Positions 1 to 57,044 of a stretch of 57,044 nucleotides of DNA are shown here, piece by piece. Origin of the DNA: Magnetococcales bacterium (GTDB lineage: Bacteria > Pseudomonadota > Magnetococcia > Magnetococcales > UBA8363); the NCBI GenBank assembly GCA_015228925.1, contig JADGCQ010000013.1, positions 1-57,044 on the forward strand, written 5' to 3'. Both the position numbers and the translations under genes were made by a program. Position 1 is the first letter of the stretch, and every line of letters begins with the position of its first letter. A model generated the notes under the pieces. The model did no database searches. It was not told where the DNA came from and saw only the letters and a list, made by a program, of their open reading frames with translations.

Positions 1-96
1 GGTTCCGATGCTGGCTCTGGCGTCGGTTCCGATGCTGGCTCTGGCGTCGGTTCCGATGCTGGCTCTGGCGTCGGTTCCGGTGTTGGCTCTGGCGTA
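1..96. repeat. Tandem 24-bp repeat, four units
   Basis: Three identical 24-bp units and a fourth diverged unit lie head to tail. They are in frame with the minus-strand gene and encode TPEPASEP (the fourth unit gives TPEPTPEP). The array touches the left edge, so its full copy number is unknown. Such arrays expand and contract by slippage. Confidence 0.9.
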
Positions 97-677
97 GTTA
101 CACCACCCGTGACCGTCTGGCCCGGAGCCAGAACGGTTGCATCCTGTGCGCCATCTGAAATGCCAGGCACAGGTCCACCCGCCGTCGCGTTCGCTTCACC
201 CGCATCATCCGTCGGTTCGTCGGGACTTGCAGCCCCAACCCCACCACCAGCGACACCGGTAACGGGATCTTGATTGGTCTGATCTGGATTGGCACCAGGT
301 TCTGTTCCTGCGGGATCACTGGGGGGTGATGCCGTCGTGGCGCGAGAGGCCGAAGGGGCAGCACCATCCCCTGGTGTTCCAGAAGATTCAAATGCAGGTG
401 CCTCCTGGGCAATGTCCATGGCGTTGTTGATACCACTCGCCAGGGAACTGATGCCATCGATCGATCCCTCTTCGACCCGCCCTCGATCACTGCCCATCTG
501 TATGGCAGCGGCATCGACCTGTTCGGCAACCCCTTCACCACTGGCACTGATATTTTCTTCCGCGCCGAGATCCTGGGTTCGAACGTCCTGAAGAACCGTC
601 ATATCATCCAGATTCTGCCGTTCTTCGTTCTGTTCCCCTTGGTCTTCGCCAACATCCAAACCAGTATCCTCGGCCAT
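1..677 (-). CDS. Acidic P/E/A-rich prophage protein, C-terminus outside window
   Basis: An open frame starts at ATG 677 and runs off the left edge with no stop, so at least 225 residues are visible. The protein is acidic and low in complexity (N-terminus MAEDTGLDVGED), rich in Gly, Ala, Glu, Asp, Ser and Thr, with no membrane segment. Its visible end is a tandem TPEPASEP octapeptide array encoded by the 24-bp DNA repeat at 1-96. It is the last visible gene of the prophage late region, 275 bp after the 541-aa virion-like protein. I recognise no family. It could be a virion-associated or tail accessory protein; the repeat resembles a flexible Pro-Glu linker, which suggests that a folded domain follows outside the window. 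Confidence 0.6.
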   Translation of the reverse strand, partial: MAEDTGLDVGEDQGEQNEERQNLDDMTVLQDVRTQDLGAEENISASGEGVAEQVDAAAIQMGSDRGRVEEGSIDGISSLASGINNAMDIAQEAPAFESSGTPGDGAAPSASRATTASPPSDPAGTEPGANPDQTNQDPVTGVAGGGVGAASPDEPTDDAGEANATAGGPVPGISDGAQDATVLAPGQTVTGGVTTPEPTPEPTPEPASEPTPEPASEPTPEPASE

Positions 678-859
678 GTCATAAACTCCCATCGACAACT
701 TCATTGCGTTAATACCTGGACCCGCCAGGAATTCATCAAGACACTCTCCCTTCTAATATACGGTGATCCTGCCTATCACGCTCAAAAATTTTCTCTTTTT
801 TTGTAACAGAATTGTAACTGGTGGTCGAATGGAAAGAATAGGCGCGGCGATGGTGGGTT

Positions 860-891
860 CGCTGGATTCCCACACACACGGGAATCCAGCG
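860..891. other. Perfect 12-bp inverted repeat (hairpin)
   Basis: Arms at 860-871 and 880-891 are perfectly complementary around an 8-nt acacacac loop. The hairpin lies between the end of the 541-aa gene (953) and the start of the next gene (677). No T-run follows on either strand, so it is not a canonical intrinsic terminator; it may be an mRNA-stabilising or processing hairpin. Confidence 0.6.
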
Positions 892-952
892 TTCATCATT
901 TCAGGAGAGATTGAGACAATGCGGGATAAAACGTAACGTGGAATGGATCCAA

Positions 953-2578
953 TTAACGGATATTGGCTAACCTGGATTGATAATTCCTGGTCACCGCCAG
1001 GGTGTTTTGAATCCTACGGGTGACCGGATCGGATTGCGCATTCAAGCCGTACAAAGTGCTATTGGTCACGGGTGTGGGTTGGAATTCCGGCAATCCCAAT
1101 TCCTTGCGCACGGCAGCGGCCATCTGATTCTGTGGCGTCGGCGTACCATCCATCACCCCAACCTTGGCCATGTCGCCAAAAATATTGAAGGCACCCGCCA
1201 TTTGCGCCTTTTTCATATCCAACTGCCCTTGTAACAGGGCTTGATTCTGCGATTGGGAACCGCGCAATTGTTCCAAAGCCATGGCCTGCTCGGCATCAAC
1301 CGATTTCAGTCGCAGTTGGCCCGCCTCTTCACGGTCCATCAGTAACTGTTTGTCCTTCAGATCTTCTTCCCGACGCCACTTTTCCAGATCAAAAGCTTGC
1401 ATCGCCTGTTGTTGCGCCATAACTTGCTGCATCTCACCTTGACGGGCAGCGGTCTCCTGATTCATCAAATTTTGCTGGCGACTGACATCGATGCTGATAT
1501 CCCCCTGCAACCGGGCAAGATCCCTATCCACCAGTCCCCGCTGCCGCGCCATTTCCATATCGGCCTGGCTCCGAAAACCTATTTCAGCCATGGATTGCCG
1601 ACCCGCCATATCCTGAAGGGCAAACTGGTTATCTGCCGCCATCCCCGCCAATCCCCATTGATTTTGCATCCCGGCAAACCCCGATTCCAGATTGGCCACC
1701 GCTGCCGCCTGTTCCGAAGCCAGTTGCGACTCCATGCGACCACGGGCAATCCCTTCGGAAATCCCTTGGCGACTGGAACCAAAATGTCCCATCATCACCC
1801 CTTCCCCGGTCAATTGCGGCATCATCTCCTGGGAAAATGCCAGTCGTTGCGCATCCGCTTGGCTCTGCAACTGCTGCCCCAAAGCACGACGTGCCCCTTG
1901 GAACTGCTGTTGTAACTCCGCCTGATAGGCGGCACGCATCAAGGAACCGTCAGGTATCGTCGGTGTCCGGGTGGTGCTGGGGGCGACTACCGGCAAGGTT
2001 GTGGCTGCCACCTCCTGGGACGGGGATGGGCGTTCTGCCGGAACATTTTCTCCCCCCAATGCCGTAAGACGTTGATCCAAAACACGGTTGGCCTTCCCGG
2101 CCAGTTGCTCGTAGGAACCTCCCCATTCCGGTGTCTCCAAATCCTCGGAAATGGCCCCAAATTCCTTGGCCAACGTTTGATAGGTGCCAGGGCCTCCCTG
2201 TTTGATTTCACTAAACAGTAATGAGCGTGCATCGCTATTGTCGCCCAGTCTTTGCAACAAGGATTGTTTGGCGGTTTCGGCCTCATTTTCAAAACGTTGC
2301 TTGGCCTGGTGCAAATTATTTTCCTGATTCGCCGAAAGCTTGCCGCCCGTTCCCGCATTGGCTTGCGCCTTCAACGTTTCCAGATGTTCCAACTGGGCTT
2401 TGGCATTGAGAAAATGGTTGTATAACCCTTTCGCTTCATCGTCCCCCGCATTCTTCCAATAAGAGGCAATGGAATCCTTGAGGAATCCCGTGGCGTTTTC
2501 CCCAGGAGCCTGAGACCGCAAACGGCTCCTCCGATTGGCCCCCGAAGCAGAATGGGGCGCGGCGATTTCTTGAGGCAT
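953..2578 (-). CDS. Virion-associated protein, Gln/Ala-rich helical (candidate ejection/internal protein)
   Basis: This 541-aa protein has no signal peptide or membrane helix. Residues from about 215 to 450 are rich in Gln, Ala, Met and charged residues and predict long helices/coiled coil (for example MMGHFGSSRQG and EGIARGRMESQL). A Gly-Ser-Ser-Arg-Gln-Gly turn followed by Ala/Gln-rich helices is, from general knowledge, common in podovirus internal or ejection proteins encoded after the tail genes. That position fits here, but the assignment is inference. It lies 17 bp after the 87-aa gene and probably shares its transcript. The start ATG 2578 is preceded by an AGGAG-like site. A tail-fibre or tape-like scaffold role is an alternative. 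Confidence 0.6.
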   Translation of the reverse strand: MPQEIAAPHSASGANRRSRLRSQAPGENATGFLKDSIASYWKNAGDDEAKGLYNHFLNAKAQLEHLETLKAQANAGTGGKLSANQENNLHQAKQRFENEAETAKQSLLQRLGDNSDARSLLFSEIKQGGPGTYQTLAKEFGAISEDLETPEWGGSYEQLAGKANRVLDQRLTALGGENVPAERPSPSQEVAATTLPVVAPSTTRTPTIPDGSLMRAAYQAELQQQFQGARRALGQQLQSQADAQRLAFSQEMMPQLTGEGVMMGHFGSSRQGISEGIARGRMESQLASEQAAAVANLESGFAGMQNQWGLAGMAADNQFALQDMAGRQSMAEIGFRSQADMEMARQRGLVDRDLARLQGDISIDVSRQQNLMNQETAARQGEMQQVMAQQQAMQAFDLEKWRREEDLKDKQLLMDREEAGQLRLKSVDAEQAMALEQLRGSQSQNQALLQGQLDMKKAQMAGAFNIFGDMAKVGVMDGTPTPQNQMAAAVRKELGLPEFQPTPVTNSTLYGLNAQSDPVTRRIQNTLAVTRNYQSRLANIR

Positions 2579-2595
2579 GGCTGCTCTCCTTCACT

Positions 2596-2859
2596 TTATA
2601 ATTTGATCCATTGACCATTTTCACGGCCATAAAATCCTCCCCCTGAGCCGGGATTCCAGTGCGTACCATCGGCATAAACCAAGTTTCCGTCCTCCGATTT
2701 GGTCGGCTCGGTATGCAACACCGCCAGTGTGACCATCTCTTTGGCCTCGCGTGTGGCATTGGCGATGCGGCTCAGTTCCTGGTAAACCCAGGATCCCAAT
2801 TGCTCAGGTTGGGCAGGGGGTAGATTGACGCCGTAAACGGCGCCCAGATTGGCAATCAT
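2596..2859 (-). CDS. Small phage structural-region protein (87 aa)
   Basis: The N-terminal half (LPPAQPEQLGSWVYQEL) is a predicted helix. The C-terminal half ends in a Gly/aromatic-rich stretch (YADGTHWNPG, GFYGRENGQW). Small proteins with such an N-terminal helix and a terminal aromatic patch are common between tail genes of podophages, where their role is mostly unknown. The start ATG lies 3 bp after the upstream stop, and an AAGGAAAA sequence inside the end of that gene serves as the ribosome site, so translation is probably coupled. Confidence 0.6.
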   Translation of the reverse strand: MIANLGAVYGVNLPPAQPEQLGSWVYQELSRIANATREAKEMVTLAVLHTEPTKSEDGNLVYADGTHWNPGSGGGFYGRENGQWIKL

Positions 2860-2862
2860 CGG

Positions 2863-3327
2863 TCAGTATTTTCCTTGTGGTTCAAATTCCAGGGTATACC
2901 CCAACAGGGTCCAACCCATGTCGGTGGTACTTTGAAAACGGATGGCGATAAAACGGCCAGTCATCGCCAAATCGGCAACGCTCTGACAAGCCTCGGCAAA
3001 ATGAGAATGGGTGCTGGGATCAAATGCGTGCGCCGTCCCCCAAGTGATGGCATCCCCCAGTTTTTTCTGAAATCCCAGTTGGATAGCCACAGACCCGGTC
3101 GCCTCCATATCGGGCCACAGATCACTGATTTGAAACTGTCCCGGCCCCCCACCACCGATGGGAAGGCTCTCCCGGGTCAAGGTCGCAGTCATGGCAACCC
3201 CATCGGCACTTTCACCAGCATCGCAAAGATAGATCTTTTGGTTCGCCGCTGAGGCCATCAGCAAATCGGGTTCGGTACGCCGGTAGCGATCACCGACCCC
3301 ATAGGTTGAAAAATCGATGGATCCCAT
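2863..3327 (-). CDS. Stand-alone copy of the sialidase-like protein's C-terminal domain
   Basis: The start is set at ATG 3327 because AGGAG lies 8 nt upstream and because the N-terminus MGSIDFSTYG parallels the neighbouring protein's (M)GAIDYNLSAWG. The 154-aa protein is one domain that also forms the C-terminus of the neighbour at 3368-4873. Shared features include YRRTEPDLL/LRRVEPDFI, the DAGES/DAGET turn, ITWGTAH/MVHWHPP and the terminal TGRFIAIRF...GYTLEFEPQGKY pattern. The pair therefore arose by duplication. The fold is probably beta-rich. Its role in the virion (tail-spike accessory or decoration) is inferred from position only. Confidence 0.65.
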   Translation of the reverse strand: MGSIDFSTYGVGDRYRRTEPDLLMASAANQKIYLCDAGESADGVAMTATLTRESLPIGGGGPGQFQISDLWPDMEATGSVAIQLGFQKKLGDAITWGTAHAFDPSTHSHFAEACQSVADLAMTGRFIAIRFQSTTDMGWTLLGYTLEFEPQGKY

Positions 3328-3367
3328 CGTGGTTTCTCCTGTTACACCTGAGGTTTGAAATTTTCCC

Positions 3368-4873
3368 TTAATAACGGCCACATTGTTCGTACACCAGGGT
3401 GTAACCATGCATGGCCCATTGGCAGTCGATGTCGATGATGAAGCGGACCGCGATGAAACGACCGGTCACTCGTACCGGAACATAATCGGCGGTATAGGGA
3501 TTGAGTACGACGGGTGGGTGCCAATGGACCATTTCATCGGAGGACATCTGACTCCCCACCTGGATGGTGATATCGGTGTTCATGGAGCAATCGGGCCAGA
3601 CCTCCAGGATCGTCACCACATTTCCCGGCCCTTCCGGCGTCAATCCCACCCGCTCCAGCACCGAGGGAATAATCGATCCATTTCCGGTTTCCCCAGCATC
3701 CATGAGATAAAAATGGTTGCCGACCCCCGAAGCGATAAAATCGGGTTCGACCCGTCTTAACCGTGGTGTTTGATGAATCACCACAATATCGCCGGTGACA
3801 AACTGCACCTTCCCCACGGTGGTACTGATACCGATGGTCGTGGCAACCGCCAAGTTGCCGTTGGCCCAAATGGGTTGGATATCGGCTGGAGTTTTCCATG
3901 ATGCGGCGGTAAACACATCATCCCCTTGGATCCAGGTGTTCCCGTTGTTGGTGGAATAGACATGCCGGATCGTGTGGAGCGTTCCCAAATAGACAAACAC
4001 ATGGAGGGTACCGTTGGGATCTTTGAGAAGACCAGGAGGAGACCAAAGATCAAACACCAACGGACTGGTCAGAATGGACCGGGAGACCCAGGAATGACCA
4101 CCATTGGTGGAAAGTGCGGCAGTCAAGGTTTGACCTGAGACATAAACAATGACCAGTTGCCCTCTGCCGGAAGCATGAAGGGAGGCGGCCATAGCTTGTC
4201 CGGCATTCCAATCTTTGCTCCAAGGTTTCCAGGTCACACCGCTGTCCGCAGATCGGGTGATGAACGTTTCCCTTTGATCCTCGATAATCGCTTCGCTCAA
4301 AACATAAATATGGCCACTGGCATCCATGGCCAAGCGCATGTGGATGGCCCAACCCAGGTGAGGCAGGGCCGTTGCAACCAAGCGCGGTCCATTCCAGGTG
4401 ACACCGGAATCGTCGGAAATCACAAGGTAGATAGAACCATCGTCATCATCGCGCAACAGGAGAACCAAGCGCGTACCGGTGGAGACGGCATCAAGCTGGC
4501 GCGAACAATGGTCAAGGTCATTGGTGACGGCTTGAATGCCCCAGGTCGCCCCTTCATCGAAGGAACGGGCATGTTGCGGGATATAACCGGCGTCCACATA
4601 AAACAGGTGGACGGTACCGGCGGCATCCACCACCAGGGCCGAGGCATGACGGTAAAATTCGACACCGCCCGCAACCACCTGGCAATCGACCCAGGTGGCA
4701 CCACGATCAGAAGATGAGGCAACATGAACAGCCCCCCCTTGAACCACTCTGGAGATGTAGATCGTACCATCGGCATCCACCGCCGCATCGCATCCGCCAC
4801 ACAGGCAACCTCCAGAACCAGAAACATCGACAATCGGACCCCACGCGGAAAGATTATAATCAATAGCTCCCAA
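3368..4873 (-). CDS. Sialidase-fold (Asp-box/BNR) tail protein
   Basis: This 501-aa protein carries at least six Asp-box motifs, S-x-D-x-G-x-T-W: SSDRGATW, SFDEGATW, SDDSGVTW, SADSGVTW, STNGGHSW and STNNGNTW. They are spaced as in a six-bladed sialidase/BNR beta-propeller. The last ~150 residues are a second domain shared with the adjacent gene at 2863. I chose TTG 4873 as start: GGGAGG lies 5 nt upstream and the resulting N-terminus matches the paralogue, whereas the longer frame to 4978 has no good ribosome site and adds an unrelated leader that crosses the terminator. A receptor-binding or glycan-processing role in the virion is inferred. I did not verify a sialidase arginine triad, so it may bind rather than cleave. 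Confidence 0.7.
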   Translation of the reverse strand: MGAIDYNLSAWGPIVDVSGSGGCLCGGCDAAVDADGTIYISRVVQGGAVHVASSSDRGATWVDCQVVAGGVEFYRHASALVVDAAGTVHLFYVDAGYIPQHARSFDEGATWGIQAVTNDLDHCSRQLDAVSTGTRLVLLLRDDDDGSIYLVISDDSGVTWNGPRLVATALPHLGWAIHMRLAMDASGHIYVLSEAIIEDQRETFITRSADSGVTWKPWSKDWNAGQAMAASLHASGRGQLVIVYVSGQTLTAALSTNGGHSWVSRSILTSPLVFDLWSPPGLLKDPNGTLHVFVYLGTLHTIRHVYSTNNGNTWIQGDDVFTAASWKTPADIQPIWANGNLAVATTIGISTTVGKVQFVTGDIVVIHQTPRLRRVEPDFIASGVGNHFYLMDAGETGNGSIIPSVLERVGLTPEGPGNVVTILEVWPDCSMNTDITIQVGSQMSSDEMVHWHPPVVLNPYTADYVPVRVTGRFIAVRFIIDIDCQWAMHGYTLVYEQCGRY

Positions 4874-4923
4874 GGAAACCTCCCAAACTTGGCTATTTAT
4901 TGTTGTTTTTAAAAGATAATGAC

Positions 4924-4952
4924 GCAAAAATTCCCAAAGCGATCGCTTCGGG
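4924..4952 (-). terminator. Intrinsic terminator after membrane cassette 1
   Basis: On the minus strand CCCGAAG-CGATCG-CTTTGGG forms a 7-bp stem (with one G-T pair) followed at once by AATTTTTG. It sits 75 bp downstream of the 265-aa membrane gene and before the sialidase-like gene. It closes the two-gene cassette; phage late transcripts would need antitermination to pass it. Confidence 0.6.
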
Positions 4953-5026
4953 TTTGACGGACAGGCATGATTTTCCAAAGAGGATTTTTTGGGTGTGTTG
5001 CAGAATGTAATGATACTTACAGGAGT

Positions 5027-5824
5027 CTACCGGGACAAAATGACCGAACTGGCGTGATTCATTGCACCGCTACGGGACAAAACAATCGCCTGAGTGATGA
5101 AGGCAGACAAGGTAGCTGAAATAACGGCAACAACAACGGCCTTCACAAGGTCATGCTTTTTATCCTGTTTACGTTCCTCAAGCCGCTTGGCAGCGTCTTC
5201 TTCACGCTCACCGCGCCGCTTTCCCTCGCGGACGAGAAAGGAAACGGTAACGGGATCATCGTGGATCGTTGCCAGGGAATCCCGGATATTCAACGCAAGT
5301 CCCATGGCGGCTTCGTACCGTGCAATGGCACTTGACCATTGCGCTTCGGCCTCCATTTTTTTGGCGTCGATATAGGCCACCTTGCATTCCCGCTTGAGTT
5401 GTTGGATCCTCTTGATATGCGTGATTCTGTCTTTGAAATTACCATCAAGATTATCGTCAGCCAGCAGGATGTAGTCCAGAAGCTCTACGAGTACTTTGTC
5501 TTCTTCCAAAATACTGTTGATGGCAATCTTGTAGGAATCCAGCGTACCCCGTTTGATGTGGGAATCGACAGCCTTGCGAATCTCTCTTGCGGAATCGGTT
5601 TCGTTTTCAACATTCACCAGCCCACGGACGATGTGGTGCAGGCAAGAAAACATCTCATTGCTGACGTTTTCAGGACGCCTGCCATTTTCTTCGCCAGTAG
5701 CGGTTCGGAAAACCGGATGAAACTCACACCAATATTTGGCAACCAAATCGGCCAACGCACCCTGGACTTTTTCGCTTTTCAGAAGAGACTGCGCTCGACT
5801 ACGATACGGATCCTGGTCTACCAT
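5027..5824 (-). CDS. C-tail-anchored protein, prophage moron cassette 1 (265 aa)
   Basis: I recognise no family. Residues 1-225 are charged and helical (about 105-220 with coiled-coil character; KRRGEREEDAAKRLEER precedes the membrane). A single predicted transmembrane helix follows at about 226-250 (VVVAVISATLSAF), with a 15-residue tail. There is no signal peptide, so the bulk is expected in the cytoplasm, anchored by its C-terminus. The start ATG overlaps the stop of the 75-aa gene (ATGGTAG), which implies translational coupling. The pair has its own promoter and terminator inside the phage late operon. Superinfection exclusion or another lysogen trait is inferred, not shown. Confidence 0.6.
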   Translation of the reverse strand: MVDQDPYRSRAQSLLKSEKVQGALADLVAKYWCEFHPVFRTATGEENGRRPENVSNEMFSCLHHIVRGLVNVENETDSAREIRKAVDSHIKRGTLDSYKIAINSILEEDKVLVELLDYILLADDNLDGNFKDRITHIKRIQQLKRECKVAYIDAKKMEAEAQWSSAIARYEAAMGLALNIRDSLATIHDDPVTVSFLVREGKRRGEREEDAAKRLEERKQDKKHDLVKAVVVAVISATLSAFITQAIVLSRSGAMNHASSVILSR

Positions 5825-6045
5825 TGCTCTAAAATTTTCATGGTGCGACGATCCAACTCTTCGGCAGAGACCCCCTCGCCCTCCCGCACATGCCCTCTGC
5901 TCACACGTATTGGAGAAAGTGGCACACCGGGGCTACCCCGCAAGAATTTTTCAATCGCGGCCCTGCTGATGATTGGATTGACACGGAGAGGGATTTCGGT
6001 ACCCATTTCCTCGATATGTCTCCTATCGGACGCAAACAAAGACAT
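5818..6045 (-). CDS. Small soluble protein, first gene of moron cassette 1 (75 aa)
   Basis: A 75-aa basic-acidic mixed protein (MSLFASDRRHIEEMG, ending TMKILEQW) with no membrane helix and no recognised family. AAGG lies 7 nt before ATG 6045. It ends inside the start of the 265-aa membrane-anchored gene (ATGGTAG), so the two are made together. A regulator or partner of the membrane protein would fit this layout, but nothing in the sequence proves it. Confidence 0.55.
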   Translation of the reverse strand: MSLFASDRRHIEEMGTEIPLRVNPIISRAAIEKFLRGSPGVPLSPIRVSRGHVREGEGVSAEELDRRTMKILEQW

Positions 6046-6101
6046 AGAAGCACCTTTCCGGCACTTAGTTAAGAGTTTCTGCCACAGTTACATGACTCGT
6101 C

Positions 6102-6130
6102 ACGGTAGCAAGAAATGATTATCGGGTCAA
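6102..6130 (-). promoter_or_regulatory. Promoter of moron cassette 1
   Basis: On the minus strand TTGACC (6130-6125) and TACCGT (6107-6102) are separated by exactly 17 bp, about 57 bp upstream of ATG 6045. The same spacing and near-identical boxes occur before cassette 2 (17967-17995), which supports both. The -10 box is weak (3 of 6), so activity may need an activator or be low. Confidence 0.45.
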
Positions 6131-6199
6131 AACAAAAAACGCAGTCGGCTTCACTTTTGCAACCTGGGGCAAAACCACTCCCCAGGCTCCTACCACCCT

Positions 6200-7633
6200 T
6201 TACACCTCCGACATGGAGGAGACGTTGGGGAGGTCACGGATACCCCAGGTATTGTGGGCATAGTTATAGGTAAGGGCCAGTGAACACCAGGATGATGACC
6301 GTTCGGGAAAACAAAACCATACCTCGCGTTCGGTGCGATTAACGCTGACGAAGGCACGTTGACCATTATCGGGATCAATCTGTTGTTCCAACCAGGCGCG
6401 ATTGCGGCCAGTCAACAGGCTGTTGGCATTGTGGCCATCGAACACGTATAAATCATCGCGGCTCATGCAATAGTGTTGACCTTCCACCATGGCGACACAG
6501 TTTTGGGCCAGCAGTCCCACCGACTTGACCACGGGGGCCACCTTCCAGACGTAGGGAGGACCAACATAGGTCAATGACCAGATTTGATCATCCTTATAGA
6601 CAATAAATTGATCTCTGAGGGGCATCCCCTCCACCAAAGCGGACCCGGTTTCATCGATGACGGTCTCCCCCGCCAGTTTGGCGGCGTCCCCGACATCCCA
6701 GGTTTCGGGCACCTGTCCGGGTTCGGTGGGGTGACTCCACTTGATTACCTGGGGAAAGGCAATCCCCCCCTTGGTGGGAAAAATACCGATGAGAAACGCT
6801 TTGAAAAACCGCAAACTGCGAATGGTGGTACCGGCAGGCCAGTTGCTCAGATTGGCCAGCTGGGTGGTTTGTGACAGGGGGTTCCACATCTGTGGGGCAT
6901 CCACACAATTATTCAGATAGCCAACCCCACCCAAGGCATCGCCGTTCCACCCCAGATTCGGCTCGGCATTATAGGCACTCTGGGTCTGGTTACAACTAAT
7001 ATTGGTCACATCGCCGACAAAATCGGCGTTGGCTTCCAAGGCCAGCAAGGTATTGGTCGGGGAGGTAGCGGTGATGGTTTCGGTGAAGGTGCCGTTGCCG
7101 CTGCGGGCGGTACCGGCGATTCCCCCGACCTTGGGGGTGAGACTGCCAGCAGAATAACCAGAAATGGTGAACGAAACCGCATAAGACCGCCCAGCCTTGA
7201 TGGTAACATTCTGGGAAAGACTGCTGACACTGGTTTGGGAACCGTTGCATTGCGCCTTGTCGGTCCCCGTATTGATGGACCATCCGGTCCCCAGGGTCCA
7301 CCAGGGTTTAGAAGCGTCATAGTCATTCATCCCCCCGTCATACACCATATCGGCACCGCTGGTGGTCCGGGTAATTTCATAATGGGTGCCATCCTTGACG
7401 GTATGGACGGCATCGGTACCGCAATAACAAAGCTGGTCATACATATAGCGCAAAAAGTTGGGTGCGGTACTCAACGTCCCCAACACCGCCTTATACCCCT
7501 GCACCTTGCGGGCAGCCCCTCCGGTAAATTTGACGTTGGCCCCCGAAGAAAACGCATTGGGTGGCAGCGTATGCGCCGGTTTGTCGCTGATGATGCCAAA
7601 TTGATCCAATTGCGATACGGTAAAAAGCGGCAT
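6200..7633 (-). CDS. Tail stabilisation/tubular-like protein with inserted carbohydrate-binding-like domain
   Basis: The 477-aa protein begins MPLFTVSQLDQFGII and has repeated short strands typical of beta-propeller tail proteins of podophages (for example YDQLCYCG, IVYKDDQIWSL, CMSRDDLYVFDG, ALTYNYAHNTW). This resembles the P22 gp10 / 'phage stabilisation' type by pattern; I give the family as probable. Residues ~112-215 form an inserted beta-sandwich-like domain (WTLGTGWSI...LTPKVGG...DFVGDVTNIS). The same domain is inserted in the adaptor at 9710-10738. The end (LPNVSSMSEV) is short for a tail propeller, so the C-terminus may have been trimmed when cassette 1 entered just downstream. Confidence 0.65.
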   Translation of the reverse strand: MPLFTVSQLDQFGIISDKPAHTLPPNAFSSGANVKFTGGAARKVQGYKAVLGTLSTAPNFLRYMYDQLCYCGTDAVHTVKDGTHYEITRTTSGADMVYDGGMNDYDASKPWWTLGTGWSINTGTDKAQCNGSQTSVSSLSQNVTIKAGRSYAVSFTISGYSAGSLTPKVGGIAGTARSGNGTFTETITATSPTNTLLALEANADFVGDVTNISCNQTQSAYNAEPNLGWNGDALGGVGYLNNCVDAPQMWNPLSQTTQLANLSNWPAGTTIRSLRFFKAFLIGIFPTKGGIAFPQVIKWSHPTEPGQVPETWDVGDAAKLAGETVIDETGSALVEGMPLRDQFIVYKDDQIWSLTYVGPPYVWKVAPVVKSVGLLAQNCVAMVEGQHYCMSRDDLYVFDGHNANSLLTGRNRAWLEQQIDPDNGQRAFVSVNRTEREVWFCFPERSSSWCSLALTYNYAHNTWGIRDLPNVSSMSEV

Positions 7634-7695
7634 GGCTGTCGATGTCCTAAGTTAAGAGTCTAGCAACAGGCGACACGGCCTGCAATCATTTATGA

Positions 7696-7845
7696 TCAGA
7701 GTTGTGAACTCCAACGAGTTTCGGCGGAATAGCATCCCACGCCCACCCCACCAGGGCTATCCTCGATGGGAATGGCGTCGCCGATCAGGGTAAAATCAGC
7801 TTCGGGAATCGTCGGCAGCGTCGTGATGACACCATAATAAGACAT
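7696..7845 (-). CDS. Small tail-region protein (49 aa)
   Basis: ATG 7845 follows a strong AAGGAG site embedded in the last codons of the upstream gene (stop TAA at 7849-7851). The 49-aa product (MSYYGVITTLP...RWSSQL) ends at TGA 7698-7696. It has no membrane helix or known family. It lies between two structural genes in the same direction. The good ribosome site and tight spacing make it likely to be real. Confidence 0.55.
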   Translation of the reverse strand: MSYYGVITTLPTIPEADFTLIGDAIPIEDSPGGVGVGCYSAETRWSSQL

Positions 7846-7848
7846 GGT

Positions 7849-8793
7849 TTACTCCTTTCGGACGGCAATGTTGACACCACCGGCATTGAGAATGCAGACA
7901 AATGTGCGGTTATTCCATGTAAACGTGTCCTCCAGGTTGAGCCACCCGGTTTGCACCCCCCAGACATCGCAAAGGCTAGAAAGATTGCCATGGTATCCAT
8001 TGACCGCGCCCAAGGAATCTTCGCTCATTCCAAATCCGGTCAATATCAGGGGATACATCTGGAGGGACAGGGTGGTCGGATCGGTCAAGGAACGTTCCGA
8101 GGTTCCTGAATTCAGATCGGAAATACCCCCACCCGGTATTCTGAGTGCGGCATAACACGAATCTTCCATGGAACCCGTCGAGCGCCTCTTGGCACGCGCC
8201 AAGACAAACCCGGTACCATACCCACCCGACCAAGCAAAATTGGTCCATCCCCATGGCGGAACCCCTTCGTCGGCGGTACACCACGGCATGGCGCGGGTAT
8301 GCTCAAAAATTCCAGACGGTCCCGCATAAGTACTCCCACCAACCAGTCCAGAGGCGGTCACCCCCAACATCATGATAAATCTGGAACTGGAGAACAAATA
8401 CAGGGTTCCCGCCCCATTCAGGTTGAACCGTTGGGCATAGGTCGCGTTGTCCGACAGGTAGATCGGTGAGCCTCCCGTATGGGTCGTGGCGTCCCACGTT
8501 TGGTAACCAATGCAATGGTTGAGATAATTGCCGGAGACATAGACCGATCCGACCAGGGCATACTTGTACCCTTGGCCATCGGCCCATGGTGCCTTCAAAA
8601 CATAATAGTCTCCACCAGGGGCATCATCGTGGAGTGTCCAACCCGCTGGGACCGTGGTGATCAATTCCGATTTTTCCACGATACATTGAGAAGAAAGGTT
8701 GGAAAGACTGGTTTCCCCCGTCAACAATTGGGCCAAATCGGACGCCCAATTGGCATAGGTCGTGCCGGCATCATAGACATATTTACAATACAT
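7849..8793 (-). CDS. Virion-region protein, paralogue 1 (MYCKYVY family, 314 aa)
   Basis: I know no named family. The protein is a full-length paralogue of its upstream neighbour (8793-9710). Shared landmarks in order are MYCKYVY, QLLTGETSLSNLSS, GWTLHD, the 'SGIFEHTR/SGVFERTR' element, a KRRST basic strand and a conserved C-terminal strand pair. It is rich in Gly, Ser, Thr, Tyr and Trp, which suggests a beta-rich virion or tail-spike protein. The start is ATG 8793, or ATG 8796 immediately before it (AAGGA upstream); 8793 matches the paralogue. TGATG overlap couples it to the previous gene. It has no signal peptide or transmembrane segment. Confidence 0.6.
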   Translation of the reverse strand: MYCKYVYDAGTTYANWASDLAQLLTGETSLSNLSSQCIVEKSELITTVPAGWTLHDDAPGGDYYVLKAPWADGQGYKYALVGSVYVSGNYLNHCIGYQTWDATTHTGGSPIYLSDNATYAQRFNLNGAGTLYLFSSSRFIMMLGVTASGLVGGSTYAGPSGIFEHTRAMPWCTADEGVPPWGWTNFAWSGGYGTGFVLARAKRRSTGSMEDSCYAALRIPGGGISDLNSGTSERSLTDPTTLSLQMYPLILTGFGMSEDSLGAVNGYHGNLSSLCDVWGVQTGWLNLEDTFTWNNRTFVCILNAGGVNIAVRKE

Positions 8794-9710
8794 CATGCTT
8801 TCCTTGCACAATATTTAACACCGGTTGATGTACTCAAGGCGATGTAGGTCTCGGAACCTACCTGAAACTCATCCAGAACAGCGAATACACCGGTAGGGAT
8901 CATGAAGGTGTGGCACAAACTAGAAAAATTTCCATATCCCCCCGGATAAGCGGTGGTCCCACAGTTCCAACGGGTCATGATCAGCGGCAAAAGCGGGACA
9001 TACTCCCCACCGACACCATCCGTGATCACACCTGTTTCGGCAAACGTACCGGGATGGGTCACATAGGTGCTGCCCAGTGTGCAAACCGCCGTGGCTCCGG
9101 TGCCATCGGTGGTGGAACGGCGTTTGGTCCGCGGTGGATAGATGACCCCAGATCCATTGGCCTGATAAAAATTGATGTGGGCATAGGGGGGGTATCCCGC
9201 ACCAGGGGTATCCCAAGCCATTTCACGAGTCCGTTCAAAAACGCCGCTGGGTGAATTTCCTGTCGAACTGCCATAGGAACCCGTGTAAGAAAACATAAGA
9301 ATGGATCGGGGGGAGGCAAAGATATAAAGCTGGTAACTGCTGGTAGAAATCCGTTGGCAATACGAACTGCTGTCGGACGTATACGCCAAGTTGGTGCCAG
9401 TATGGGCGGTGGCGTTCCAGGTTTCATACACCTTGCCAAAAATGTACCCCGTGGTGTTGGTATCGATCACCATATACTTAAACGTGGTAGCATCATCCGC
9501 CATGGGTGCCTTGATACACCGGGCATTGGTGGCGGCGGAGGCATCATGAAGCGTCCACCCCGCCGCCACCGTAGTCACCAGTTGGGATGCCCCGACATTG
9601 CAGTCGGAGGAAAGATTGGAAAGTGACGTCTCACCTGTCAGCAATTGCACCACATCGGCCAGTATATTGGCCTTGGAGGCGGCTGCCTTGTAGACATATT
9701 TGCAATACAT
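8793..9710 (-). CDS. Virion-region protein, paralogue 2 (MYCKYVY family, 305 aa)
   Basis: The start is placed at ATG 9710 (GGGAGG 8 nt upstream, TGATG overlap with the adaptor gene), not at the longer frame to 9896, which would overlap the adaptor gene by ~190 bp. The protein shares the order of motifs seen in its downstream paralogue: MYCKYVY, QLLTGETSLSNLSS, GWTLHD, SGVFERTR and TKRRST. The arrangement indicates tandem duplication followed by divergence. Position between the adaptor and tail protein genes suggests a neck or tail component, or a receptor-binding protein. Function is unknown. Confidence 0.6.
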   Translation of the reverse strand: MYCKYVYKAAASKANILADVVQLLTGETSLSNLSSDCNVGASQLVTTVAAGWTLHDASAATNARCIKAPMADDATTFKYMVIDTNTTGYIFGKVYETWNATAHTGTNLAYTSDSSSYCQRISTSSYQLYIFASPRSILMFSYTGSYGSSTGNSPSGVFERTREMAWDTPGAGYPPYAHINFYQANGSGVIYPPRTKRRSTTDGTGATAVCTLGSTYVTHPGTFAETGVITDGVGGEYVPLLPLIMTRWNCGTTAYPGGYGNFSSLCHTFMIPTGVFAVLDEFQVGSETYIALSTSTGVKYCARKA

Positions 9711-10738
9711 CAGGCGGCCCCTCCCAGGGTGATCACCTCGGTGGGATGGGCATTGGCACGATGCGCCATCATCACCCGCGCCCGCGCCTGCGCCGCCTCC
9801 TGCTGAAATTTTTGCAGACTCTCGTTGTCTTTCAGGTGATAAGCGACCCGATAGGAAGCTTCGGCAACGAACCAGTCGGCAGCATGACGGAGCCACGCAT
9901 TGGCATTGCCGGTGGCAAGGCTGGCAAACGGTGTTTCACGATGATAGCCGACGCTGAACAATTCAAAGTCGGCGGAAGGGACCGGGTAGAAAACAAAATC
10001 ACGACCACGGATGGCATAATGGGTCGGGGTGGAAATACTTTCGGTATTGAGTTTGCTCCACAGATATTTATAAGTACCGCGCAACAGTTCCGATGTCGGC
10101 GCAGTGGCCCCGGCGGTACCCCAATAGACGCCGCCATGTTCATAGACCCGCAATAACTTGGCATCCCCCTCGCCCCAAACCGAAACATTATCCAGAGAAC
10201 CGATAAAATCGGCGTCGGCGGAAAACTCCAAGCGTGGCGTCGTCCCCGCCCCCGCCATGATCCGTTCTTCATAAAGACCATTGGTTGTGCGGGTGGTACC
10301 GGAAGTCCCAGCGATTTTGGGGGTAATACTGCCCGCAGTCACGGCGGAAAGGGTAAACCGGAGGGTATAATAATTATTTTGTGTCACAGAGATATCCTGT
10401 TCCAGATCGGATGTTGTGGATTGGGTACCATCACTGACCGCTTTCCCCCCGGTGATGGTCCATCCCGTCCCTTTGGTCCAGCCGGAATCACTGGAAAGCG
10501 CACCATTGGTCGTCAATTCGCTGGAACCCAGGGCATCCATGGAGACCTGTGTCATCCCGGCACGGACGGTGGTTTTGACTTCGCGGATTAAAAACCAAGG
10601 GAGAAAATCCCCCCCTTCCAACGCCTGGGTTTGAGCCAGGTTCAATTCATCCTCGATGATGGTATCCAAATCGCTGCGATTGCCAAAGCGGGAACCGATG
10701 AGAGAGATGGCATTGCCTTTAGTCAGTCCAACAGTCAT
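9710..10738 (-). CDS. Head-tail adaptor paralogue with inserted carbohydrate-binding-like domain (342 aa)
   Basis: The start is ATG 10738 with AGGAG 7-8 nt upstream. The N-terminus (MTVGLTKGNAISLIG, DLDTIIEDELNLAQTQ, DFLPWFLI) and C-terminus match the shorter adaptor at 10929-11549 (ELEMAQASLE, AVLPWFLL). Helical proteins of this pattern in podophages are head-tail adaptor/connector proteins; the family is assigned from pattern. A roughly 105-residue beta-rich domain (WTKGTGWTI, SITPKIAG, DFIGSLDNVS) interrupts the adaptor and is homologous to the insert in the tail protein at 6200-7633. It probably displays on the neck surface. Confidence 0.65.
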   Translation of the reverse strand: MTVGLTKGNAISLIGSRFGNRSDLDTIIEDELNLAQTQALEGGDFLPWFLIREVKTTVRAGMTQVSMDALGSSELTTNGALSSDSGWTKGTGWTITGGKAVSDGTQSTTSDLEQDISVTQNNYYTLRFTLSAVTAGSITPKIAGTSGTTRTTNGLYEERIMAGAGTTPRLEFSADADFIGSLDNVSVWGEGDAKLLRVYEHGGVYWGTAGATAPTSELLRGTYKYLWSKLNTESISTPTHYAIRGRDFVFYPVPSADFELFSVGYHRETPFASLATGNANAWLRHAADWFVAEASYRVAYHLKDNESLQKFQQEAAQARARVMMAHRANAHPTEVITLGGAA

Positions 10739-10932
10739 GAAAGATCTCCTGAGCGCAAGTGTTGCGGAATTCGGCGAAATGCTGATTTCGATGTGCAAAT
10801 AAGGAATGCAACAGGCCAAACACGTCCGACGGCTTCAGCGGTAAGGCTGGCCGTGGATGGACGACAATGGACGAAAATGTTCGTAACCAGGAGAAATGCG
10901 TTACACCCGGTCGGGTTCTCAGGAATATTCAT
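10735..10932 (-). CDS. Possible small bridging ORF (65 aa)
   Basis: An open frame fills the gap between the two adaptor genes. Its ATG overlaps the upstream TGA and its TGA overlaps the downstream ATG, in ATGA form at both ends, which favours a real coupled gene. Against this, there is no ribosome site, and the amino-acid composition (Cys, Phe, Arg, Ser, no acidic helices) is unlike its neighbours. It may simply be a linker that is open by chance. Confidence 0.25.
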   Translation of the reverse strand: MNIPENPTGCNAFLLVTNIFVHCRPSTASLTAEAVGRVWPVAFLICTSKSAFRRIPQHLRSGDLS

Positions 10933-11549
10933 TCTGGAATCACCCGTGGATTCAAACCGTCAAAATCACGTTGATCCTCATTTAAGTTGATCCGGTTTTT
11001 TTCCTTTTCCGCCAAGCCCATCCATAACCCAGCCCGCTCTGGATCGACCCGGGCTGAGGCTTCGTGAATCAACACCTCCGGGGCATAAACCAACCAGGGA
11101 TTGGTGGCGGTATTGGTTGCCAGCGATCCACCCGATTTAAAATGGATCAAACGAAAAGTCGTTGTCACGGCAGGGGTGGGAAATAGATAGATCTTGGCCC
11201 CCAAAATGGCATACCATTCGACAATCCCCTCCCCCAAATTGCGGGCACTGAGGGCTTCATAAGAATCCCGCTTGAGGACAATCCAAGGGTCATCACGGGT
11301 GCTGTCGTAACGATAAAAACCACCTTGATTCCCCAAACGTAAAAACCCCGAAGGGAGAGCCAGCGTCGCCGTCCCCCCGGTGACACTCAACGTATCGTCC
11401 ACATTCAAAAGAAACCAAGGCAATACCGCATCCCATTCCAACGAAGCCTGCGCCATCTCCAGTTCCAAGCGGATCCGTTCATCCCAACCCGCCACATTGT
11501 CCCGGCCCGTTCGCAGCCGTATCAATTCAATGGCTTCATCTCTTTTCAT
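10929..11549 (-). CDS. Head-tail adaptor/connector protein (206 aa)
   Basis: Begins at ATG 11549 with GGGAG 6 nt upstream and overlaps the end of the glycosyltransferase gene by 14 bp. The pattern (M)KRDEAIELIRLR, RIRLELEMAQASLE, LPWFLL, then a beta-strand core (TLALPSGFLRLG, AKIYLFPTP, FRLIHFKSG) and C-terminal helices is that of podophage head-completion/adaptor proteins. These dock on the portal and receive the tail tube. Its paralogue downstream carries an extra domain, so two versions of the adaptor are encoded. Position after capsid genes and before tail genes supports the call. Confidence 0.65.
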   Translation of the reverse strand: MKRDEAIELIRLRTGRDNVAGWDERIRLELEMAQASLEWDAVLPWFLLNVDDTLSVTGGTATLALPSGFLRLGNQGGFYRYDSTRDDPWIVLKRDSYEALSARNLGEGIVEWYAILGAKIYLFPTPAVTTTFRLIHFKSGGSLATNTATNPWLVYAPEVLIHEASARVDPERAGLWMGLAEKEKNRINLNEDQRDFDGLNPRVIPE

Positions 11550-13080
11550 CAAACTCTCCCAAAAGAAAAAGGATCGCCGCCGTCACCCGATCGGGGGTAA
11601 TGGCGGCGGCGCACCAGGCAGCCCCGGTTTGAGGATCACGATGACAACGCTCCCAACCATAATGCAGCCGATGACACGGGTGACAAGTCACCTCCACGGG
11701 TGGCTTCAGGTTGATGGTATTTTTCCAATGGCTGGAAATATTCTCCACCGACGAATGCGACAAAAAAAGAACCTTGCCCACATCCTCCAGCCCCATGGCA
11801 TTCATGACGCCGGTCTCCGGCCCTACCACAACATCCACATGCTGTGCAAAACTCAGGGTTTTGCGAATGGACCAACGACCACTGCGGCGTATGATCCGAC
11901 GTTCCAAACGCCAACCACCTTCCAAAATACGGCAGGCATCATCCCCCACCAAAATAATGCGTATATCCGGGCGGGTCATGAGCAACGCCGCCAGGACATG
12001 ATCCACAAACGGCCATGCTTTATGGACCGAAGATCCCGCCAATACCCACATCACCACCGGCCCTGGTCCCAGAGTCCGGCGCATCCTAGCCCCCTGACGC
12101 TTTTCCTTGGCCGAGGGATAAAACCGAAGTCGGGAACCCGTGGGAACACCCGCCAGAGAATGAATCACCGTCATATGGTTATGATTGAGCAACAAGCGTC
12201 GCGCTTGGTCATGCCATTGATCGTTGATCCGCTGGGGAATGGTCAACAGCGTCCCCTCCACCGATTCGGACAGGTTGATCACCCGGTCAAACCGTTGTCG
12301 CAACGCTTGCCAATAAGGGCCAAGCGCATCATTGGGAACCTGATCGGTATCCTGTAACCACCAACCATCCACATGGGGATCCCACGCCAGAATATCCCGT
12401 CCTTTGGGGGTGGTGTTGACCCAAACTTCGTATCCCTCCCCTTTCAATCCAGGAAATACCGATGACGCCTGGAGTATGTCGCCAAAACCACCATAACGGA
12501 TCACCAAGGCCCGCTTGCGACCCGACAGGGATGGGGCGGCGGAAAATTCGGTGTGGCGGGTTTTTCGAAACACCTGGAGAAACGAATATTCGTCAGCGTC
12601 GCTACGAACCTCGTTGACCTCCACCACCACACCACACCCACTGGTGTCGCTGATGACCCGCATCAAATCCAAAATCTCGGTTTCATCCAGATCGCAGCGA
12701 TAGCCTGGATGGCAACCCGGTTGTCCCACCTTGGGATAATGCCCCTTGTGGGGTAGGTATAACACCAAATATCCCCCCACTTTCACCACCCGCCACCATT
12801 CGGCCAGTATTCCCAAGATATGGTTGGCTGGAAAACACGATAAGGCATGGGAAGAAAACAGATAATCCAAACTTTCATCGGCAAAGATGGACAATTCGCT
12901 GATATCCATGACCAGTCCGGCACCGCCCGGTGCCATCATACGGTCGATCCCCAAGGCTCCCGGCCATATCTTTTCAAGGCCACACCCAAGATCCACCCCC
13001 GTGCCACGGGTATAAGGGACAACATGATATTTGATTTTACGGGTTTCCAAATGATTGGAATGAACAGGGTTCCAGGTCAT
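11536..13080 (-). CDS. Methyltransferase-GT9 heptosyltransferase fusion
   Basis: This 514-aa protein has two enzymes in one chain. Residues ~20-175 are a class I SAM-dependent methyltransferase: motif I GVDLGCGLEKIWP (28-40), acidic LGID (43-46) and the SLDYLFSSHAL strand. Residues ~188-510 are a GT-B glycosyltransferase of the ADP-heptose:LPS heptosyltransferase (GT9) type: RALVIRYGGFGD (190-201), VMWVLAGSS (343-351) and VVVGPETGVMNAMG (417-430) for the nucleotide-sugar site. The C-terminus has a Cys/His patch (CHPCHRLHYGWERCH). It lies within head-tail genes and overlaps its upstream neighbour by ATGA. It may modify capsid/tail glycans or host surface sugar; the acceptor is unknown. Confidence 0.8.
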   Translation of the reverse strand: MTWNPVHSNHLETRKIKYHVVPYTRGTGVDLGCGLEKIWPGALGIDRMMAPGGAGLVMDISELSIFADESLDYLFSSHALSCFPANHILGILAEWWRVVKVGGYLVLYLPHKGHYPKVGQPGCHPGYRCDLDETEILDLMRVISDTSGCGVVVEVNEVRSDADEYSFLQVFRKTRHTEFSAAPSLSGRKRALVIRYGGFGDILQASSVFPGLKGEGYEVWVNTTPKGRDILAWDPHVDGWWLQDTDQVPNDALGPYWQALRQRFDRVINLSESVEGTLLTIPQRINDQWHDQARRLLLNHNHMTVIHSLAGVPTGSRLRFYPSAKEKRQGARMRRTLGPGPVVMWVLAGSSVHKAWPFVDHVLAALLMTRPDIRIILVGDDACRILEGGWRLERRIIRRSGRWSIRKTLSFAQHVDVVVGPETGVMNAMGLEDVGKVLFLSHSSVENISSHWKNTINLKPPVEVTCHPCHRLHYGWERCHRDPQTGAAWCAAAITPDRVTAAILFLLGEFDEKR

Positions 13081-13271
13081 GCCTGCTCCATGATGCGGTT
13101 GACGATTTGTTGGATCAACGCACGTTTATCCCCTCGGATGGATTGAAGACCATATTCATCCTGGGCAATGCGTATGATGTCGGCGTGGGAACGTTGGGAC
13201 AATTCCCGTCTCGTATTGGCAGCGGCTCTCCGAGTCAGCTCTTTTTGGGCAAAGTTGGGATCGACGAACAT
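13077..13271 (-). CDS. Small basic protein with SAP/Rho-N-like helices; probable 3' half of a frameshifted gene
   Basis: Read alone, this is 64 aa from ATG 13271. The same frame continues upstream of the ATG (ISKVWER before MFVDPNF) up to an A9 run at 13292-13300, where it meets the -1 frame of the preceding gene. The joined product would read smoothly (GNEIVKK-ISKVWERMFVD), so the ATG may be internal. Residues 30-62 (HADIIRIAQDEYGL, GDKRALIQQIVNRI) form two helices like the SAP/Rho-N nucleic-acid-binding fold. Its stop overlaps the start of the methyltransferase fusion (ATGA). Function is unknown; it lies among minor head genes. Confidence 0.5.
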   Translation of the reverse strand: MFVDPNFAQKELTRRAAANTRRELSQRSHADIIRIAQDEYGLQSIRGDKRALIQQIVNRIMEQA

Positions 13272-13411
13272 CCTTTCCCAGACTTTGCTGATTTTTTTTT
13301 AACGATTTCGTTGCCCAGGTGATCAAACAAACGTTCATCCTGAACAAAGGCAACACCCGGTGCCCCATGGATTTCTCCAAAAGGACGAGACCGATCCAAT
13401 ACCCTCACCAT
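13235..13411 (-). CDS. Minor head-region protein, 5' half of a frameshifted gene (58 aa as read)
   Basis: ATG 13411 follows a strong GGAAAGGAGG site and overlaps the stop of the upstream 74-aa gene. The N-terminal part (RSRPFGEIHGAPGVAF, ERLFDHLGNEIV) looks like a conserved small phage protein. After the A9 run the frame degenerates (KSGKGCSSIPTLPKKS) and stops at 13235. A -1 shift at A-AAA-AAA continues into the next frame and gives a protein of about 110 residues ending at 13077. Either translational or transcriptional slippage makes the long form, or the run has an indel. Confidence 0.5.
   Translation of the reverse strand: MVRVLDRSRPFGEIHGAPGVAFVQDERLFDHLGNEIVKKKSAKSGKGCSSIPTLPKKS
13292..13300 (-). 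other. A9 slippery run between two frames
   Basis: On the minus strand GTT-AAA-AAA-AAA-TCA is read in frame 0; the A-AAA-AAA heptamer allows a -1 slip. The -1 frame is open from the run to the stop at 13077. An A10 or A7 run would fuse the two frames without slippage. This is either a recoding signal or an indel. Confidence 0.5.
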
Positions 13412-13629
13412 AGATCCTCCTTTCCAGAAATTTCGGCGGCGGGGGCACCATCTTCGTGATAAAAACGCCGTTCGCCATCATCGGAAAGCGGATGGACATT
13501 CCCCAACCAATCCTTGGCTTTGGGATTCAGAGGTTTTTTCCAACAACCATCCCGTTCGGTCTGGCCGTCGTCGGACAGGGGCGCATCGGGATCCATCCGT
13601 TGTGGCAATGGGGAAAAAAAATGCATCAT
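13405..13629 (-). CDS. Small head-region protein (74 aa)
   Basis: The start is ATG 13629 (AGGAG 8 nt upstream); the longer frame to 13722 lacks a ribosome site and overlaps the gene before it. The protein holds an internal duplication, PLSDDGQTERDG and PLSDDGERRFYHEDG, about 30 residues apart. Its stop overlaps the next start (ATGGTGA). No family is recognised; it lies between the capsid and the adaptor genes and is probably a minor virion or assembly protein. Confidence 0.5.
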   Translation of the reverse strand: MMHFFSPLPQRMDPDAPLSDDGQTERDGCWKKPLNPKAKDWLGNVHPLSDDGERRFYHEDGAPAAEISGKEDLW

Positions 13630-13718
13630 GGGAAACTCTCCTGTTTTCCAGGGTGATTGGACCCCCATCCCGGACAACTCTCGCCCAAACTTTGCCGGGA
13701 TGGGGGGACAAACCAAAA

Positions 13719-13895
13719 TCAACAGATGGTAAACTCTTTTTTGCCGTCCTGACCCTTCACCGCGCGTTGCGGAATCCCCATTGGGCGAGGGTTCGGGGTC
13801 TCTTCAACGGCGTCGGAAACCAAAGGGGACCGTTGGTTCAAACCGGAGGTGGCAGGGCTTTTGGGTTGAGATTCGTTTTGTTCATGGTCACTCAT
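13719..13895 (-). CDS. Small hydrophilic phage protein (58 aa)
   Basis: ATG 13895 has a strong GAAAGGAG site; the frame ends at TGA 13721-13719. The 58-aa product (MSDHEQNESQPKSPA..., ending KKEFTIC) is polar and probably disordered. It follows the 122-aa head protein at a 33-bp gap. No family is recognised. Its presence rests on the ribosome site and on filling an otherwise empty 300-bp stretch. Confidence 0.5.
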   Translation of the reverse strand: MSDHEQNESQPKSPATSGLNQRSPLVSDAVEETPNPRPMGIPQRAVKGQDGKKEFTIC

Positions 13896-13928
13896 GGAGA
13901 AAAACTCCTTTCGAGAAAAATGGAAACA

Positions 13929-14297
13929 TCAGGCACTTTGTACCGCGTCGGGAGTGACTTCATATTCGTAGACAACGACCGCTTTTCCGGCGGCATCGGC
14001 CAAAGATTTCACCGAGAACCGCCCCATGGCGGCCATGGTGGCATCGAGGGCACCCGATGACCCGGAAACACCGGCGGCACTGGTTCCCAAGGTGATAGAA
14101 CCAATGGAAGTGGTTCCTGAATAAACATCCAGACCGTGGCCGGTGGTGGTCCCGGCGGTGGTAACAACGGCGTGGACCTGCTTCAAACGTGCTTTTTGAA
14201 ACGAAGCAAAACGGGCATATTCGGTTGTCGCGGCACCGCCCACTTCTCCGGCGCAATGTTCACGACGTACTTGAAAATCGGGATCGCTATAAGACAT
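13929..14297 (-). CDS. Probable minor head/decoration protein (122 aa)
   Basis: Lies directly after the major capsid gene, separated by a GC-rich dispersed repeat. The protein (MSYSDPDFQVRREH, ATTEYARFASFQKARL, then a Gly/Thr/Ser beta-rich core and VVVYEYEVTPDA) has no signal or membrane helix. The size and position immediately downstream of the capsid gene match podophage head decoration or fibre proteins; this is inferred from context. ATG 14297 is preceded by AGGAG at 10 nt, and an in-frame GTG 14303 at 4 nt is an equally good start. Confidence 0.5.
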   Translation of the reverse strand: MSYSDPDFQVRREHCAGEVGGAATTEYARFASFQKARLKQVHAVVTTAGTTTGHGLDVYSGTTSIGSITLGTSAAGVSGSSGALDATMAAMGRFSVKSLADAAGKAVVVYEYEVTPDAVQSA

Positions 14298-14323
14298 GGC
14301 CACTCGTCTCCTAAAACTATTAC

Positions 14324-14378
14324 GGGGGTCCGGGGGGGATTATCCCCCCCGGCGGGGTTTGGGGCAGCGCCCCAAGGT
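14324..14378. repeat. Dispersed GC-rich hairpin repeat, copy 1 (inside prophage)
   Basis: Sequence with two hairpins: CCGGGGGGGAT/ATCCCCCCCGG and GGGGC-agc-GCCCC, joined by GGGGTTT and ending CAAGGT. It lies between the capsid gene end and the next gene. The first part resembles the repeat at 57016-57044 at the right edge (GGGGTCTGGGGGATTGCCCCCAG, shown here split: GGGGTCTGGGGG / ATTGCCCCCAG). It may act as a bidirectional terminator or be a REP/MITE-type element. Confidence 0.6.
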
Positions 14379-14386
14379 TCTAAAAA

Positions 14387-15337
14387 TCAGGCCGCAGAAT
14401 CCCACATCAGGATACGTGCTTGAAGTGCCTGAGTATGGCAAATGCCAAAGCCGCCCAAATAGTACCAGGCGATGCCACGGTCCCGACCAAAGTCGCCCGG
14501 AATCTTTCCCCGAATTTCCTCGGGAACTCCGACCGCTTCAGCAACGGTGTCACGACCCATGAAAAAAACGGCGTCGTTGCCGTGGGTCCACGCACTGCCA
14601 GCCGTGGTGCCGACCCCCTTGGCGATACCGTTTTGCTCGACAAAACGGATCCCCTCATAGCGGCCAATCTCGCCATTCATGATCATCTTGAACCCGGATT
14701 CGATGTATTGATGCAACGATTCCAGATCTTGCTTGAGCTGGCGAAAGGTCGCGGGACGGCCCAAGGCATAATAATCACCGTTGTCATAGGCGGGAATCGA
14801 ACGTTCCTTCATCAGATCGACGATGACCTGCACATGACCTTTGCCCAGGGCGACATTGTTGGTTTCCAGGGCGGTGCCGTCGGTGATCAGGGTTACTGTG
14901 GAAGTCGAAGTTCCCGCCGTCAAACGCAACGGGGTTGCGGCAAACTGCGCGTGGGCAGCGGCATCCAAAGTACGATTGGCATCATGCTTGAGTACTTGGT
15001 GGATAACTTCGGTAACGGGGTGTTCCGAGAGATTATCCAACTTTTCGGTAAAAGGGACGCTGTTGCCGTACTCTTGGACCGTGAGTGTCCCCTGAGCGAT
15101 GGAAAACTTGGTCTCCGGCATGGTGGAGGTTTCCACCAACGTCCCCCCCTGGGCCGCGACATCGCCGTAGACGTTCCAATGAAAGGTATCGCCACGATTT
15201 TTGCCGAAAGCTTCCTTGATATCGCAAAATTGCCGAAATTTGCTCAACGGTTGAACCGCAAAGCGCAATTTTTCCGACAGATTATCCGCATACATGTAAC
15301 CGCCGTCGGCGGATACACTCCAAATTTGTCCAGCCAT
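14387..15337 (-). CDS. Major capsid protein (N4 gp56/P22-coat-like)
   Basis: The 316-aa protein follows the scaffold gene and has the features of the N4-gp56/HK97-fold coat family: N-terminal LSEKLRFAVQPLSKFRQF, TFHWNVYGDVA, the strand-helix EYGNSVPFTEKLDNLSE, KGHVQVIVDLMKE and the C-terminal RDRGIAWYYLGGFGICH. It is of usual length for the family. GGAGG lies 9 nt before ATG 15337. It builds the icosahedral shell by co-assembly with the upstream scaffold. The next gene is separated by the hairpin repeat, which could reduce read-through and favour high capsid yield. Confidence 0.8.
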   Translation of the reverse strand: MAGQIWSVSADGGYMYADNLSEKLRFAVQPLSKFRQFCDIKEAFGKNRGDTFHWNVYGDVAAQGGTLVETSTMPETKFSIAQGTLTVQEYGNSVPFTEKLDNLSEHPVTEVIHQVLKHDANRTLDAAAHAQFAATPLRLTAGTSTSTVTLITDGTALETNNVALGKGHVQVIVDLMKERSIPAYDNGDYYALGRPATFRQLKQDLESLHQYIESGFKMIMNGEIGRYEGIRFVEQNGIAKGVGTTAGSAWTHGNDAVFFMGRDTVAEAVGVPEEIRGKIPGDFGRDRGIAWYYLGGFGICHTQALQARILMWDSAA

Positions 15338-15353
15338 GATTTTTATCCTCCAT

Positions 15354-16403
15354 TCATGTCAAGCCCCGCGCCTGCTTCATCTGCCGTATCTTGTCGGCAT
15401 AGGTTGGTGACGCTGGGGCATCGGTTCCCGATGGCACCTTACGGTGAATACCGGAAGGGGCCTGTTTGCTTGTTGCATCACGCTTGTTCATGAGCCGCTG
15501 TCCGGCATCGGTGGGCCGGGTAAGCTTGGCCGTGGTCAATTGGGCCAACCATTGGTTGATGGTTTCGGTGGCGTGATCGAAATAATCCCGAGTGGGTAGT
15601 CCGGGTTGGGCTTCCATGGTTTCCATCACCATCTGGGCATGCATGGTCGCCAACTTGGAATCGCGGGCGATATGGGGTTGGCTGTCGATGAGCCGTTGTT
15701 TTTCCCCACGAACTTCCTGACGTAAAAAGACATACTCGGCCAAATGCTCTGGATTCACCGGTGCCGTGGTGGCGGTGGCCGATGATTCGGGTTCCACCCG
15801 ATCCAGATACCCATGAATTTCCTGACTTGTCGGGCTGTCGGATCCTGGATCGGCGACAGTGCCTTGCGTCGGAATGGATGCAGGGATCCCGGAAGGGTTG
15901 GCATTTGGGGCAGATGCGAGGGTCATTTCACGTTGGCGCAACCGTTTGTAAAGTACCGCCGCCTCACCCAGGCGTTTACGCGCCGCCGATTCAATCTGAT
16001 ACCCTTTGACCACCGTTTTCAGGGGGACCATTTCGGTCTTACCGTCGATGGTGACCGCGACCAGATCCCCAGACGGCATGGCAACGGCACCCGTCCCATC
16101 CGGTTGGCTGGTATCGGAAACCACTCCATGGGGTTGGGTTTCCTGGCTCCCTTCCGGTGAGACCCCCGCCGCATCCTTTTTGGAAACGGCGGTTGGTGGT
16201 GCCTGGGTTGATTCGGTGGCAAAATCCTGTTCATGATTGCGTCGGGCAATACGGTTGAGCGTTTCCAGCCGTTCATCGACCATTTCTGGTCCCGGCTGGG
16301 ATTCGGGTGCGACCGGAGAGGGGTTTTCCCCTTCCCAGGGTGGGGTTTCCACACGATCAAAATCGGGTTCAGCGTCCATGGGGATGGCTGATGGTTCGGT
16401 CAT
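15354..16403 (-). CDS. Scaffolding protein
   Basis: The 349-aa protein lies 16 bp upstream of the capsid gene, the usual place for a scaffold. It is hydrophilic and rich in Pro, Ser, Glu and Gln, with low complexity in the first 100 residues. A conserved segment follows (DLVAVTIDGKTEMVPL, VVKGYQIESAARKRL) that is common in podophage scaffolds, then coiled-coil-forming helices (HLAEYVFLRQEVRGEKQRL, AQMVMETMEA) and a basic C-terminus (ADKIRQMKQARGLT) suited to binding the coat protein. The function is inferred from composition and order. AGGA precedes ATG 16403. Confidence 0.7.
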   Translation of the reverse strand: MTEPSAIPMDAEPDFDRVETPPWEGENPSPVAPESQPGPEMVDERLETLNRIARRNHEQDFATESTQAPPTAVSKKDAAGVSPEGSQETQPHGVVSDTSQPDGTGAVAMPSGDLVAVTIDGKTEMVPLKTVVKGYQIESAARKRLGEAAVLYKRLRQREMTLASAPNANPSGIPASIPTQGTVADPGSDSPTSQEIHGYLDRVEPESSATATTAPVNPEHLAEYVFLRQEVRGEKQRLIDSQPHIARDSKLATMHAQMVMETMEAQPGLPTRDYFDHATETINQWLAQLTTAKLTRPTDAGQRLMNKRDATSKQAPSGIHRKVPSGTDAPASPTYADKIRQMKQARGLT

Positions 16404-16407
16404 AGCA

Positions 16408-16773
16408 TTATTCCTCCAAAGTTAGTCCACTCAGGTTAATTTCCGCTTCCTCGCCGTCTCTGATCGCCTCGTCGATCCAGGTGATGAAGGATCGAGAACG
16501 CCAGATACGGTTTTGCAATTGCCGGACATTGCCGGTTTCTTCATGATGCACCTGTTCCAGAAGGTCGCGCGCTTCCTGGATTTCCTGCGCCGCCCGGCCC
16601 AACAGATAGCGGCCCACATCGGAATTAAAAAACCGCTGGCATTGCAGTCCAAGATCCACCTCAGCCAACCAGATGCGCCGACTATCCTCCTGGGCCAAAG
16701 CCTCCATCATCCGTCCTGGCCTGGACATATCCAGCCAGTCAGAAGTCACTGTTTTTTGAGTTCTTTTAGCCAT
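16408..16773 (-). CDS. Head-assembly region protein between portal and scaffold (121 aa)
   Basis: The start is ATG 16773 (GGAAG just upstream); the frame to 16803 would run into the terminator stem. The protein is helical (DWLDMSRPGRMMEAL, FNSDVGRYLLGRAAQEIQEARDLL in two pieces), acidic at the end (GEEAEINLSGLTLEE) and has no membrane helix. Proteins of this size directly upstream of the scaffold are found in related podophages, with unknown role. It lies 4 bp from the scaffold gene and directly downstream of the terminator of moron cassette 2, so its transcription from the late promoter needs read-through. Confidence 0.5.
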   Translation of the reverse strand: MAKRTQKTVTSDWLDMSRPGRMMEALAQEDSRRIWLAEVDLGLQCQRFFNSDVGRYLLGRAAQEIQEARDLLEQVHHEETGNVRQLQNRIWRSRSFITWIDEAIRDGEEAEINLSGLTLEE

Positions 16774-16801
16774 TTTCTTCCCAGACGTTGGAGTGAAAAA
16801 C

Positions 16802-16836
16802 AAAAAAGCCGGACACGAATAAACGTGCCCGGCTTT
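16802..16836 (-). terminator. Intrinsic terminator after membrane cassette 2
   Basis: On the minus strand an 8-bp plus 4-bp stem (AAAGCCGG/CCGGCTTT and CACG/CGTG, one mismatch between them) with a 6-nt loop is followed by TTTTTTG. It lies 60 bp after the stop of the 193-aa gene. The stem and T-run are canonical for minus-strand transcripts. Confidence 0.85.
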
Positions 16837-16899
16837 GGGAACAGATTGAATGATTGGGTCTAAATTTTTAGATCAACCTTGACATAGAAGACAAGACGA

Positions 16900-17481
16900 C
16901 TACTGTGCCACAGCGAAGGCACGCAGACGAGAACGAACAACGTTTTCCGCCTCAACGACCCGCGTAACTCTGATCCAAGCCCGTTGTAAAACCAAAAGGG
17001 ACTTGAGATGGCGAACCAATTTTTTCAGGATGGGATAGATAACACGGAACAGTAACCACGTATCCCTCTTGAACATTTGGGAAGTCAACTCAAAGGTTTC
17101 CCGGACGATCTTCCGATATTCCACATTCTCATAGCCTCGCATGTGATTCAAAACCTTATCCACGTCTCTTTGAGCTTTTTGGTCACTGGACCAGTTGGCA
17201 ATAAAACGCAAAAACTGCATGATTTCAAAGGTTCCTGTACTTTGGATAGCACCATTCAAAAGACGACAAAGAATCCGGTGTTCCAGGGAATGTTCCGGGA
17301 TCTGACCTTTCATGACCAACAAGGCAAGACGGTCTCTCAGTGCAAAAAAACGAAACCGGTCGCGATCAAATTTGGCACGGTGCCAGATAGATCCATATAA
17401 CCAAATCAAAGCCCACCCCGCTGCAAGGGTGGCGATGAGATTGATGGTCAGGGCGATATCGGAAAAGGTACTCATGGTCAC
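16900..17481 (-). CDS. Membrane-anchored protein, second gene of moron cassette 2 (193 aa)
   Basis: One predicted transmembrane helix at residues ~10-31 (IALTINLIATLAAGWALIW in part) is followed by a cytoplasmic helical domain with the motif FFALRDRLALLVMKGQIPE and a long basic tail. I know the 'FxLRDxLAxxxMxGxIPE' pattern from uncharacterised membrane proteins; no function is established. The start GTG 17481 overlaps the stop of the 148-aa gene (GTGA); ATG 17475 is an alternative. The two genes form a unit with its own promoter (17967-17995) and terminator (16802-16836). A superinfection-exclusion or host-protection role is inferred from layout only. Confidence 0.6.
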   Translation of the reverse strand: MTMSTFSDIALTINLIATLAAGWALIWLYGSIWHRAKFDRDRFRFFALRDRLALLVMKGQIPEHSLEHRILCRLLNGAIQSTGTFEIMQFLRFIANWSSDQKAQRDVDKVLNHMRGYENVEYRKIVRETFELTSQMFKRDTWLLFRVIYPILKKLVRHLKSLLVLQRAWIRVTRVVEAENVVRSRLRAFAVAQ

Positions 17482-17924
17482 TCCAATATGCTGTAGCCGG
17501 ACGATTCTGGACGATCACGGAGATGGTTCAGCGTCGCATTTTCCAGGCCATAAGTCAATTCCTTCCTAATTTCTGTCAGACGGTGAATTTCCTCGCGTAA
17601 ACTTCTTTCCCTGGAGAGAAAAGCAGGTGTAGCGGCGACCGCATATAAAACCAGCAAACCCGTTACCCACGAGCAGTTTGAAAAATGGGCAGCCATACCA
17701 TCGAGAAACCAGGGTATTCGTTCGGCAGGCATACGGTAGGTCAGAAGCATGATCCAACAGACAGTGAAAAGCACGACCAAAGCCACCAAATTACCGGACG
17801 CCAACAAGCTATAGAACTTATTGACAATATGATCGGCGACATCAGGCCATCCTTTCCCTATGATCTGATCGGAAGTTCTTTTCCCGGCAGGTTTGGCTTT
17901 ATTGGATTTGGTTGTTGATGCCAT
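17478..17924 (-). CDS. Two-helix membrane protein, first gene of moron cassette 2 (148 aa)
   Basis: Two predicted transmembrane helices (about 45-63 and 84-103) are flanked by a Lys-rich N-terminus and a coiled-coil-prone C-terminus (SLREEIHRLTEIRKEL). Length and topology would suit a holin, but the gene lies between portal and scaffold, not in the lysis block, and has a separate promoter and terminator, so I do not call it a holin. It is coupled to the 193-aa gene by a 4-bp overlap. No family is recognised. The pair could act at the inner membrane together. Confidence 0.6.
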   Translation of the reverse strand: MASTTKSNKAKPAGKRTSDQIIGKGWPDVADHIVNKFYSLLASGNLVALVVLFTVCWIMLLTYRMPAERIPWFLDGMAAHFSNCSWVTGLLVLYAVAATPAFLSRERSLREEIHRLTEIRKELTYGLENATLNHLRDRPESSGYSILE

Positions 17925-17966
17925 AGCCAGAAGGTATCCAAAGACGAATATGGAATGATTTCCGGC

Positions 17967-17995
17967 ACGATAGATAAATATTCTATCAGCGTCAA
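17967..17995 (-). promoter_or_regulatory. Promoter of moron cassette 2
   Basis: On the minus strand TTGACG (17995-17990), a 17-bp spacer and TATCGT (17972-17967), followed by G. The boxes and spacing match those before cassette 1 (TTGACC-N17-TACCGT-G). It lies about 45 bp upstream of ATG 17924, in the gap between the portal stop and the cassette. Confidence 0.5.
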
Positions 17996-18036
17996 TGATC
18001 TTTATCTGGAAGATATATGACTCATTTTTGGAATTT

Positions 18037-18063
18037 CTCCGGGAAGGCGGCTCCTTCCCGGAG
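18037..18063. other. Perfect 11-bp hairpin after the portal gene
   Basis: Arms at 18037-18047 and 18053-18063 (CTCCGGGAAGG/CCTTCCCGGAG) pair perfectly around a 5-nt loop, 13 bp downstream of the portal stop. No T-run follows. It could still be a weak or factor-dependent terminator isolating cassette 2 from the late transcript. Confidence 0.6.
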
Positions 18064-18075
18064 TTAAGACAACGA

Positions 18076-20139
18076 CTACCTGGGCAAGCTATTCCGTCCC
18101 CCCACCTTGGCCCCCGTCGCCAGGGCGGCCTGGATGCGCATACGTTCCAAATGGGCTTTGGTGGCCAGTTCGGTTTTTTTCAAGGTGTCGGAACGGATTT
18201 GTTCCTCTCGCCGAGTTTGCAAGCGTGCCGCTTCAATCTGACGTTGCAGACGCAACGCTTCCCGTTGCACATTCACCTTGTCCTGTTCCACCTCCAACAG
18301 GGGATCCTGTTGTGGCGAGGGGGGCGGGGCATTGAGTTGGGGATAAAAACGGACCCCATCCTTGTAACCCAACAAACCAAACACCTCCGATACCAATTGT
18401 TTGGCATCGGGAGACATCCCCAGCAAGTCGGAAACCGTGCGTGCCCCCATCAAAAACCGCTCCAACCGATTTTGCGTGTTGGTGGCCCCTACCCCCACAT
18501 TGATCCGTACCGTCAATTCCTGTTCCAACAACCGATCCTGTATGGGATTCAAACCAAACCGCTGCACCAAGGGGGAACGCTGTCCCGCCATGGTGAGGAT
18601 GAATTCGTCGGTCTCAAAATGTTGCTCCAGCTTGACCAACTGCCGCAATACCGGCTCCGCCCAGGTTTCCACAAAAACCCGCAGCAGATATTCGGTGGTC
18701 AAATTGGCATCCGCCGAAAGAATATTCATCCCCCCAACCGTTTGATTGAGGGCACGGTTGACGTTGACACTCCCCTGATCAAACGTACCAATGGCCGAAT
18801 CAAAATCGGCATTGAGCAGTTGTTGTTCCTCATAGGCACTGGTGGTGATGTCCGGTGTTTGATGAACGACAACATCAGACTCCGGGTTGGTCATCATCGT
18901 GACAGAACCCGGGACATTGCGGGTCAAACTTTTTAAATCCACACCACTGCCGCGCCGGGCAAAATAACGTTTGTTCAAAACAAGTTGCACATTATCAAAT
19001 CGCTGGTTCTGAACCTCGTTGATGGCCGATTGCAAATCCTGGGACAACTCCACCAATCCCGCCGGATACAGGCGGTGCGCTTCGATAATGCACGTCCCCA
19101 TGACAAACGGACGACCATGGGGATAAACCTCCGTCACCAATACCGGATCACTCAATAAAGCCTTAGACCCCAACGTAAAAAAGACCCACTCCTGGCCATC
19201 GCGCCGAATAAAATTTTCATGGACATTGAGGATGGAAAACGCACGAATGCTTCGGCGTCCGGTATCGGGAATCCGATCCTGGCGTTGACTCTGAATGCTG
19301 TCGTTGAACGCCTCCGTCTCGGATGCGGCGGCCAGGATCGCCTCTTCATCGAGAGAACGCCACCCCCCCTCCATCTTTCTTTTGATTTCATCCAAACGCA
19401 TGGGGATAATATGGATGACAAACGGTGAGGAACGGATGGGATCGCGCCAGTCGGAACCGGCATCCAACCGAATATTTTCCGGCTCCAACAACTCGATGCG
19501 CGGTCGATCCACAACACGCACCATCTCCATGCGCCGATGGATGATCGGTTCCCCACGAGCATCACAAATGACCTGGCCAGTCATGGGATCGGTGAGAACC
19601 GTTTCCACCGTCCGCATCTCTTCGGTATATTCCCAGGTTTGCTTGGAAACGCAAATGCCATGCACCATGGAATCCTGAAAAGCCCCGATGAGCGTCTGAA
19701 ACCAGGGGATATCCTTGTCCAGGCGATGGTGAATGATCTCCTTGAAAACCTCGGCACTGGCCAATTGTCTGAGGTCACCATCATCCCTGGGTTCCAGGCT
19801 CACCAACTCGGAATTTTGAAAAAACGCCGCTGCGGCATGGGCTTCATTACGCCGCAGGGCATTGCGTGTTTTGGGCCGAAACAGCGATGAACGTCGTTTG
19901 TAGAGTTCCGAATGATATTTCGACCCATCGGGATGACGCGAACGAAAATTGGCCAAGTTACGCCGCCATTGCCGACGCAAATTGCGCTCCATCCACTCCC
20001 GACTCCCTTCGTAAGCCTCCTGGGACAACTTGAGCCAGGTTTCATCGGGAATTTCCGGGATGACAGGTTGATCCTCTTCCTGCCAATGGTCATCGCCATC
20101 GGTAAAAAACTCATCCGGTGCTGCGTGATCACGATTCAT
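18076..20139 (-). CDS. Portal protein
   Basis: The 687-aa protein follows the large terminase at the usual distance and is of usual podovirus portal size. Visible traits are an N-terminal acidic stretch, DETWLKLSQEAYEGSREW, the YKRRSSLFRPKTRNALRR basic segment, a beta core (RIELLEPENIRLDAGSDW, FVIHIIPMRLDEI), the RLYPAGLVELSQDLQSAINEVQNQRFDN helix in several pieces, and a long C-terminal coiled coil (LLEVEQDKVNVQREAL, RLQRQIEAARLQTRREEQ) that would form the barrel inside the capsid. The dodecameric ring docks terminase and then the adaptor. It starts at ATG 20139, which overlaps the previous stop (ATGA). Confidence 0.8.
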   Translation of the reverse strand: MNRDHAAPDEFFTDGDDHWQEEDQPVIPEIPDETWLKLSQEAYEGSREWMERNLRRQWRRNLANFRSRHPDGSKYHSELYKRRSSLFRPKTRNALRRNEAHAAAAFFQNSELVSLEPRDDGDLRQLASAEVFKEIIHHRLDKDIPWFQTLIGAFQDSMVHGICVSKQTWEYTEEMRTVETVLTDPMTGQVICDARGEPIIHRRMEMVRVVDRPRIELLEPENIRLDAGSDWRDPIRSSPFVIHIIPMRLDEIKRKMEGGWRSLDEEAILAAASETEAFNDSIQSQRQDRIPDTGRRSIRAFSILNVHENFIRRDGQEWVFFTLGSKALLSDPVLVTEVYPHGRPFVMGTCIIEAHRLYPAGLVELSQDLQSAINEVQNQRFDNVQLVLNKRYFARRGSGVDLKSLTRNVPGSVTMMTNPESDVVVHQTPDITTSAYEEQQLLNADFDSAIGTFDQGSVNVNRALNQTVGGMNILSADANLTTEYLLRVFVETWAEPVLRQLVKLEQHFETDEFILTMAGQRSPLVQRFGLNPIQDRLLEQELTVRINVGVGATNTQNRLERFLMGARTVSDLLGMSPDAKQLVSEVFGLLGYKDGVRFYPQLNAPPPSPQQDPLLEVEQDKVNVQREALRLQRQIEAARLQTRREEQIRSDTLKKTELATKAHLERMRIQAALATGAKVGGRNSLPR

Positions 20140-20468
20140 GCGTCACTCTCTCCCTTGGCCTCGCCGGTGGTCCACCGGGGCAATGCGTTGATTTGATCGG
20201 CATCAGCCCCTGCCCGCGCCAGCCGATACCGTTCCAAAATTTCACCACCCGCCATGATCACCTTTTTCATGAGCGGATCGGTTTTCAATGTTTCCAATGA
20301 AATATCAAACCCCCATCGCCCCGAAAGATCCAAATTACGGATACGGACCAAACCACCCACCACCGTCACCGCCCAGCGATAGCCCGGATACGCCTTCCAG
20401 AGAACTTCGCCAACCCGTGCCGCCTGTTGTTGTTCATGGGTCATGGACTGATTGATCGTTTGGTTCAT
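20136..20468 (-). CDS. Small phage protein before portal (110 aa)
   Basis: A 110-aa soluble protein (MNQTINQSMTHEQQQAARVGEVLWKAYPG in pieces; core VVGGLVRIRNLDLSGRWG) coupled at both ends by ATGA overlaps to the 38-aa gene and the portal. A mid-protein beta-hairpin is followed by a helical C-terminus (KVIMAGGEILERYRLARAG). It resembles small conserved proteins of unknown role in podophage packaging operons. No enzyme motif is visible. Confidence 0.55.
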   Translation of the reverse strand: MNQTINQSMTHEQQQAARVGEVLWKAYPGYRWAVTVVGGLVRIRNLDLSGRWGFDISLETLKTDPLMKKVIMAGGEILERYRLARAGADADQINALPRWTTGEAKGESDA

Positions 20469-20581
20469 GCGGATTTTCCCATTTCCTTAGACAAAAGACT
20501 TACCGAATCGGTCAAACGGCGCAAAGCGGCCCCAACCCGCATGAGATGTGTCGGATTGGGAAGGGGTGGTAGGGCGATCAT
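20465..20581 (-). CDS. Very small phage protein (38 aa)
   Basis: ATG 20581 overlaps the upstream stop and the TGA at 20467-20465 overlaps the next ATG, both as ATGA, in a run of coupled genes. The 38-aa product is MIALPPLPNPTHLMR..., ending LLSKEMGKSA. No function is recognised. The double overlap is the main evidence. Confidence 0.45.
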   Translation of the reverse strand: MIALPPLPNPTHLMRVGAALRRLTDSVSLLSKEMGKSA

Positions 20582-20778
20582 GGTTCATCCTGATGTAAAA
20601 AACGCGGTGGAAGCCCAGGCCCGTCTGTCGAGAGGACCGTCTGCGCCGGTTGCGTGACGCAGGTAAACTTGCGCCCATTGGAAAACTCATAGGTCGTCAT
20701 GGGTGGATAATGACCATCATCGGCCAGGGTCACCATGTCACCCCAGTCGAAGACGCGCATAGAGGTATTCTGGCTCAT
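20578..20778 (-). CDS. Small phage protein after terminase (66 aa)
   Basis: A 66-aa beta-rich polar protein (MRVFDWGDMVTLADDG, YEFSNGRKFTCVTQPAQ) with ATGA overlaps to the terminase and to the next gene. No domain is recognised. Its position in the packaging operon suggests a small assembly or accessory protein. Confidence 0.5.
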   Translation of the reverse strand: MSQNTSMRVFDWGDMVTLADDGHYPPMTTYEFSNGRKFTCVTQPAQTVLSTDGPGLPPRFLHQDEP

Positions 20779-22226
20779 AAGGTTCCCACATCCTCCGGGT
20801 AGCAGGCGGTTTCATCTTCATGGTTGGTGGAGACATTCCTGGAATATGTCAATGCCAGGGCATCACCACAATCGGGCGAGGAGAGTCCTCGGCGTTTCAT
20901 GACCTCTTTTTTTTCCAACCGGATCTGTTGGGCTGGGGAAAAACCATATTCCACCGAGGTCAATTCACCCAACAGTTCCGGGTCATCGGGAAGTTCCATA
21001 CCGCTCACCAAGGCATCCCGCATACGGCCCCACATTTCGGCACGCAGATTAAAATATTTTTGTGGTTCCATGGCGGTCGAACCCGCATTGATCTCAATGA
21101 TGTCAAAGCCCAACTGCCGCAACTGATCCACCACCGAACCGCCGATGCCCACCCCATCCACAAAAACGGCATGGGGCCGCCATTGCCGAATCACTTCGGC
21201 GGCGCGGGCACTGGTTTGGGTGGTATCCAAACCCCGTAATTTGATCAATGCATTGAGTTTTCGCCCCTGGCGCAGGGCAAAAACAGTCTGGTCTTCACCA
21301 AAGCGAGCGACATCAATCCCCAAGATGCGCGGTTGGCTTTCATATCCTTGCGCTTTGATATGGCGACACCGTTCCACCGCCGATACCGGGATGAACTGGT
21401 TGGAACCGGAACGGGGGAAAAGACCCCGGACGCGGACCCGGGCAAAATCGGAGTCTTCGCCATAATCGTCAATCCATTGTTGTATCTGTCCCTTGTTGGT
21501 CAGGCGACAGGTGCGCGAATCGATTTGTCGCGTCAGCCATCGATGTTTAAAACGGCCAAAACAAGAGTGAAATCGTCCAGACGCCAAAGTGGGATTGCCG
21601 AAACAACACCATAGAATTTGGGTATTGGCATCGGTCATCGCCCCTTCCGCCACCTCCCAGACCGAATCGGGAATGGCAGAAGCCTCGTCAAAGAAAAGGG
21701 CCACCCGTTTTCCTTCGTTATGGAGACCGGCAAAGGCTTCGGTATTGCGTTCGCTCCAGGGAACCATGTCGATACGCCACGTTTTTTCAAACTTGGGGTC
21801 AGCGGTAAACAGGGCAGTAGCGGTCAACCGAAACAAATCCCCCCCCAGGCAACGCCGCCGCCACTTAGCCAGTTCCGCCCAGGTTTTGGTTTTGAGTTGG
21901 TTTTCGGTGTTGGCGGTCACCACCCCTTTGGTCTCTTCAAAAGTCATGATGGACCACAATATCAGCCAAGCGACCAGAGCCGATTTGCCGATACCATGCC
22001 CGGATGCGACCGCGACCCGTACCGGGGCACCATGACCCGCTTTCAATGCTGTGGTAATCGATTGCAGAACATCCCGTTGCCATTGATCGGGGCCGGCATG
22101 ATCGGCCAAGTCTCCGCTCCCCCAGGGAAAAAACAATTGAACAAACTTAAGGGGATCTTGGGAACATTCCGCCAGCAGTTCCGCCAGTTGTTGTTGCAAT
22201 TGTTCAGGTGTCGCTGGATTCTTCAT
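20775..22226 (-). CDS. terL: Terminase large subunit
   Basis: The 483-aa protein has the two domains of phage packaging motors. ATPase: Walker A SGHGIGKSAL (75-84) and Walker B ALFFDEASA with D180-E181. RNase H-like nuclease: GIDVARFGED (~308-317), VFVDGVGIGG and a C-terminal SSPDCGDALALTY acidic motif. It cuts concatemeric DNA and pumps it through the portal, whose gene lies three small genes downstream. Length is normal. It overlaps the small-terminase-like gene by 23 bp, with the ribosome site (AGGAGGAACC) inside that gene. No frameshift or missing key residue is seen. Confidence 0.9.
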   Translation of the reverse strand: MKNPATPEQLQQQLAELLAECSQDPLKFVQLFFPWGSGDLADHAGPDQWQRDVLQSITTALKAGHGAPVRVAVASGHGIGKSALVAWLILWSIMTFEETKGVVTANTENQLKTKTWAELAKWRRRCLGGDLFRLTATALFTADPKFEKTWRIDMVPWSERNTEAFAGLHNEGKRVALFFDEASAIPDSVWEVAEGAMTDANTQILWCCFGNPTLASGRFHSCFGRFKHRWLTRQIDSRTCRLTNKGQIQQWIDDYGEDSDFARVRVRGLFPRSGSNQFIPVSAVERCRHIKAQGYESQPRILGIDVARFGEDQTVFALRQGRKLNALIKLRGLDTTQTSARAAEVIRQWRPHAVFVDGVGIGGSVVDQLRQLGFDIIEINAGSTAMEPQKYFNLRAEMWGRMRDALVSGMELPDDPELLGELTSVEYGFSPAQQIRLEKKEVMKRRGLSSPDCGDALALTYSRNVSTNHEDETACYPEDVGTL

Positions 22227-22518
22227 GGTTCCTCCTGCGGGCCGACATCAAACGGGTGGCAAAATCGATATCGGTTTTGTGTTCCACGCGATCGACAAAC
22301 ATCGACAAATGTTTGCCGATGAGTTCCGTGGCCCGTACCGCAGCGGTAAATTGTCCCTCTGCCGCCGCCTCATCGCGTAACCGCATAAGTTCTTCCAAGA
22401 CTCTTTCGGGATTGATGGTATTCATGGTTTCCTGTTTCTTAGAGAACATGCCAATGGTCAATAGGGCCACCACCAGGGAAACGATGGTGGCCACCAGCGC
22501 AAAGAAACTGTCGATCAT
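22204..22518 (-). CDS. Small-terminase-like protein with N-terminal membrane-like segment
   Basis: The C-terminal 73 residues (INPERVLEELMRLRD, AAVRATELIGKHLSMF) have the pattern of the C-terminal half of phage small terminase subunits, and the gene directly precedes and overlaps the large terminase. The usual N-terminal helix-turn-helix is absent. From ATG 22518 the chain starts with a hydrophobic helix (SFFALVATIVSLVVALLTIG). A better ribosome site (AGGAAACC) precedes ATG 22425, which would give a 73-aa soluble protein without that helix. Both products may be made, or the hydrophobic part may be a small holin-like remnant. Function as DNA-recognition partner of TerL is inferred. Confidence 0.5.
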   Translation of the reverse strand: MIDSFFALVATIVSLVVALLTIGMFSKKQETMNTINPERVLEELMRLRDEAAAEGQFTAAVRATELIGKHLSMFVDRVEHKTDIDFATRLMSARRRNHEESSDT

Positions 22519-22544
22519 GGCGTGATGAATCCAAAATGGATGGG

Positions 22545-22907
22545 TCAATAACTGGAATGACGCTGTTTGTTTTCTCGTGCTTCATGTTTATCCAGCTTAT
22601 CCAGAATGGCATCCAATTTGGTCGCAGCGACCGCTTGGCCTTGTTCCATCAGGCTGAAACGGTCATGCAATACGCGGATATCTTTATCAAAAGAGACAAT
22701 TTGCCGCTCATGACCGCTGATACGTTCACGATATTCCCCGGCTTCCAGGGTAATGTTCAATATCAGGCTGCCCAGGGCCAGGAGCATGGCACCTACCCCC
22801 GACAAGCTCCAACGGACCCAGGATGGGACATCCCGTTGGCTGCTGCGGAAATCGGCGTATTGCGCTTCCAGAAGGGTACGGATTTTGGCAATATCTTCGT
22901 TGCTCAT
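22545..22907 (-). CDS. Single-helix membrane protein of the lysis block (holin/spanin candidate, 120 aa)
   Basis: Start ATG 22907 (AGGA 9 nt upstream) gives MSNEDIAKIRTLLEAQ, an amphipathic N-terminus, one transmembrane helix at ~34-53 (GVGAMLLALGSLILNI) and then a coiled-coil tail (ERISGHERQIVSFDKDI, LDAILDKLDKHEAREN). The layout (short N-terminus, one helix, long coiled coil) is like inner-membrane spanins or type III holins; the choice is open. It lies 16 bp after the endolysin gene. Confidence 0.5.
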   Translation of the reverse strand: MSNEDIAKIRTLLEAQYADFRSSQRDVPSWVRWSLSGVGAMLLALGSLILNITLEAGEYRERISGHERQIVSFDKDIRVLHDRFSLMEQGQAVAATKLDAILDKLDKHEARENKQRHSSY

Positions 22908-22923
22908 GGGGAGATATCCTGAG

Positions 22924-23451
22924 TTACGCAACACCAAGAAAACGGTTCCAATTGTCTGCAAACGCCTGCGTCGTACCATGCCCTTGGGGGGTGTTGTAAT
23001 ACCGCTTCCAATAATTGGCCAATCCTTCCAGATCGTCGGCATCGGGCAAGGGGCTTGCGACGCGACGATAATGGAGGCGACACATCATGGCGGCATACAA
23101 CAGGTCGGTCACCAACCGTGAGGCATCGGGTTGCTCCTGGCGTCCCAGATATCCGAGTACTTTGTCGCGGATGGGAATCTGCCAATGGAGCCAGTTATGC
23201 CAGATATCGTCGTGGGTCGCGGCTTCCATTTGAAAAATCCCCAAAGCGGGTCCGTGACTGCGTTGTCGCAGGTACAAACCACATCCCGATTCTTGAATCG
23301 CGGTTCCGAGGAGCAACCGTTCCACGGCGGTCCCTTCCATATTTAAAAATTGCAATGCTGGCTGGATGACGCATTCCACGAGATGGCGCGGGTGAATACC
23401 ACGGGACTTGGGGGAGATGGACCCTTCTGCGGGTAATGTAAATGGGGACAT
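22924..23451 (-). CDS. Endolysin (lysozyme/transglycosylase-like)
   Basis: The start is ATG 23451 (AGGA 7 nt upstream), first gene after the late terminator; the longer frame to 23586 crosses that terminator. The 175-aa protein has the motif VERLLLGTAIQESG (E54), then GPALGIFQMEAATHDDIW, a pattern of a phage muramidase/transglycosylase-like lysis enzyme in which the glutamate is the likely catalytic acid. No signal peptide is present, so release would need a holin. Cleavage of peptidoglycan is inferred; the exact bond is unknown. Confidence 0.7.
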   Translation of the reverse strand: MSPFTLPAEGSISPKSRGIHPRHLVECVIQPALQFLNMEGTAVERLLLGTAIQESGCGLYLRQRSHGPALGIFQMEAATHDDIWHNWLHWQIPIRDKVLGYLGRQEQPDASRLVTDLLYAAMMCRLHYRRVASPLPDADDLEGLANYWKRYYNTPQGHGTTQAFADNWNRFLGVA

Positions 23452-23490
23452 GACGATTTCCTGGTATGTTTTATAGTCTGGGGAAGATGG

Positions 23491-23518
23491 CAAAAAAAAA
23501 GCACCGGCAAGCCGGTGC
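23491..23518 (-). terminator. Late-operon leader terminator (Q target candidate)
   Basis: Minus-strand hairpin GCACCGG-cttg-CCGGTGC (7 bp, extendable by one) followed by nine T. It lies between the antiterminator gene (stop 23637) and the endolysin gene (23451). In lambda-type phages a terminator in this place is overcome by Q, which loads in the leader; the same arrangement is inferred here. Confidence 0.85.
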
Positions 23519-23636
23519 GTGTTAATCACTATCCTGGTCATCATCCTGGTCACGATTCGAGTCAAGATCTTTATAACCAGGCACAATGATCCATCGTTAG
23601 AACACTTTTACCCTAGTTTGCGGGTGTGGTCAACAG

Positions 23637-24218
23637 TTATTTTTGCATGGAATCATTTTTTTCCTCTTTTAAATTTTTTTCCAGGGTTTTTAGTGCCTGT
23701 GATTCCAGGGAATTCAGGGTTGCTTCGAGCTGTGCAAAGCGATCACGCCAGATATCACGCCATGTTTTTTCATCGACGCCGATGGTTTTCGCCATACTAC
23801 GACCGGAACGGGGACGACGAATACCTGTTCCCTGGCAGACGGGACAAGAACGGATGGGTTGATTTTTATTACGGGTACGGATGATGGTCCGTCCGTCGAT
23901 TTCGTGTCCGCCGCAGCGATGGCAGATACCGGGATCAATCCAATCGCGCAAAGCCAATTCGATGAGGCGTTGGGCACGACGCGGATCCTGGGTTTTCCAA
24001 TCCTGCGGCCAGATTTCGCGCAAGGCCCACCAAACCAGATCTTCCCAAAAGCGGTTTTCACCGCTCCATTTGACCCGAATCATCAGGGATTGCAGGGTAC
24101 TTTTGGGCATGGCCCCAGCGACATCGTCCCAGGTTATGACCCCTTGCCCACCACCCACGGTATCTTCATAGCGGGAGATTCGGGTAGCCAAGCGGGTGAG
24201 TGCGTGTTTTGGATTCAT
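23637..24218 (-). CDS. Q-type late antiterminator, zinc-finger
   Basis: The 193-aa protein contains a Cys4 zinc finger, CHRCGGHE (C99, C102) and CPVCQGTG (C125, C128), as in the Q-like antitermination family of lambdoid phages. This is followed by a basic SGRSMAKTIGVDEKTWRD helix-turn-helix-like stretch and a C-terminal coiled coil. It sits at the start of the late region, upstream of a strong terminator, the location of lambda Q. It would bind the late promoter region and RNA polymerase and let it pass terminators, including those at 23491, 16802 and 4924. CAGGAG precedes ATG 24218. The late promoter itself was not identified. Confidence 0.75.
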   Translation of the reverse strand: MNPKHALTRLATRISRYEDTVGGGQGVITWDDVAGAMPKSTLQSLMIRVKWSGENRFWEDLVWWALREIWPQDWKTQDPRRAQRLIELALRDWIDPGICHRCGGHEIDGRTIIRTRNKNQPIRSCPVCQGTGIRRPRSGRSMAKTIGVDEKTWRDIWRDRFAQLEATLNSLESQALKTLEKNLKEEKNDSMQK

Positions 24219-24406
24219 GATGACTCCTGTTTGGGATTAACGGTAACCGAACAGGACGGATTGAAGCGCAAAGATGAAAAAGTAACAAGATGAAGAACTT
24301 CAGAAGATTCTTAAATCATAGGAATTTTACGAAGGTCACGATCAACGCCAAACACACGCAATCTTTAGAATCGTGACACATTTTTTTTCCCTATGCCGAA
24401 AATTGC
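24219..24406. other. Prophage-chromosome junction region, no gene
   Basis: The stretch between the antiterminator start and the tRNA promoter holds no convincing gene. Minus strand TTGATC-N19-TATGAT is a poor promoter candidate for the antiterminator gene. It contains an A/T-rich tract (cacattttttttcc) and no integrase or attachment direct repeat that I could identify within the window. Confidence 0.35.
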
Positions 24407-24435
24407 TTGCGAACAGTGATCATTAAACATAGGAT
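24407..24435 (+). promoter_or_regulatory. Promoter of tRNA-Thr
   Basis: TTGCGA (24407-24412), 17-bp spacer, TAGGAT (24430-24435), with the tRNA 5' end 13 bp after the -10 box. The distance is right for a start at about 24442 and a short leader. Confidence 0.45.
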
Positions 24436-24448
24436 TGGGCGATGGAAG

Positions 24449-24523
24449 GCCGCCTTAGCTCAGGGGTAGAGCAGCTCACTCGTAATGAGCAGGTCCTCGG
24501 TTCAATTCCGAGAGGCGGCTCCA
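24449..24523 (+). tRNA. tRNA-Thr (anticodon CGU)
   Basis: A complete cloverleaf: acceptor GCCGCCT/AGGCGGC (7 bp), D-arm GCTC/GAGC, anticodon stem GCTCA/TGAGC with loop CTCGTAA (anticodon CGT, reading ACG), T-arm CTCGG/CCGAG with TTCAATT loop, discriminator T, and encoded CCA (24521-24523). The gene stands next to the prophage right side, and tRNA genes are common phage attachment sites; no duplicated 3' end is visible here. Confidence 0.95.
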
Positions 24524-24574
24524 AGACATAACACAATGATGTTATTGAATATTTATCGCAGATCTTCATGCAAA

Positions 24575-25987
24575 TCAACGGGATATTTTCCTTTTGAGTG
24601 CATCGATGGCACTCAAAGTCTCTTTGGCGTTGTAGTTTGTGACAAAATGGACGATCTCCCCAAGATCTTGCTTCCAAGGTGTCGCGTTCCACTGGTTGAC
24701 CCTTTCGGCCAAAAATCTGTCCGTGTTACGAAACCCTGTCTTTACAAGGATGGCGAGTTCGGCAAGATCGCTTTCGAGTTCCTCACGACTTAACAGGGAA
24801 TGGCCGCCATGCTCTGTCGTGTTTGGAGCCTCCGTAATGGAAAAAGAAATGTTGAATGATAACTCACTCCCTTTTCCCAATTCACCTTTTGCCTGAAGTT
24901 TTCCCCCTAACCGTTTGATATAACGAGATGCCAAGGGCAGTCCGAGACCTATTCCAGAAAAACGTCGCGTCCCGGTTGGTTCAGCTTGGGTAAACGGTTT
25001 GAATAACTCATCAATCTTATTGGGATCAATGCCGATGCCCGTGTCGGCAATGTCAAATTGAAAAAACATGCGTCCCTGAACAACGGCGGTCGGAGCCACA
25101 CGTAATACCACTTCACCGGCATCGGTAAATTTAATGGCGTTGTCGAGCAGTGGTTCAAGGGCACGTCTTAAAAAAGTGACATCACCCAAACAATGGGTAA
25201 GCGCGGAAAGCTTGTGACTGTCCAACTTGAAAGAAATATTTTTATGGTTCGCCTTGACGGTCCACTGAGAAGATAAATCAATCATAAACTCTTTTAGATT
25301 AAAATAACTTTCATCCAAGGCTTCCCGCATTTCCAGTTGGGAAAAGTCCAAAATCTCATTGATCAAGGTCAAAAGATTGTTGGACGATTCATAGATCATC
25401 GCCAGTTGGTTTTTATCAGCAGGATCCTGGGTGCGCTGCATCAGCGTGGAGACGGGAGAAATGATCGCATTGAGCGGGGTACGTAACTCATGGCTCATTC
25501 TGGCAATAAATTCGCTCTTGGCCAGTTCGGACGCTTGCGCTTCCCGTAATGCGGCCCCCAGGGCCTGTGTGCGGGCAGCAACTTGCTCCTCCAAAGAATC
25601 CCTCAACGATTTTAATAACAATTGATTCGATACCCTGGCCCGGACAATCATCGGGGAAAATGGTTTGGAAATATAATCGACAGCACCCAATTCCAATCCC
25701 CTAGTTTCATCATGCGCATCACTCAGGGAAGTGACAAAAATGACGGAAATTCCCCGAGTCTCTTCGTTCGCTTTAAGTTGGCGACAAACTTCATAGCCAT
25801 CCATACCGGGCATCATGACATCCAAAAGGATCAGGTCAGGCCGCAAATCGGGTCGGGATGCCGCCGCCAAAGCTTGCTCACCATTGGCAGCTACCATCAT
25901 TTTATAATCCGCCTTAAACAGATCCGTCAAAAGATCCCTATTGACCTTATGATCATCGACAATCAATATTTTTTGGTTTGATTTCAC
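24575..25987 (-). CDS. REC-histidine kinase with C-terminal extension (470 aa)
   Basis: Domains: receiver (KILIVDDHKVNRD; phosphoacceptor in LILLDVMMPGMDG; SKPFS), a coiled-coil linker (EEQVAARTQALGAALREAQ), HisKA H-box (FIARMSHELRTPLNAI) and HATPase_c (LDNAIKFTDAG; DTGIGI; GIGLGLPLASR). A ~70-residue end (ELESDLAELAILVKTGF...ALKRKI) is shared with three other kinases in this cluster. No input domain or membrane helix is seen, so the REC domain is the likely input. I chose GTG 25987 (AAGGGAG 11 nt upstream); TTG 26008 would overlap the previous stop. It is downstream of, and likely co-transcribed with, the PAS kinase. Confidence 0.8.
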   Translation of the reverse strand: MKSNQKILIVDDHKVNRDLLTDLFKADYKMMVAANGEQALAAASRPDLRPDLILLDVMMPGMDGYEVCRQLKANEETRGISVIFVTSLSDAHDETRGLELGAVDYISKPFSPMIVRARVSNQLLLKSLRDSLEEQVAARTQALGAALREAQASELAKSEFIARMSHELRTPLNAIISPVSTLMQRTQDPADKNQLAMIYESSNNLLTLINEILDFSQLEMREALDESYFNLKEFMIDLSSQWTVKANHKNISFKLDSHKLSALTHCLGDVTFLRRALEPLLDNAIKFTDAGEVVLRVAPTAVVQGRMFFQFDIADTGIGIDPNKIDELFKPFTQAEPTGTRRFSGIGLGLPLASRYIKRLGGKLQAKGELGKGSELSFNISFSITEAPNTTEHGGHSLLSREELESDLAELAILVKTGFRNTDRFLAERVNQWNATPWKQDLGEIVHFVTNYNAKETLSAIDALKRKISR

Positions 25988-26004
25988 GAGGATCGCTTCT
26001 CCCT

Positions 26005-28302
26005 TCAAGAATCCACAACGGCGATTTTGGCAAGTTCCTGAAGGATGGCAAACGACTCCTCAAACTCGGCATTGCTAATCTTGATAGCCAGTTTCTTGGC
26101 CAGATCACAGCCCGGTCCACCATTAAAGCAGCCAACCAATAATTCGGCCTTCTCCTCGGCTAACGGGTCCATCTCCTGGACCATGAGAATCAGTTCATCC
26201 AGGAGGGAGAACACACTTTCGTTTGTCGCGGGAAAATGGGTTTGTGGTTGCGGCTGCATGGCATACCAAGAAAAATAATTCTCAATCCCTTCGGTAACAT
26301 GAGAAAGATCTTTTTCCAACCGTGCCAACAAGGAAAAATTCCGTTCCCAATTGTCTGAATCTCTCAATGCCGATTCCAACATAATTGCCGATTGCTGTAG
26401 TTCAATCGCACCAACGCTACCGGAAACCCCTTTTAAGGTATGGACGAATCTCAAAGCCGTTTCCCGATCTTTTTGTCCCAGGGCCTCACGAATCCGGTCG
26501 TGCTTTTGACCATATTCTTCGAGAAAACGTTTCCACAATTTTCGGAGCAAAATGATACGCCCCCCGACCCTTTTAAGCCCCACTTCCAGGTCAATCCCTT
26601 GGAGAATGACGGCTTGGTTTTCACGCCCTGGAAACCATGGGTGTAATACTTCTAACAGTTTATCGGGTTCGATCGGTTTGGTGATAAAGTCATTCATGCC
26701 CGCCTCAAGGCACTTGTCCCGATCAGTTTCCAAGGCACTCGCCGTCATGGCCAAAATGGGTATCTTCTTTCCATGCGGTAGGGCACGAATGTGTCGGGTT
26801 GCGGTGATTCCATCCATGATCGGTAAATGGATATCCATGAGAATGATATCAAAACCCCGTTCCTGAACCTGTCGCACCGCTGCGGCACCATCACCCGCCA
26901 CCGTCACGATCATCCCCACCCTTCCCAAAACTTCCGTGACAATTTCCTGGTTGATCACCGCATCTTCGGCCACAAGAATGGTCACTCCAGAAAGGTTCCA
27001 GGCGGGATTGACGACAGAGGATTGTTCGTGTTTATCTCCGGTATCGCCCAACTGGCGTAGATCTTGGTCTTGCTGTTCCGACGGCACTCCCAGCCAGACG
27101 GTGAAAGAAAAAACACTACCGCGCCCGGCTTGACTGACGACATCGATTTCCCCCGCCATCATTTCAACCAACCGTTTGCAGATGGAGAGGCCCAAACCGG
27201 AACCACCGTAGCGACGTGTCGTCGAAACATCCCCCTGGGTAAACGATTGGAACAATGTGGCGCACTGTTCCGGGGTCATGCCGATACCGGTATCACGGAC
27301 ACGAAAGAGGAGCTGAACGCGATGATCCCGAAATGCCATGGTTTGGATAGAAACGTTAATTTCACCCGTTTCTGTAAATTTGACGGCGTTGTTGGTCATA
27401 TTCACCAATATTTGCCCCAAGCGCGTTGGATCGCCGATCATTGTATCGGGAACATCTGGATGGCGTTCCAAAAATAACGCCAACCCTTTTTCCTTGGCCT
27501 GGATTCCGACCACATTGGTCACATGGGTCAACACATCGTCTATATAAAAATCGGTCGTTTCCAAAATCATCTTGCCCGCCCCGATTTTTGAAAGATCCAA
27601 AATATCGTTGATGATGACCATTAAATTTATAGAAGAATTCTTTATTTTCAGGAGATAGTCTCGTTGTTTATCGTTCAGTTCGGTTTGCAAGATCAGGTGC
27701 AGAAAACCAAGAATAGCGTGCATGGGGGTGCGAATTTCATGGCTCATGGTGGCCAGGAATTCACTTTTAAAACGGTCAGCCGATTCTGCGGAATGTTTGG
27801 CCGCCAACAAAGATGCTTCTGCGCTTTTACGTTGGGTGGCATCGGTGATGATACCCACGAACAGAATGACATCATCCAGATCCACCTTACTGACGGCCAG
27901 ATCGATGGGAAAAATATCACCATTTTTTTTCCTGCCAGTCACTTCCCGCCCGATACCAATAATCTTGTGCGTTCCAGTTTCCAAAAAATTTTTCAGGTAG
28001 CGGTCATGCTCTTCCCGATAGGGAGAAGGCATGAGAATGGTGACGTTTTTACCCGTAACTTCCGCAGTATGATAGCCAAACATGCGCTCCGCCGCCGGGT
28101 TGAACAGGATAATCTGCCCGGTTTGATCGATGGTCACGATGCCACTGACAGCGGTATCGATAATAGAGCGGAGTATCGCTTCGCTACGGCGTAATTTAAG
28201 CACTATTTTTTTCCGATAAGGTGGGTATCGCCGACAGACGCCAAACCCGATGAGGACGGGACTGCGGTTTTTGCTGTCAATTTTCGCACCATAGGGTATC
28301 AT
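26005..28302 (-). CDS. PAS hybrid histidine kinase (PAS-HisKA-HATPase-REC-HPt)
   Basis: Domains in order: an N-terminus with no clear membrane helix, PAS at ~45-160 (SGIVTIDQTGQIILFNPAAERMFGY in parts), HisKA (FLATMSHEIRTPMHAI), HATPase (MTNNAVKFTETG; DTGIGM; GSGLGLSICKRL), REC (TILVAEDAVINQE; IILMDIHLPIMDG) and HPt (FVHTLKGVSGSVGA), then the shared ~70-residue C-terminal extension. A phosphorelay H-D-H is complete. The start is uncertain: only 55 bp separate the longest frame from the divergent gene at 28358; GTG 28203 (before LKLRRSEAILR) would leave more room for a promoter. The signal is unknown; soluble, cytoplasmic. Confidence 0.8.
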   Translation of the reverse strand: MIPYGAKIDSKNRSPVLIGFGVCRRYPPYRKKIVLKLRRSEAILRSIIDTAVSGIVTIDQTGQIILFNPAAERMFGYHTAEVTGKNVTILMPSPYREEHDRYLKNFLETGTHKIIGIGREVTGRKKNGDIFPIDLAVSKVDLDDVILFVGIITDATQRKSAEASLLAAKHSAESADRFKSEFLATMSHEIRTPMHAILGFLHLILQTELNDKQRDYLLKIKNSSINLMVIINDILDLSKIGAGKMILETTDFYIDDVLTHVTNVVGIQAKEKGLALFLERHPDVPDTMIGDPTRLGQILVNMTNNAVKFTETGEINVSIQTMAFRDHRVQLLFRVRDTGIGMTPEQCATLFQSFTQGDVSTTRRYGGSGLGLSICKRLVEMMAGEIDVVSQAGRGSVFSFTVWLGVPSEQQDQDLRQLGDTGDKHEQSSVVNPAWNLSGVTILVAEDAVINQEIVTEVLGRVGMIVTVAGDGAAAVRQVQERGFDIILMDIHLPIMDGITATRHIRALPHGKKIPILAMTASALETDRDKCLEAGMNDFITKPIEPDKLLEVLHPWFPGRENQAVILQGIDLEVGLKRVGGRIILLRKLWKRFLEEYGQKHDRIREALGQKDRETALRFVHTLKGVSGSVGAIELQQSAIMLESALRDSDNWERNFSLLARLEKDLSHVTEGIENYFSWYAMQPQPQTHFPATNESVFSLLDELILMVQEMDPLAEEKAELLVGCFNGGPGCDLAKKLAIKISNAEFEESFAILQELAKIAVVDS

Positions 28303-28357
28303 GCCAGCGAAGTGTTATTCAACTTACGGCCAACCATATTGGGATGATTGAGGTTTC

Positions 28358-31300
28358 ATGGCAGCCGGTTCCTTGTTTAAACTCTACGGTGAATGGGTTG
28401 ATGGTCTTTTTGCTCTGGAATCTGGTGACAATACCGACCCTTTTGCTGTCGTAGACGACACCTCCGATGCCATTGCCGAACCTTTGCCGCAAAATGACTT
28501 GACGCATCCGGCCTTGGCGCAAACCGATCATTGCTGCTCCGGTTTGGCATTTAAAAAAACCTTAAGTGAAGTTATTAGCCCAAAGGATCGAGAAAAGATT
28601 GCGGGCGTCATCCACCATTATCGACAAAAACTCAGTGAGGAGGCGTCACAGGCAACCACAACGGGTAAACCTGTGGGGTTGGCATTAAAAACATTTCGCA
28701 ACCACCTGCATTCAGGACGGGAGGAAGGGTTGGAGGATAACCCCTTCTACAAAATTGTCCTGACAGTCTTTCATGCAGCGCGCATCGGATTGTTTCGTTC
28801 TCTTTCCGGCCAAGTTTTGGAACAGATGCCCCAGCCACCAACCAGGATCCGCCTGACACCCACCATACGTGAAGTTTGGCGGCGACCCAGGGCATTCGGC
28901 GGTTTTTTCTTCAATCTCGGTGCCATTCTTCAATCCCAGGCCATTCTGTTACGCAACCCCATTTCTGTATTGCTTTTTATCGGCATCGCCTACGCCGTTT
29001 CCCTTGCCGCAAACTATTTTCTGCAATCTCCGATTCCAGGGGAATACCTGCCGGACATCCAGGGTTTATCAGGAGAATCAAAACGCTATCTCATCGCTAC
29101 CCTGATGGGCGTTGCTTGTTCCACGGTAGTTTTGGATTTTAAAAATCGTCTCTTTCAAGCAATTGCGGAATCGGGCAAAGTTTTCACAGGAATCCGCAAG
29201 GCTTTTTTGCGCAACCCCCGATGGATGACTGTGGCATTGCTGTGCGCTTTGACCACCATCAAGGCCAGCAATGATGCTTTGATCACCTTTTTGACTGGAC
29301 AGCAAACCATGGCCGCGCAGGTCCAGGCCATCGAAGAAGCGGTCTATAGCGTACTGGGTACTGCAACAGCCGCCTGCCCTCCAGAGCCTGATTCCCTTTT
29401 CAACTTTCAGGCGATACTCAGCCATGATATCGATGCTCAGGTCGAAAAACTAGAGCAACTTCCCAACCGCGATTTACGTAAAAACCCACACTTCTGGGCC
29501 GAACACTTTATCATTTATGGTGGCTACGAACCAGGTGTTTCCGATGTCGATATCTCCAACGCCACCCCGCTATCCAAAACACTGGATGCGATGCTGGCTG
29601 GGAGTGGTATCGATTTTTCTTCTTCTTTTCGAGAAAAGTCCAGACTGTTGTTGGAAACATGTCGAAAACAATGGGTGCAAACCCAGGAAGAAGTGCGCGA
29701 ACAACTGGCCCAACGCCATCGGGTCATGGGGTTCAAAAACCAATCTTGGTTGGGCTTCGGACGTTTTTCCCTGGCGGAGTCCTATTCCACCAACAACTTG
29801 GTCGCCACCATGCGCACCAAACTGGAAAATACCCAAACCACCTGCCAACAGATCGTGGAAGATTTTGCGGATCTGACCCACAGCTATCTGGAGATTTTAC
29901 GCCAAGTCAACCCTTCCACCAATATCAACACAAACGACTTGACCATCGGCACCTCTGTAGAGCCGTTCACCAACAAAGCCATCGACGCCCTGGACCCCGC
30001 CAAGATCACCCCGACCGAACGGCCAAATCTTGTGAAATTTGCGACCATGCTCGGTGCGCAGTATGGTCCCGTCATGGGTCCGCTTTTGTTTGCGCTGTTC
30101 TTGATCCTGGCCATCGGCATGGTCTTTGGGGATCTTGTGCTATTCGCCCACATCGTGGGTCAAAACGGTCGCAGAGACCAAGCTTTGGTTCCCTCTCATT
30201 TGGCGGAACTCAAAGCGTGGGAGACGACATTGATCGATTTGATTGTGGAAAACATTTCTTCAAATTGGGCACAATGCCTTCTGGGCTGTCATATACAATT
30301 TAACAAAATCGCGGTCGAACTCCAATTTTACAAGCAGATCGAAAAAAATGATCCCGAAACCAAATATATCCGTGATCGCAACATGATGGAAGTCATCCTT
30401 CTTTGGTTCCGCAGTATGTTGACCCCCAACAGACCCCTCTGGACACGGATGTTCAACGTGCGACTGGCGGCGATCAATCGGTTGATCCGTCCTGAAACAT
30501 CCACCTTTTCCGATTGGTTCCATCGTTGTTACTTTGGTCCCATGTCACACCGCACCCTTTGGCGTTCCAGTTTATCCGCTATTAGCGGTCACATTGTGGA
30601 AAACAACGAATCCATCAAAAAAGAGATCGACCAGATTTTTTTCCGGCGGCAGGATCGGACAAGGCATCCTCTGAAAGTATCTGCGGGCGAAGAGCATACA
30701 ACTCTATTGGATAGAATAACGCTATTTTTTAATAGGTTTTGTCTTGTTATAACCAGAGCATTCGGTGACAGAACCATTTTTTGCCTGCGGGGATCCAAAA
30801 CAGACCCAGATTGGTTTCCATTAACATTCCATCATTGGCGTCTCAAATTCTCTGACCGTTTGGATCAATATTCCAAACTAAAAGACCGCGTGTTGCGCAT
30901 ACAACCCGAGATTCACGCTATCTATGAAAAATCGGTCTCCTCCGTTTATGCGGATATCCTCTATCCCATCATAGAGATCAAAAAAAGGTATGGTGAACAT
31001 CTTACCTCCGATTGGAACCGCCGATTTACCCATTTTGAATCCAAGCTGAATGATTTTGAGAGAAAAATCTTGGAAACTTTGGGGGTTTTACCACTTATGG
31101 TCGCCGCCACATCCTCAAGGGAATTGGTTGAAATCTTGGAATATATTGAATCTGTCATCAAATTGGATACCGAAATTATCATGGATGTCCTCAACTTTAT
31201 CGACTCCGGTTCCCTATTTTCCGACGTAGAAAATGAAAACACCGGACAAAAACTTAAAAATGAGGGACGAAAATTGCTTGAGGAAGCCAATACGCAATTG

Positions 31301-31681
31301 GCCAAGGTTTGGGAACAAGAAAAAATGCAGTGGAAAGAGATCGAAGGAATCGCCGACCTCTTGGATGAACGGCTGGTTGAAGTGAGGAAGATATTCAATA
31401 AAATAAGCGAGATTTTCTTACATATCCGGCAAAAGGAGAGTGATTTCATCACCCGTGGATACCCCTCGCAGATCGCACGCACTCACCATCGACTGAACCA
31501 AACTTTGGTCAACATGGCCCCCAGGGAGGCGGATCACATTCTGGAGCGGATGGAAAGCATTTTGACGGCCAAGCATCCCTACACTTCGGAAAACCTGACG
31601 ACGGTGGAAATGTTGAAGCGAGATGCCAAGGCACTTTATGACCGGTTGGATAGCTACGTATCCAGCATCCACACCGCCTAG
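28358..31681 (+). CDS. Large four-helix inner-membrane protein of unknown function (1107 aa)
   Basis: No family is recognised. Topology: ~200-residue cytoplasmic N-terminus, predicted transmembrane helices at ~201-222, 244-262 and 288-312, a ~260-residue segment with two Cys (C340 region TATAACPPEP) and many Trp/Tyr that should lie outside the membrane, a fourth helix at ~573-600 (LLFALFLILAIGMVFGD), and a ~500-residue cytoplasmic tail rich in coiled coil and aromatic residues. No kinase, GGDEF or chemoreceptor signalling domain is present. GAGG precedes ATG 28358. The gene runs opposite to and between the kinases; its stop shares a CTAG with the convergent kinase gene at 31678. It may be a sensor or scaffold for the local kinases; that is speculation. 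Confidence 0.7.
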   Translation: MAAGSLFKLYGEWVDGLFALESGDNTDPFAVVDDTSDAIAEPLPQNDLTHPALAQTDHCCSGLAFKKTLSEVISPKDREKIAGVIHHYRQKLSEEASQATTTGKPVGLALKTFRNHLHSGREEGLEDNPFYKIVLTVFHAARIGLFRSLSGQVLEQMPQPPTRIRLTPTIREVWRRPRAFGGFFFNLGAILQSQAILLRNPISVLLFIGIAYAVSLAANYFLQSPIPGEYLPDIQGLSGESKRYLIATLMGVACSTVVLDFKNRLFQAIAESGKVFTGIRKAFLRNPRWMTVALLCALTTIKASNDALITFLTGQQTMAAQVQAIEEAVYSVLGTATAACPPEPDSLFNFQAILSHDIDAQVEKLEQLPNRDLRKNPHFWAEHFIIYGGYEPGVSDVDISNATPLSKTLDAMLAGSGIDFSSSFREKSRLLLETCRKQWVQTQEEVREQLAQRHRVMGFKNQSWLGFGRFSLAESYSTNNLVATMRTKLENTQTTCQQIVEDFADLTHSYLEILRQVNPSTNINTNDLTIGTSVEPFTNKAIDALDPAKITPTERPNLVKFATMLGAQYGPVMGPLLFALFLILAIGMVFGDLVLFAHIVGQNGRRDQALVPSHLAELKAWETTLIDLIVENISSNWAQCLLGCHIQFNKIAVELQFYKQIEKNDPETKYIRDRNMMEVILLWFRSMLTPNRPLWTRMFNVRLAAINRLIRPETSTFSDWFHRCYFGPMSHRTLWRSSLSAISGHIVENNESIKKEIDQIFFRRQDRTRHPLKVSAGEEHTTLLDRITLFFNRFCLVITRAFGDRTIFCLRGSKTDPDWFPLTFHHWRLKFSDRLDQYSKLKDRVLRIQPEIHAIYEKSVSSVYADILYPIIEIKKRYGEHLTSDWNRRFTHFESKLNDFERKILETLGVLPLMVAATSSRELVEILEYIESVIKLDTEIIMDVLNFIDSGSLFSDVENENTGQKLKNEGRKLLEEANTQLAKVWEQEKMQWKEIEGIADLLDERLVEVRKIFNKISEIFLHIRQKESDFITRGYPSQIARTHHRLNQTLVNMAPREADHILERMESILTAKHPYTSENLTTVEMLKRDAKALYDRLDSYVSSIHTA

Positions 31682-34497
31682 ACATCGGCAGTCGCTTCGT
31701 CCAATTCTGCCATCAAGTCGGTCAGCAACTTTTTGGAACCCATAAAATCAAAACGATCCAAACGGGTTTCCAAGTCTGTGGCGATGCTGCCATACCCCTG
31801 CGCAACCAAAACCGGCTTGACCTTCCGAAACAGTGTTGTCGTTTGGAAATCTCTCCGCTCGACCAGTTGCCCCAACGTCTGAAGTTGTGCCAACAACTCG
31901 GAACGCGACACCGTGACCAAGAGCGGGGCCTCCCGATCCCCAAACAGCTCGCTTGCCTCAAGGCAGCGTGCGCTATCCATAATTTCTCCCAACGCCTCAC
32001 GAATGCGTCCCATCAGAAGATCACGCTCCGTACTCTCTTCCGCCAAAACCTCCTCTAAGTCCATGGCCAGATGCCATAATTTTCTGGCCGATATCCCTCC
32101 AGCCAATCCTTTCAGATTGTGAACCATTTTCTTCGCCGCCTGGGTGTCGCCCACCTGTAGCCAATGCGTCAATTCTTCAAAGAAAGAGACATTCTGGTGT
32201 GCAAAATCACGAATCAACTTGCTTAAAAGCCCCACTTTACCATCCATCCGTCCCAAGCCATCCCGAACATCGATGCCGGGAAGATCACAGGGAAAATCGG
32301 TGTCTTCTGCCCGCGCCTGTTGATCCGACAACGACACAACGCAGGGTTCCACCCCCACGGCAGCCGGAGACAATCTACCGACTTTCGCCAAAACCCGATA
32401 GAGTTCTGAGGCATCTACCGGTTTGGAGATAAAATCAAACATCCCGATATCCAAACATTTTTTTCGTTCCTCATCCATCGCATGGGCAGTCATGGCTATA
32501 ATCGCTGGCCGGGTAGAGCGACTTTGTTCAAGAATCAGCCGAGATGCGTCATACCCATCCATGACGGGCATTTGCAAGTCCATCAAAACGGCATCACAGA
32601 CATTTTTCTCCTGGCATACCATCGCCACCGCTTCCTGGCCATTTTGCGCCCAGCGGACGGCGACACCGGCGTACTCCAAAAAATTTTCGCAAATTTCCCA
32701 ATTAATTTTATTATCTTCGACGACAATCACACGCATACCGCGAATCTTTTGCATCACCGAAGCGGCAACCCGCCGCACCTCCATGGCTTCGTAGGGTTGT
32801 ACTGTTCGACCCTGTAAGGTTTCCAAAATGGTGTCCAACAGGGTCGAAAAGGTCGTCGGTTTGCGGATGAAACCTTGAAAAATTTCCTTGTTTCTATCAT
32901 TGGCGACTTCATCCCAACCAAAACAGGTCGTCAGAATGATGCGAGGCAGATTTCCAGAACCACAACTTTGCCGAATGCGCAAAGCGGTCTCCACACCATC
33001 CATACCCGACATGCGCCAGTCCACGAGAACAAGGTCACACGGTTCATCCGTGTCTCGTAAATGCTCAAAGATATTCAGGGCTTCTCCCCCTGAGGCGGCT
33101 GTGATAACCGAAAATGAAAAGCTCGTCAGCATATTCGCCAAAATGGTGCGGGCATCATCGTTATCATCGACAACCAACACTTTAAGACCGTTAAAACGTT
33201 TGGAGATTCCCTTTCCTTTCTCTTCGGTATCCGGTTGATGCCGCAGAGTCAGGGAAAAATGAAACAAGCTCCCTTCCCCCAGTAGGCTATCGACCGCGAT
33301 TTGTCCTCCCATGGCGTGTACCAAATGCTGAGAAATCGCCAGTCCCAGACCGGTACCACCATAACGTCGGGTGGTTGAAGCATCGCCTTGATAAAACGGT
33401 TGAAAAAGATGGGCCGACTGCTCTGGATCCATGCCGATGCCGGTGTCTTGCACCTGGAAACGCAAACTCACCTCTGTTTTTGTACACGACACGACGGCGA
33501 TGCGGTAAACAATCTGCCCTTTGTGCGTAAACTTGACCGCATTGCTACCCAGGTTGATCAACACCTGCCCCAAACGCAAAGGGTCTCCCACCAAAACGGG
33601 TGGTACATGCGTGTCCACATCGAAAATAATCTCCAACCCCTTGCCGATGGCCGGCAACGAAATCAACGTCAACACCCGTTTCATCACGGTCGATAAAGAA
33701 AAAGGGACACTCTCAAGATGGAGTTGATTGGCCTCGATCTTGGAAAAATCAAGGACATTGTTAATAATGTTCAAAAGCAATTCGGAGGCGTTCTGACTTT
33801 TGGAGATCAGATCATTTTGTCGCTGGGTCAGAGTGGTCTTGGACAACAGTTGACCGATACCCAGAATCACGTTCATGGGTGTACGAATCTCATGACTGAT
33901 ATGGGCCATGAAATTACTCTTTGCCTTATTGGCTTGCTCCGCCTCCTTCAAGATTGCATTCTTAACCCGTTCGCTGCGTTCACGATGGATAATTTGCGCA
34001 CAACAATCGGCAACAGGTTGCAGATAGGCCACCAGTTTACGGTCGTACCCTTGCGGTCGGTTTACCAGCACAGCACAGCCAATAACACGCCCCTGCAAAG
34101 CCAGCGGCAACACCAAAACGGACTGCACACATCCCCCCCCCTGGAAACATGCCCACCACTCCGAGGGAAGTGCGTCCAATGCATTGGCAATCACAGGGGT
34201 ATCTGCAACCAATCCGTTGGCACCAACAGCCCCCACATCGGCACACAGCTTGGGTAACCAATCAAGGCCACACTCTTTTGGGAAGCTTTCTTCGCTCTGG
34301 GGAAGGAGAGCAGACACGGCCAATGGTTGACCGACGCCATCACCATCAGCAAATTCGACAAAAAACCCATACGCGCTACAGGTCCGTTGCAAAATTTTCT
34401 GTAACGCTTTTTCAAACACCGACTTAGCCGAATGCATCGCAATATAGTCGGCCTGGATCTCATGGATGATTCTGAGTTGTTCCTGTTTGCGGAGCAA
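31678..34497 (-). CDS. GAF hybrid histidine kinase (GAF-HisKA-HATPase-REC-REC-HPt)
   Basis: The 939-aa protein starts at TTG 34497 (AAGGGGG 6 nt upstream), 11 bp after the previous stop. Domains: GAF-like input at ~20-175 (YGFFVEFADGDG, LVLPLALQGRVIGCAVLV), HisKA (FMAHISHEIRTPMNVI), HATPase (LGSNAVKFTHKG; DTGIGM; GTGLGLAISQHL), REC1 (VLVVDDNDDARTI; LVLVDWRMSGMDG), REC2 (VIVVEDNKINWEI; AVLMDLQMPVMDG) and HPt (KKMVHNLKGLAGGIS), then the C-terminal extension common to this cluster. Both RECs keep the phosphoacceptor aspartate. Soluble; a ligand for GAF cannot be predicted. Converges with the 1107-aa gene, whose stop overlaps its own. Confidence 0.85.
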   Translation of the reverse strand: MLRKQEQLRIIHEIQADYIAMHSAKSVFEKALQKILQRTCSAYGFFVEFADGDGVGQPLAVSALLPQSEESFPKECGLDWLPKLCADVGAVGANGLVADTPVIANALDALPSEWWACFQGGGCVQSVLVLPLALQGRVIGCAVLVNRPQGYDRKLVAYLQPVADCCAQIIHRERSERVKNAILKEAEQANKAKSNFMAHISHEIRTPMNVILGIGQLLSKTTLTQRQNDLISKSQNASELLLNIINNVLDFSKIEANQLHLESVPFSLSTVMKRVLTLISLPAIGKGLEIIFDVDTHVPPVLVGDPLRLGQVLINLGSNAVKFTHKGQIVYRIAVVSCTKTEVSLRFQVQDTGIGMDPEQSAHLFQPFYQGDASTTRRYGGTGLGLAISQHLVHAMGGQIAVDSLLGEGSLFHFSLTLRHQPDTEEKGKGISKRFNGLKVLVVDDNDDARTILANMLTSFSFSVITAASGGEALNIFEHLRDTDEPCDLVLVDWRMSGMDGVETALRIRQSCGSGNLPRIILTTCFGWDEVANDRNKEIFQGFIRKPTTFSTLLDTILETLQGRTVQPYEAMEVRRVAASVMQKIRGMRVIVVEDNKINWEICENFLEYAGVAVRWAQNGQEAVAMVCQEKNVCDAVLMDLQMPVMDGYDASRLILEQSRSTRPAIIAMTAHAMDEERKKCLDIGMFDFISKPVDASELYRVLAKVGRLSPAAVGVEPCVVSLSDQQARAEDTDFPCDLPGIDVRDGLGRMDGKVGLLSKLIRDFAHQNVSFFEELTHWLQVGDTQAAKKMVHNLKGLAGGISARKLWHLAMDLEEVLAEESTERDLLMGRIREALGEIMDSARCLEASELFGDREAPLLVTVSRSELLAQLQTLGQLVERRDFQTTTLFRKVKPVLVAQGYGSIATDLETRLDRFDFMGSKKLLTDLMAELDEATADV

Positions 34498-34508
34498 CGT
34501 TTTCCCCC

Positions 34509-35672
34509 TTAACTGGGCAGTGGAAAAATCAGTGTAATCACCGTCCCGGTTTCACTGGAGGTCTCGATCATCAAATGACCATGCTGAATGCTCATCATGC
34601 GCGATGCGGCATACAAGTCGTATTCCCAGCGCATTTCATCTTTTTTCCCCAAAGGTAACTTTTTCTGGGATGGCTCCGTAGCTTGGGAAACGATGATCCG
34701 TTGGGTATGGAACTGAACGCTGGCCAGACGGCTACCATCCCGATCAATAGACCCCAAAGAAATTTTTACCCCATCCCCTGGATCGGAAGCACTGGAAATA
34801 TTCATCAAAATGGCGTTGATCACCGAGTAACACAGTCGGACATCCCCTTGTACCTTGAAGACGGAACTCTCCTGCCTGGGGACGTTATCAAGAAGGATAG
34901 TGATACTGAAATCCTTTTTTTTCAAAAAATCTCCCTCGATAATTTTAAAATCATCCACCAAAGCCAAAATATCAAAATGGGTCAATTTACACAGGTATTG
35001 ACCGCGAGATATCTTGTGGAGTTCGATGGAAAAGTTGATCAAATTGGAAAGTTTATAGGTATAGCGCAGGATGGGGAGAACCAACTCTTCCTGCTGTTTG
35101 GTCAAGTTGGTATTCCAAGCCAGCATATTGATCATGCTGACAATATGATCCAAAGGCCCTCTGAGGTCGGTCTGATAAATATGGGTCACCTCTTCCTTAA
35201 AAGAGGACGACTCCTCAAGTTGGGTTTTCTGCAACTCCAGAGTGCGCATCATCTCGGCCATGGCCAGGTGATTGCGGACCCGCGCCCGTACCACAGCCGC
35301 ATGGACCGGCTTGGTGATAAAGTCAATCCCCCCAAGGGATAAGGCGTGCGCCTCATCCAGTTTTTCGTTCAGGGCGGTGACAAAAATAACGGGAATCGTT
35401 CTCCCCGTTGGTGACCCTTTGATCCTTTTACACACCTCATAGCCATCCATCTCCGGCATCATGACATCGAGCAGGACGACGGCTATCTCTTCCGAGGCGA
35501 TAATGTTCAAGGCATCCGGCCCGTTGGTTGCGACCAAAACTTGATACTCGTCGCTCAAAATCTCCGCCAGCGTCCGAATATTATTGGGCATATCATCGAC
35601 AATCAGGACCATCGATTTTTTGACTGGATCACGCATCCCGAATCTTTCCACCTCCCGAACACTAGGCTTCAT
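34509..35672 (-). CDS. REC protein with a histidine-less kinase-like domain (pseudokinase, 387 aa)
   Basis: An intact receiver (MVLIVDDMPNN; VVLLDVMMPEMDG with D69; ITKPVHAA) is followed by a HisKA-like helix pair in which the H-box reads YQTDLRGPLD: threonine (T168) stands where histidine should be. The ATPase-like part keeps a remnant N-box (AILMNISSASDPG) but lacks clear G1/G2 glycines (no DTGxG). It is therefore unlikely to autophosphorylate and probably acts as a phosphorylated docking or effector protein. It overlaps the STAS gene by 11 bp and precedes the GAF kinase, so it may connect the partner-switch pair to that kinase. An internal ATG 35636 is a possible start. Confidence 0.7.
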   Translation of the reverse strand: MKPSVREVERFGMRDPVKKSMVLIVDDMPNNIRTLAEILSDEYQVLVATNGPDALNIIASEEIAVVLLDVMMPEMDGYEVCKRIKGSPTGRTIPVIFVTALNEKLDEAHALSLGGIDFITKPVHAAVVRARVRNHLAMAEMMRTLELQKTQLEESSSFKEEVTHIYQTDLRGPLDHIVSMINMLAWNTNLTKQQEELVLPILRYTYKLSNLINFSIELHKISRGQYLCKLTHFDILALVDDFKIIEGDFLKKKDFSITILLDNVPRQESSVFKVQGDVRLCYSVINAILMNISSASDPGDGVKISLGSIDRDGSRLASVQFHTQRIIVSQATEPSQKKLPLGKKDEMRWEYDLYAASRMMSIQHGHLMIETSSETGTVITLIFPLPS

Positions 35673-35994
35673 TCGTTATTTTAAATACACGGTGGTACTG
35701 CGACAATTCAAGAATCGTTCGAATTTCGCTGGAAGGGTTGACCAGAGAGATGTCGGCTTTTTCGCCACCAAAAAAATTGCGCATGACCATCAGCGCACCC
35801 AGGGCGGAACTTTCAATCTGATAGACCCGTTCCAGGTTGATTCGAATGGGTGTGTCTAACGACAAACCCTTGTAAATATCACGAAACTTCGGGATCATTT
35901 TATAACCAAAACAACCCGACAAATGAATGGTCAAAACCACCCCGTCTTGTTCTGTGATTATTCTATCGTAAGCTGTCATTCCGCGCTCGTCCAT
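35662..35994 (-). CDS. STAS-domain anti-anti-sigma-like protein (110 aa)
   Basis: A single STAS domain: N-terminal strand VVLTIHLSGCFG, the central INLERVYQIESSALGALMVM motif (read in pieces: INLERVYQ, IESSALGALM) and C-terminal ISLVNPSSEIRTIL. The serine pair (62-63) that is phosphorylated in SpoIIAA/RsbV proteins is kept, although the preceding aspartate is glutamate. Partners of this family are anti-sigma kinases and PP2C phosphatases; the latter is encoded immediately upstream. ATG 35979 is an alternative start. No anti-sigma kinase (HATPase) gene is visible, so the downstream target is unknown. Confidence 0.8.
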   Translation of the reverse strand: MDERGMTAYDRIITEQDGVVLTIHLSGCFGYKMIPKFRDIYKGLSLDTPIRINLERVYQIESSALGALMVMRNFFGGEKADISLVNPSSEIRTILELSQYHRVFKITNEA

Positions 35995-36033
35995 TCTAAA
36001 AAAAACAGAAAGTAAAAGATTCCGTGCTGAACG

Positions 36034-37164
36034 CTACAGACGGACCTCAACCAGGAACATATCGTCGCCCTGAGGTTCCCCCTTGGGACGAAAACGCGCC
36101 AACTCGTCGCCCAAACAGTCCAACATTTCCTCACCACGGGCAATTTTTTGCAGCCATTGCAGCAGCCGTTCTGCACCAAACATCCGCTTCTCCGCATCCA
36201 TCTCCTCTACCAAGCCATCGCTGTAAAGGTAGAGTTTATCATCAATACACACGTCCAATTCAACACCCGACAGTTCGGAGACCTGCATCAATCCGCGTGG
36301 AAAGTGTGTTGAGGGGAGTTTTTCCTGGCAACGACCACCACGAAACAAATAGGCTTCACGCATACCGCAATTCCACAGGATGATCCGCCGACGATCCGGG
36401 GAAATTTCCAAGAAAATGGCCGCCATGAACATCCCTTCAGGCAGGGTGCGAAATAATTTGGCGTTGGTCTCTTCAACAATCGTCTCCATAGAATCATTAC
36501 GGGCGGTGCGGGCATAAAAAAGATCGGCAACCAAGGGACCACCGATGGCGGCGGTCAACCCATGCCCGGTAAAATCACCCAGCATGATATGCTGGGTACC
36601 GTCGGGACGAAAGGCGGCCAGAAGGATATCCCCCATGGATGTTTCCTTGGGAGCGACATAAGTGGCAAGAGAACGCCGATCAAACTGTTCCGATTCCCGA
36701 GTATTGGCCAATACCCGTTCAATCAAACGTCGTTCGTCCAAAAGACCCTGGTTCATCCGAGCCAACTCCCGGTAGGCGGTACGGAGTTCCAGATGGGTTT
36801 TTACCCGGGAACGGACAATATCAAAATGAAACGGTTTGGCGATGTAATCCACAGCCCCCAATTTCAAGCCGGTACTTTCATCTTCGGTCTCCGACATGGC
36901 GGAAATAAAAATGATGGGGATATCACGGGTCTCGACATCCATTTTAATGGCGCGGCATACGTCGTAACCATTCAGATCGGGCATCATGATGTCCAAAAGG
37001 ACCAAATCGGGCGTTTGTTGGGCAATAATCTCCAGGGCGGTATGACCATTCGTGGCGACCAAAAGGTCCAGGTCGAGAGGACGCAATACCTCCAGCAACA
37101 GCCGAATGCTCTGTGCATCGTCATCGACAAGAAGAACCCGACGTTGCGAGGATGGACTGATCAC
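36034..37164 (-). CDS. REC-SpoIIE/RsbU-type PP2C phosphatase (376 aa)
   Basis: REC domain at ~1-125 (VLLVDDDAQSI; LVLLDIMMPDLNG; AKPFH), coiled linker (LARMNQGLLDERRLIERVLAN) and a PP2C-like phosphatase at ~165-376 (MLGDFTGHGLTAAI, YLYSDGLVEEMD, GDDMFLVEV supply the metal-binding Asp residues). Such proteins dephosphorylate STAS proteins when the REC domain is phosphorylated. The STAS gene is 39 bp downstream. GTG 37164 overlaps the stop of the large hybrid kinase (GTGA), which is a likely phosphodonor. Soluble. Confidence 0.85.
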   Translation of the reverse strand: MISPSSQRRVLLVDDDAQSIRLLLEVLRPLDLDLLVATNGHTALEIIAQQTPDLVLLDIMMPDLNGYDVCRAIKMDVETRDIPIIFISAMSETEDESTGLKLGAVDYIAKPFHFDIVRSRVKTHLELRTAYRELARMNQGLLDERRLIERVLANTRESEQFDRRSLATYVAPKETSMGDILLAAFRPDGTQHIMLGDFTGHGLTAAIGGPLVADLFYARTARNDSMETIVEETNAKLFRTLPEGMFMAAIFLEISPDRRRIILWNCGMREAYLFRGGRCQEKLPSTHFPRGLMQVSELSGVELDVCIDDKLYLYSDGLVEEMDAEKRMFGAERLLQWLQKIARGEEMLDCLGDELARFRPKGEPQGDDMFLVEVRL

Positions 37165-40100
37165 GGGGCGTTTTCCACAATATTCAAACCCAGTCGATCC
37201 GAGACGGCTTTGAGCTGTTGCAAGGCCCCCTTGAAGTCAAACTTCTCCAACGCTGCGACAAAACAACCATGTTCCGTCGCCAATCCTTGTGCCTGCAACC
37301 AAGCACTCACCGGTTTGGCCGCATCCAGGGCGCGGGAGTTGTTATTCCGCAGATAAACCGCCAGTTGGCCGAACATGGCGGGCACATCCTCGGAAACCAA
37401 CACTTCCCTCGGATCGCCCTCAGGATCCTGCTCCTGAACCATCGGATGGAGTTCCCGGAGCAATTTTTCCAACGCCTCGTCAAAATGCCGCAAAGATTCG
37501 TCGCACACCTCTGTGCCGGGATCGGTACCGAGGATAATCTCCAATTGCCGCGCCGCTTCGGAGAGATCACGGGCCAGAATATTACCCGACACCCCCTTCA
37601 TGGTATGGGCCAACCGCCGTGCATCTTCAAAGGCCCCTTGATTCAACGCCTTTTGTATACTTTTACCGGTCTCGGCGTACCCTTTGTGAAAATCGCGGAG
37701 CAGTTTTAGGTAAAATGGGGGATTATGACCAAATTTACGCGCCGCAGTCGCCACATCGACCGTCTTGATCCCTTTGAGGAAATCGAAGGCGGTAGCATTT
37801 GCAGAATCTTCCTTCTTTGCGGTCTCAGCGACGGTAGGCATCTTGTCCGTATCGGCGGAGGAAGATTGTATCCACCGTGACAAGACCGCATAAAGCATCT
37901 CCAATTCGACCGGTTTGGGGAGGTGGTCATTCATCCCGGCATTCAGGCACCGCTCGCGCTCACCACTCATGGCACTGGCGGTCATGGCGATAATAGGGAG
38001 TTGTTCCTTGCTCAAATGTTTTCGAATCAGGCGGGTGGCGTCAAACCCGTCCATGCGCGGCATCAGAAGATCCATCAGTACCAAATCATAACGTGGCATG
38101 TTGGCCAGTCCATCCCCGATTACGGCGGCAAGGGCCTCCACACCATTACGCGCCACATCGACCTGCAAACCGACCTGCTCCAAAGTATCACGCGCCACAT
38201 CAACGTTGATCGGATCGTCTTCCACCAACAATACCCGCCCTCCTCGGAGGACGCTTCGGGTTTGAACGACAAGCTGTTTGGGCGAAACCGAATCGGGCAA
38301 CGAGGCCGACGGCAACTCCTGGGTGATCCCAAGACGCACAGTAAAGGAAAAACGGCTACCCCGGCCCGGTTCCGAATCAACATGGATGCCCCCCCCCATC
38401 ATTTCCACCAACCGCCGACTGATGGCCAACCCTAAACCGGTACCACCATATTTTCGGGTGGTCGATTCATCCGCCTGGGTGAACGGTTGAAACAACCCCG
38501 ACAGGGCCTGCCTGGAGATGCCGATCCCGGTATCCTCGACGGTAAAACGCATCACACCCTGGTGAAATTGCAGTTCGTCCATGCTCACCTCCAGGGCGAT
38601 TCGACCTTCCTGGGTAAATTTGACTGCGTTGGCGAGCAAATTGTTCAACACCTGACTCAAACGAACCGAATCCCCTTTGACGAACTGCGGGACATCGGGA
38701 TGGATAATCACGCTATAAACGAGATGTTTTTCCTCAATTTTTCGTTCCACCAGATTGGACGTTACCCGGATAATCTCGTTGAGCGCAAATGGACGCGACT
38801 CCACGATCATCATCCCCGCTTCAATTTTGGAGATATCAAGAATATCATTCAGAATATTGAGTAAATTATTACCCGATTGGTGGATTTGCAGCAAACGCCG
38901 ACGTTGATCCGCCGTCACATCGTTGGTCAACAACAGACTGGTCATACCGAGAATGCCATTGAGGGGGGTACGAATCTCATGGCTCATGGTTGCCAGAAAT
39001 TGACTTTTGGCACGATTGGCCGCCTCGGCGGCCATTTTTTCCCGATAAAGCTCTTCGGTTCGACTTTGTTCCAAAATGGTGGCCAGGGTATTGCAAAACG
39101 CCTGAAAATTTCTTTCCTCGTCCAGGTCATACTCGGTTTCATGCTTTAGATAGATTGCCAAAACCCCCAATACCCGGTCTTCGGAAAGGATGGGCAAGCA
39201 ATAATGCCCATGGGGTTCCATGTTCGGAGTGTGAACTATGTGGAGTTCATCAATCTTGGAGGCAAAGATATTTTCATGACGACGCGCTGCGATGCCACAC
39301 AGGCATTGGCCAAACTTGACATTGGCACAAGGGGGCGGGGAAAATTCACTAAATCCGTGATGCGCCACCACCGACAAAGTTTCCCGCCCCCGATCCTTCA
39401 ACAGGATGGCTCCCCGGTTCAAAAGGCTGTCAATGGGGGCATTGACAATCATACCCAGGGCGGTCGCCAACTTTTTTTTCAAGGGAATGGAGAGTAAGGC
39501 AATACGTAATATATTACTCACTGTATTTTGTACTTCCCGCGCATTGCGTTCTCTCATCTGCGCTTTTCTGCGCTCTTCCACCTCCCGTTGCAATTCGATG
39601 GTCCGTTCCTGAATGCGCGTCTCTAGTTCCAGATTAAAATTGCGCAACCGTTCCTCAAACCCTTTGCGCTCATTAATATCGACGCAACTTCCCGTATAAC
39701 CCAGAAAATTGTCCCCCGAGGCAAAAAAGGGAAAGCCTGTATCATAAACCCAACGGTAAGATCCATCCTTGGTGCGTAACCGATATTCCATGGAAAACCG
39801 TTGGTGCTTGCCAAAAACGGCGGCAAACCGGGCACGCAGATCCTCAGCATCATCGGGATGAACCCCCTCCAGCCAACCATCGTCCAATTCACGCGCCATG
39901 ATCTTGCCGGTGAAAGCCAACCAACCATCATTAAAAAAGGTCCGTTTCATCTCCCGATTGCACATCCACACCATTCCGGGAATCATATCGGCGTGCAAAC
40001 GAAATTGTGCGCTATAGTTAGAACCATCCAAGGATTCTGGCTGGTCTCGGACAAAGATCACGGCGGAAACGTCATGACTACCCTGAAACTGCGTATCAAC

Positions 40101-40796
40101 GGTCACGCAAAAACGGACCCGAATATCACCGCCCGCAACGTGCTTGAGGAGAACCTCGTAGACGCGATGATCGACTTCAGGAATCCGGATGATGGCGCGA
40201 CGTACCGTATTCCGGTCTTCCACCCGCGCACATTCGCTCAGGTTTTGCCCCAGGAGAGAGGCCCGTTCACGCCCGATTATATTACAAAAGGTATCATTGA
40301 CATCAACAATGGCTTTTGAAACGCGATCCAGGAGAACAACCCCTTTGACATCCGCCATGAGAATATCGGGACATGCTTCACAATCCTTCGATTTACGTGC
40401 TAGGCGTACAAAAGTATGGGCGTGATAGCGCAGACGGGCAATCATTTCTACCCGATCGGGAAATTTAACCAGATAATTGCTGGCACCCGCCGCAAAGCCC
40501 TCCGCCTTGATTTGGGGTTCGTCGATTGATGTCAGAAGAATGATGGGAATATTGCTGGTAATGCGATGTTCGCGCAATCGACGCAGCAAGGTCATCCCAT
40601 CCACATCCGGCATCACCAAGTCCAGTAGGATGACCATGGGGCGAATTTTTTCCGCTTCCACACACGCCTGACGGGGATCCTGGCAATAAAAAAGTTTCAA
40701 ATCACTGACATCAATCATCCTCTCCAAATATTTATAGGTGAGATATTGATCGTCGATGAGGAGTATGCGTTTGGGTTCGGTTCCTGAGTTATCCAT
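37161..40796 (-). CDS. Large REC-PAS-PAS-GAF hybrid histidine kinase with REC and HPt (1211 aa)
   Basis: Domains: receiver (ILLIDDQYLTYKYL; MVILLDLVMPDVDG, D59), PAS-like (IVDVNDTFCNIIGRE), PAS/PAC (MVWMCNREMKRTFFNDG; YRWVYDTGFPF), coiled coil (LETRIQERTIELQREVEERRK in pieces), GAF (FGQCLCGIAARRHENIF, HGHYCLPI), HisKA (FLATMSHEIRTPLNGI), HATPase (LLANAVKFTQEG; DTGIGI; GTGLGLAISRRL), REC (VLLVEDDPINVDV; LVLMDLLMPRMDG), HPt (RLAHTMKGVSGN, H~1066) and the shared C-terminal extension. ATG 40796 was chosen over 40817 for ribosome spacing. It is the first gene of the partner-switch cluster and is soluble. The N-terminal REC resembles that of the GGDEF gene at 55453 (LLLDDQ/LLVDDQ, LVMPGVDG). Confidence 0.85.
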   Translation of the reverse strand: MDNSGTEPKRILLIDDQYLTYKYLERMIDVSDLKLFYCQDPRQACVEAEKIRPMVILLDLVMPDVDGMTLLRRLREHRITSNIPIILLTSIDEPQIKAEGFAAGASNYLVKFPDRVEMIARLRYHAHTFVRLARKSKDCEACPDILMADVKGVVLLDRVSKAIVDVNDTFCNIIGRERASLLGQNLSECARVEDRNTVRRAIIRIPEVDHRVYEVLLKHVAGGDIRVRFCVTVDTQFQGSHDVSAVIFVRDQPESLDGSNYSAQFRLHADMIPGMVWMCNREMKRTFFNDGWLAFTGKIMARELDDGWLEGVHPDDAEDLRARFAAVFGKHQRFSMEYRLRTKDGSYRWVYDTGFPFFASGDNFLGYTGSCVDINERKGFEERLRNFNLELETRIQERTIELQREVEERRKAQMRERNAREVQNTVSNILRIALLSIPLKKKLATALGMIVNAPIDSLLNRGAILLKDRGRETLSVVAHHGFSEFSPPPCANVKFGQCLCGIAARRHENIFASKIDELHIVHTPNMEPHGHYCLPILSEDRVLGVLAIYLKHETEYDLDEERNFQAFCNTLATILEQSRTEELYREKMAAEAANRAKSQFLATMSHEIRTPLNGILGMTSLLLTNDVTADQRRRLLQIHQSGNNLLNILNDILDISKIEAGMMIVESRPFALNEIIRVTSNLVERKIEEKHLVYSVIIHPDVPQFVKGDSVRLSQVLNNLLANAVKFTQEGRIALEVSMDELQFHQGVMRFTVEDTGIGISRQALSGLFQPFTQADESTTRKYGGTGLGLAISRRLVEMMGGGIHVDSEPGRGSRFSFTVRLGITQELPSASLPDSVSPKQLVVQTRSVLRGGRVLLVEDDPINVDVARDTLEQVGLQVDVARNGVEALAAVIGDGLANMPRYDLVLMDLLMPRMDGFDATRLIRKHLSKEQLPIIAMTASAMSGERERCLNAGMNDHLPKPVELEMLYAVLSRWIQSSSADTDKMPTVAETAKKEDSANATAFDFLKGIKTVDVATAARKFGHNPPFYLKLLRDFHKGYAETGKSIQKALNQGAFEDARRLAHTMKGVSGNILARDLSEAARQLEIILGTDPGTEVCDESLRHFDEALEKLLRELHPMVQEQDPEGDPREVLVSEDVPAMFGQLAVYLRNNNSRALDAAKPVSAWLQAQGLATEHGCFVAALEKFDFKGALQQLKAVSDRLGLNIVENAP

Positions 40797-40912
40797 AAGT
40801 CTCATGGCTCCAAACAAGGATTACACCACAACCAGCACTTCAATACACAGTCTTCGTCATTCAAAGCAAACGCGAGGATCCGTGACGCAAAGCGACCGAT
40901 CACCATGTGATT

Positions 40913-41848
40913 TCAGTGAAAAACATCATGCAGTGAGTCGGCCTTGAAGATGTTGCCAACCCAGGTGGTCAATTCATCCAGATTGGCAGCGGCCACTTTC
41001 TGATCAATGGACTCCGGCACCGACCCAAAACGTGCCTGAAGCGATTGGAGCAGCATACTCGCTTTAGCCTTCCGTTTGCCTTCCTGGAGTCCTTCCTTCC
41101 TCCCCTCGATCAACCCTAAGCGATAAGTGGATTCCACCATGCTTGCCTGGAAGTGCAGATCCTCTTGAAAGCGTTCGTAGGCCTGCCATTCCGCATCTGT
41201 CAGGTTAAAAAGGTTCAATAGTTTCTTCGCCTCAAGCAAGCCACGCGCTGAGAACTCATCCCGAATATCACCCGTTTTGAGAAAGTAAATCCACTCGTCC
41301 AGGCGGGTACGCACCACTTCGTCAAAGCAGTTGACCTTGATCAGATAGCATTCCGGGAAAGTTTCCTGTACGGTTTTACGAATGAATAAATTCTTCTGCC
41401 TTTCGTTGAGTTGCAGCTCGTCCTGGGTGTGCAGACCCCGAAATGAAGTCGTGCCGTGGTAAATGTAATCCCTCCCTTGGCCAAGATCGAAGTATAAGAT
41501 GCTGATCGATATGGTCTTGGAAATTTCTGCATCGGGATCGCCAGCCCGCAAATGCTCCGCGACGGTCTTGGATAACGCATAGACAAGACGCCGCAGGTAG
41601 TCGTGTTCCCGTTCAAGCTGCAATTCAATCAGGATGAGTTCACCCTGACCGTTTCTGATTTTCATATCGACGCGATTGGATTTGTCGATTGGGCCGTCCT
41701 GGTTGCTTTCACTTTCCAGGATTTCAACGATCTGCACGTCGGTCATGAGCAACTCGCTCAACAACCCTTCCAGCACGCCAAAATGGGCCTTGCTGCGCAA
41801 TAGCCGTTTCAAAGCCCAGTCGAAGGTAATTAAACGGCGTCGTTTCAC
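40913..41848 (-). CDS. Rpn/PD-(D/E)XK nuclease family protein (311 aa)
   Basis: Begins at GTG 41848 (GAGAGG 6 nt upstream), giving VKRRRLITFDWALKRLL; the longer open frame adds ~50 residues with no ribosome site. The core pattern FDWALKRLL, VDMKIRNGQGELILIELQL (D-x9-E-x-Q of the PD-(D/E)XK site) and LRRLVYALSKTVAEHL is that of Rpn/transposase_31-type nucleases. The C-terminus (LGLIEGRKEGLQEGKRKAKA) is also typical. These proteins promote recombination and are often in multiple copies. It lies between two signalling clusters and is probably an unrelated insertion rather than a member. Confidence 0.7.
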   Translation of the reverse strand: MKRRRLITFDWALKRLLRSKAHFGVLEGLLSELLMTDVQIVEILESESNQDGPIDKSNRVDMKIRNGQGELILIELQLEREHDYLRRLVYALSKTVAEHLRAGDPDAEISKTISISILYFDLGQGRDYIYHGTTSFRGLHTQDELQLNERQKNLFIRKTVQETFPECYLIKVNCFDEVVRTRLDEWIYFLKTGDIRDEFSARGLLEAKKLLNLFNLTDAEWQAYERFQEDLHFQASMVESTYRLGLIEGRKEGLQEGKRKAKASMLLQSLQARFGSVPESIDQKVAAANLDELTTWVGNIFKADSLHDVFH

Positions 41849-42036
41849 AGTATCCCTCTCCCGAAATGCCAACACCGCGCCTTTTTGACGCTCCACACCT
41901 GCGGCAGGCCGATGGGAAAAAGGTCTCTCTGGAACATGATGCCCTCCGGGCAAAAAGTCAAAGACAAACGGATCGTATTCCCCAAATTTCAAGCCGTGGC
42001 GCAAGCCCTCAACCGCAACCGGTACCGGGTATTTCT

Positions 42037-43281
42037 CTATCCCAAACGGATACCACCCCCCTCTTGCTGGACTTGCCTGAGAATCGTCATGGCATGGGCG
42101 ACCATATCCGCCAAAGATCCCACCAAGCGGGAGGTAATTCCGATGCTGACTTTGACCCGAATAAAATCGTCTTCATAAGGAATGCGCAAGGCCTCGATAC
42201 GCTGCTTCAATCGTGAAAACACGACAACCGTATTATCGGGTTCTGGGTTGGCGATCAACACGCCAAACGTCTCATCATCAAGCCTCGCCGCGATATCGGT
42301 CTTGCGAAAAGCGCGGTTTAACAATTCGCCAATCCGCATCAATGCCAACACCCGGGCATAATCGCCATAGTTTTCCACCAACGACGCAACCTCATCGAGG
42401 GCAAAGACGGCCAGGGTGACAGAAATGTTTTCGCGAATAGCATTACTGTAAAGGGTAACCCCAGCATTCAAAAAAAAACGGGCGTTGGCCAATTGTGTCA
42501 CCGAATCGGTACAGGTGATCGCATTCAGTGTCTGCTGGTTTTCAATACGCTGAATGTTTTGATGGACACGATAAATCAGTTCCTCGCGATGAAATGGTTT
42601 GGCGAGGAAATCGTTTGCTCCCTCCTTGATAAAACGGACCGAGGCCTCTTCTCCTTGGGCCGAAACACCGATAACCAGCAGATCATCCCGGTTCCGTTTC
42701 AAATCCTGGCGAATCCATTCCAAAAGTTTGAGTCCATCACAACCGGGTACAGCATAATCGATCATGACAAGGCGAATTTCTGGGTGAGCGGTCAATATCT
42801 GGTGCGCCTCCGGTTCATCATGGGCCTCAAAAATGGGAAAACGATACCGTTTTAATGGTTCCGAGATGGTATTGGCTTGTTCAGGAGAGGCAAAAGCGAC
42901 CAAAATCGGATGATCACCATTATGCTCCATCCGTGCGATGATCTCGACGATATAATCCAGATTCATCGTTTTTTTGGTCACATAATCGACGATTCCATCA
43001 TCCTGGCGTATGGAGAAATCGGTATCGTTGTCAAACGCGGAAGCCAGGACCACCACCGGAATTTTTTTGGCGATGAGTTGGCGAATTCCGTGACCATCCC
43101 CGTTTCCTGGAAGGGAAAATTCAACAAGGGCTAGAAGAAATTCGTGACCGGTCGCCAGGATTTGCTGAAGCTGCCCATCGTCCATGGCGTGGACCAAGTG
43201 ATAACGTTGATCACATTCCAAGCGTCGTTTCAACAGTTTGGCAAACACCAGACTACCATCAGCCAGGAGTACATTCAGCAT
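42037..43281 (-). CDS. REC-REC-degenerate GGDEF protein (WspR-position output, 414 aa)
   Basis: REC1 (1-120): the phosphoacceptor aspartate is replaced by glutamate (LALVEFSLPG, E54). REC2 (~125-245): intact (LVMIDYAVPG, D175; LAKPFH). C-terminal ~165 residues align with GGDEF domains by size and by DSVTQLANARFF (DxLTxLxNRR), but the signature reads RLDDETF instead of RLGGDEF (334-339), and the metal/GTP strand and ND..GH..GD elements are lost. Catalysis is unlikely; a c-di-GMP or partner-binding role is possible. The start overlaps cheB by 7 bp with GGGAGG upstream. It is the last gene of the chemosensory operon, where Wsp systems carry the diguanylate cyclase WspR. Confidence 0.8.
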   Translation of the reverse strand: MLNVLLADGSLVFAKLLKRRLECDQRYHLVHAMDDGQLQQILATGHEFLLALVEFSLPGNGDGHGIRQLIAKKIPVVVLASAFDNDTDFSIRQDDGIVDYVTKKTMNLDYIVEIIARMEHNGDHPILVAFASPEQANTISEPLKRYRFPIFEAHDEPEAHQILTAHPEIRLVMIDYAVPGCDGLKLLEWIRQDLKRNRDDLLVIGVSAQGEEASVRFIKEGANDFLAKPFHREELIYRVHQNIQRIENQQTLNAITCTDSVTQLANARFFLNAGVTLYSNAIRENISVTLAVFALDEVASLVENYGDYARVLALMRIGELLNRAFRKTDIAARLDDETFGVLIANPEPDNTVVVFSRLKQRIEALRIPYEDDFIRVKVSIGITSRLVGSLADMVAHAMTILRQVQQEGGGIRLG

Positions 43282-44339
43282 GATAGCCTCCCGGTTTTAC
43301 ACCATGTAAGCACAGCCCCAGGGATACTATCCAAAGGGAGAATCTTCTGGGCAGCCCCAAGTGCGATAGCCTGCTGGGGCATACCAAAAACGACCGAAGA
43401 GGCTTCATCCTGGGCAATGGTCGTCCCCCCCTGCCGATCAATTTCCAGCAAACCCCTCGCCCCGTCACTTCCCATTCCCGTCAGGAGAATCCCTAAAACC
43501 GAATTCCGAAAATGATGTGCCAAGGATTGAAAAGTCAGGTCGATGGAAAATGTGTTCACGGCTTCTTGACCAGGATCGTGGGGATGGCAGTAAAATTGTC
43601 CCGTATCCTTCACCGAAAGATCCGCACCAGGAGGGGGAAAATAGATCGTTCCGGGACGGGGACAATCACCGGTTTTGGCGTGAACGACCGGCAGCGTCGT
43701 CGTTTTGCCGAGCCAAGCTACCAAGCCTGGCAAAAAAGCGGAACCAATGTGTTGCACGCAAATGATGGGCCAGGAAAAATCCCCAGGCAAGGCCTGGAGG
43801 ATGCGCGTCAACGCCAAGGGACCGCCCGTGGATGCCCCCAGAACAACAATACTCCCTGTGATGGTGGCCGCCGCCTTCTTGGAAGGGGAAACAACTGCGG
43901 CATCCACAGGGAAAGAACGGCGCATCAGGTTCAGTGGTTTTGCGTTCGATAATGCACGAATCTTTTGCCGCAGTTGTCTGCCCCAGCGATCATGACGAAT
44001 AGTGGGACCGCCAGGGGGTTTGGCCAGAATATCCATAGCCCCGGCCTGTAACACCAACAGGATGGTTTCGCTGTCGTTGTTCTCTTCCACCAAAACACTG
44101 ATCACCAGGATTGGCAGAGGACTCTGGGACATGATGGTCTTCACCAAAGAGAGGCCATTCATATTGGGCATGTAAAAATCGGTACAGACCACATCGGGAT
44201 GCACCTCCTGGATACACTGCCATCCCAAAACACCGTCCGCCGCAGAGGCCGCCACGACAATATCGCCATCCGCTTCGATAATCGTTTGCAAAATCCTCAG
44301 GGCGACGGGGGAATCATCCACCAACACAACCCGGATCAT
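43275..44339 (-). CDS. cheB: CheB methylesterase/deamidase response regulator
   Basis: REC domain (VVLVDDSPVALRI; VVCTDFYMPNMNG, acceptor D56; ILAKPP) joined to the methylesterase domain with the catalytic triad in GASTGGP (Ser), CVQHIGS (His) and LLTGMGSDGA (Asp). Length 354 aa is normal. It demethylates glutamates of the two receptors in this operon, with feedback from CheA. Start ATG overlaps the cheA stop (ATGA). In a Wsp-type system this is WspF, whose loss gives constitutive c-di-GMP production. Confidence 0.95.
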   Translation of the reverse strand: MIRVVLVDDSPVALRILQTIIEADGDIVVAASAADGVLGWQCIQEVHPDVVCTDFYMPNMNGLSLVKTIMSQSPLPILVISVLVEENNDSETILLVLQAGAMDILAKPPGGPTIRHDRWGRQLRQKIRALSNAKPLNLMRRSFPVDAAVVSPSKKAAATITGSIVVLGASTGGPLALTRILQALPGDFSWPIICVQHIGSAFLPGLVAWLGKTTTLPVVHAKTGDCPRPGTIYFPPPGADLSVKDTGQFYCHPHDPGQEAVNTFSIDLTFQSLAHHFRNSVLGILLTGMGSDGARGLLEIDRQGGTTIAQDEASSVVFGMPQQAIALGAAQKILPLDSIPGAVLTWCKTGRLSC

Positions 44340-46633
44340 GTCAGCCTCCGCAGGGTTTGAATCAATTGATCCTGCTGAAAACCGCTTTTGGTCAGGTAGG
44401 CATTGGCCCCGGCGATGAGACCCCGTTGTTGATCCTGCGGCGAAGAACGCGATGTAACCAAGATGACCGGCAACTTGTGCAATACACCCGAGGCGCGTAT
44501 CCTTTCCGTCAGCGTCAAACCATCCATTTCCGGCATCTCGACATCACTGACGACAGCATCAACGCGATGCCGACCCAGCTTTTCCAGGGCTTCCACGCCG
44601 TTGACTGCCGTGATGACTTGATATCCGGCCCTTTCAAGAATACGTTTTTCCTGAACCCGCGTGGTGATGGAATCTTCCACCAACAAAACAATGCGGGGCC
44701 GCTCTTTCGGGACCGCAAGTGGGGTCTTATCGGCACGCGAAGCCGCCATACCGGTCACCCCGCCCCCCCCGATTGCATGAGGCCCCTTTTTCGCCGTCGC
44801 CAGAAGATCTTCCGCCGACAATACCATGCAGACCTCGCCAGTCCCCAGAATGGTACTGCCCGACACATTGGGGACACGTCGCAAAATGGATGCGCAAGGT
44901 TTCAGCACCAGTTTTTGCTGATCAACCAATTCATCGACCAATACGCCAAGAGATTCCCCATCCACCGTCAAAAAGACACAGGGGCGATGGCGTATCTCCG
45001 GGTGCCCAGATAGTGTGTCGGGAAGCCCAAGCAATCGTTCCAAGCTGGTGACGGCGACGGGCTTGTCATCCAGTTCCAGAGTGTCCCGCCCATCCAACTG
45101 AAAGATACTGTCCAACTGGACGCGACGGACCAGTTGCACCGACTCCATGGGAATGACGAAACGGTGCTGTCCCAAGGCAACGATAAATACAGCCGTCGAA
45201 GAGAGTACATTGGGAATGGAAAGAATAAAACGACACCCATGGCCTGGCTGATTGATGAGACGCAATTGACCGTTGAGTTGTTCCACATGCGCACGGACCA
45301 CATTCATCCCAATGCCCCGCCCGGAAATATCGGTAATACACTTGGCCGTAGTAAAACCCGGAGTGCATAAGATGGTGATCAGCCGCGTGTCGGACAACGC
45401 CGGGGTATCGTCCTCGTGCAGCAGATTCTCCTCTTTGGCTTTTGCATAAATCGCTTCTGTATTCAGCCCTTTCCCATCATCGGCAACCTCAATCTCCACT
45501 CTGTCGGTAAAGCTTCGACCTTTAAGCCAAAGTGTCGCCTGGGGGGGCTTGCCGGCTGTCTGACGCTCTCCAGGCGTCTCCAATCCGTGATCCAGGGCAT
45601 TACGGACCAAGTGCGTCAATGGATCTTTCAAGGTTTCAACAATGTGCTTATCAACCGTGGTTTCCATCCCCTCCTGCATCAACCGGACCTCCTTGCCCTG
45701 TTGCCGGGACATCTCCCGCACCATCCTGGGGAACATACGGAATAAATCGAACAGGGACATGAGACGCAAATCCCATATCCCTTCTTCCAACTCTCCAGCC
45801 ACCCGTTCCAGCATGGTGCTGTCTTCAAATAATTCCCGACGCAACCCCTCCAATCCCCGATCCACACTTTCCAAGGGCCGTTCCGTATCTTCCAGGTTGT
45901 GCCGTTGCGCCACCCCCTGCCGTTGCAGCAATCCCCAATGAACGATCAACTCATTGACATCTTCGAGACGCCGCTCAACCCGGTTACGCACCACAAGCAA
46001 CTCACCAACCTTGCCCAAGAGTCGGTCCAATTTATGGGTATTGACCCGCATGGTCCTAATCCGTTTGACCGATTCGCCCACAACAGCACCACCCTCTGGC
46101 GACAGGGATTCCTCAGGCGGCGATTTGGTAACCTCCTCCGCAACCCAAGGTGGGGGATGGGGCGTATGGTCCACCACCGCCGGTGGAACCAAAGGATCCG
46201 GTGTGACTTGGGGCACAGGGATGATCGGAGGAGCCGGTTTGGTCGATTGTGGTATCAAACCACGCAACCGATCCATGGCATCCAAAACCGACAGGGTACT
46301 TTTTTCCCCAGAAATAGCCGCCTGGATCAAATTTTCAATATCGGTGAGACCACGATTCAGTTTATCCGCCAACGGGCGATTCACGACCATGCGCCCCTCA
46401 AAGCAGGGGCGCAGGACCTCCTCGAAGCAATGCACCATTTTTTCAACATCGGCAACCCCAAGCATCCGCGCCGCCCCTTTCAGGCTATGGGCATCCCGCA
46501 ATAAGCCTTGCAGTGCTTCCGAATCCTGGGGATTCTGCTCCAGTCGCAACAGACCGGACTCCAGATTTTCCAACCGCTCGGTGCTTTCGGAGCGAAAAAG
46601 ATTGCGCAACTCCCGGTCTTTGATCATGCTCAC
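44336..46633 (-). CDS. cheA: CheA-REC hybrid chemosensory kinase (WspE-like)
   Basis: Start GTG 46633 (GGAGGA 6 nt upstream) or ATG 46627. Domains: P1 HPt (DAHSLKGAARMLG, H47 from ATG), a Pro-rich linker in place of an evident CheY/CheB-binding P2, P3 dimerisation (MRVNTHKLDRLLGKVGEL, VVRNRVERRL), P4 HATPase (VRNALDHGLE; DDGKGL; GRGIGMN), P5 CheW-like domain (FVIPMESVQLVRR) and a C-terminal REC (IVLLVEDSITTR; AVVSDVEMPEMDG; LTKSGF). CheA-REC hybrids are typical of Wsp and other non-flagellar chemosensory pathways. No separate CheY gene exists here. It overlaps cheB by ATGA. Confidence 0.9.
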   Translation of the reverse strand: MSMIKDRELRNLFRSESTERLENLESGLLRLEQNPQDSEALQGLLRDAHSLKGAARMLGVADVEKMVHCFEEVLRPCFEGRMVVNRPLADKLNRGLTDIENLIQAAISGEKSTLSVLDAMDRLRGLIPQSTKPAPPIIPVPQVTPDPLVPPAVVDHTPHPPPWVAEEVTKSPPEESLSPEGGAVVGESVKRIRTMRVNTHKLDRLLGKVGELLVVRNRVERRLEDVNELIVHWGLLQRQGVAQRHNLEDTERPLESVDRGLEGLRRELFEDSTMLERVAGELEEGIWDLRLMSLFDLFRMFPRMVREMSRQQGKEVRLMQEGMETTVDKHIVETLKDPLTHLVRNALDHGLETPGERQTAGKPPQATLWLKGRSFTDRVEIEVADDGKGLNTEAIYAKAKEENLLHEDDTPALSDTRLITILCTPGFTTAKCITDISGRGIGMNVVRAHVEQLNGQLRLINQPGHGCRFILSIPNVLSSTAVFIVALGQHRFVIPMESVQLVRRVQLDSIFQLDGRDTLELDDKPVAVTSLERLLGLPDTLSGHPEIRHRPCVFLTVDGESLGVLVDELVDQQKLVLKPCASILRRVPNVSGSTILGTGEVCMVLSAEDLLATAKKGPHAIGGGGVTGMAASRADKTPLAVPKERPRIVLLVEDSITTRVQEKRILERAGYQVITAVNGVEALEKLGRHRVDAVVSDVEMPEMDGLTLTERIRASGVLHKLPVILVTSRSSPQDQQRGLIAGANAYLTKSGFQQDQLIQTLRRLT

Positions 46634-46675
46634 GGGCCTTCCTCCACCATTCCCTGGCAACGACTAACGGCCATG

Positions 46676-48829
46676 TTACAAAATGGCCCTGAGTTTGGCT
46701 GCCGCCTCGTCCAAAGAACGGATTCCCGCGTTGACCTGAGCCAGACCCGCCTCGTTCTCGCGCGCCCCCTCATTGATGGTATTCATGGCATCCACGACCT
46801 GACTGATTGCCAGGGATTGTTGTTTGGCATTCAAGGAAATCTGTTGCGTTCTTTCCAGGCCGTTTTCCATGGCCTCGGCAATTTCATGGAGGACAATGAC
46901 CGATTTTTCGGCCATTTCAACACCCTTCGTCATGGTTTTGCTCCCTTCATCGGTAATCATGACCGTGGCATTGGTCGCTTTCTGGATTTCACCCACCAAA
47001 GCATTGATCCGTTTTGTGGACCATTTGGATTCATCGGCCAACTTACGGGTTTCCAAAGCCAGGACGGAAAATCCTTTGCCATGTTCCCCAGCCCGTACCG
47101 CCTCCACGGCGGCATTCATGGCCAACATCTTGGTCTCATTGGCAAAGTCGGATACCAGGCGCGAAATGTCCCGAATCTGATCGGTTTGTTCACTCAGTTC
47201 AAGGATATGGGCGGCAATCTGGGAAGCTTTCTCTTTGGTATCGGTCATGCCATCACGCAAAGATTCCAATTGTCCAATGCCCGAGGTCACAAAGTCTCGG
47301 GTATTTTCAGCCAGGACTGTCGTTTCGGCGGCATGTTCCGAGGTTTTTCGTGCCGAATTGTCCAGTTCCGCCAGGGTGACATTGGTCTCGTTGACCGAGG
47401 AGGCTTGCTGACTGGCCGTCAGCTCCTGCTGCGCCAGCCGACCGCGCAATTGTTCAAGAAACGAAGAGATCGTCTGCGACAATTCCTGGAGACGCGACAT
47501 GATACCCAGACCAATCCGCCGACTGAAATACCACAATAGCAGAACAATAATCAGGCTAATGATGGCAATTCCCCATTGAATAAAATACAACGGCTGGTAG
47601 GCATCATGCCAGGAAACGGTCGTAAATAACACCCACTTCTGGCCTCCAGGGAGAATAATCGGGGAATGTGTGGCCAACATCCTGCGCCCAAGATAATCAA
47701 TCAACTCTGTGGCCTCATGCTGTACCCCCTGGATCGATTCTTCCACATGGGGAGTCATCCAGGAGAGGAAAGAGGTAACATTGTGGTGTTGCTGTATCTT
47801 GTACAAAACGGTTTCGTCTACCCTGTGTTCCTTGAGGGCGTCAATCGCTTTCCTGGGATCATGAATCATGAGGCGGATATTGCTGCGGAAAACGCCATCC
47901 GCCCCCACGAGAAAACTTTCCCCGGTCATACCCAAACCAATCTCATGCCAACGTTCTCCATTGAGGGTGATGGCTTCGACTGCGGCAACAGGCAATTGCA
48001 ACGCCAAGGCACCAACCCTTTGTCCATCCAGGAAAACCGGGGCCACAACAAAACCCACAGGACGGTTAAAGGTCGGTGGATACGGTTCAAAATCGACCAA
48101 GAAAACCTTGCCTGGCGTGGTTTGCGCCATCGCTTGCGCAACGGCAGACGACAACATTCTTCCAGCGTAAGGCCCCGTCTTAAGATTGAGACCAAAATCA
48201 AGTTCTTTTTGTATGGTATAGACGACTCTGAATTCTTTCGGTTCAATCAAGAGCATGTCATAAAAACCAGACCGCTGCTGACAATTACGTAGAAGGGGGT
48301 GATAACGCCGATGGGCTGCGCCATAGGGACCGTCATTGGAATCACCGTCCAGTTTGTCCCGGCTGCCGATGGGATGGGGATTTTCGCCAATATAGCGTGA
48401 TTGCATCAGCAACCCTGTGCGGCTGCGTGGCCAGAATTGGTTGACGGCATCCTCTGGTGCCATCTGTGTACGAAGCCCCAGTTCGTGGTATCGCGCCCGC
48501 AACTGATTCGTATGTGCTTCTTTTTCTCGATCGAATTTGTCACCCAACTCCGCTTCGATCCCATTAACCGCTTGGGCAAAGTCCACCAAAGATTGTGCGA
48601 CGAGTTGATTTTCGCCGACGATCATGGCCTGATTGGAAATCATGGAGAATAACCCTTCCAATTCTCTGGCGTTGCCCAGATGGACGGCAGAAAGCTGATG
48701 CAAAGCAGCTTTTTCTAACGTGGGGGTCAAAGTGACATAGGTAAACAAATTGATACAGATGGCGGGTAGTAACCCCGCCCATAAGAACCCATGCGTGATG
48801 ACCCTGGATAGGCTTAATTTTATCTTCAT
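46676..48829 (-). CDS. Methyl-accepting chemotaxis protein A (717 aa)
   Basis: The start is ATG 48829 (MKIKLSLSRV). A transmembrane helix at ~11-33, a large periplasmic domain of ~390 residues, a second helix near residue 430 (WGIAIISLIIVLLLWYF) and a cytoplasmic signalling coiled coil. The hairpin tip reads FANETKMLAMNAAVEAVRAGEHGKGFSVLA (written in pieces: FANETKMLAMNAAVEAVRAG, GKGFSVLA) in place of the usual FQTNLLALNAAVEAARAGE. The periplasmic part has a single-Cache-like look (GKVFLVDFEPYPPTF, RPVGFVVAPVFLDGQRVGALALQ, FLVGADGVFRSN). No CheR pentapeptide tail is present. It lies between the double-CheW gene and cheA. Confidence 0.85.
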   Translation of the reverse strand: MKIKLSLSRVITHGFLWAGLLPAICINLFTYVTLTPTLEKAALHQLSAVHLGNARELEGLFSMISNQAMIVGENQLVAQSLVDFAQAVNGIEAELGDKFDREKEAHTNQLRARYHELGLRTQMAPEDAVNQFWPRSRTGLLMQSRYIGENPHPIGSRDKLDGDSNDGPYGAAHRRYHPLLRNCQQRSGFYDMLLIEPKEFRVVYTIQKELDFGLNLKTGPYAGRMLSSAVAQAMAQTTPGKVFLVDFEPYPPTFNRPVGFVVAPVFLDGQRVGALALQLPVAAVEAITLNGERWHEIGLGMTGESFLVGADGVFRSNIRLMIHDPRKAIDALKEHRVDETVLYKIQQHHNVTSFLSWMTPHVEESIQGVQHEATELIDYLGRRMLATHSPIILPGGQKWVLFTTVSWHDAYQPLYFIQWGIAIISLIIVLLLWYFSRRIGLGIMSRLQELSQTISSFLEQLRGRLAQQELTASQQASSVNETNVTLAELDNSARKTSEHAAETTVLAENTRDFVTSGIGQLESLRDGMTDTKEKASQIAAHILELSEQTDQIRDISRLVSDFANETKMLAMNAAVEAVRAGEHGKGFSVLALETRKLADESKWSTKRINALVGEIQKATNATVMITDEGSKTMTKGVEMAEKSVIVLHEIAEAMENGLERTQQISLNAKQQSLAISQVVDAMNTINEGARENEAGLAQVNAGIRSLDEAAAKLRAIL

Positions 48830-48871
48830 GTCCAAAGAAGGCTCCACGACTGCAAGTGTATGGGGTGAGTC

Positions 48872-49945
48872 TCAAGGCGTCTGATCGACGATAAGTTCAG
48901 GTGACAACAATAATCTGGCCGGATGGATCACCGACAACACATTTCCCTGCCAGCGTAGTGAGCCAAGCAGATGATGCGCCCCCCCTTCATGAACGGCAGG
49001 GAGGAACTGGGTTTCGGCATCCTGATACACCACATCGACCACTTGGTGAACCAAAAATCCCAGGATTTCATCCTCTTGCATTTCCACCAGGACCGCTTTT
49101 TCCATAGAATCCGCAATGACGGGAATCGCCAGGAGACTAGAAACGTCCAACAACGTCAACATTTCCCCCCGGCGGCTCATGATGCCGGCGATATGCCCCG
49201 GACAACATGGAATGGGGGTTATCCTGGTTGTCGTCACAAATCCACGTACCGTCTCCATGGCCAGAGCCAGCCGGGTTTCGTGCAGGCGTACAATGGCGAA
49301 AGCTTGCAGCGTGGTCGTATCCGTCATACGCACAGGGAGCATCAAACGTCGGGCGCGCTCACGAAACACACTGTGATCACGATCGGATGATCCGGGACTG
49401 AAACGGCGGGGATGCGGATGTTGACCGTGCGTCAGTTGGCCTTGTCGCTCCATCCCACCAACCTCGGATACGGCCAGCCGGTCCCGCGACGACAACAGGC
49501 GTTGATGATCCAAAAGTGCCACCATCCGATCTTCGATGTTGGCCACCCCGCAAAGGGAATGATGCGGTTTGCCCTCGTCACCTCCACCCAGCAGGGTCTG
49601 AAGCTCTTTGGATTGTTTGGGTTGCAGAGTAAGAATACCGACAATATGATTGGCCATCACCGCGACATCCAACGCATCATGCACAAGAATGATGATAAGA
49701 AAGTCAGAGGTGGTCCATGATCTTTCCGGTGTTCCCGTCCCTGCATCCAAGTCAACAACCGGCACCAGTCGGCCCCGTACATTCACCAGACCGGCAACGT
49801 GAATCGGCAAATCCTCCAGGGGGGCAACTTCGGGCAGGCGTGTAATCTGCCGTACCGACTCCGCCTTGAGGCCATAGTATTTGTCTCCAAGCTGGAACAC
49901 CAAGTATGGCCAGTCGGTCGTCGTCGGGGAAGATAGGAGACTCAT
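48872..49945 (-). CDS. Double CheW adaptor fusion (357 aa)
   Basis: Two CheW domains in tandem. The first at ~10-150 (LVFQLGDKYYGLKAESVRQI, GLVNVRGRLVPVVDLD); the second at ~215-350 (AFAIVRLHETRLALAMETVRG, GIMSRRGEMLTLLDVS, EDEILGFLVHQVVDVV), with a His/Arg-rich linker (HGQHPHPRRF). CheW couples receptors to CheA; Wsp systems use two separate CheW proteins (WspB and WspD), so this gene looks like their fusion. It starts directly at the cheR stop (TGAATG). Confidence 0.85.
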   Translation of the reverse strand: MSLLSSPTTTDWPYLVFQLGDKYYGLKAESVRQITRLPEVAPLEDLPIHVAGLVNVRGRLVPVVDLDAGTGTPERSWTTSDFLIIILVHDALDVAVMANHIVGILTLQPKQSKELQTLLGGGDEGKPHHSLCGVANIEDRMVALLDHQRLLSSRDRLAVSEVGGMERQGQLTHGQHPHPRRFSPGSSDRDHSVFRERARRLMLPVRMTDTTTLQAFAIVRLHETRLALAMETVRGFVTTTRITPIPCCPGHIAGIMSRRGEMLTLLDVSSLLAIPVIADSMEKAVLVEMQEDEILGFLVHQVVDVVYQDAETQFLPAVHEGGAHHLLGSLRWQGNVLSVIHPARLLLSPELIVDQTP

Positions 49946-51442
49946 TCAGCAACTTTCCTGGAGTATACGTTGGAGTTCATCGACCAATGTTTTCACAGAC
50001 CACCGCTCCAGGAAACCGATGGAACGATCCTCAGGCTCCCGTAACAATTGATGCAACGCCGATTGCCATTCCCGACAAGCTTCCTGCCGCCTACCCAGTT
50101 GTGCCAGGAGATTGCCCAACTCGATCATGGCCAACACATCGCCGGGATCGAGATAAATCGCGATTTGGAAGTGACGGATGGCCTCGTCAAAACGTTGGGA
50201 ATCGGATAACACTTGGCCCAACAGACCGTGGGGTGCCGATGCGGAAGGATCCATCCGTATCGCCGCCAGACACGCTTCTTCAGCTTGGCTTAGCCTTCCC
50301 AGGTTGGCCAACGCCCAGGCCAAAAGGGTCTGAATGGGGGCATTGTCGGGGTAGACCGCCATGGCCGCATCGCCTTCGGCCTGCGCACGGGAATGGTCCC
50401 CCTCCGCAATCCGGTGCCGCATCCGATCACAAATTTCTTCGGGCGTTGTTTCCCTATTTTCCGGGGTACGCCGAGGATGGTTTTTGGGAACCGTCACAGG
50501 ACGCATCGGAACCGACAATCTCACCTTGGCCTGGACCTCAGGCTTTTGAAAAACTTGGCTGTGGGAAAATGTACGCACCACGTAACCACTTTTTTCCATA
50601 AACTGCCGCTCGGTTTCACCATGCCCGGTGATCAGATACCCCCCCGGCTTCAGCAAGGCGAACATCGCTTCCAAAATGCGCCGTATGGCCTGGGAAGAAA
50701 GATAGATAAACACGTTACGACACACAACAAGGTCAAATCTGGGCTGCCAACCCAATACGTTGGCAGCCTCCATAAGATTGAGTTCCATAAACCCAACCCC
50801 ATCGGCCAAATGTGGATCGATCCGATACGACCCATCCTCCTCTTTGTAAAAACAAGTCTCCCAAATATCCCGAGGTATGCACCGAAATGACCACGACGGA
50901 TAACATCCACGTCGCGCCCGTCGTATACAGTCGGGAGCGATGTCGGTACCCAATATCTTGACCTGCCGTAGCACACCCAGTTGATCAGAAAAAAAATTTC
51001 TGAGAATCAAATTTCTGAGAATCATGGCCAGCGTATAGGCTTCTTCGCCACTGGCACAACCAGCACTCCACAAGTTCAGCGCACAATCCCCCCCTTGTTT
51101 CGACAAAAGTTCCGGCAATAAATAATTTTCAATGACAGATAGTTGATCAGGATCACGAAAAAAATAGCTCTCATGAACCGTCAGTCCCAACAAAAAGTCG
51201 GACCACTCCCTCTGTCCTTTGCCCGGATCGCTCAACAGAGACAAATAATCCTCAAGATTGGATAACCCCAGGGCAACCCGACGGTCTTGCAATAAATTCA
51301 ATACCGTTGGGCGAGAATACGTCAGTTTCAGCCCCGTTTTTCGTTCCAGCAAGGTTTCCAACCGGGACCACCAATCGGACGCAACAACACCTCCAGAGTC
51401 ATCAGCAAACTTATCATTTCGAGAAATGGTTTGATCACTCAT
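49946..51442 (-). CDS. cheR: CheR methyltransferase with C-terminal TPR repeats (WspC-like)
   Basis: N-terminal CheR all-alpha domain and SAM-binding domain (LWSAGCASGEEAYTLAMIL, ILGTDIAPDCIRRA, FDLVVCRNVFIYL, HGETERQF) followed by TPR-like helical repeats from ~residue 350 (AEGDAAMAVYPDNAPIQTLL, EACLAAIRMDPSASAPHGLL, HFQIAIYLDPGDVLAMIELG). CheR-TPR is the WspC form, which methylates receptors that lack a pentapeptide tail. A 15-bp perfect tandem duplication at 50994-51023 adds five residues (LRNLI-LRNFF) in the SAM domain. No ribosome site is strong; TPRs probably bind the receptor complex. Confidence 0.9.
   Translation of the reverse strand: MSDQTISRNDKFADDSGGVVASDWWSRLETLLERKTGLKLTYSRPTVLNLLQDRRVALGLSNLEDYLSLLSDPGKGQREWSDFLLGLTVHESYFFRDPDQLSVIENYLLPELLSKQGGDCALNLWSAGCASGEEAYTLAMILRNLILRNFFSDQLGVLRQVKILGTDIAPDCIRRARRGCYPSWSFRCIPRDIWETCFYKEEDGSYRIDPHLADGVGFMELNLMEAANVLGWQPRFDLVVCRNVFIYLSSQAIRRILEAMFALLKPGGYLITGHGETERQFMEKSGYVVRTFSHSQVFQKPEVQAKVRLSVPMRPVTVPKNHPRRTPENRETTPEEICDRMRHRIAEGDHSRAQAEGDAAMAVYPDNAPIQTLLAWALANLGRLSQAEEACLAAIRMDPSASAPHGLLGQVLSDSQRFDEAIRHFQIAIYLDPGDVLAMIELGNLLAQLGRRQEACREWQSALHQLLREPEDRSIGFLERWSVKTLVDELQRILQESC
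50994..51023. repeat. 15-bp tandem duplication inside cheR
   Basis: The 15-mer aaatttctgagaatc occurs twice head to tail (50994-51008, 51009-51023). It is in frame and yields the LRNLILRNFF repeat after the SAM-binding motif, probably in a surface loop. Confidence 0.85.
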
Positions 51443-51457
51443 GATCTGTCTGCCGCT

Positions 51458-54067
51458 TCACTTGCCATGGACGAGACCATCCAGTACTTTGACGACTTGA
51501 TTCAGGTTTTGTACCCCTTTGTTGATCATGGCGATTCCTGCTGCGTTTTCTCGTGCCGCAACCTTCATTTTGGTCATAGTTTCCAACTGTCGTTTGATCT
51601 CTTCTTCTTCGTTGCGTAAATTCAATGTAATTTGCTTGGCATTGGCGGAGGCATTTTCCGCCGATTCCGTGACATGACTGAACGTCGCACTCGTTTCCCG
51701 GACGATGGCGAGTCCCTCCTGAGCGGTCACTGTCCCCTCGTGCGATCCTTTGACCGTCCCGGAAGTCACTTGGCGCAATTCCAAAACCAAATTGTTGATA
51801 CGGTCCGTGGAACGTTTGCTATCTTCGGCCAATTTGCGTATCTCCTCGGCCAATATCGTAAACCCCTTGCCGCTCTCTCCGGCCCGCACCGCCTCAACAG
51901 CAGCGTTCATGGCCAAAATTTTTGTTTCCACGGCAAAGTCGGTCACCATGGCACTGATTTCGTCAATCTGGACAAATTTTTCGCTCAAAGAACGAATTTG
52001 TTGGGCAATTTCTTCGGAGCCGCGACTGTTGGCATCCATGTTTCCCTGAAGCGTCCACAACCGTTCTTCCCCGACCCTGGCCAATGCCAGAACATTGTCA
52101 CTCCCAGCCATCGCGGCGTCAGCCTGCTCAACAGAACGCCGCGCCGTATCGAACAATCTTCCCATACCCGCCGTAATCGCCGTCATGGCCTCCGCCTGTG
52201 TCTGAGAGATCCGATCCTGTTGAAGGATGGTTGTGGCAATCTCTCCGGCTGAGGCGACCGTTTCCTGGGAAACCATGGTCAGTGTCTTGGTAATGCGTCG
52301 GGAGGTCCACCAACTGACCAACACCACCATGATCGTGATGACCAGGGACAATACCACAAAAAATAATTTCAGATTCTGGACCGGTCGCAACACCGAATCC
52401 CGATCCCGTTCTGCCACCAATGCCCAAGTTATTTTCCCCACACGTACTGGAGAAAAAGCAACAAAGACTGGATCATGCCGATAGTTAACACTCTCCATGA
52501 CACCCGATTGTTGTTCCAACGCCGCCTTGACAGCCCGTGTGGTGATGGCCCTTCGACTCGGATCGGCGAAGGAGGTACGCACAGAGTAGTGTTCGGGATC
52601 CAGCGTTGAATCGGAACGCATCAAAAAATCGGGACCAACCAGATAGGTTTCACCACCATCACCCTGACCACTGCGTTGTGTCATGATTTTGTTGATAAAC
52701 GTATCAGACATCTGCAAAACCAGGACAAACGCCAATTTATCTTGGACCAACAACGGACGGGCAAAAAAACTGGCAGGAGTCCCCCCCGTTGCTGCGAAAG
52801 GAATCATGTCACTCATCCCCTCCATGCGGTGCGTCACAACGGACTGCACCAAGGTCGCCAGATGGCTTTCCCGGTATTTTGGGTCATCCAACAGGTTGAC
52901 ACCCAGGATATCGTTGGGTTGGGCGGCAAAAAATATCCGCCCCCCCGGTTGAATCATGTATAAATTTTCATATCCCAATCGGTGAATGTAGTGTGTAATG
53001 AAATTTTCACCAGCCTCAGTGCCGACAGGATTGATGATCTCGTCCAGGTTGGCTCCCGCCTCTAAACGCCAATCAAGCCCGGGGATGGCCAGCGATACCG
53101 CATTGGTCAAACGCACTGTTCCAGTACGATCCTCCACAACATACCGGCGCGATGGCATCTCGGCGGTTTTTGCACCCTCACGAACCACGTTGGCCACGCC
53201 GACCACGCCGGAAAGATGATCCCTGGAATCAGAGTCCAAACGCGGCAAAGGACCGCCGGGCGTCAAAAACGATACCCGACCACTCCGTCCCATACCTGAG
53301 GACGTTTGGACAATATCATGTATAGGAGCCATGGAAAGGCGCAACGCCAGCACACCGACCACCTCGCCAAAACGGTGTACGGGGGCCGTAATGAAAGCAG
53401 ATAGATTACCACTGATAGGCAAATAGGGGGCAAAATCTTCGATATGAACCCCTTTTAATCCCGCAACGAACGCCACCTTCAAAGGGGTCTGATCCAGAGG
53501 CTCCCGATAAACGTTCCCCCCCATTTCGCTTCTCTGGGCGGCACTGTAGACAACGTTGCCATCGTTGTCCAAAAGCAGTACGTCGGCGAAATCGCGTTCT
53601 TTGCGGTACTGGTCAATCTCGACAGCGTACCGATCCACGACCGCTTTCCATGCAACCCCGTTCGTCTGGTTTCCTTCGACTTTGAACGCCCCGGTAAACT
53701 GCTCCATCGCCTGAGAAAGAGATTCGCTACGAGAAAACACCTTCGCATCGTCAAGCCGTTCCCTAAAAAAAAACTCTGTATAATCTTTTTTATGATCGAC
53801 AATGCTTTGTAAACGCGCACTGGCCTCATTTTGCAACAGTTGAACGACATCCATCAATGAATCGGAATCCTGCTTGCGTTCCAGAAAAAAATTTTCAATA
53901 TGCGATTTTTTCAGATCACGAATGCTTTGCAAATGCTCCAATTCACTCTGACGCAACGCTTTGGTTCCCTGGTAAGTGGTCATAAGCCCCATCAAAAAAA
54001 CGGGCAACAGTCCAATGGCCAGAGAGACCAATAACAGCTTTTTCCGTAGCGAAAGACGAAGAATCAC
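51458..54067 (-). CDS. Methyl-accepting chemotaxis protein B, large periplasmic sensor (869 aa)
   Basis: Start GTG 54067 (GGGAG 5 nt upstream). TM1 at ~9-29 (LLVSLAIGLLPVFLMGLM), periplasmic region of ~560 residues with two Cache-like portions (DNDGNVVYSAAQR, APVHRFGEVVGVLALRL; then GGRIFFAAQPNDILG, FARPLLVQDKLAFVLVLQM, GETYLVGPDFLMRS), TM2 near 590-612 (LFFVVLSLVITIMVVLVSW), HAMP-like and signalling coiled coil with tip FAVETKILAMNAAVEAVRAG, followed by GKGFTILAEEIRKLAE. No CheR tail. First receptor after the substrate-binding protein gene (67 bp gap), so a natural partner for it. Confidence 0.85.
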   Translation of the reverse strand: MILRLSLRKKLLLVSLAIGLLPVFLMGLMTTYQGTKALRQSELEHLQSIRDLKKSHIENFFLERKQDSDSLMDVVQLLQNEASARLQSIVDHKKDYTEFFFRERLDDAKVFSRSESLSQAMEQFTGAFKVEGNQTNGVAWKAVVDRYAVEIDQYRKERDFADVLLLDNDGNVVYSAAQRSEMGGNVYREPLDQTPLKVAFVAGLKGVHIEDFAPYLPISGNLSAFITAPVHRFGEVVGVLALRLSMAPIHDIVQTSSGMGRSGRVSFLTPGGPLPRLDSDSRDHLSGVVGVANVVREGAKTAEMPSRRYVVEDRTGTVRLTNAVSLAIPGLDWRLEAGANLDEIINPVGTEAGENFITHYIHRLGYENLYMIQPGGRIFFAAQPNDILGVNLLDDPKYRESHLATLVQSVVTHRMEGMSDMIPFAATGGTPASFFARPLLVQDKLAFVLVLQMSDTFINKIMTQRSGQGDGGETYLVGPDFLMRSDSTLDPEHYSVRTSFADPSRRAITTRAVKAALEQQSGVMESVNYRHDPVFVAFSPVRVGKITWALVAERDRDSVLRPVQNLKLFFVVLSLVITIMVVLVSWWTSRRITKTLTMVSQETVASAGEIATTILQQDRISQTQAEAMTAITAGMGRLFDTARRSVEQADAAMAGSDNVLALARVGEERLWTLQGNMDANSRGSEEIAQQIRSLSEKFVQIDEISAMVTDFAVETKILAMNAAVEAVRAGESGKGFTILAEEIRKLAEDSKRSTDRINNLVLELRQVTSGTVKGSHEGTVTAQEGLAIVRETSATFSHVTESAENASANAKQITLNLRNEEEEIKRQLETMTKMKVAARENAAGIAMINKGVQNLNQVVKVLDGLVHGK

Positions 54068-54134
54068 AACATCTCCCTAGAGCCGGAAGGCCTCCATGTG
54101 ACGTGAAAAGATTTTAAGCCATATTGAAGAACGC

Positions 54135-55442
54135 TCACATCCTGGTCGGCGACCAGGACACTTTGTGTACCTGAATATCAGCGTAGCGCGACCAATCATG
54201 CCGTTTCTGTTGTTCATCGCGCAAAAGTTTTGGAAACCCAGGTTGCGACGCCGAAGTCCAACGCCCCTCGGATTGCAACTCCTTGATAGCCAAGTCGAGA
54301 AAGCCTCCCTGGGTCCATTCGTCCACATAGGTATCGGGATTCCGGGTGCGATCATTTTTCAACTGGCCAATGGTACGCCACATCCTGGCGCACCCCTTGA
54401 TATGCGCACGCACCTCCGGGGTCATGCGTCCATCCCAGATCATCATATCCAGACTAGAGCGGATTACCGAGGGTGGCACCTCTGGAATGTCGCTCCAGAT
54501 ATGGTAGGCTGCCAAATCAGGATTATGCGTCAATAAGTCGCGACTCTCCTCCTCCGACTTCAGATAACCGGCAAGGATATCGGGCCGTTCTCTGAGCCAG
54601 TCTCGAAGGGCCAGAGTGGCACCCACCACCCGAAACGTATGCTGGACCGCATCTTTATTGGTTGTGCTACAGGTACAGGGCATTTCCAATCCTGTCACCC
54701 AGCGTTTGGCCAGTTTACGGTATTCCATCCACGACGGATAAGGTTCCCAGAGGGTACCACCCCACAGAATATCTTGTTTGAGTTGGCCCATCTGCAACTC
54801 GATGGAGCGATCACGCATCTCCAGCGTGACCCCGTTCTGTTCCGCCCAGGTCAACAATTGTCGATGCGAGTAGGAACCAAAGGGTGTCCCGAACGGTTTG
54901 CCCTTCAGATCCATCGGTGATGTGACCTTCCCCGCGTCCAATAGATTATTACGCACAACGATTGCCCCGGTCTCGCCGCTATCATAGCCGGTTGCCGCAA
55001 CCATGTCGCACGCCACAAGGTCTCCAGACTTGAGCGCGGGAGTTTCCGCCATATAACCGAACTGGTTGATTCCCGCATTCATATTATTGTTGATCAAAGG
55101 TCCAGAAAGGGCACGAAACCAAAGAACCCGACTCCCTTTGGGGAGATATTTCGCCCAGAGTTCCACCTGCTTATTGACGGTTGAGGTCCAATAGGGGGTA
55201 CAGTAGGGTTGATACCCGACCGTCAGCGTCACCGGATCTCCAATCCGTCCAAATTTTCCCGTTGGTTCGCCAAGACGGGCCGCCAATTCCAGCCACTCTT
55301 TGGCCACCCCTGTTTCCGATTGCGCCATGGCGCGTCCGCCAACCGGATTGGGCAGCATCCCCAAAACGGTGGGCAAAACAATACCCGCTGTCAGTGATGA
55401 TTTCAGAAAATGTCGGCGCGTGCATGTGTTGTACAGTTCCAT
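54135..55442 (-). CDS. Tat-exported ABC-type substrate-binding protein (NMT1/SsuA/CmpA-like)
   Basis: N-terminal Tat signal: TRRHFLKSS (R9-R10) followed by a hydrophobic stretch AGIVLPTVLG and AMAQ cleavage-like site. The mature domain has the periplasmic-binding-protein pattern of nitrate/sulfonate/thiamine-precursor binders: VTLTVGYQPYCTPYW, AGINQFGYMAETPALKSGD, GAIVVRNN, DLKGKPFGTPFGSYSHRQL. No permease or ATPase gene is nearby. It lies between the DGC and receptor B genes, so it may deliver a ligand signal to the receptor, as MBP does for Tar and PstS for CtpL. The ligand is unknown. Confidence 0.85.
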   Translation of the reverse strand: MELYNTCTRRHFLKSSLTAGIVLPTVLGMLPNPVGGRAMAQSETGVAKEWLELAARLGEPTGKFGRIGDPVTLTVGYQPYCTPYWTSTVNKQVELWAKYLPKGSRVLWFRALSGPLINNNMNAGINQFGYMAETPALKSGDLVACDMVAATGYDSGETGAIVVRNNLLDAGKVTSPMDLKGKPFGTPFGSYSHRQLLTWAEQNGVTLEMRDRSIELQMGQLKQDILWGGTLWEPYPSWMEYRKLAKRWVTGLEMPCTCSTTNKDAVQHTFRVVGATLALRDWLRERPDILAGYLKSEEESRDLLTHNPDLAAYHIWSDIPEVPPSVIRSSLDMMIWDGRMTPEVRAHIKGCARMWRTIGQLKNDRTRNPDTYVDEWTQGGFLDLAIKELQSEGRWTSASQPGFPKLLRDEQQKRHDWSRYADIQVHKVSWSPTRM

Positions 55443-55452
55443 AAGGATCTAT

Positions 55453-56781
55453 TCACTCTTGATTGGCACCGGGATTAAAAAACCAATACCTGTTTTTTCC
55501 GGCATTTTTTGCGACATACATAGCCATATCGGCATTTTTCAACAAACGTTCCTTATCCCCGCCATCGTTGGGGTACAAGGTAATGCCGATACTCCCGGAG
55601 ATCTGGGCTTGGTTTTCTTTCAGCCAGAAAGGTTTTGCCAATGTATCCAAAATTTTTCTGGCGACCAGCTTGGTCCCATCGGGGGTAATATCGTAGAGGA
55701 TGGCTGTAAACTCATCGCCCCCCAGGCGTCCCAGGGTATCCGTGGTACGAATGCAGCGTTTCATCCGTTGGGCACACTCTTGGAGGAGCAAATCACCCGC
55801 ATCATGACCCAGGGTATCGTTGACCCATTTAAACCGGTCAAGATCAATGAACAGCAGAGAAAAAGAGACCGATTGACGGTGGGCCAAAGAGATACTTTCG
55901 TCAAGGTGTTGTATAAAAAGATTGCGATTGGGCAAATCGGTCAGGAGATCATAATGGGCTTGGTAACGAATCCGTTCTTCTTCATGTTTGCGCTGGGTGA
56001 TATCACGCATGACGCTGGCAATCAGTGTTTTTCCCTCTTCGCTCCAAGAATTGATGGATATTTCCATGGGAACTTGCTGGCCATCCTTGCGTAATCCCTG
56101 CCATTCACGGATGTCACCTTTCTGCAAGCTTCCTGTGGATAGCAATTCTTTGAAGCTTTCTTTGAATGCGGTACTGAATGAGTGTGGAAAGAGGCGGTCA
56201 ACTTGTCGGCCTATCACCTCGTCTCGATCATATCCAAATAACGTTACGGCTCCCTGGTTCCAAAAACGGATGATTCCGTCAAGGTCTGACGCAACGACAG
56301 CCTCCTGGATGGACTGGGTGACGATCCGAAACTGGAGTTCTTTTTCCTTAAGGATTTGGTGAGATTTTCTATTTTTCAACAGGTTGTAGTGGGATCTAGC
56401 GTGGTAGCGGAGCCTAGCCAACAATTCAACCTTTTCCGGTAATTTAACAAGATAGTCGTTGGCTCCCATTTCAAAGGCTTTGGCTTTGAAATAGGATTCC
56501 TCATGGGAGGAGAGCATGATGATGGGTGTATCGGCGAAATCGGGGTGCTGCCGAAATCGTTCGAGAAGGGTCAAACCATCCACCCCTGGCATCACAAGGT
56601 CCAAAAGTATGACCGCTGGATCGACCTCTTTAGCTTTCGGCAGGGCGTCCAGGGGGGTATTGGTAGCATGCAGGATCAGATCGTTTCGAGCATCTTCCGA
56701 AAAGATTTTGTTCAGGACATAGCCAGTGATCTCCTGGTCGTCTACCAGAAGGACAGGGACACACTCAAGAGTAAAGTTCAT
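55453..56781 (-). CDS. REC-PAS-GGDEF diguanylate cyclase (first gene of chemosensory operon)
   Basis: REC at ~8-125 (LLVDDQEITGYVL; VILLDLVMPGVDG, D61), coiled segment, PAS/PAC at ~150-265 (AVVASDLDGIIRFWNQGAV; DITQRKHEEE) and GGDEF at ~275-440 with all active elements: HYDLLTDLPNRN, LLFIDLDRFKWVNDTLGH, GRLGGDEF (354-358) and an RxxD inhibitory site RTTD (345-348). It should make c-di-GMP and be product-inhibited. Strong promoter at 56880-56908; the start lies 120 bp downstream of it with no clear ribosome site. Its stop is 10 bp from the SBP start. It is a candidate output of CheA. Confidence 0.9.
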   Translation of the reverse strand: MNFTLECVPVLLVDDQEITGYVLNKIFSEDARNDLILHATNTPLDALPKAKEVDPAVILLDLVMPGVDGLTLLERFRQHPDFADTPIIMLSSHEESYFKAKAFEMGANDYLVKLPEKVELLARLRYHARSHYNLLKNRKSHQILKEKELQFRIVTQSIQEAVVASDLDGIIRFWNQGAVTLFGYDRDEVIGRQVDRLFPHSFSTAFKESFKELLSTGSLQKGDIREWQGLRKDGQQVPMEISINSWSEEGKTLIASVMRDITQRKHEEERIRYQAHYDLLTDLPNRNLFIQHLDESISLAHRQSVSFSLLFIDLDRFKWVNDTLGHDAGDLLLQECAQRMKRCIRTTDTLGRLGGDEFTAILYDITPDGTKLVARKILDTLAKPFWLKENQAQISGSIGITLYPNDGGDKERLLKNADMAMYVAKNAGKNRYWFFNPGANQE

Positions 56782-56879
56782 AGTATATTTATTGTTATGA
56801 TCACATCAAGACGGTTCCGTGCGCATCTGCCCGAGGGTATTGCACAGTAAAAAATGCCGCATATAAGCAACACGCAAGC

Positions 56880-56908
56880 ATTATATCCTCTTCGCTTCAC
56901 GGGATCAA
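56880..56908 (-). promoter_or_regulatory. Promoter of the chemosensory operon
   Basis: Minus strand TTGATC (56908-56903), 17-bp spacer, TATAAT (56885-56880; perfect -10). The transcription start would be at about 56873, giving a ~90-nt leader before ATG 56781. No other promoter of this quality was found before the operon genes. Confidence 0.7.
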
Positions 56909-57015
56909 CTTTAAGAGATTTTGTTGCAGGGCAATTGCATTTGGGATCCCTTGACATTAGGGCGTATGGATATCCGATAGCTTGGGATAACCCTAGAAAA
57001 TTATTAAAAGAAAAA

Positions 57016-57044
57016 AGGGGTCTGGGGGATTGCCCCCAGGGTTT
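57016..57044. repeat. Dispersed GC-rich hairpin repeat, copy 2 (cut by window edge)
   Basis: CTGGGGG-att-gCCCCCAG hairpin followed by GGTTT at the edge. It resembles the first part of the copy at 14324-14378 in the prophage. More of it may lie outside the window. Confidence 0.6.

Follow-up and report, generated by a model that had tools for sequence, protein, structure and literature searches.

A predicted sensory role for a Tat-exported SsuA/TauA-type solute-binding protein in a Wsp/ACF-type operon of a Magnetococcales bacterium

The window analyzed here, a 57,044-nucleotide stretch of DNA from a Magnetococcales bacterium, encodes a Tat-exported solute-binding protein (SBP) as the second of nine genes in a Wsp/ACF-type operon. 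We propose, with a probability of about 0.6, that this is a dedicated sensory SBP, the loaded form of which docks on the adjoining chemoreceptor MCP_B and drives a Wsp/ACF-type c-di-GMP output. The proposal builds on features established at the sequence level, namely, the gene, its fold family, its Tat motif, the operon, the joint presence or absence of SBP, receptor, and CheA across the genus, and the recurrence of an SBP-sensor pair with swapped outputs. The strongest argument for docking is that this pair stays the same from one class to the other, whereas the output differs. A preliminary description of this DNA had already cast the SBP as a ligand sensor for the adjoining receptor, an idea supported by recurrence of the pair in another class with different outputs and by the lack of a free transporter in the genome.

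RESULTS

The SBP gene is part of a nine-gene signaling operon

The operon encodes, in order, a REC-PAS-GGDEF protein, the SBP, MCP_B, CheR-TPR, CheW-CheW, MCP_A, CheA-REC, CheB, and a REC-REC-GGDEF-like protein, all on one strand, with −7 to 67 nt at the eight gene junctions (Table 1). The preliminary description placed the SBP between a diguanylate cyclase and a chemoreceptor, which is correct for the immediate neighbors but missed the Wsp/ACF-like operon around them; the 67-nt spacing to the receptor and the very large periplasmic domain that it reported both hold, the domain measuring about 530 residues. ACF pathways are marked by CheR-TPR and multidomain response regulators (PMC3447774), and Wsp is their c-di-GMP example (PMC8846402). 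CheR-TPR, hybrid CheA-REC, CheB, CheW, and a multidomain response regulator, the set of clustered genes taken from PMC3447774 as the signature of such pathways, all occur together in the window, and by gene content the operon is of Wsp/ACF-type architecture. The intact GGDEF motif in the first protein suggests a c-di-GMP output, as opposed to flagellar switching. The last protein of the operon has a degenerate active site and may be a c-di-GMP-independent regulator. Bordering the operon on its 3′ side is a PD-(D/E)XK transposase-family gene (40913 to 42004, minus strand), which would fit a mobile module.

Table 1. Features of the SBP operon, with positions in the window
Feature	Position	Strand	Basis or remark
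REC-PAS-GGDEF response regulator, intact GGDEF motif, predicted diguanylate cyclase	55453..56781	−	10 nt upstream of SBP
SBP gene, Tat-exported solute-binding protein, SsuA/TauA/NrtA fold	54135..55442	−	435 aa
Tat motif TRRHFLK, SBP aa 8-14	55401..55421	−	Alignment; kept in 14/14 family members
Predicted signal-peptidase site AMA, SBP aa 38-40 (AMA^QS)	55323..55331	−	Prediction read off alignment
MCP_B receptor, dCache and MCPsignal domains, 869 aa, predicted SBP partner	51458..54067	−	67 nt from SBP
Periplasmic sensor of MCP_B, aa 34-565	52373..53968	−	AlphaFold2 and Foldseek
CheR-TPR methyltransferase, WspC-like layout	49946..51442	−	Domain search; PMC3447774
CheW-CheW, two CheW stretches	48872..49945	−	Domain search
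MCP_A, second receptor of the operon	46676..48847	−	Domain search
Hybrid CheA-REC (Hpt, dimerization, HATPase, CheW, REC)	44336..46660	−	
CheB	43275..44339	−	
REC-REC-GGDEF-like protein, degenerate active site (DDETF)	42037..43281	−	

Family membership and export of the SBP

The SBP open reading frame is uninterrupted and begins with ATG. Orthologs in three congeners share 76 to 84% amino acid identity, and pN/pS across all ortholog pairs is 0.09 to 0.21, marking this as a real gene under purifying selection. As a single sequence, the SBP matched no Pfam family at an E value of ≤0.01 and scored 33 bits against TIGR01728 (SsuA_fam; cutoff, 163.5), so by that standard it is not SsuA but only a member of its superfamily. 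The earlier label of NMT1/SsuA-like is refined by these scores, although a 23-sequence profile of SBP relatives does reach TauA, SsuA, and NrtA structures at E values of 1e-18 to 1e-3, with similarity over both lobes and best matches to TauA 6ssy (1.2e-18), SsuA 2x26 (1.5e-18), and 3e4r (1.5e-17). An AlphaFold2 model of the SBP from 11 sequences had a pLDDT of 48, misplaced lobes, and a TM score of about 0.2 to its own homologs, and for this reason was not used for the ligand pocket or cysteine geometry; Foldseek with this low-confidence model points to the same families as the profile search. Judged by profile similarity, the window SBP belongs to the SsuA/TauA/NrtA superfamily.

The Tat signal reported in the preliminary description is conserved in all 14 family members, in the form RRxFL[K/N], and the genome encodes TatC, so that both the twin-arginine motif and the machinery expected for a Tat substrate are present. 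Because most family members have an AxA-type cleavage site in the alignment, where no lipobox was seen, the SBP is probably soluble in the periplasm after cleavage.

The MCP_B sensor and inheritance within the genus

AlphaFold2 produced a confident model of the MCP_B sensor (pLDDT, 83.7) with a long helix and four PAS-like folds, a predicted structure that we read as a tandem double-Cache. The nearest structures in Foldseek were DctB, Mlp24, and PctA. As to whether a sensor of this type can bind an SBP, the folds are predicted to be Cache, and the structural neighbors just named bind their small ligands directly. Of 43 Beggiatoales, 30 encode homologous sensors, in most cases with no SBP of the window type nearby, indicating that the SBP is an add-on rather than a requirement.

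Four of eight congeners have orthologs of the SBP, MCP_B, and CheA, all three in the same genomes; the remaining four have none of them and carry only paralogs (three of these four genomes are 95 to 99% complete). CheA orthologs are 71 to 79% identical within the genus, and the order DGC, SBP, MCP_B, CheR is identical in three relatives. The genes are thus both adjacent and coinherited, as expected of an SBP-dependent receptor.

The SBP-sensor pair recurs in Beggiatoales with other outputs

The SBP family is rare. Carriers comprised 9 of 43 Beggiatoales, 4 of 8 members of the window's genus, and one contig of a Desulfobacterales metagenome-assembled genome (MAG), while 368 other sampled Gammaproteobacteria yielded no member at family-level score and two weak matches. 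Plasmid-borne relatives had 22 to 27% identity among the matches listed and were mostly annotated as (sulfonate) ABC SBPs. A signaling gene adjoins the SBP on the same strand at 11 of the 13 family loci with a readable neighborhood.

The Beggiatoales SBPs are 53 to 63% identical to that of the window. In Thiomargarita (G066), the SBP immediately precedes an MCP, and in Venteria (G067) and Thiotrichales BB31 (G069), it follows an RR-kinase and precedes a hybrid kinase of 1,680 to 1,690 aa. All three receptors share the whole MCP_B sensor (33 to 35% identity over ~590 aa by blastp, 34 to 37% by genome search), and in each genome, the receptor adjoining the SBP matches the window sensor best. Adjacency of SBP and sensor therefore occurs in at least three Beggiatoales genomes, with an MCP output in one and a hybrid kinase in two, and this recurrence with swapped outputs identifies the SBP-sensor pair as the shared unit. 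In a further genome (G068), SBP and receptor each lie at a contig end, on two different contigs, an arrangement compatible with adjacency. In G072, the SBP adjoins an RR-kinase and the best sensor match is about 5 kb away; the same genome (L119:3050-9223) encodes a different Tat-type SBP (NMT1_2), followed after 114 nt by a 1,688-aa hybrid kinase with a sensor homologous to that of MCP_B, an independent instance of the SBP-sensor arrangement.

Linkage to this sensor varies among the carriers. The best sensor match is unlinked to the SBP in four SBP-bearing Beggiatoales, and in Thioploca (L015 and L049), the SBP adjoins a 4HB-sensor hybrid kinase, the closest Cache receptor being unlinked. At both Thioploca loci (L049:9532-15779 and L015:4606-11266), the gene for the 4HB-sensor hybrid kinase is flanked by two SBP genes of different subfamilies. 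Across Beggiatoales, the sensor is found in 9 of 9 genomes with the SBP and also in 21 of the 34 lacking the SBP (P = 0.025, with no correction for kinship); given those 21 genomes, co-occurrence was set aside as weak support. A claim of SBP-receptor cospeciation was also dropped, since the receptor tree has poor resolution near the Magnetococcales branch.

DISCUSSION

In the mechanism we propose, the SBP would be exported by Tat, have its signal cleaved, and reside in the periplasm, where it would bind a small, probably anionic solute. The loaded SBP would then dock on the putative tandem double-Cache sensor of MCP_B. This receptor, with CheR-TPR and CheB adjusting it and CheW-CheW providing the coupling, would control the hybrid kinase CheA-REC, the likely target of which is the REC-PAS-GGDEF protein encoded just upstream of the SBP. 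Phosphorylation of this protein may then change c-di-GMP as a Wsp/ACF-type output, with signaling presumed to run in this direction.

Three other explanations were weighed. The SBP might be a bystander, either part of the regulated function or a ligand buffer, with MCP_B sensing directly through its Cache pockets and cotranscription reflecting shared regulation. Most sensor paralogs have no SBP nearby, and PctA, Mlp24, and DctB bind their ligands directly. Gene order alone is an imperfect guide: 10 of 11 characterized SBP-kinase couples are gene neighbors, and in P. aeruginosa, two sbp/kinase sets are adjacent yet showed no interaction (PMC11113362), a record of adjacency without binding that calls for caution on docking. 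Even so, a bystander is unlikely, because the SBP-sensor pair persists from one class to another even as other neighbors and output domains vary and because G072 pairs this sensor family with a second type of SBP. A redox or metal protein, in which C81, C145, C256, and C258 bind a cofactor or form disulfides and the SBP signals redox state or a metal instead of a solute, is least probable of all. Those four cysteines are invariant in the window SBP's subclade, spanning Magnetococcales, Beggiatoales, and one Desulfobacterales MAG, and Tat is a suitable route for cofactor proteins; the preliminary description had linked Tat to a folded or cofactor-containing state. That link is not supported by comparison with the sister subclade, all five members of which lack C81, C256, and C258 and four of which lack C145, although the Tat motif and signaling neighbors are retained, and the SBP model (pLDDT, 48) is too poor for judging cysteine clustering. 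A cysteine cofactor was rejected as the general reason for Tat, and, as far as the alignment reaches, the conserved cysteines do not account for Tat export of the SBP.

Transport in trans, in which the SBP feeds an SsuC/TauC/NrtB-type ABC importer encoded elsewhere, also seems improbable. As the preliminary description stated, there is no permease or ATPase in the window, which is the entire contig (C44), and none was seen upstream of the operon in three congeners. Six BPD_transp_1 permeases were found in the genome, which is 99.4% complete; five are of apparent peptide, Pst, and molybdate type (as read from sequence, not family tested), and the single SsuC-like permease lies on contig C194 together with an NMT1-type SBP of its own, 26% identical to the window SBP over 110 aa. 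No SsuC-type permease is left unassigned in this genome, and a distant transporter serving the window SBP was rejected, as the C194 transporter has its own SBP. On contig C194 (L139:399-6251), a CAP12-like TIR protein lies between the NMT1 SBP and the SsuC-type permease/ATPase that belongs to it. Upstream are a caspase-like protein and a TIR protein of the ThsB type, and the whole may be a defense island inserted in the transporter operon. An adjoining permease and ATPase, which the preliminary description would have taken as evidence against its idea, are absent from the window genome but present in a distant relative: on a 3.7-kb contig of a Desulfobacterales MAG (L010), a 60%-identical SBP heads an SBP-permease-ATPase operon, the transporter genes being of the TauC/NrtB kind and closest to group B transporters. 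Group B relatives themselves lie in SBP-permease-ATPase-permease-ATPase operons. In three Desulfobacterales (L058, L059, and L060), group B SBP operons adjoin apparent corrinoid/methyltransferase-type genes (sequence starts only), a hint to the group B substrate. The ABC operon of L010 and a sensor family that does not require an SBP are among the comparative observations that count against docking; we continue to favor a dedicated sensory SBP acting through MCP_B.

SBP-activated chemoreceptors are known and have been discussed (PMC9602780). A literature search, with most subscription journals outside its reach, found no case of an SsuA/TauA-type SBP with a chemoreceptor, and we regard this variant as the new element here. 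The Wsp/ACF inputs are a standing question, the WspA stimulus having been described as a mystery (PMC8846402), and a dedicated SBP offers a soluble predicted ligand sensor that can be assayed. The family also suggests a route from ABC transporter SBP to receptor subunit, as transport-linked (L010) and signaling-linked relatives are still 60% identical. More tentatively, and at somewhat less than even odds, a Tat-exported SsuA-like family may have left transport, with SBP and tandem double-Cache moving between Magnetococcales and giant sulfur bacteria as a portable input cartridge plugged into an ACF/c-di-GMP operon, an MCP, and hybrid kinases, where it would report a solute important to both lifestyles. 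The pair may also point to a chemical cue common to Magnetococcales, an order of magnetotactic bacteria, and giant sulfur bacteria.

Compared with SsuA, TauA, and NrtA, the window SBP shares fold and sequence family but lacks a cognate transporter, is ~100 aa longer, carries a Tat signal, and has a fixed place in a signaling operon. LuxP-LuxQ combines a separate periplasmic SBP with a membrane hybrid kinase bearing a double-Cache/PAS sensor. The window likewise has a separate periplasmic SBP and a Cache-type receptor, and the Beggiatoales versions include hybrid kinases, a likeness drawn from pathway knowledge, not sequence comparison; LuxP, however, is a sugar-type SBP whereas the window SBP is SsuA/TauA-like, and the window sensor is a predicted tandem double-Cache on an MCP. 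In PstS-CtpL and MBP-Tar, binding proteins act as ligand sensors for an MCP, the role predicted here, and also serve transporters; no transporter partner was found for the window SBP in its genome, and the SBP and sensor families differ. Like Wsp (PMC3447774, PMC8846402), the window operon unites an MCP, CheR-TPR, a CheW pair, hybrid CheA-REC, CheB, and a REC-GGDEF protein. The Wsp receptor WspA has a 4HB sensor and its system no SBP, whereas the window operon has two MCPs, a fused CheW-CheW, a PAS insert in the diguanylate cyclase, and an SBP gene.
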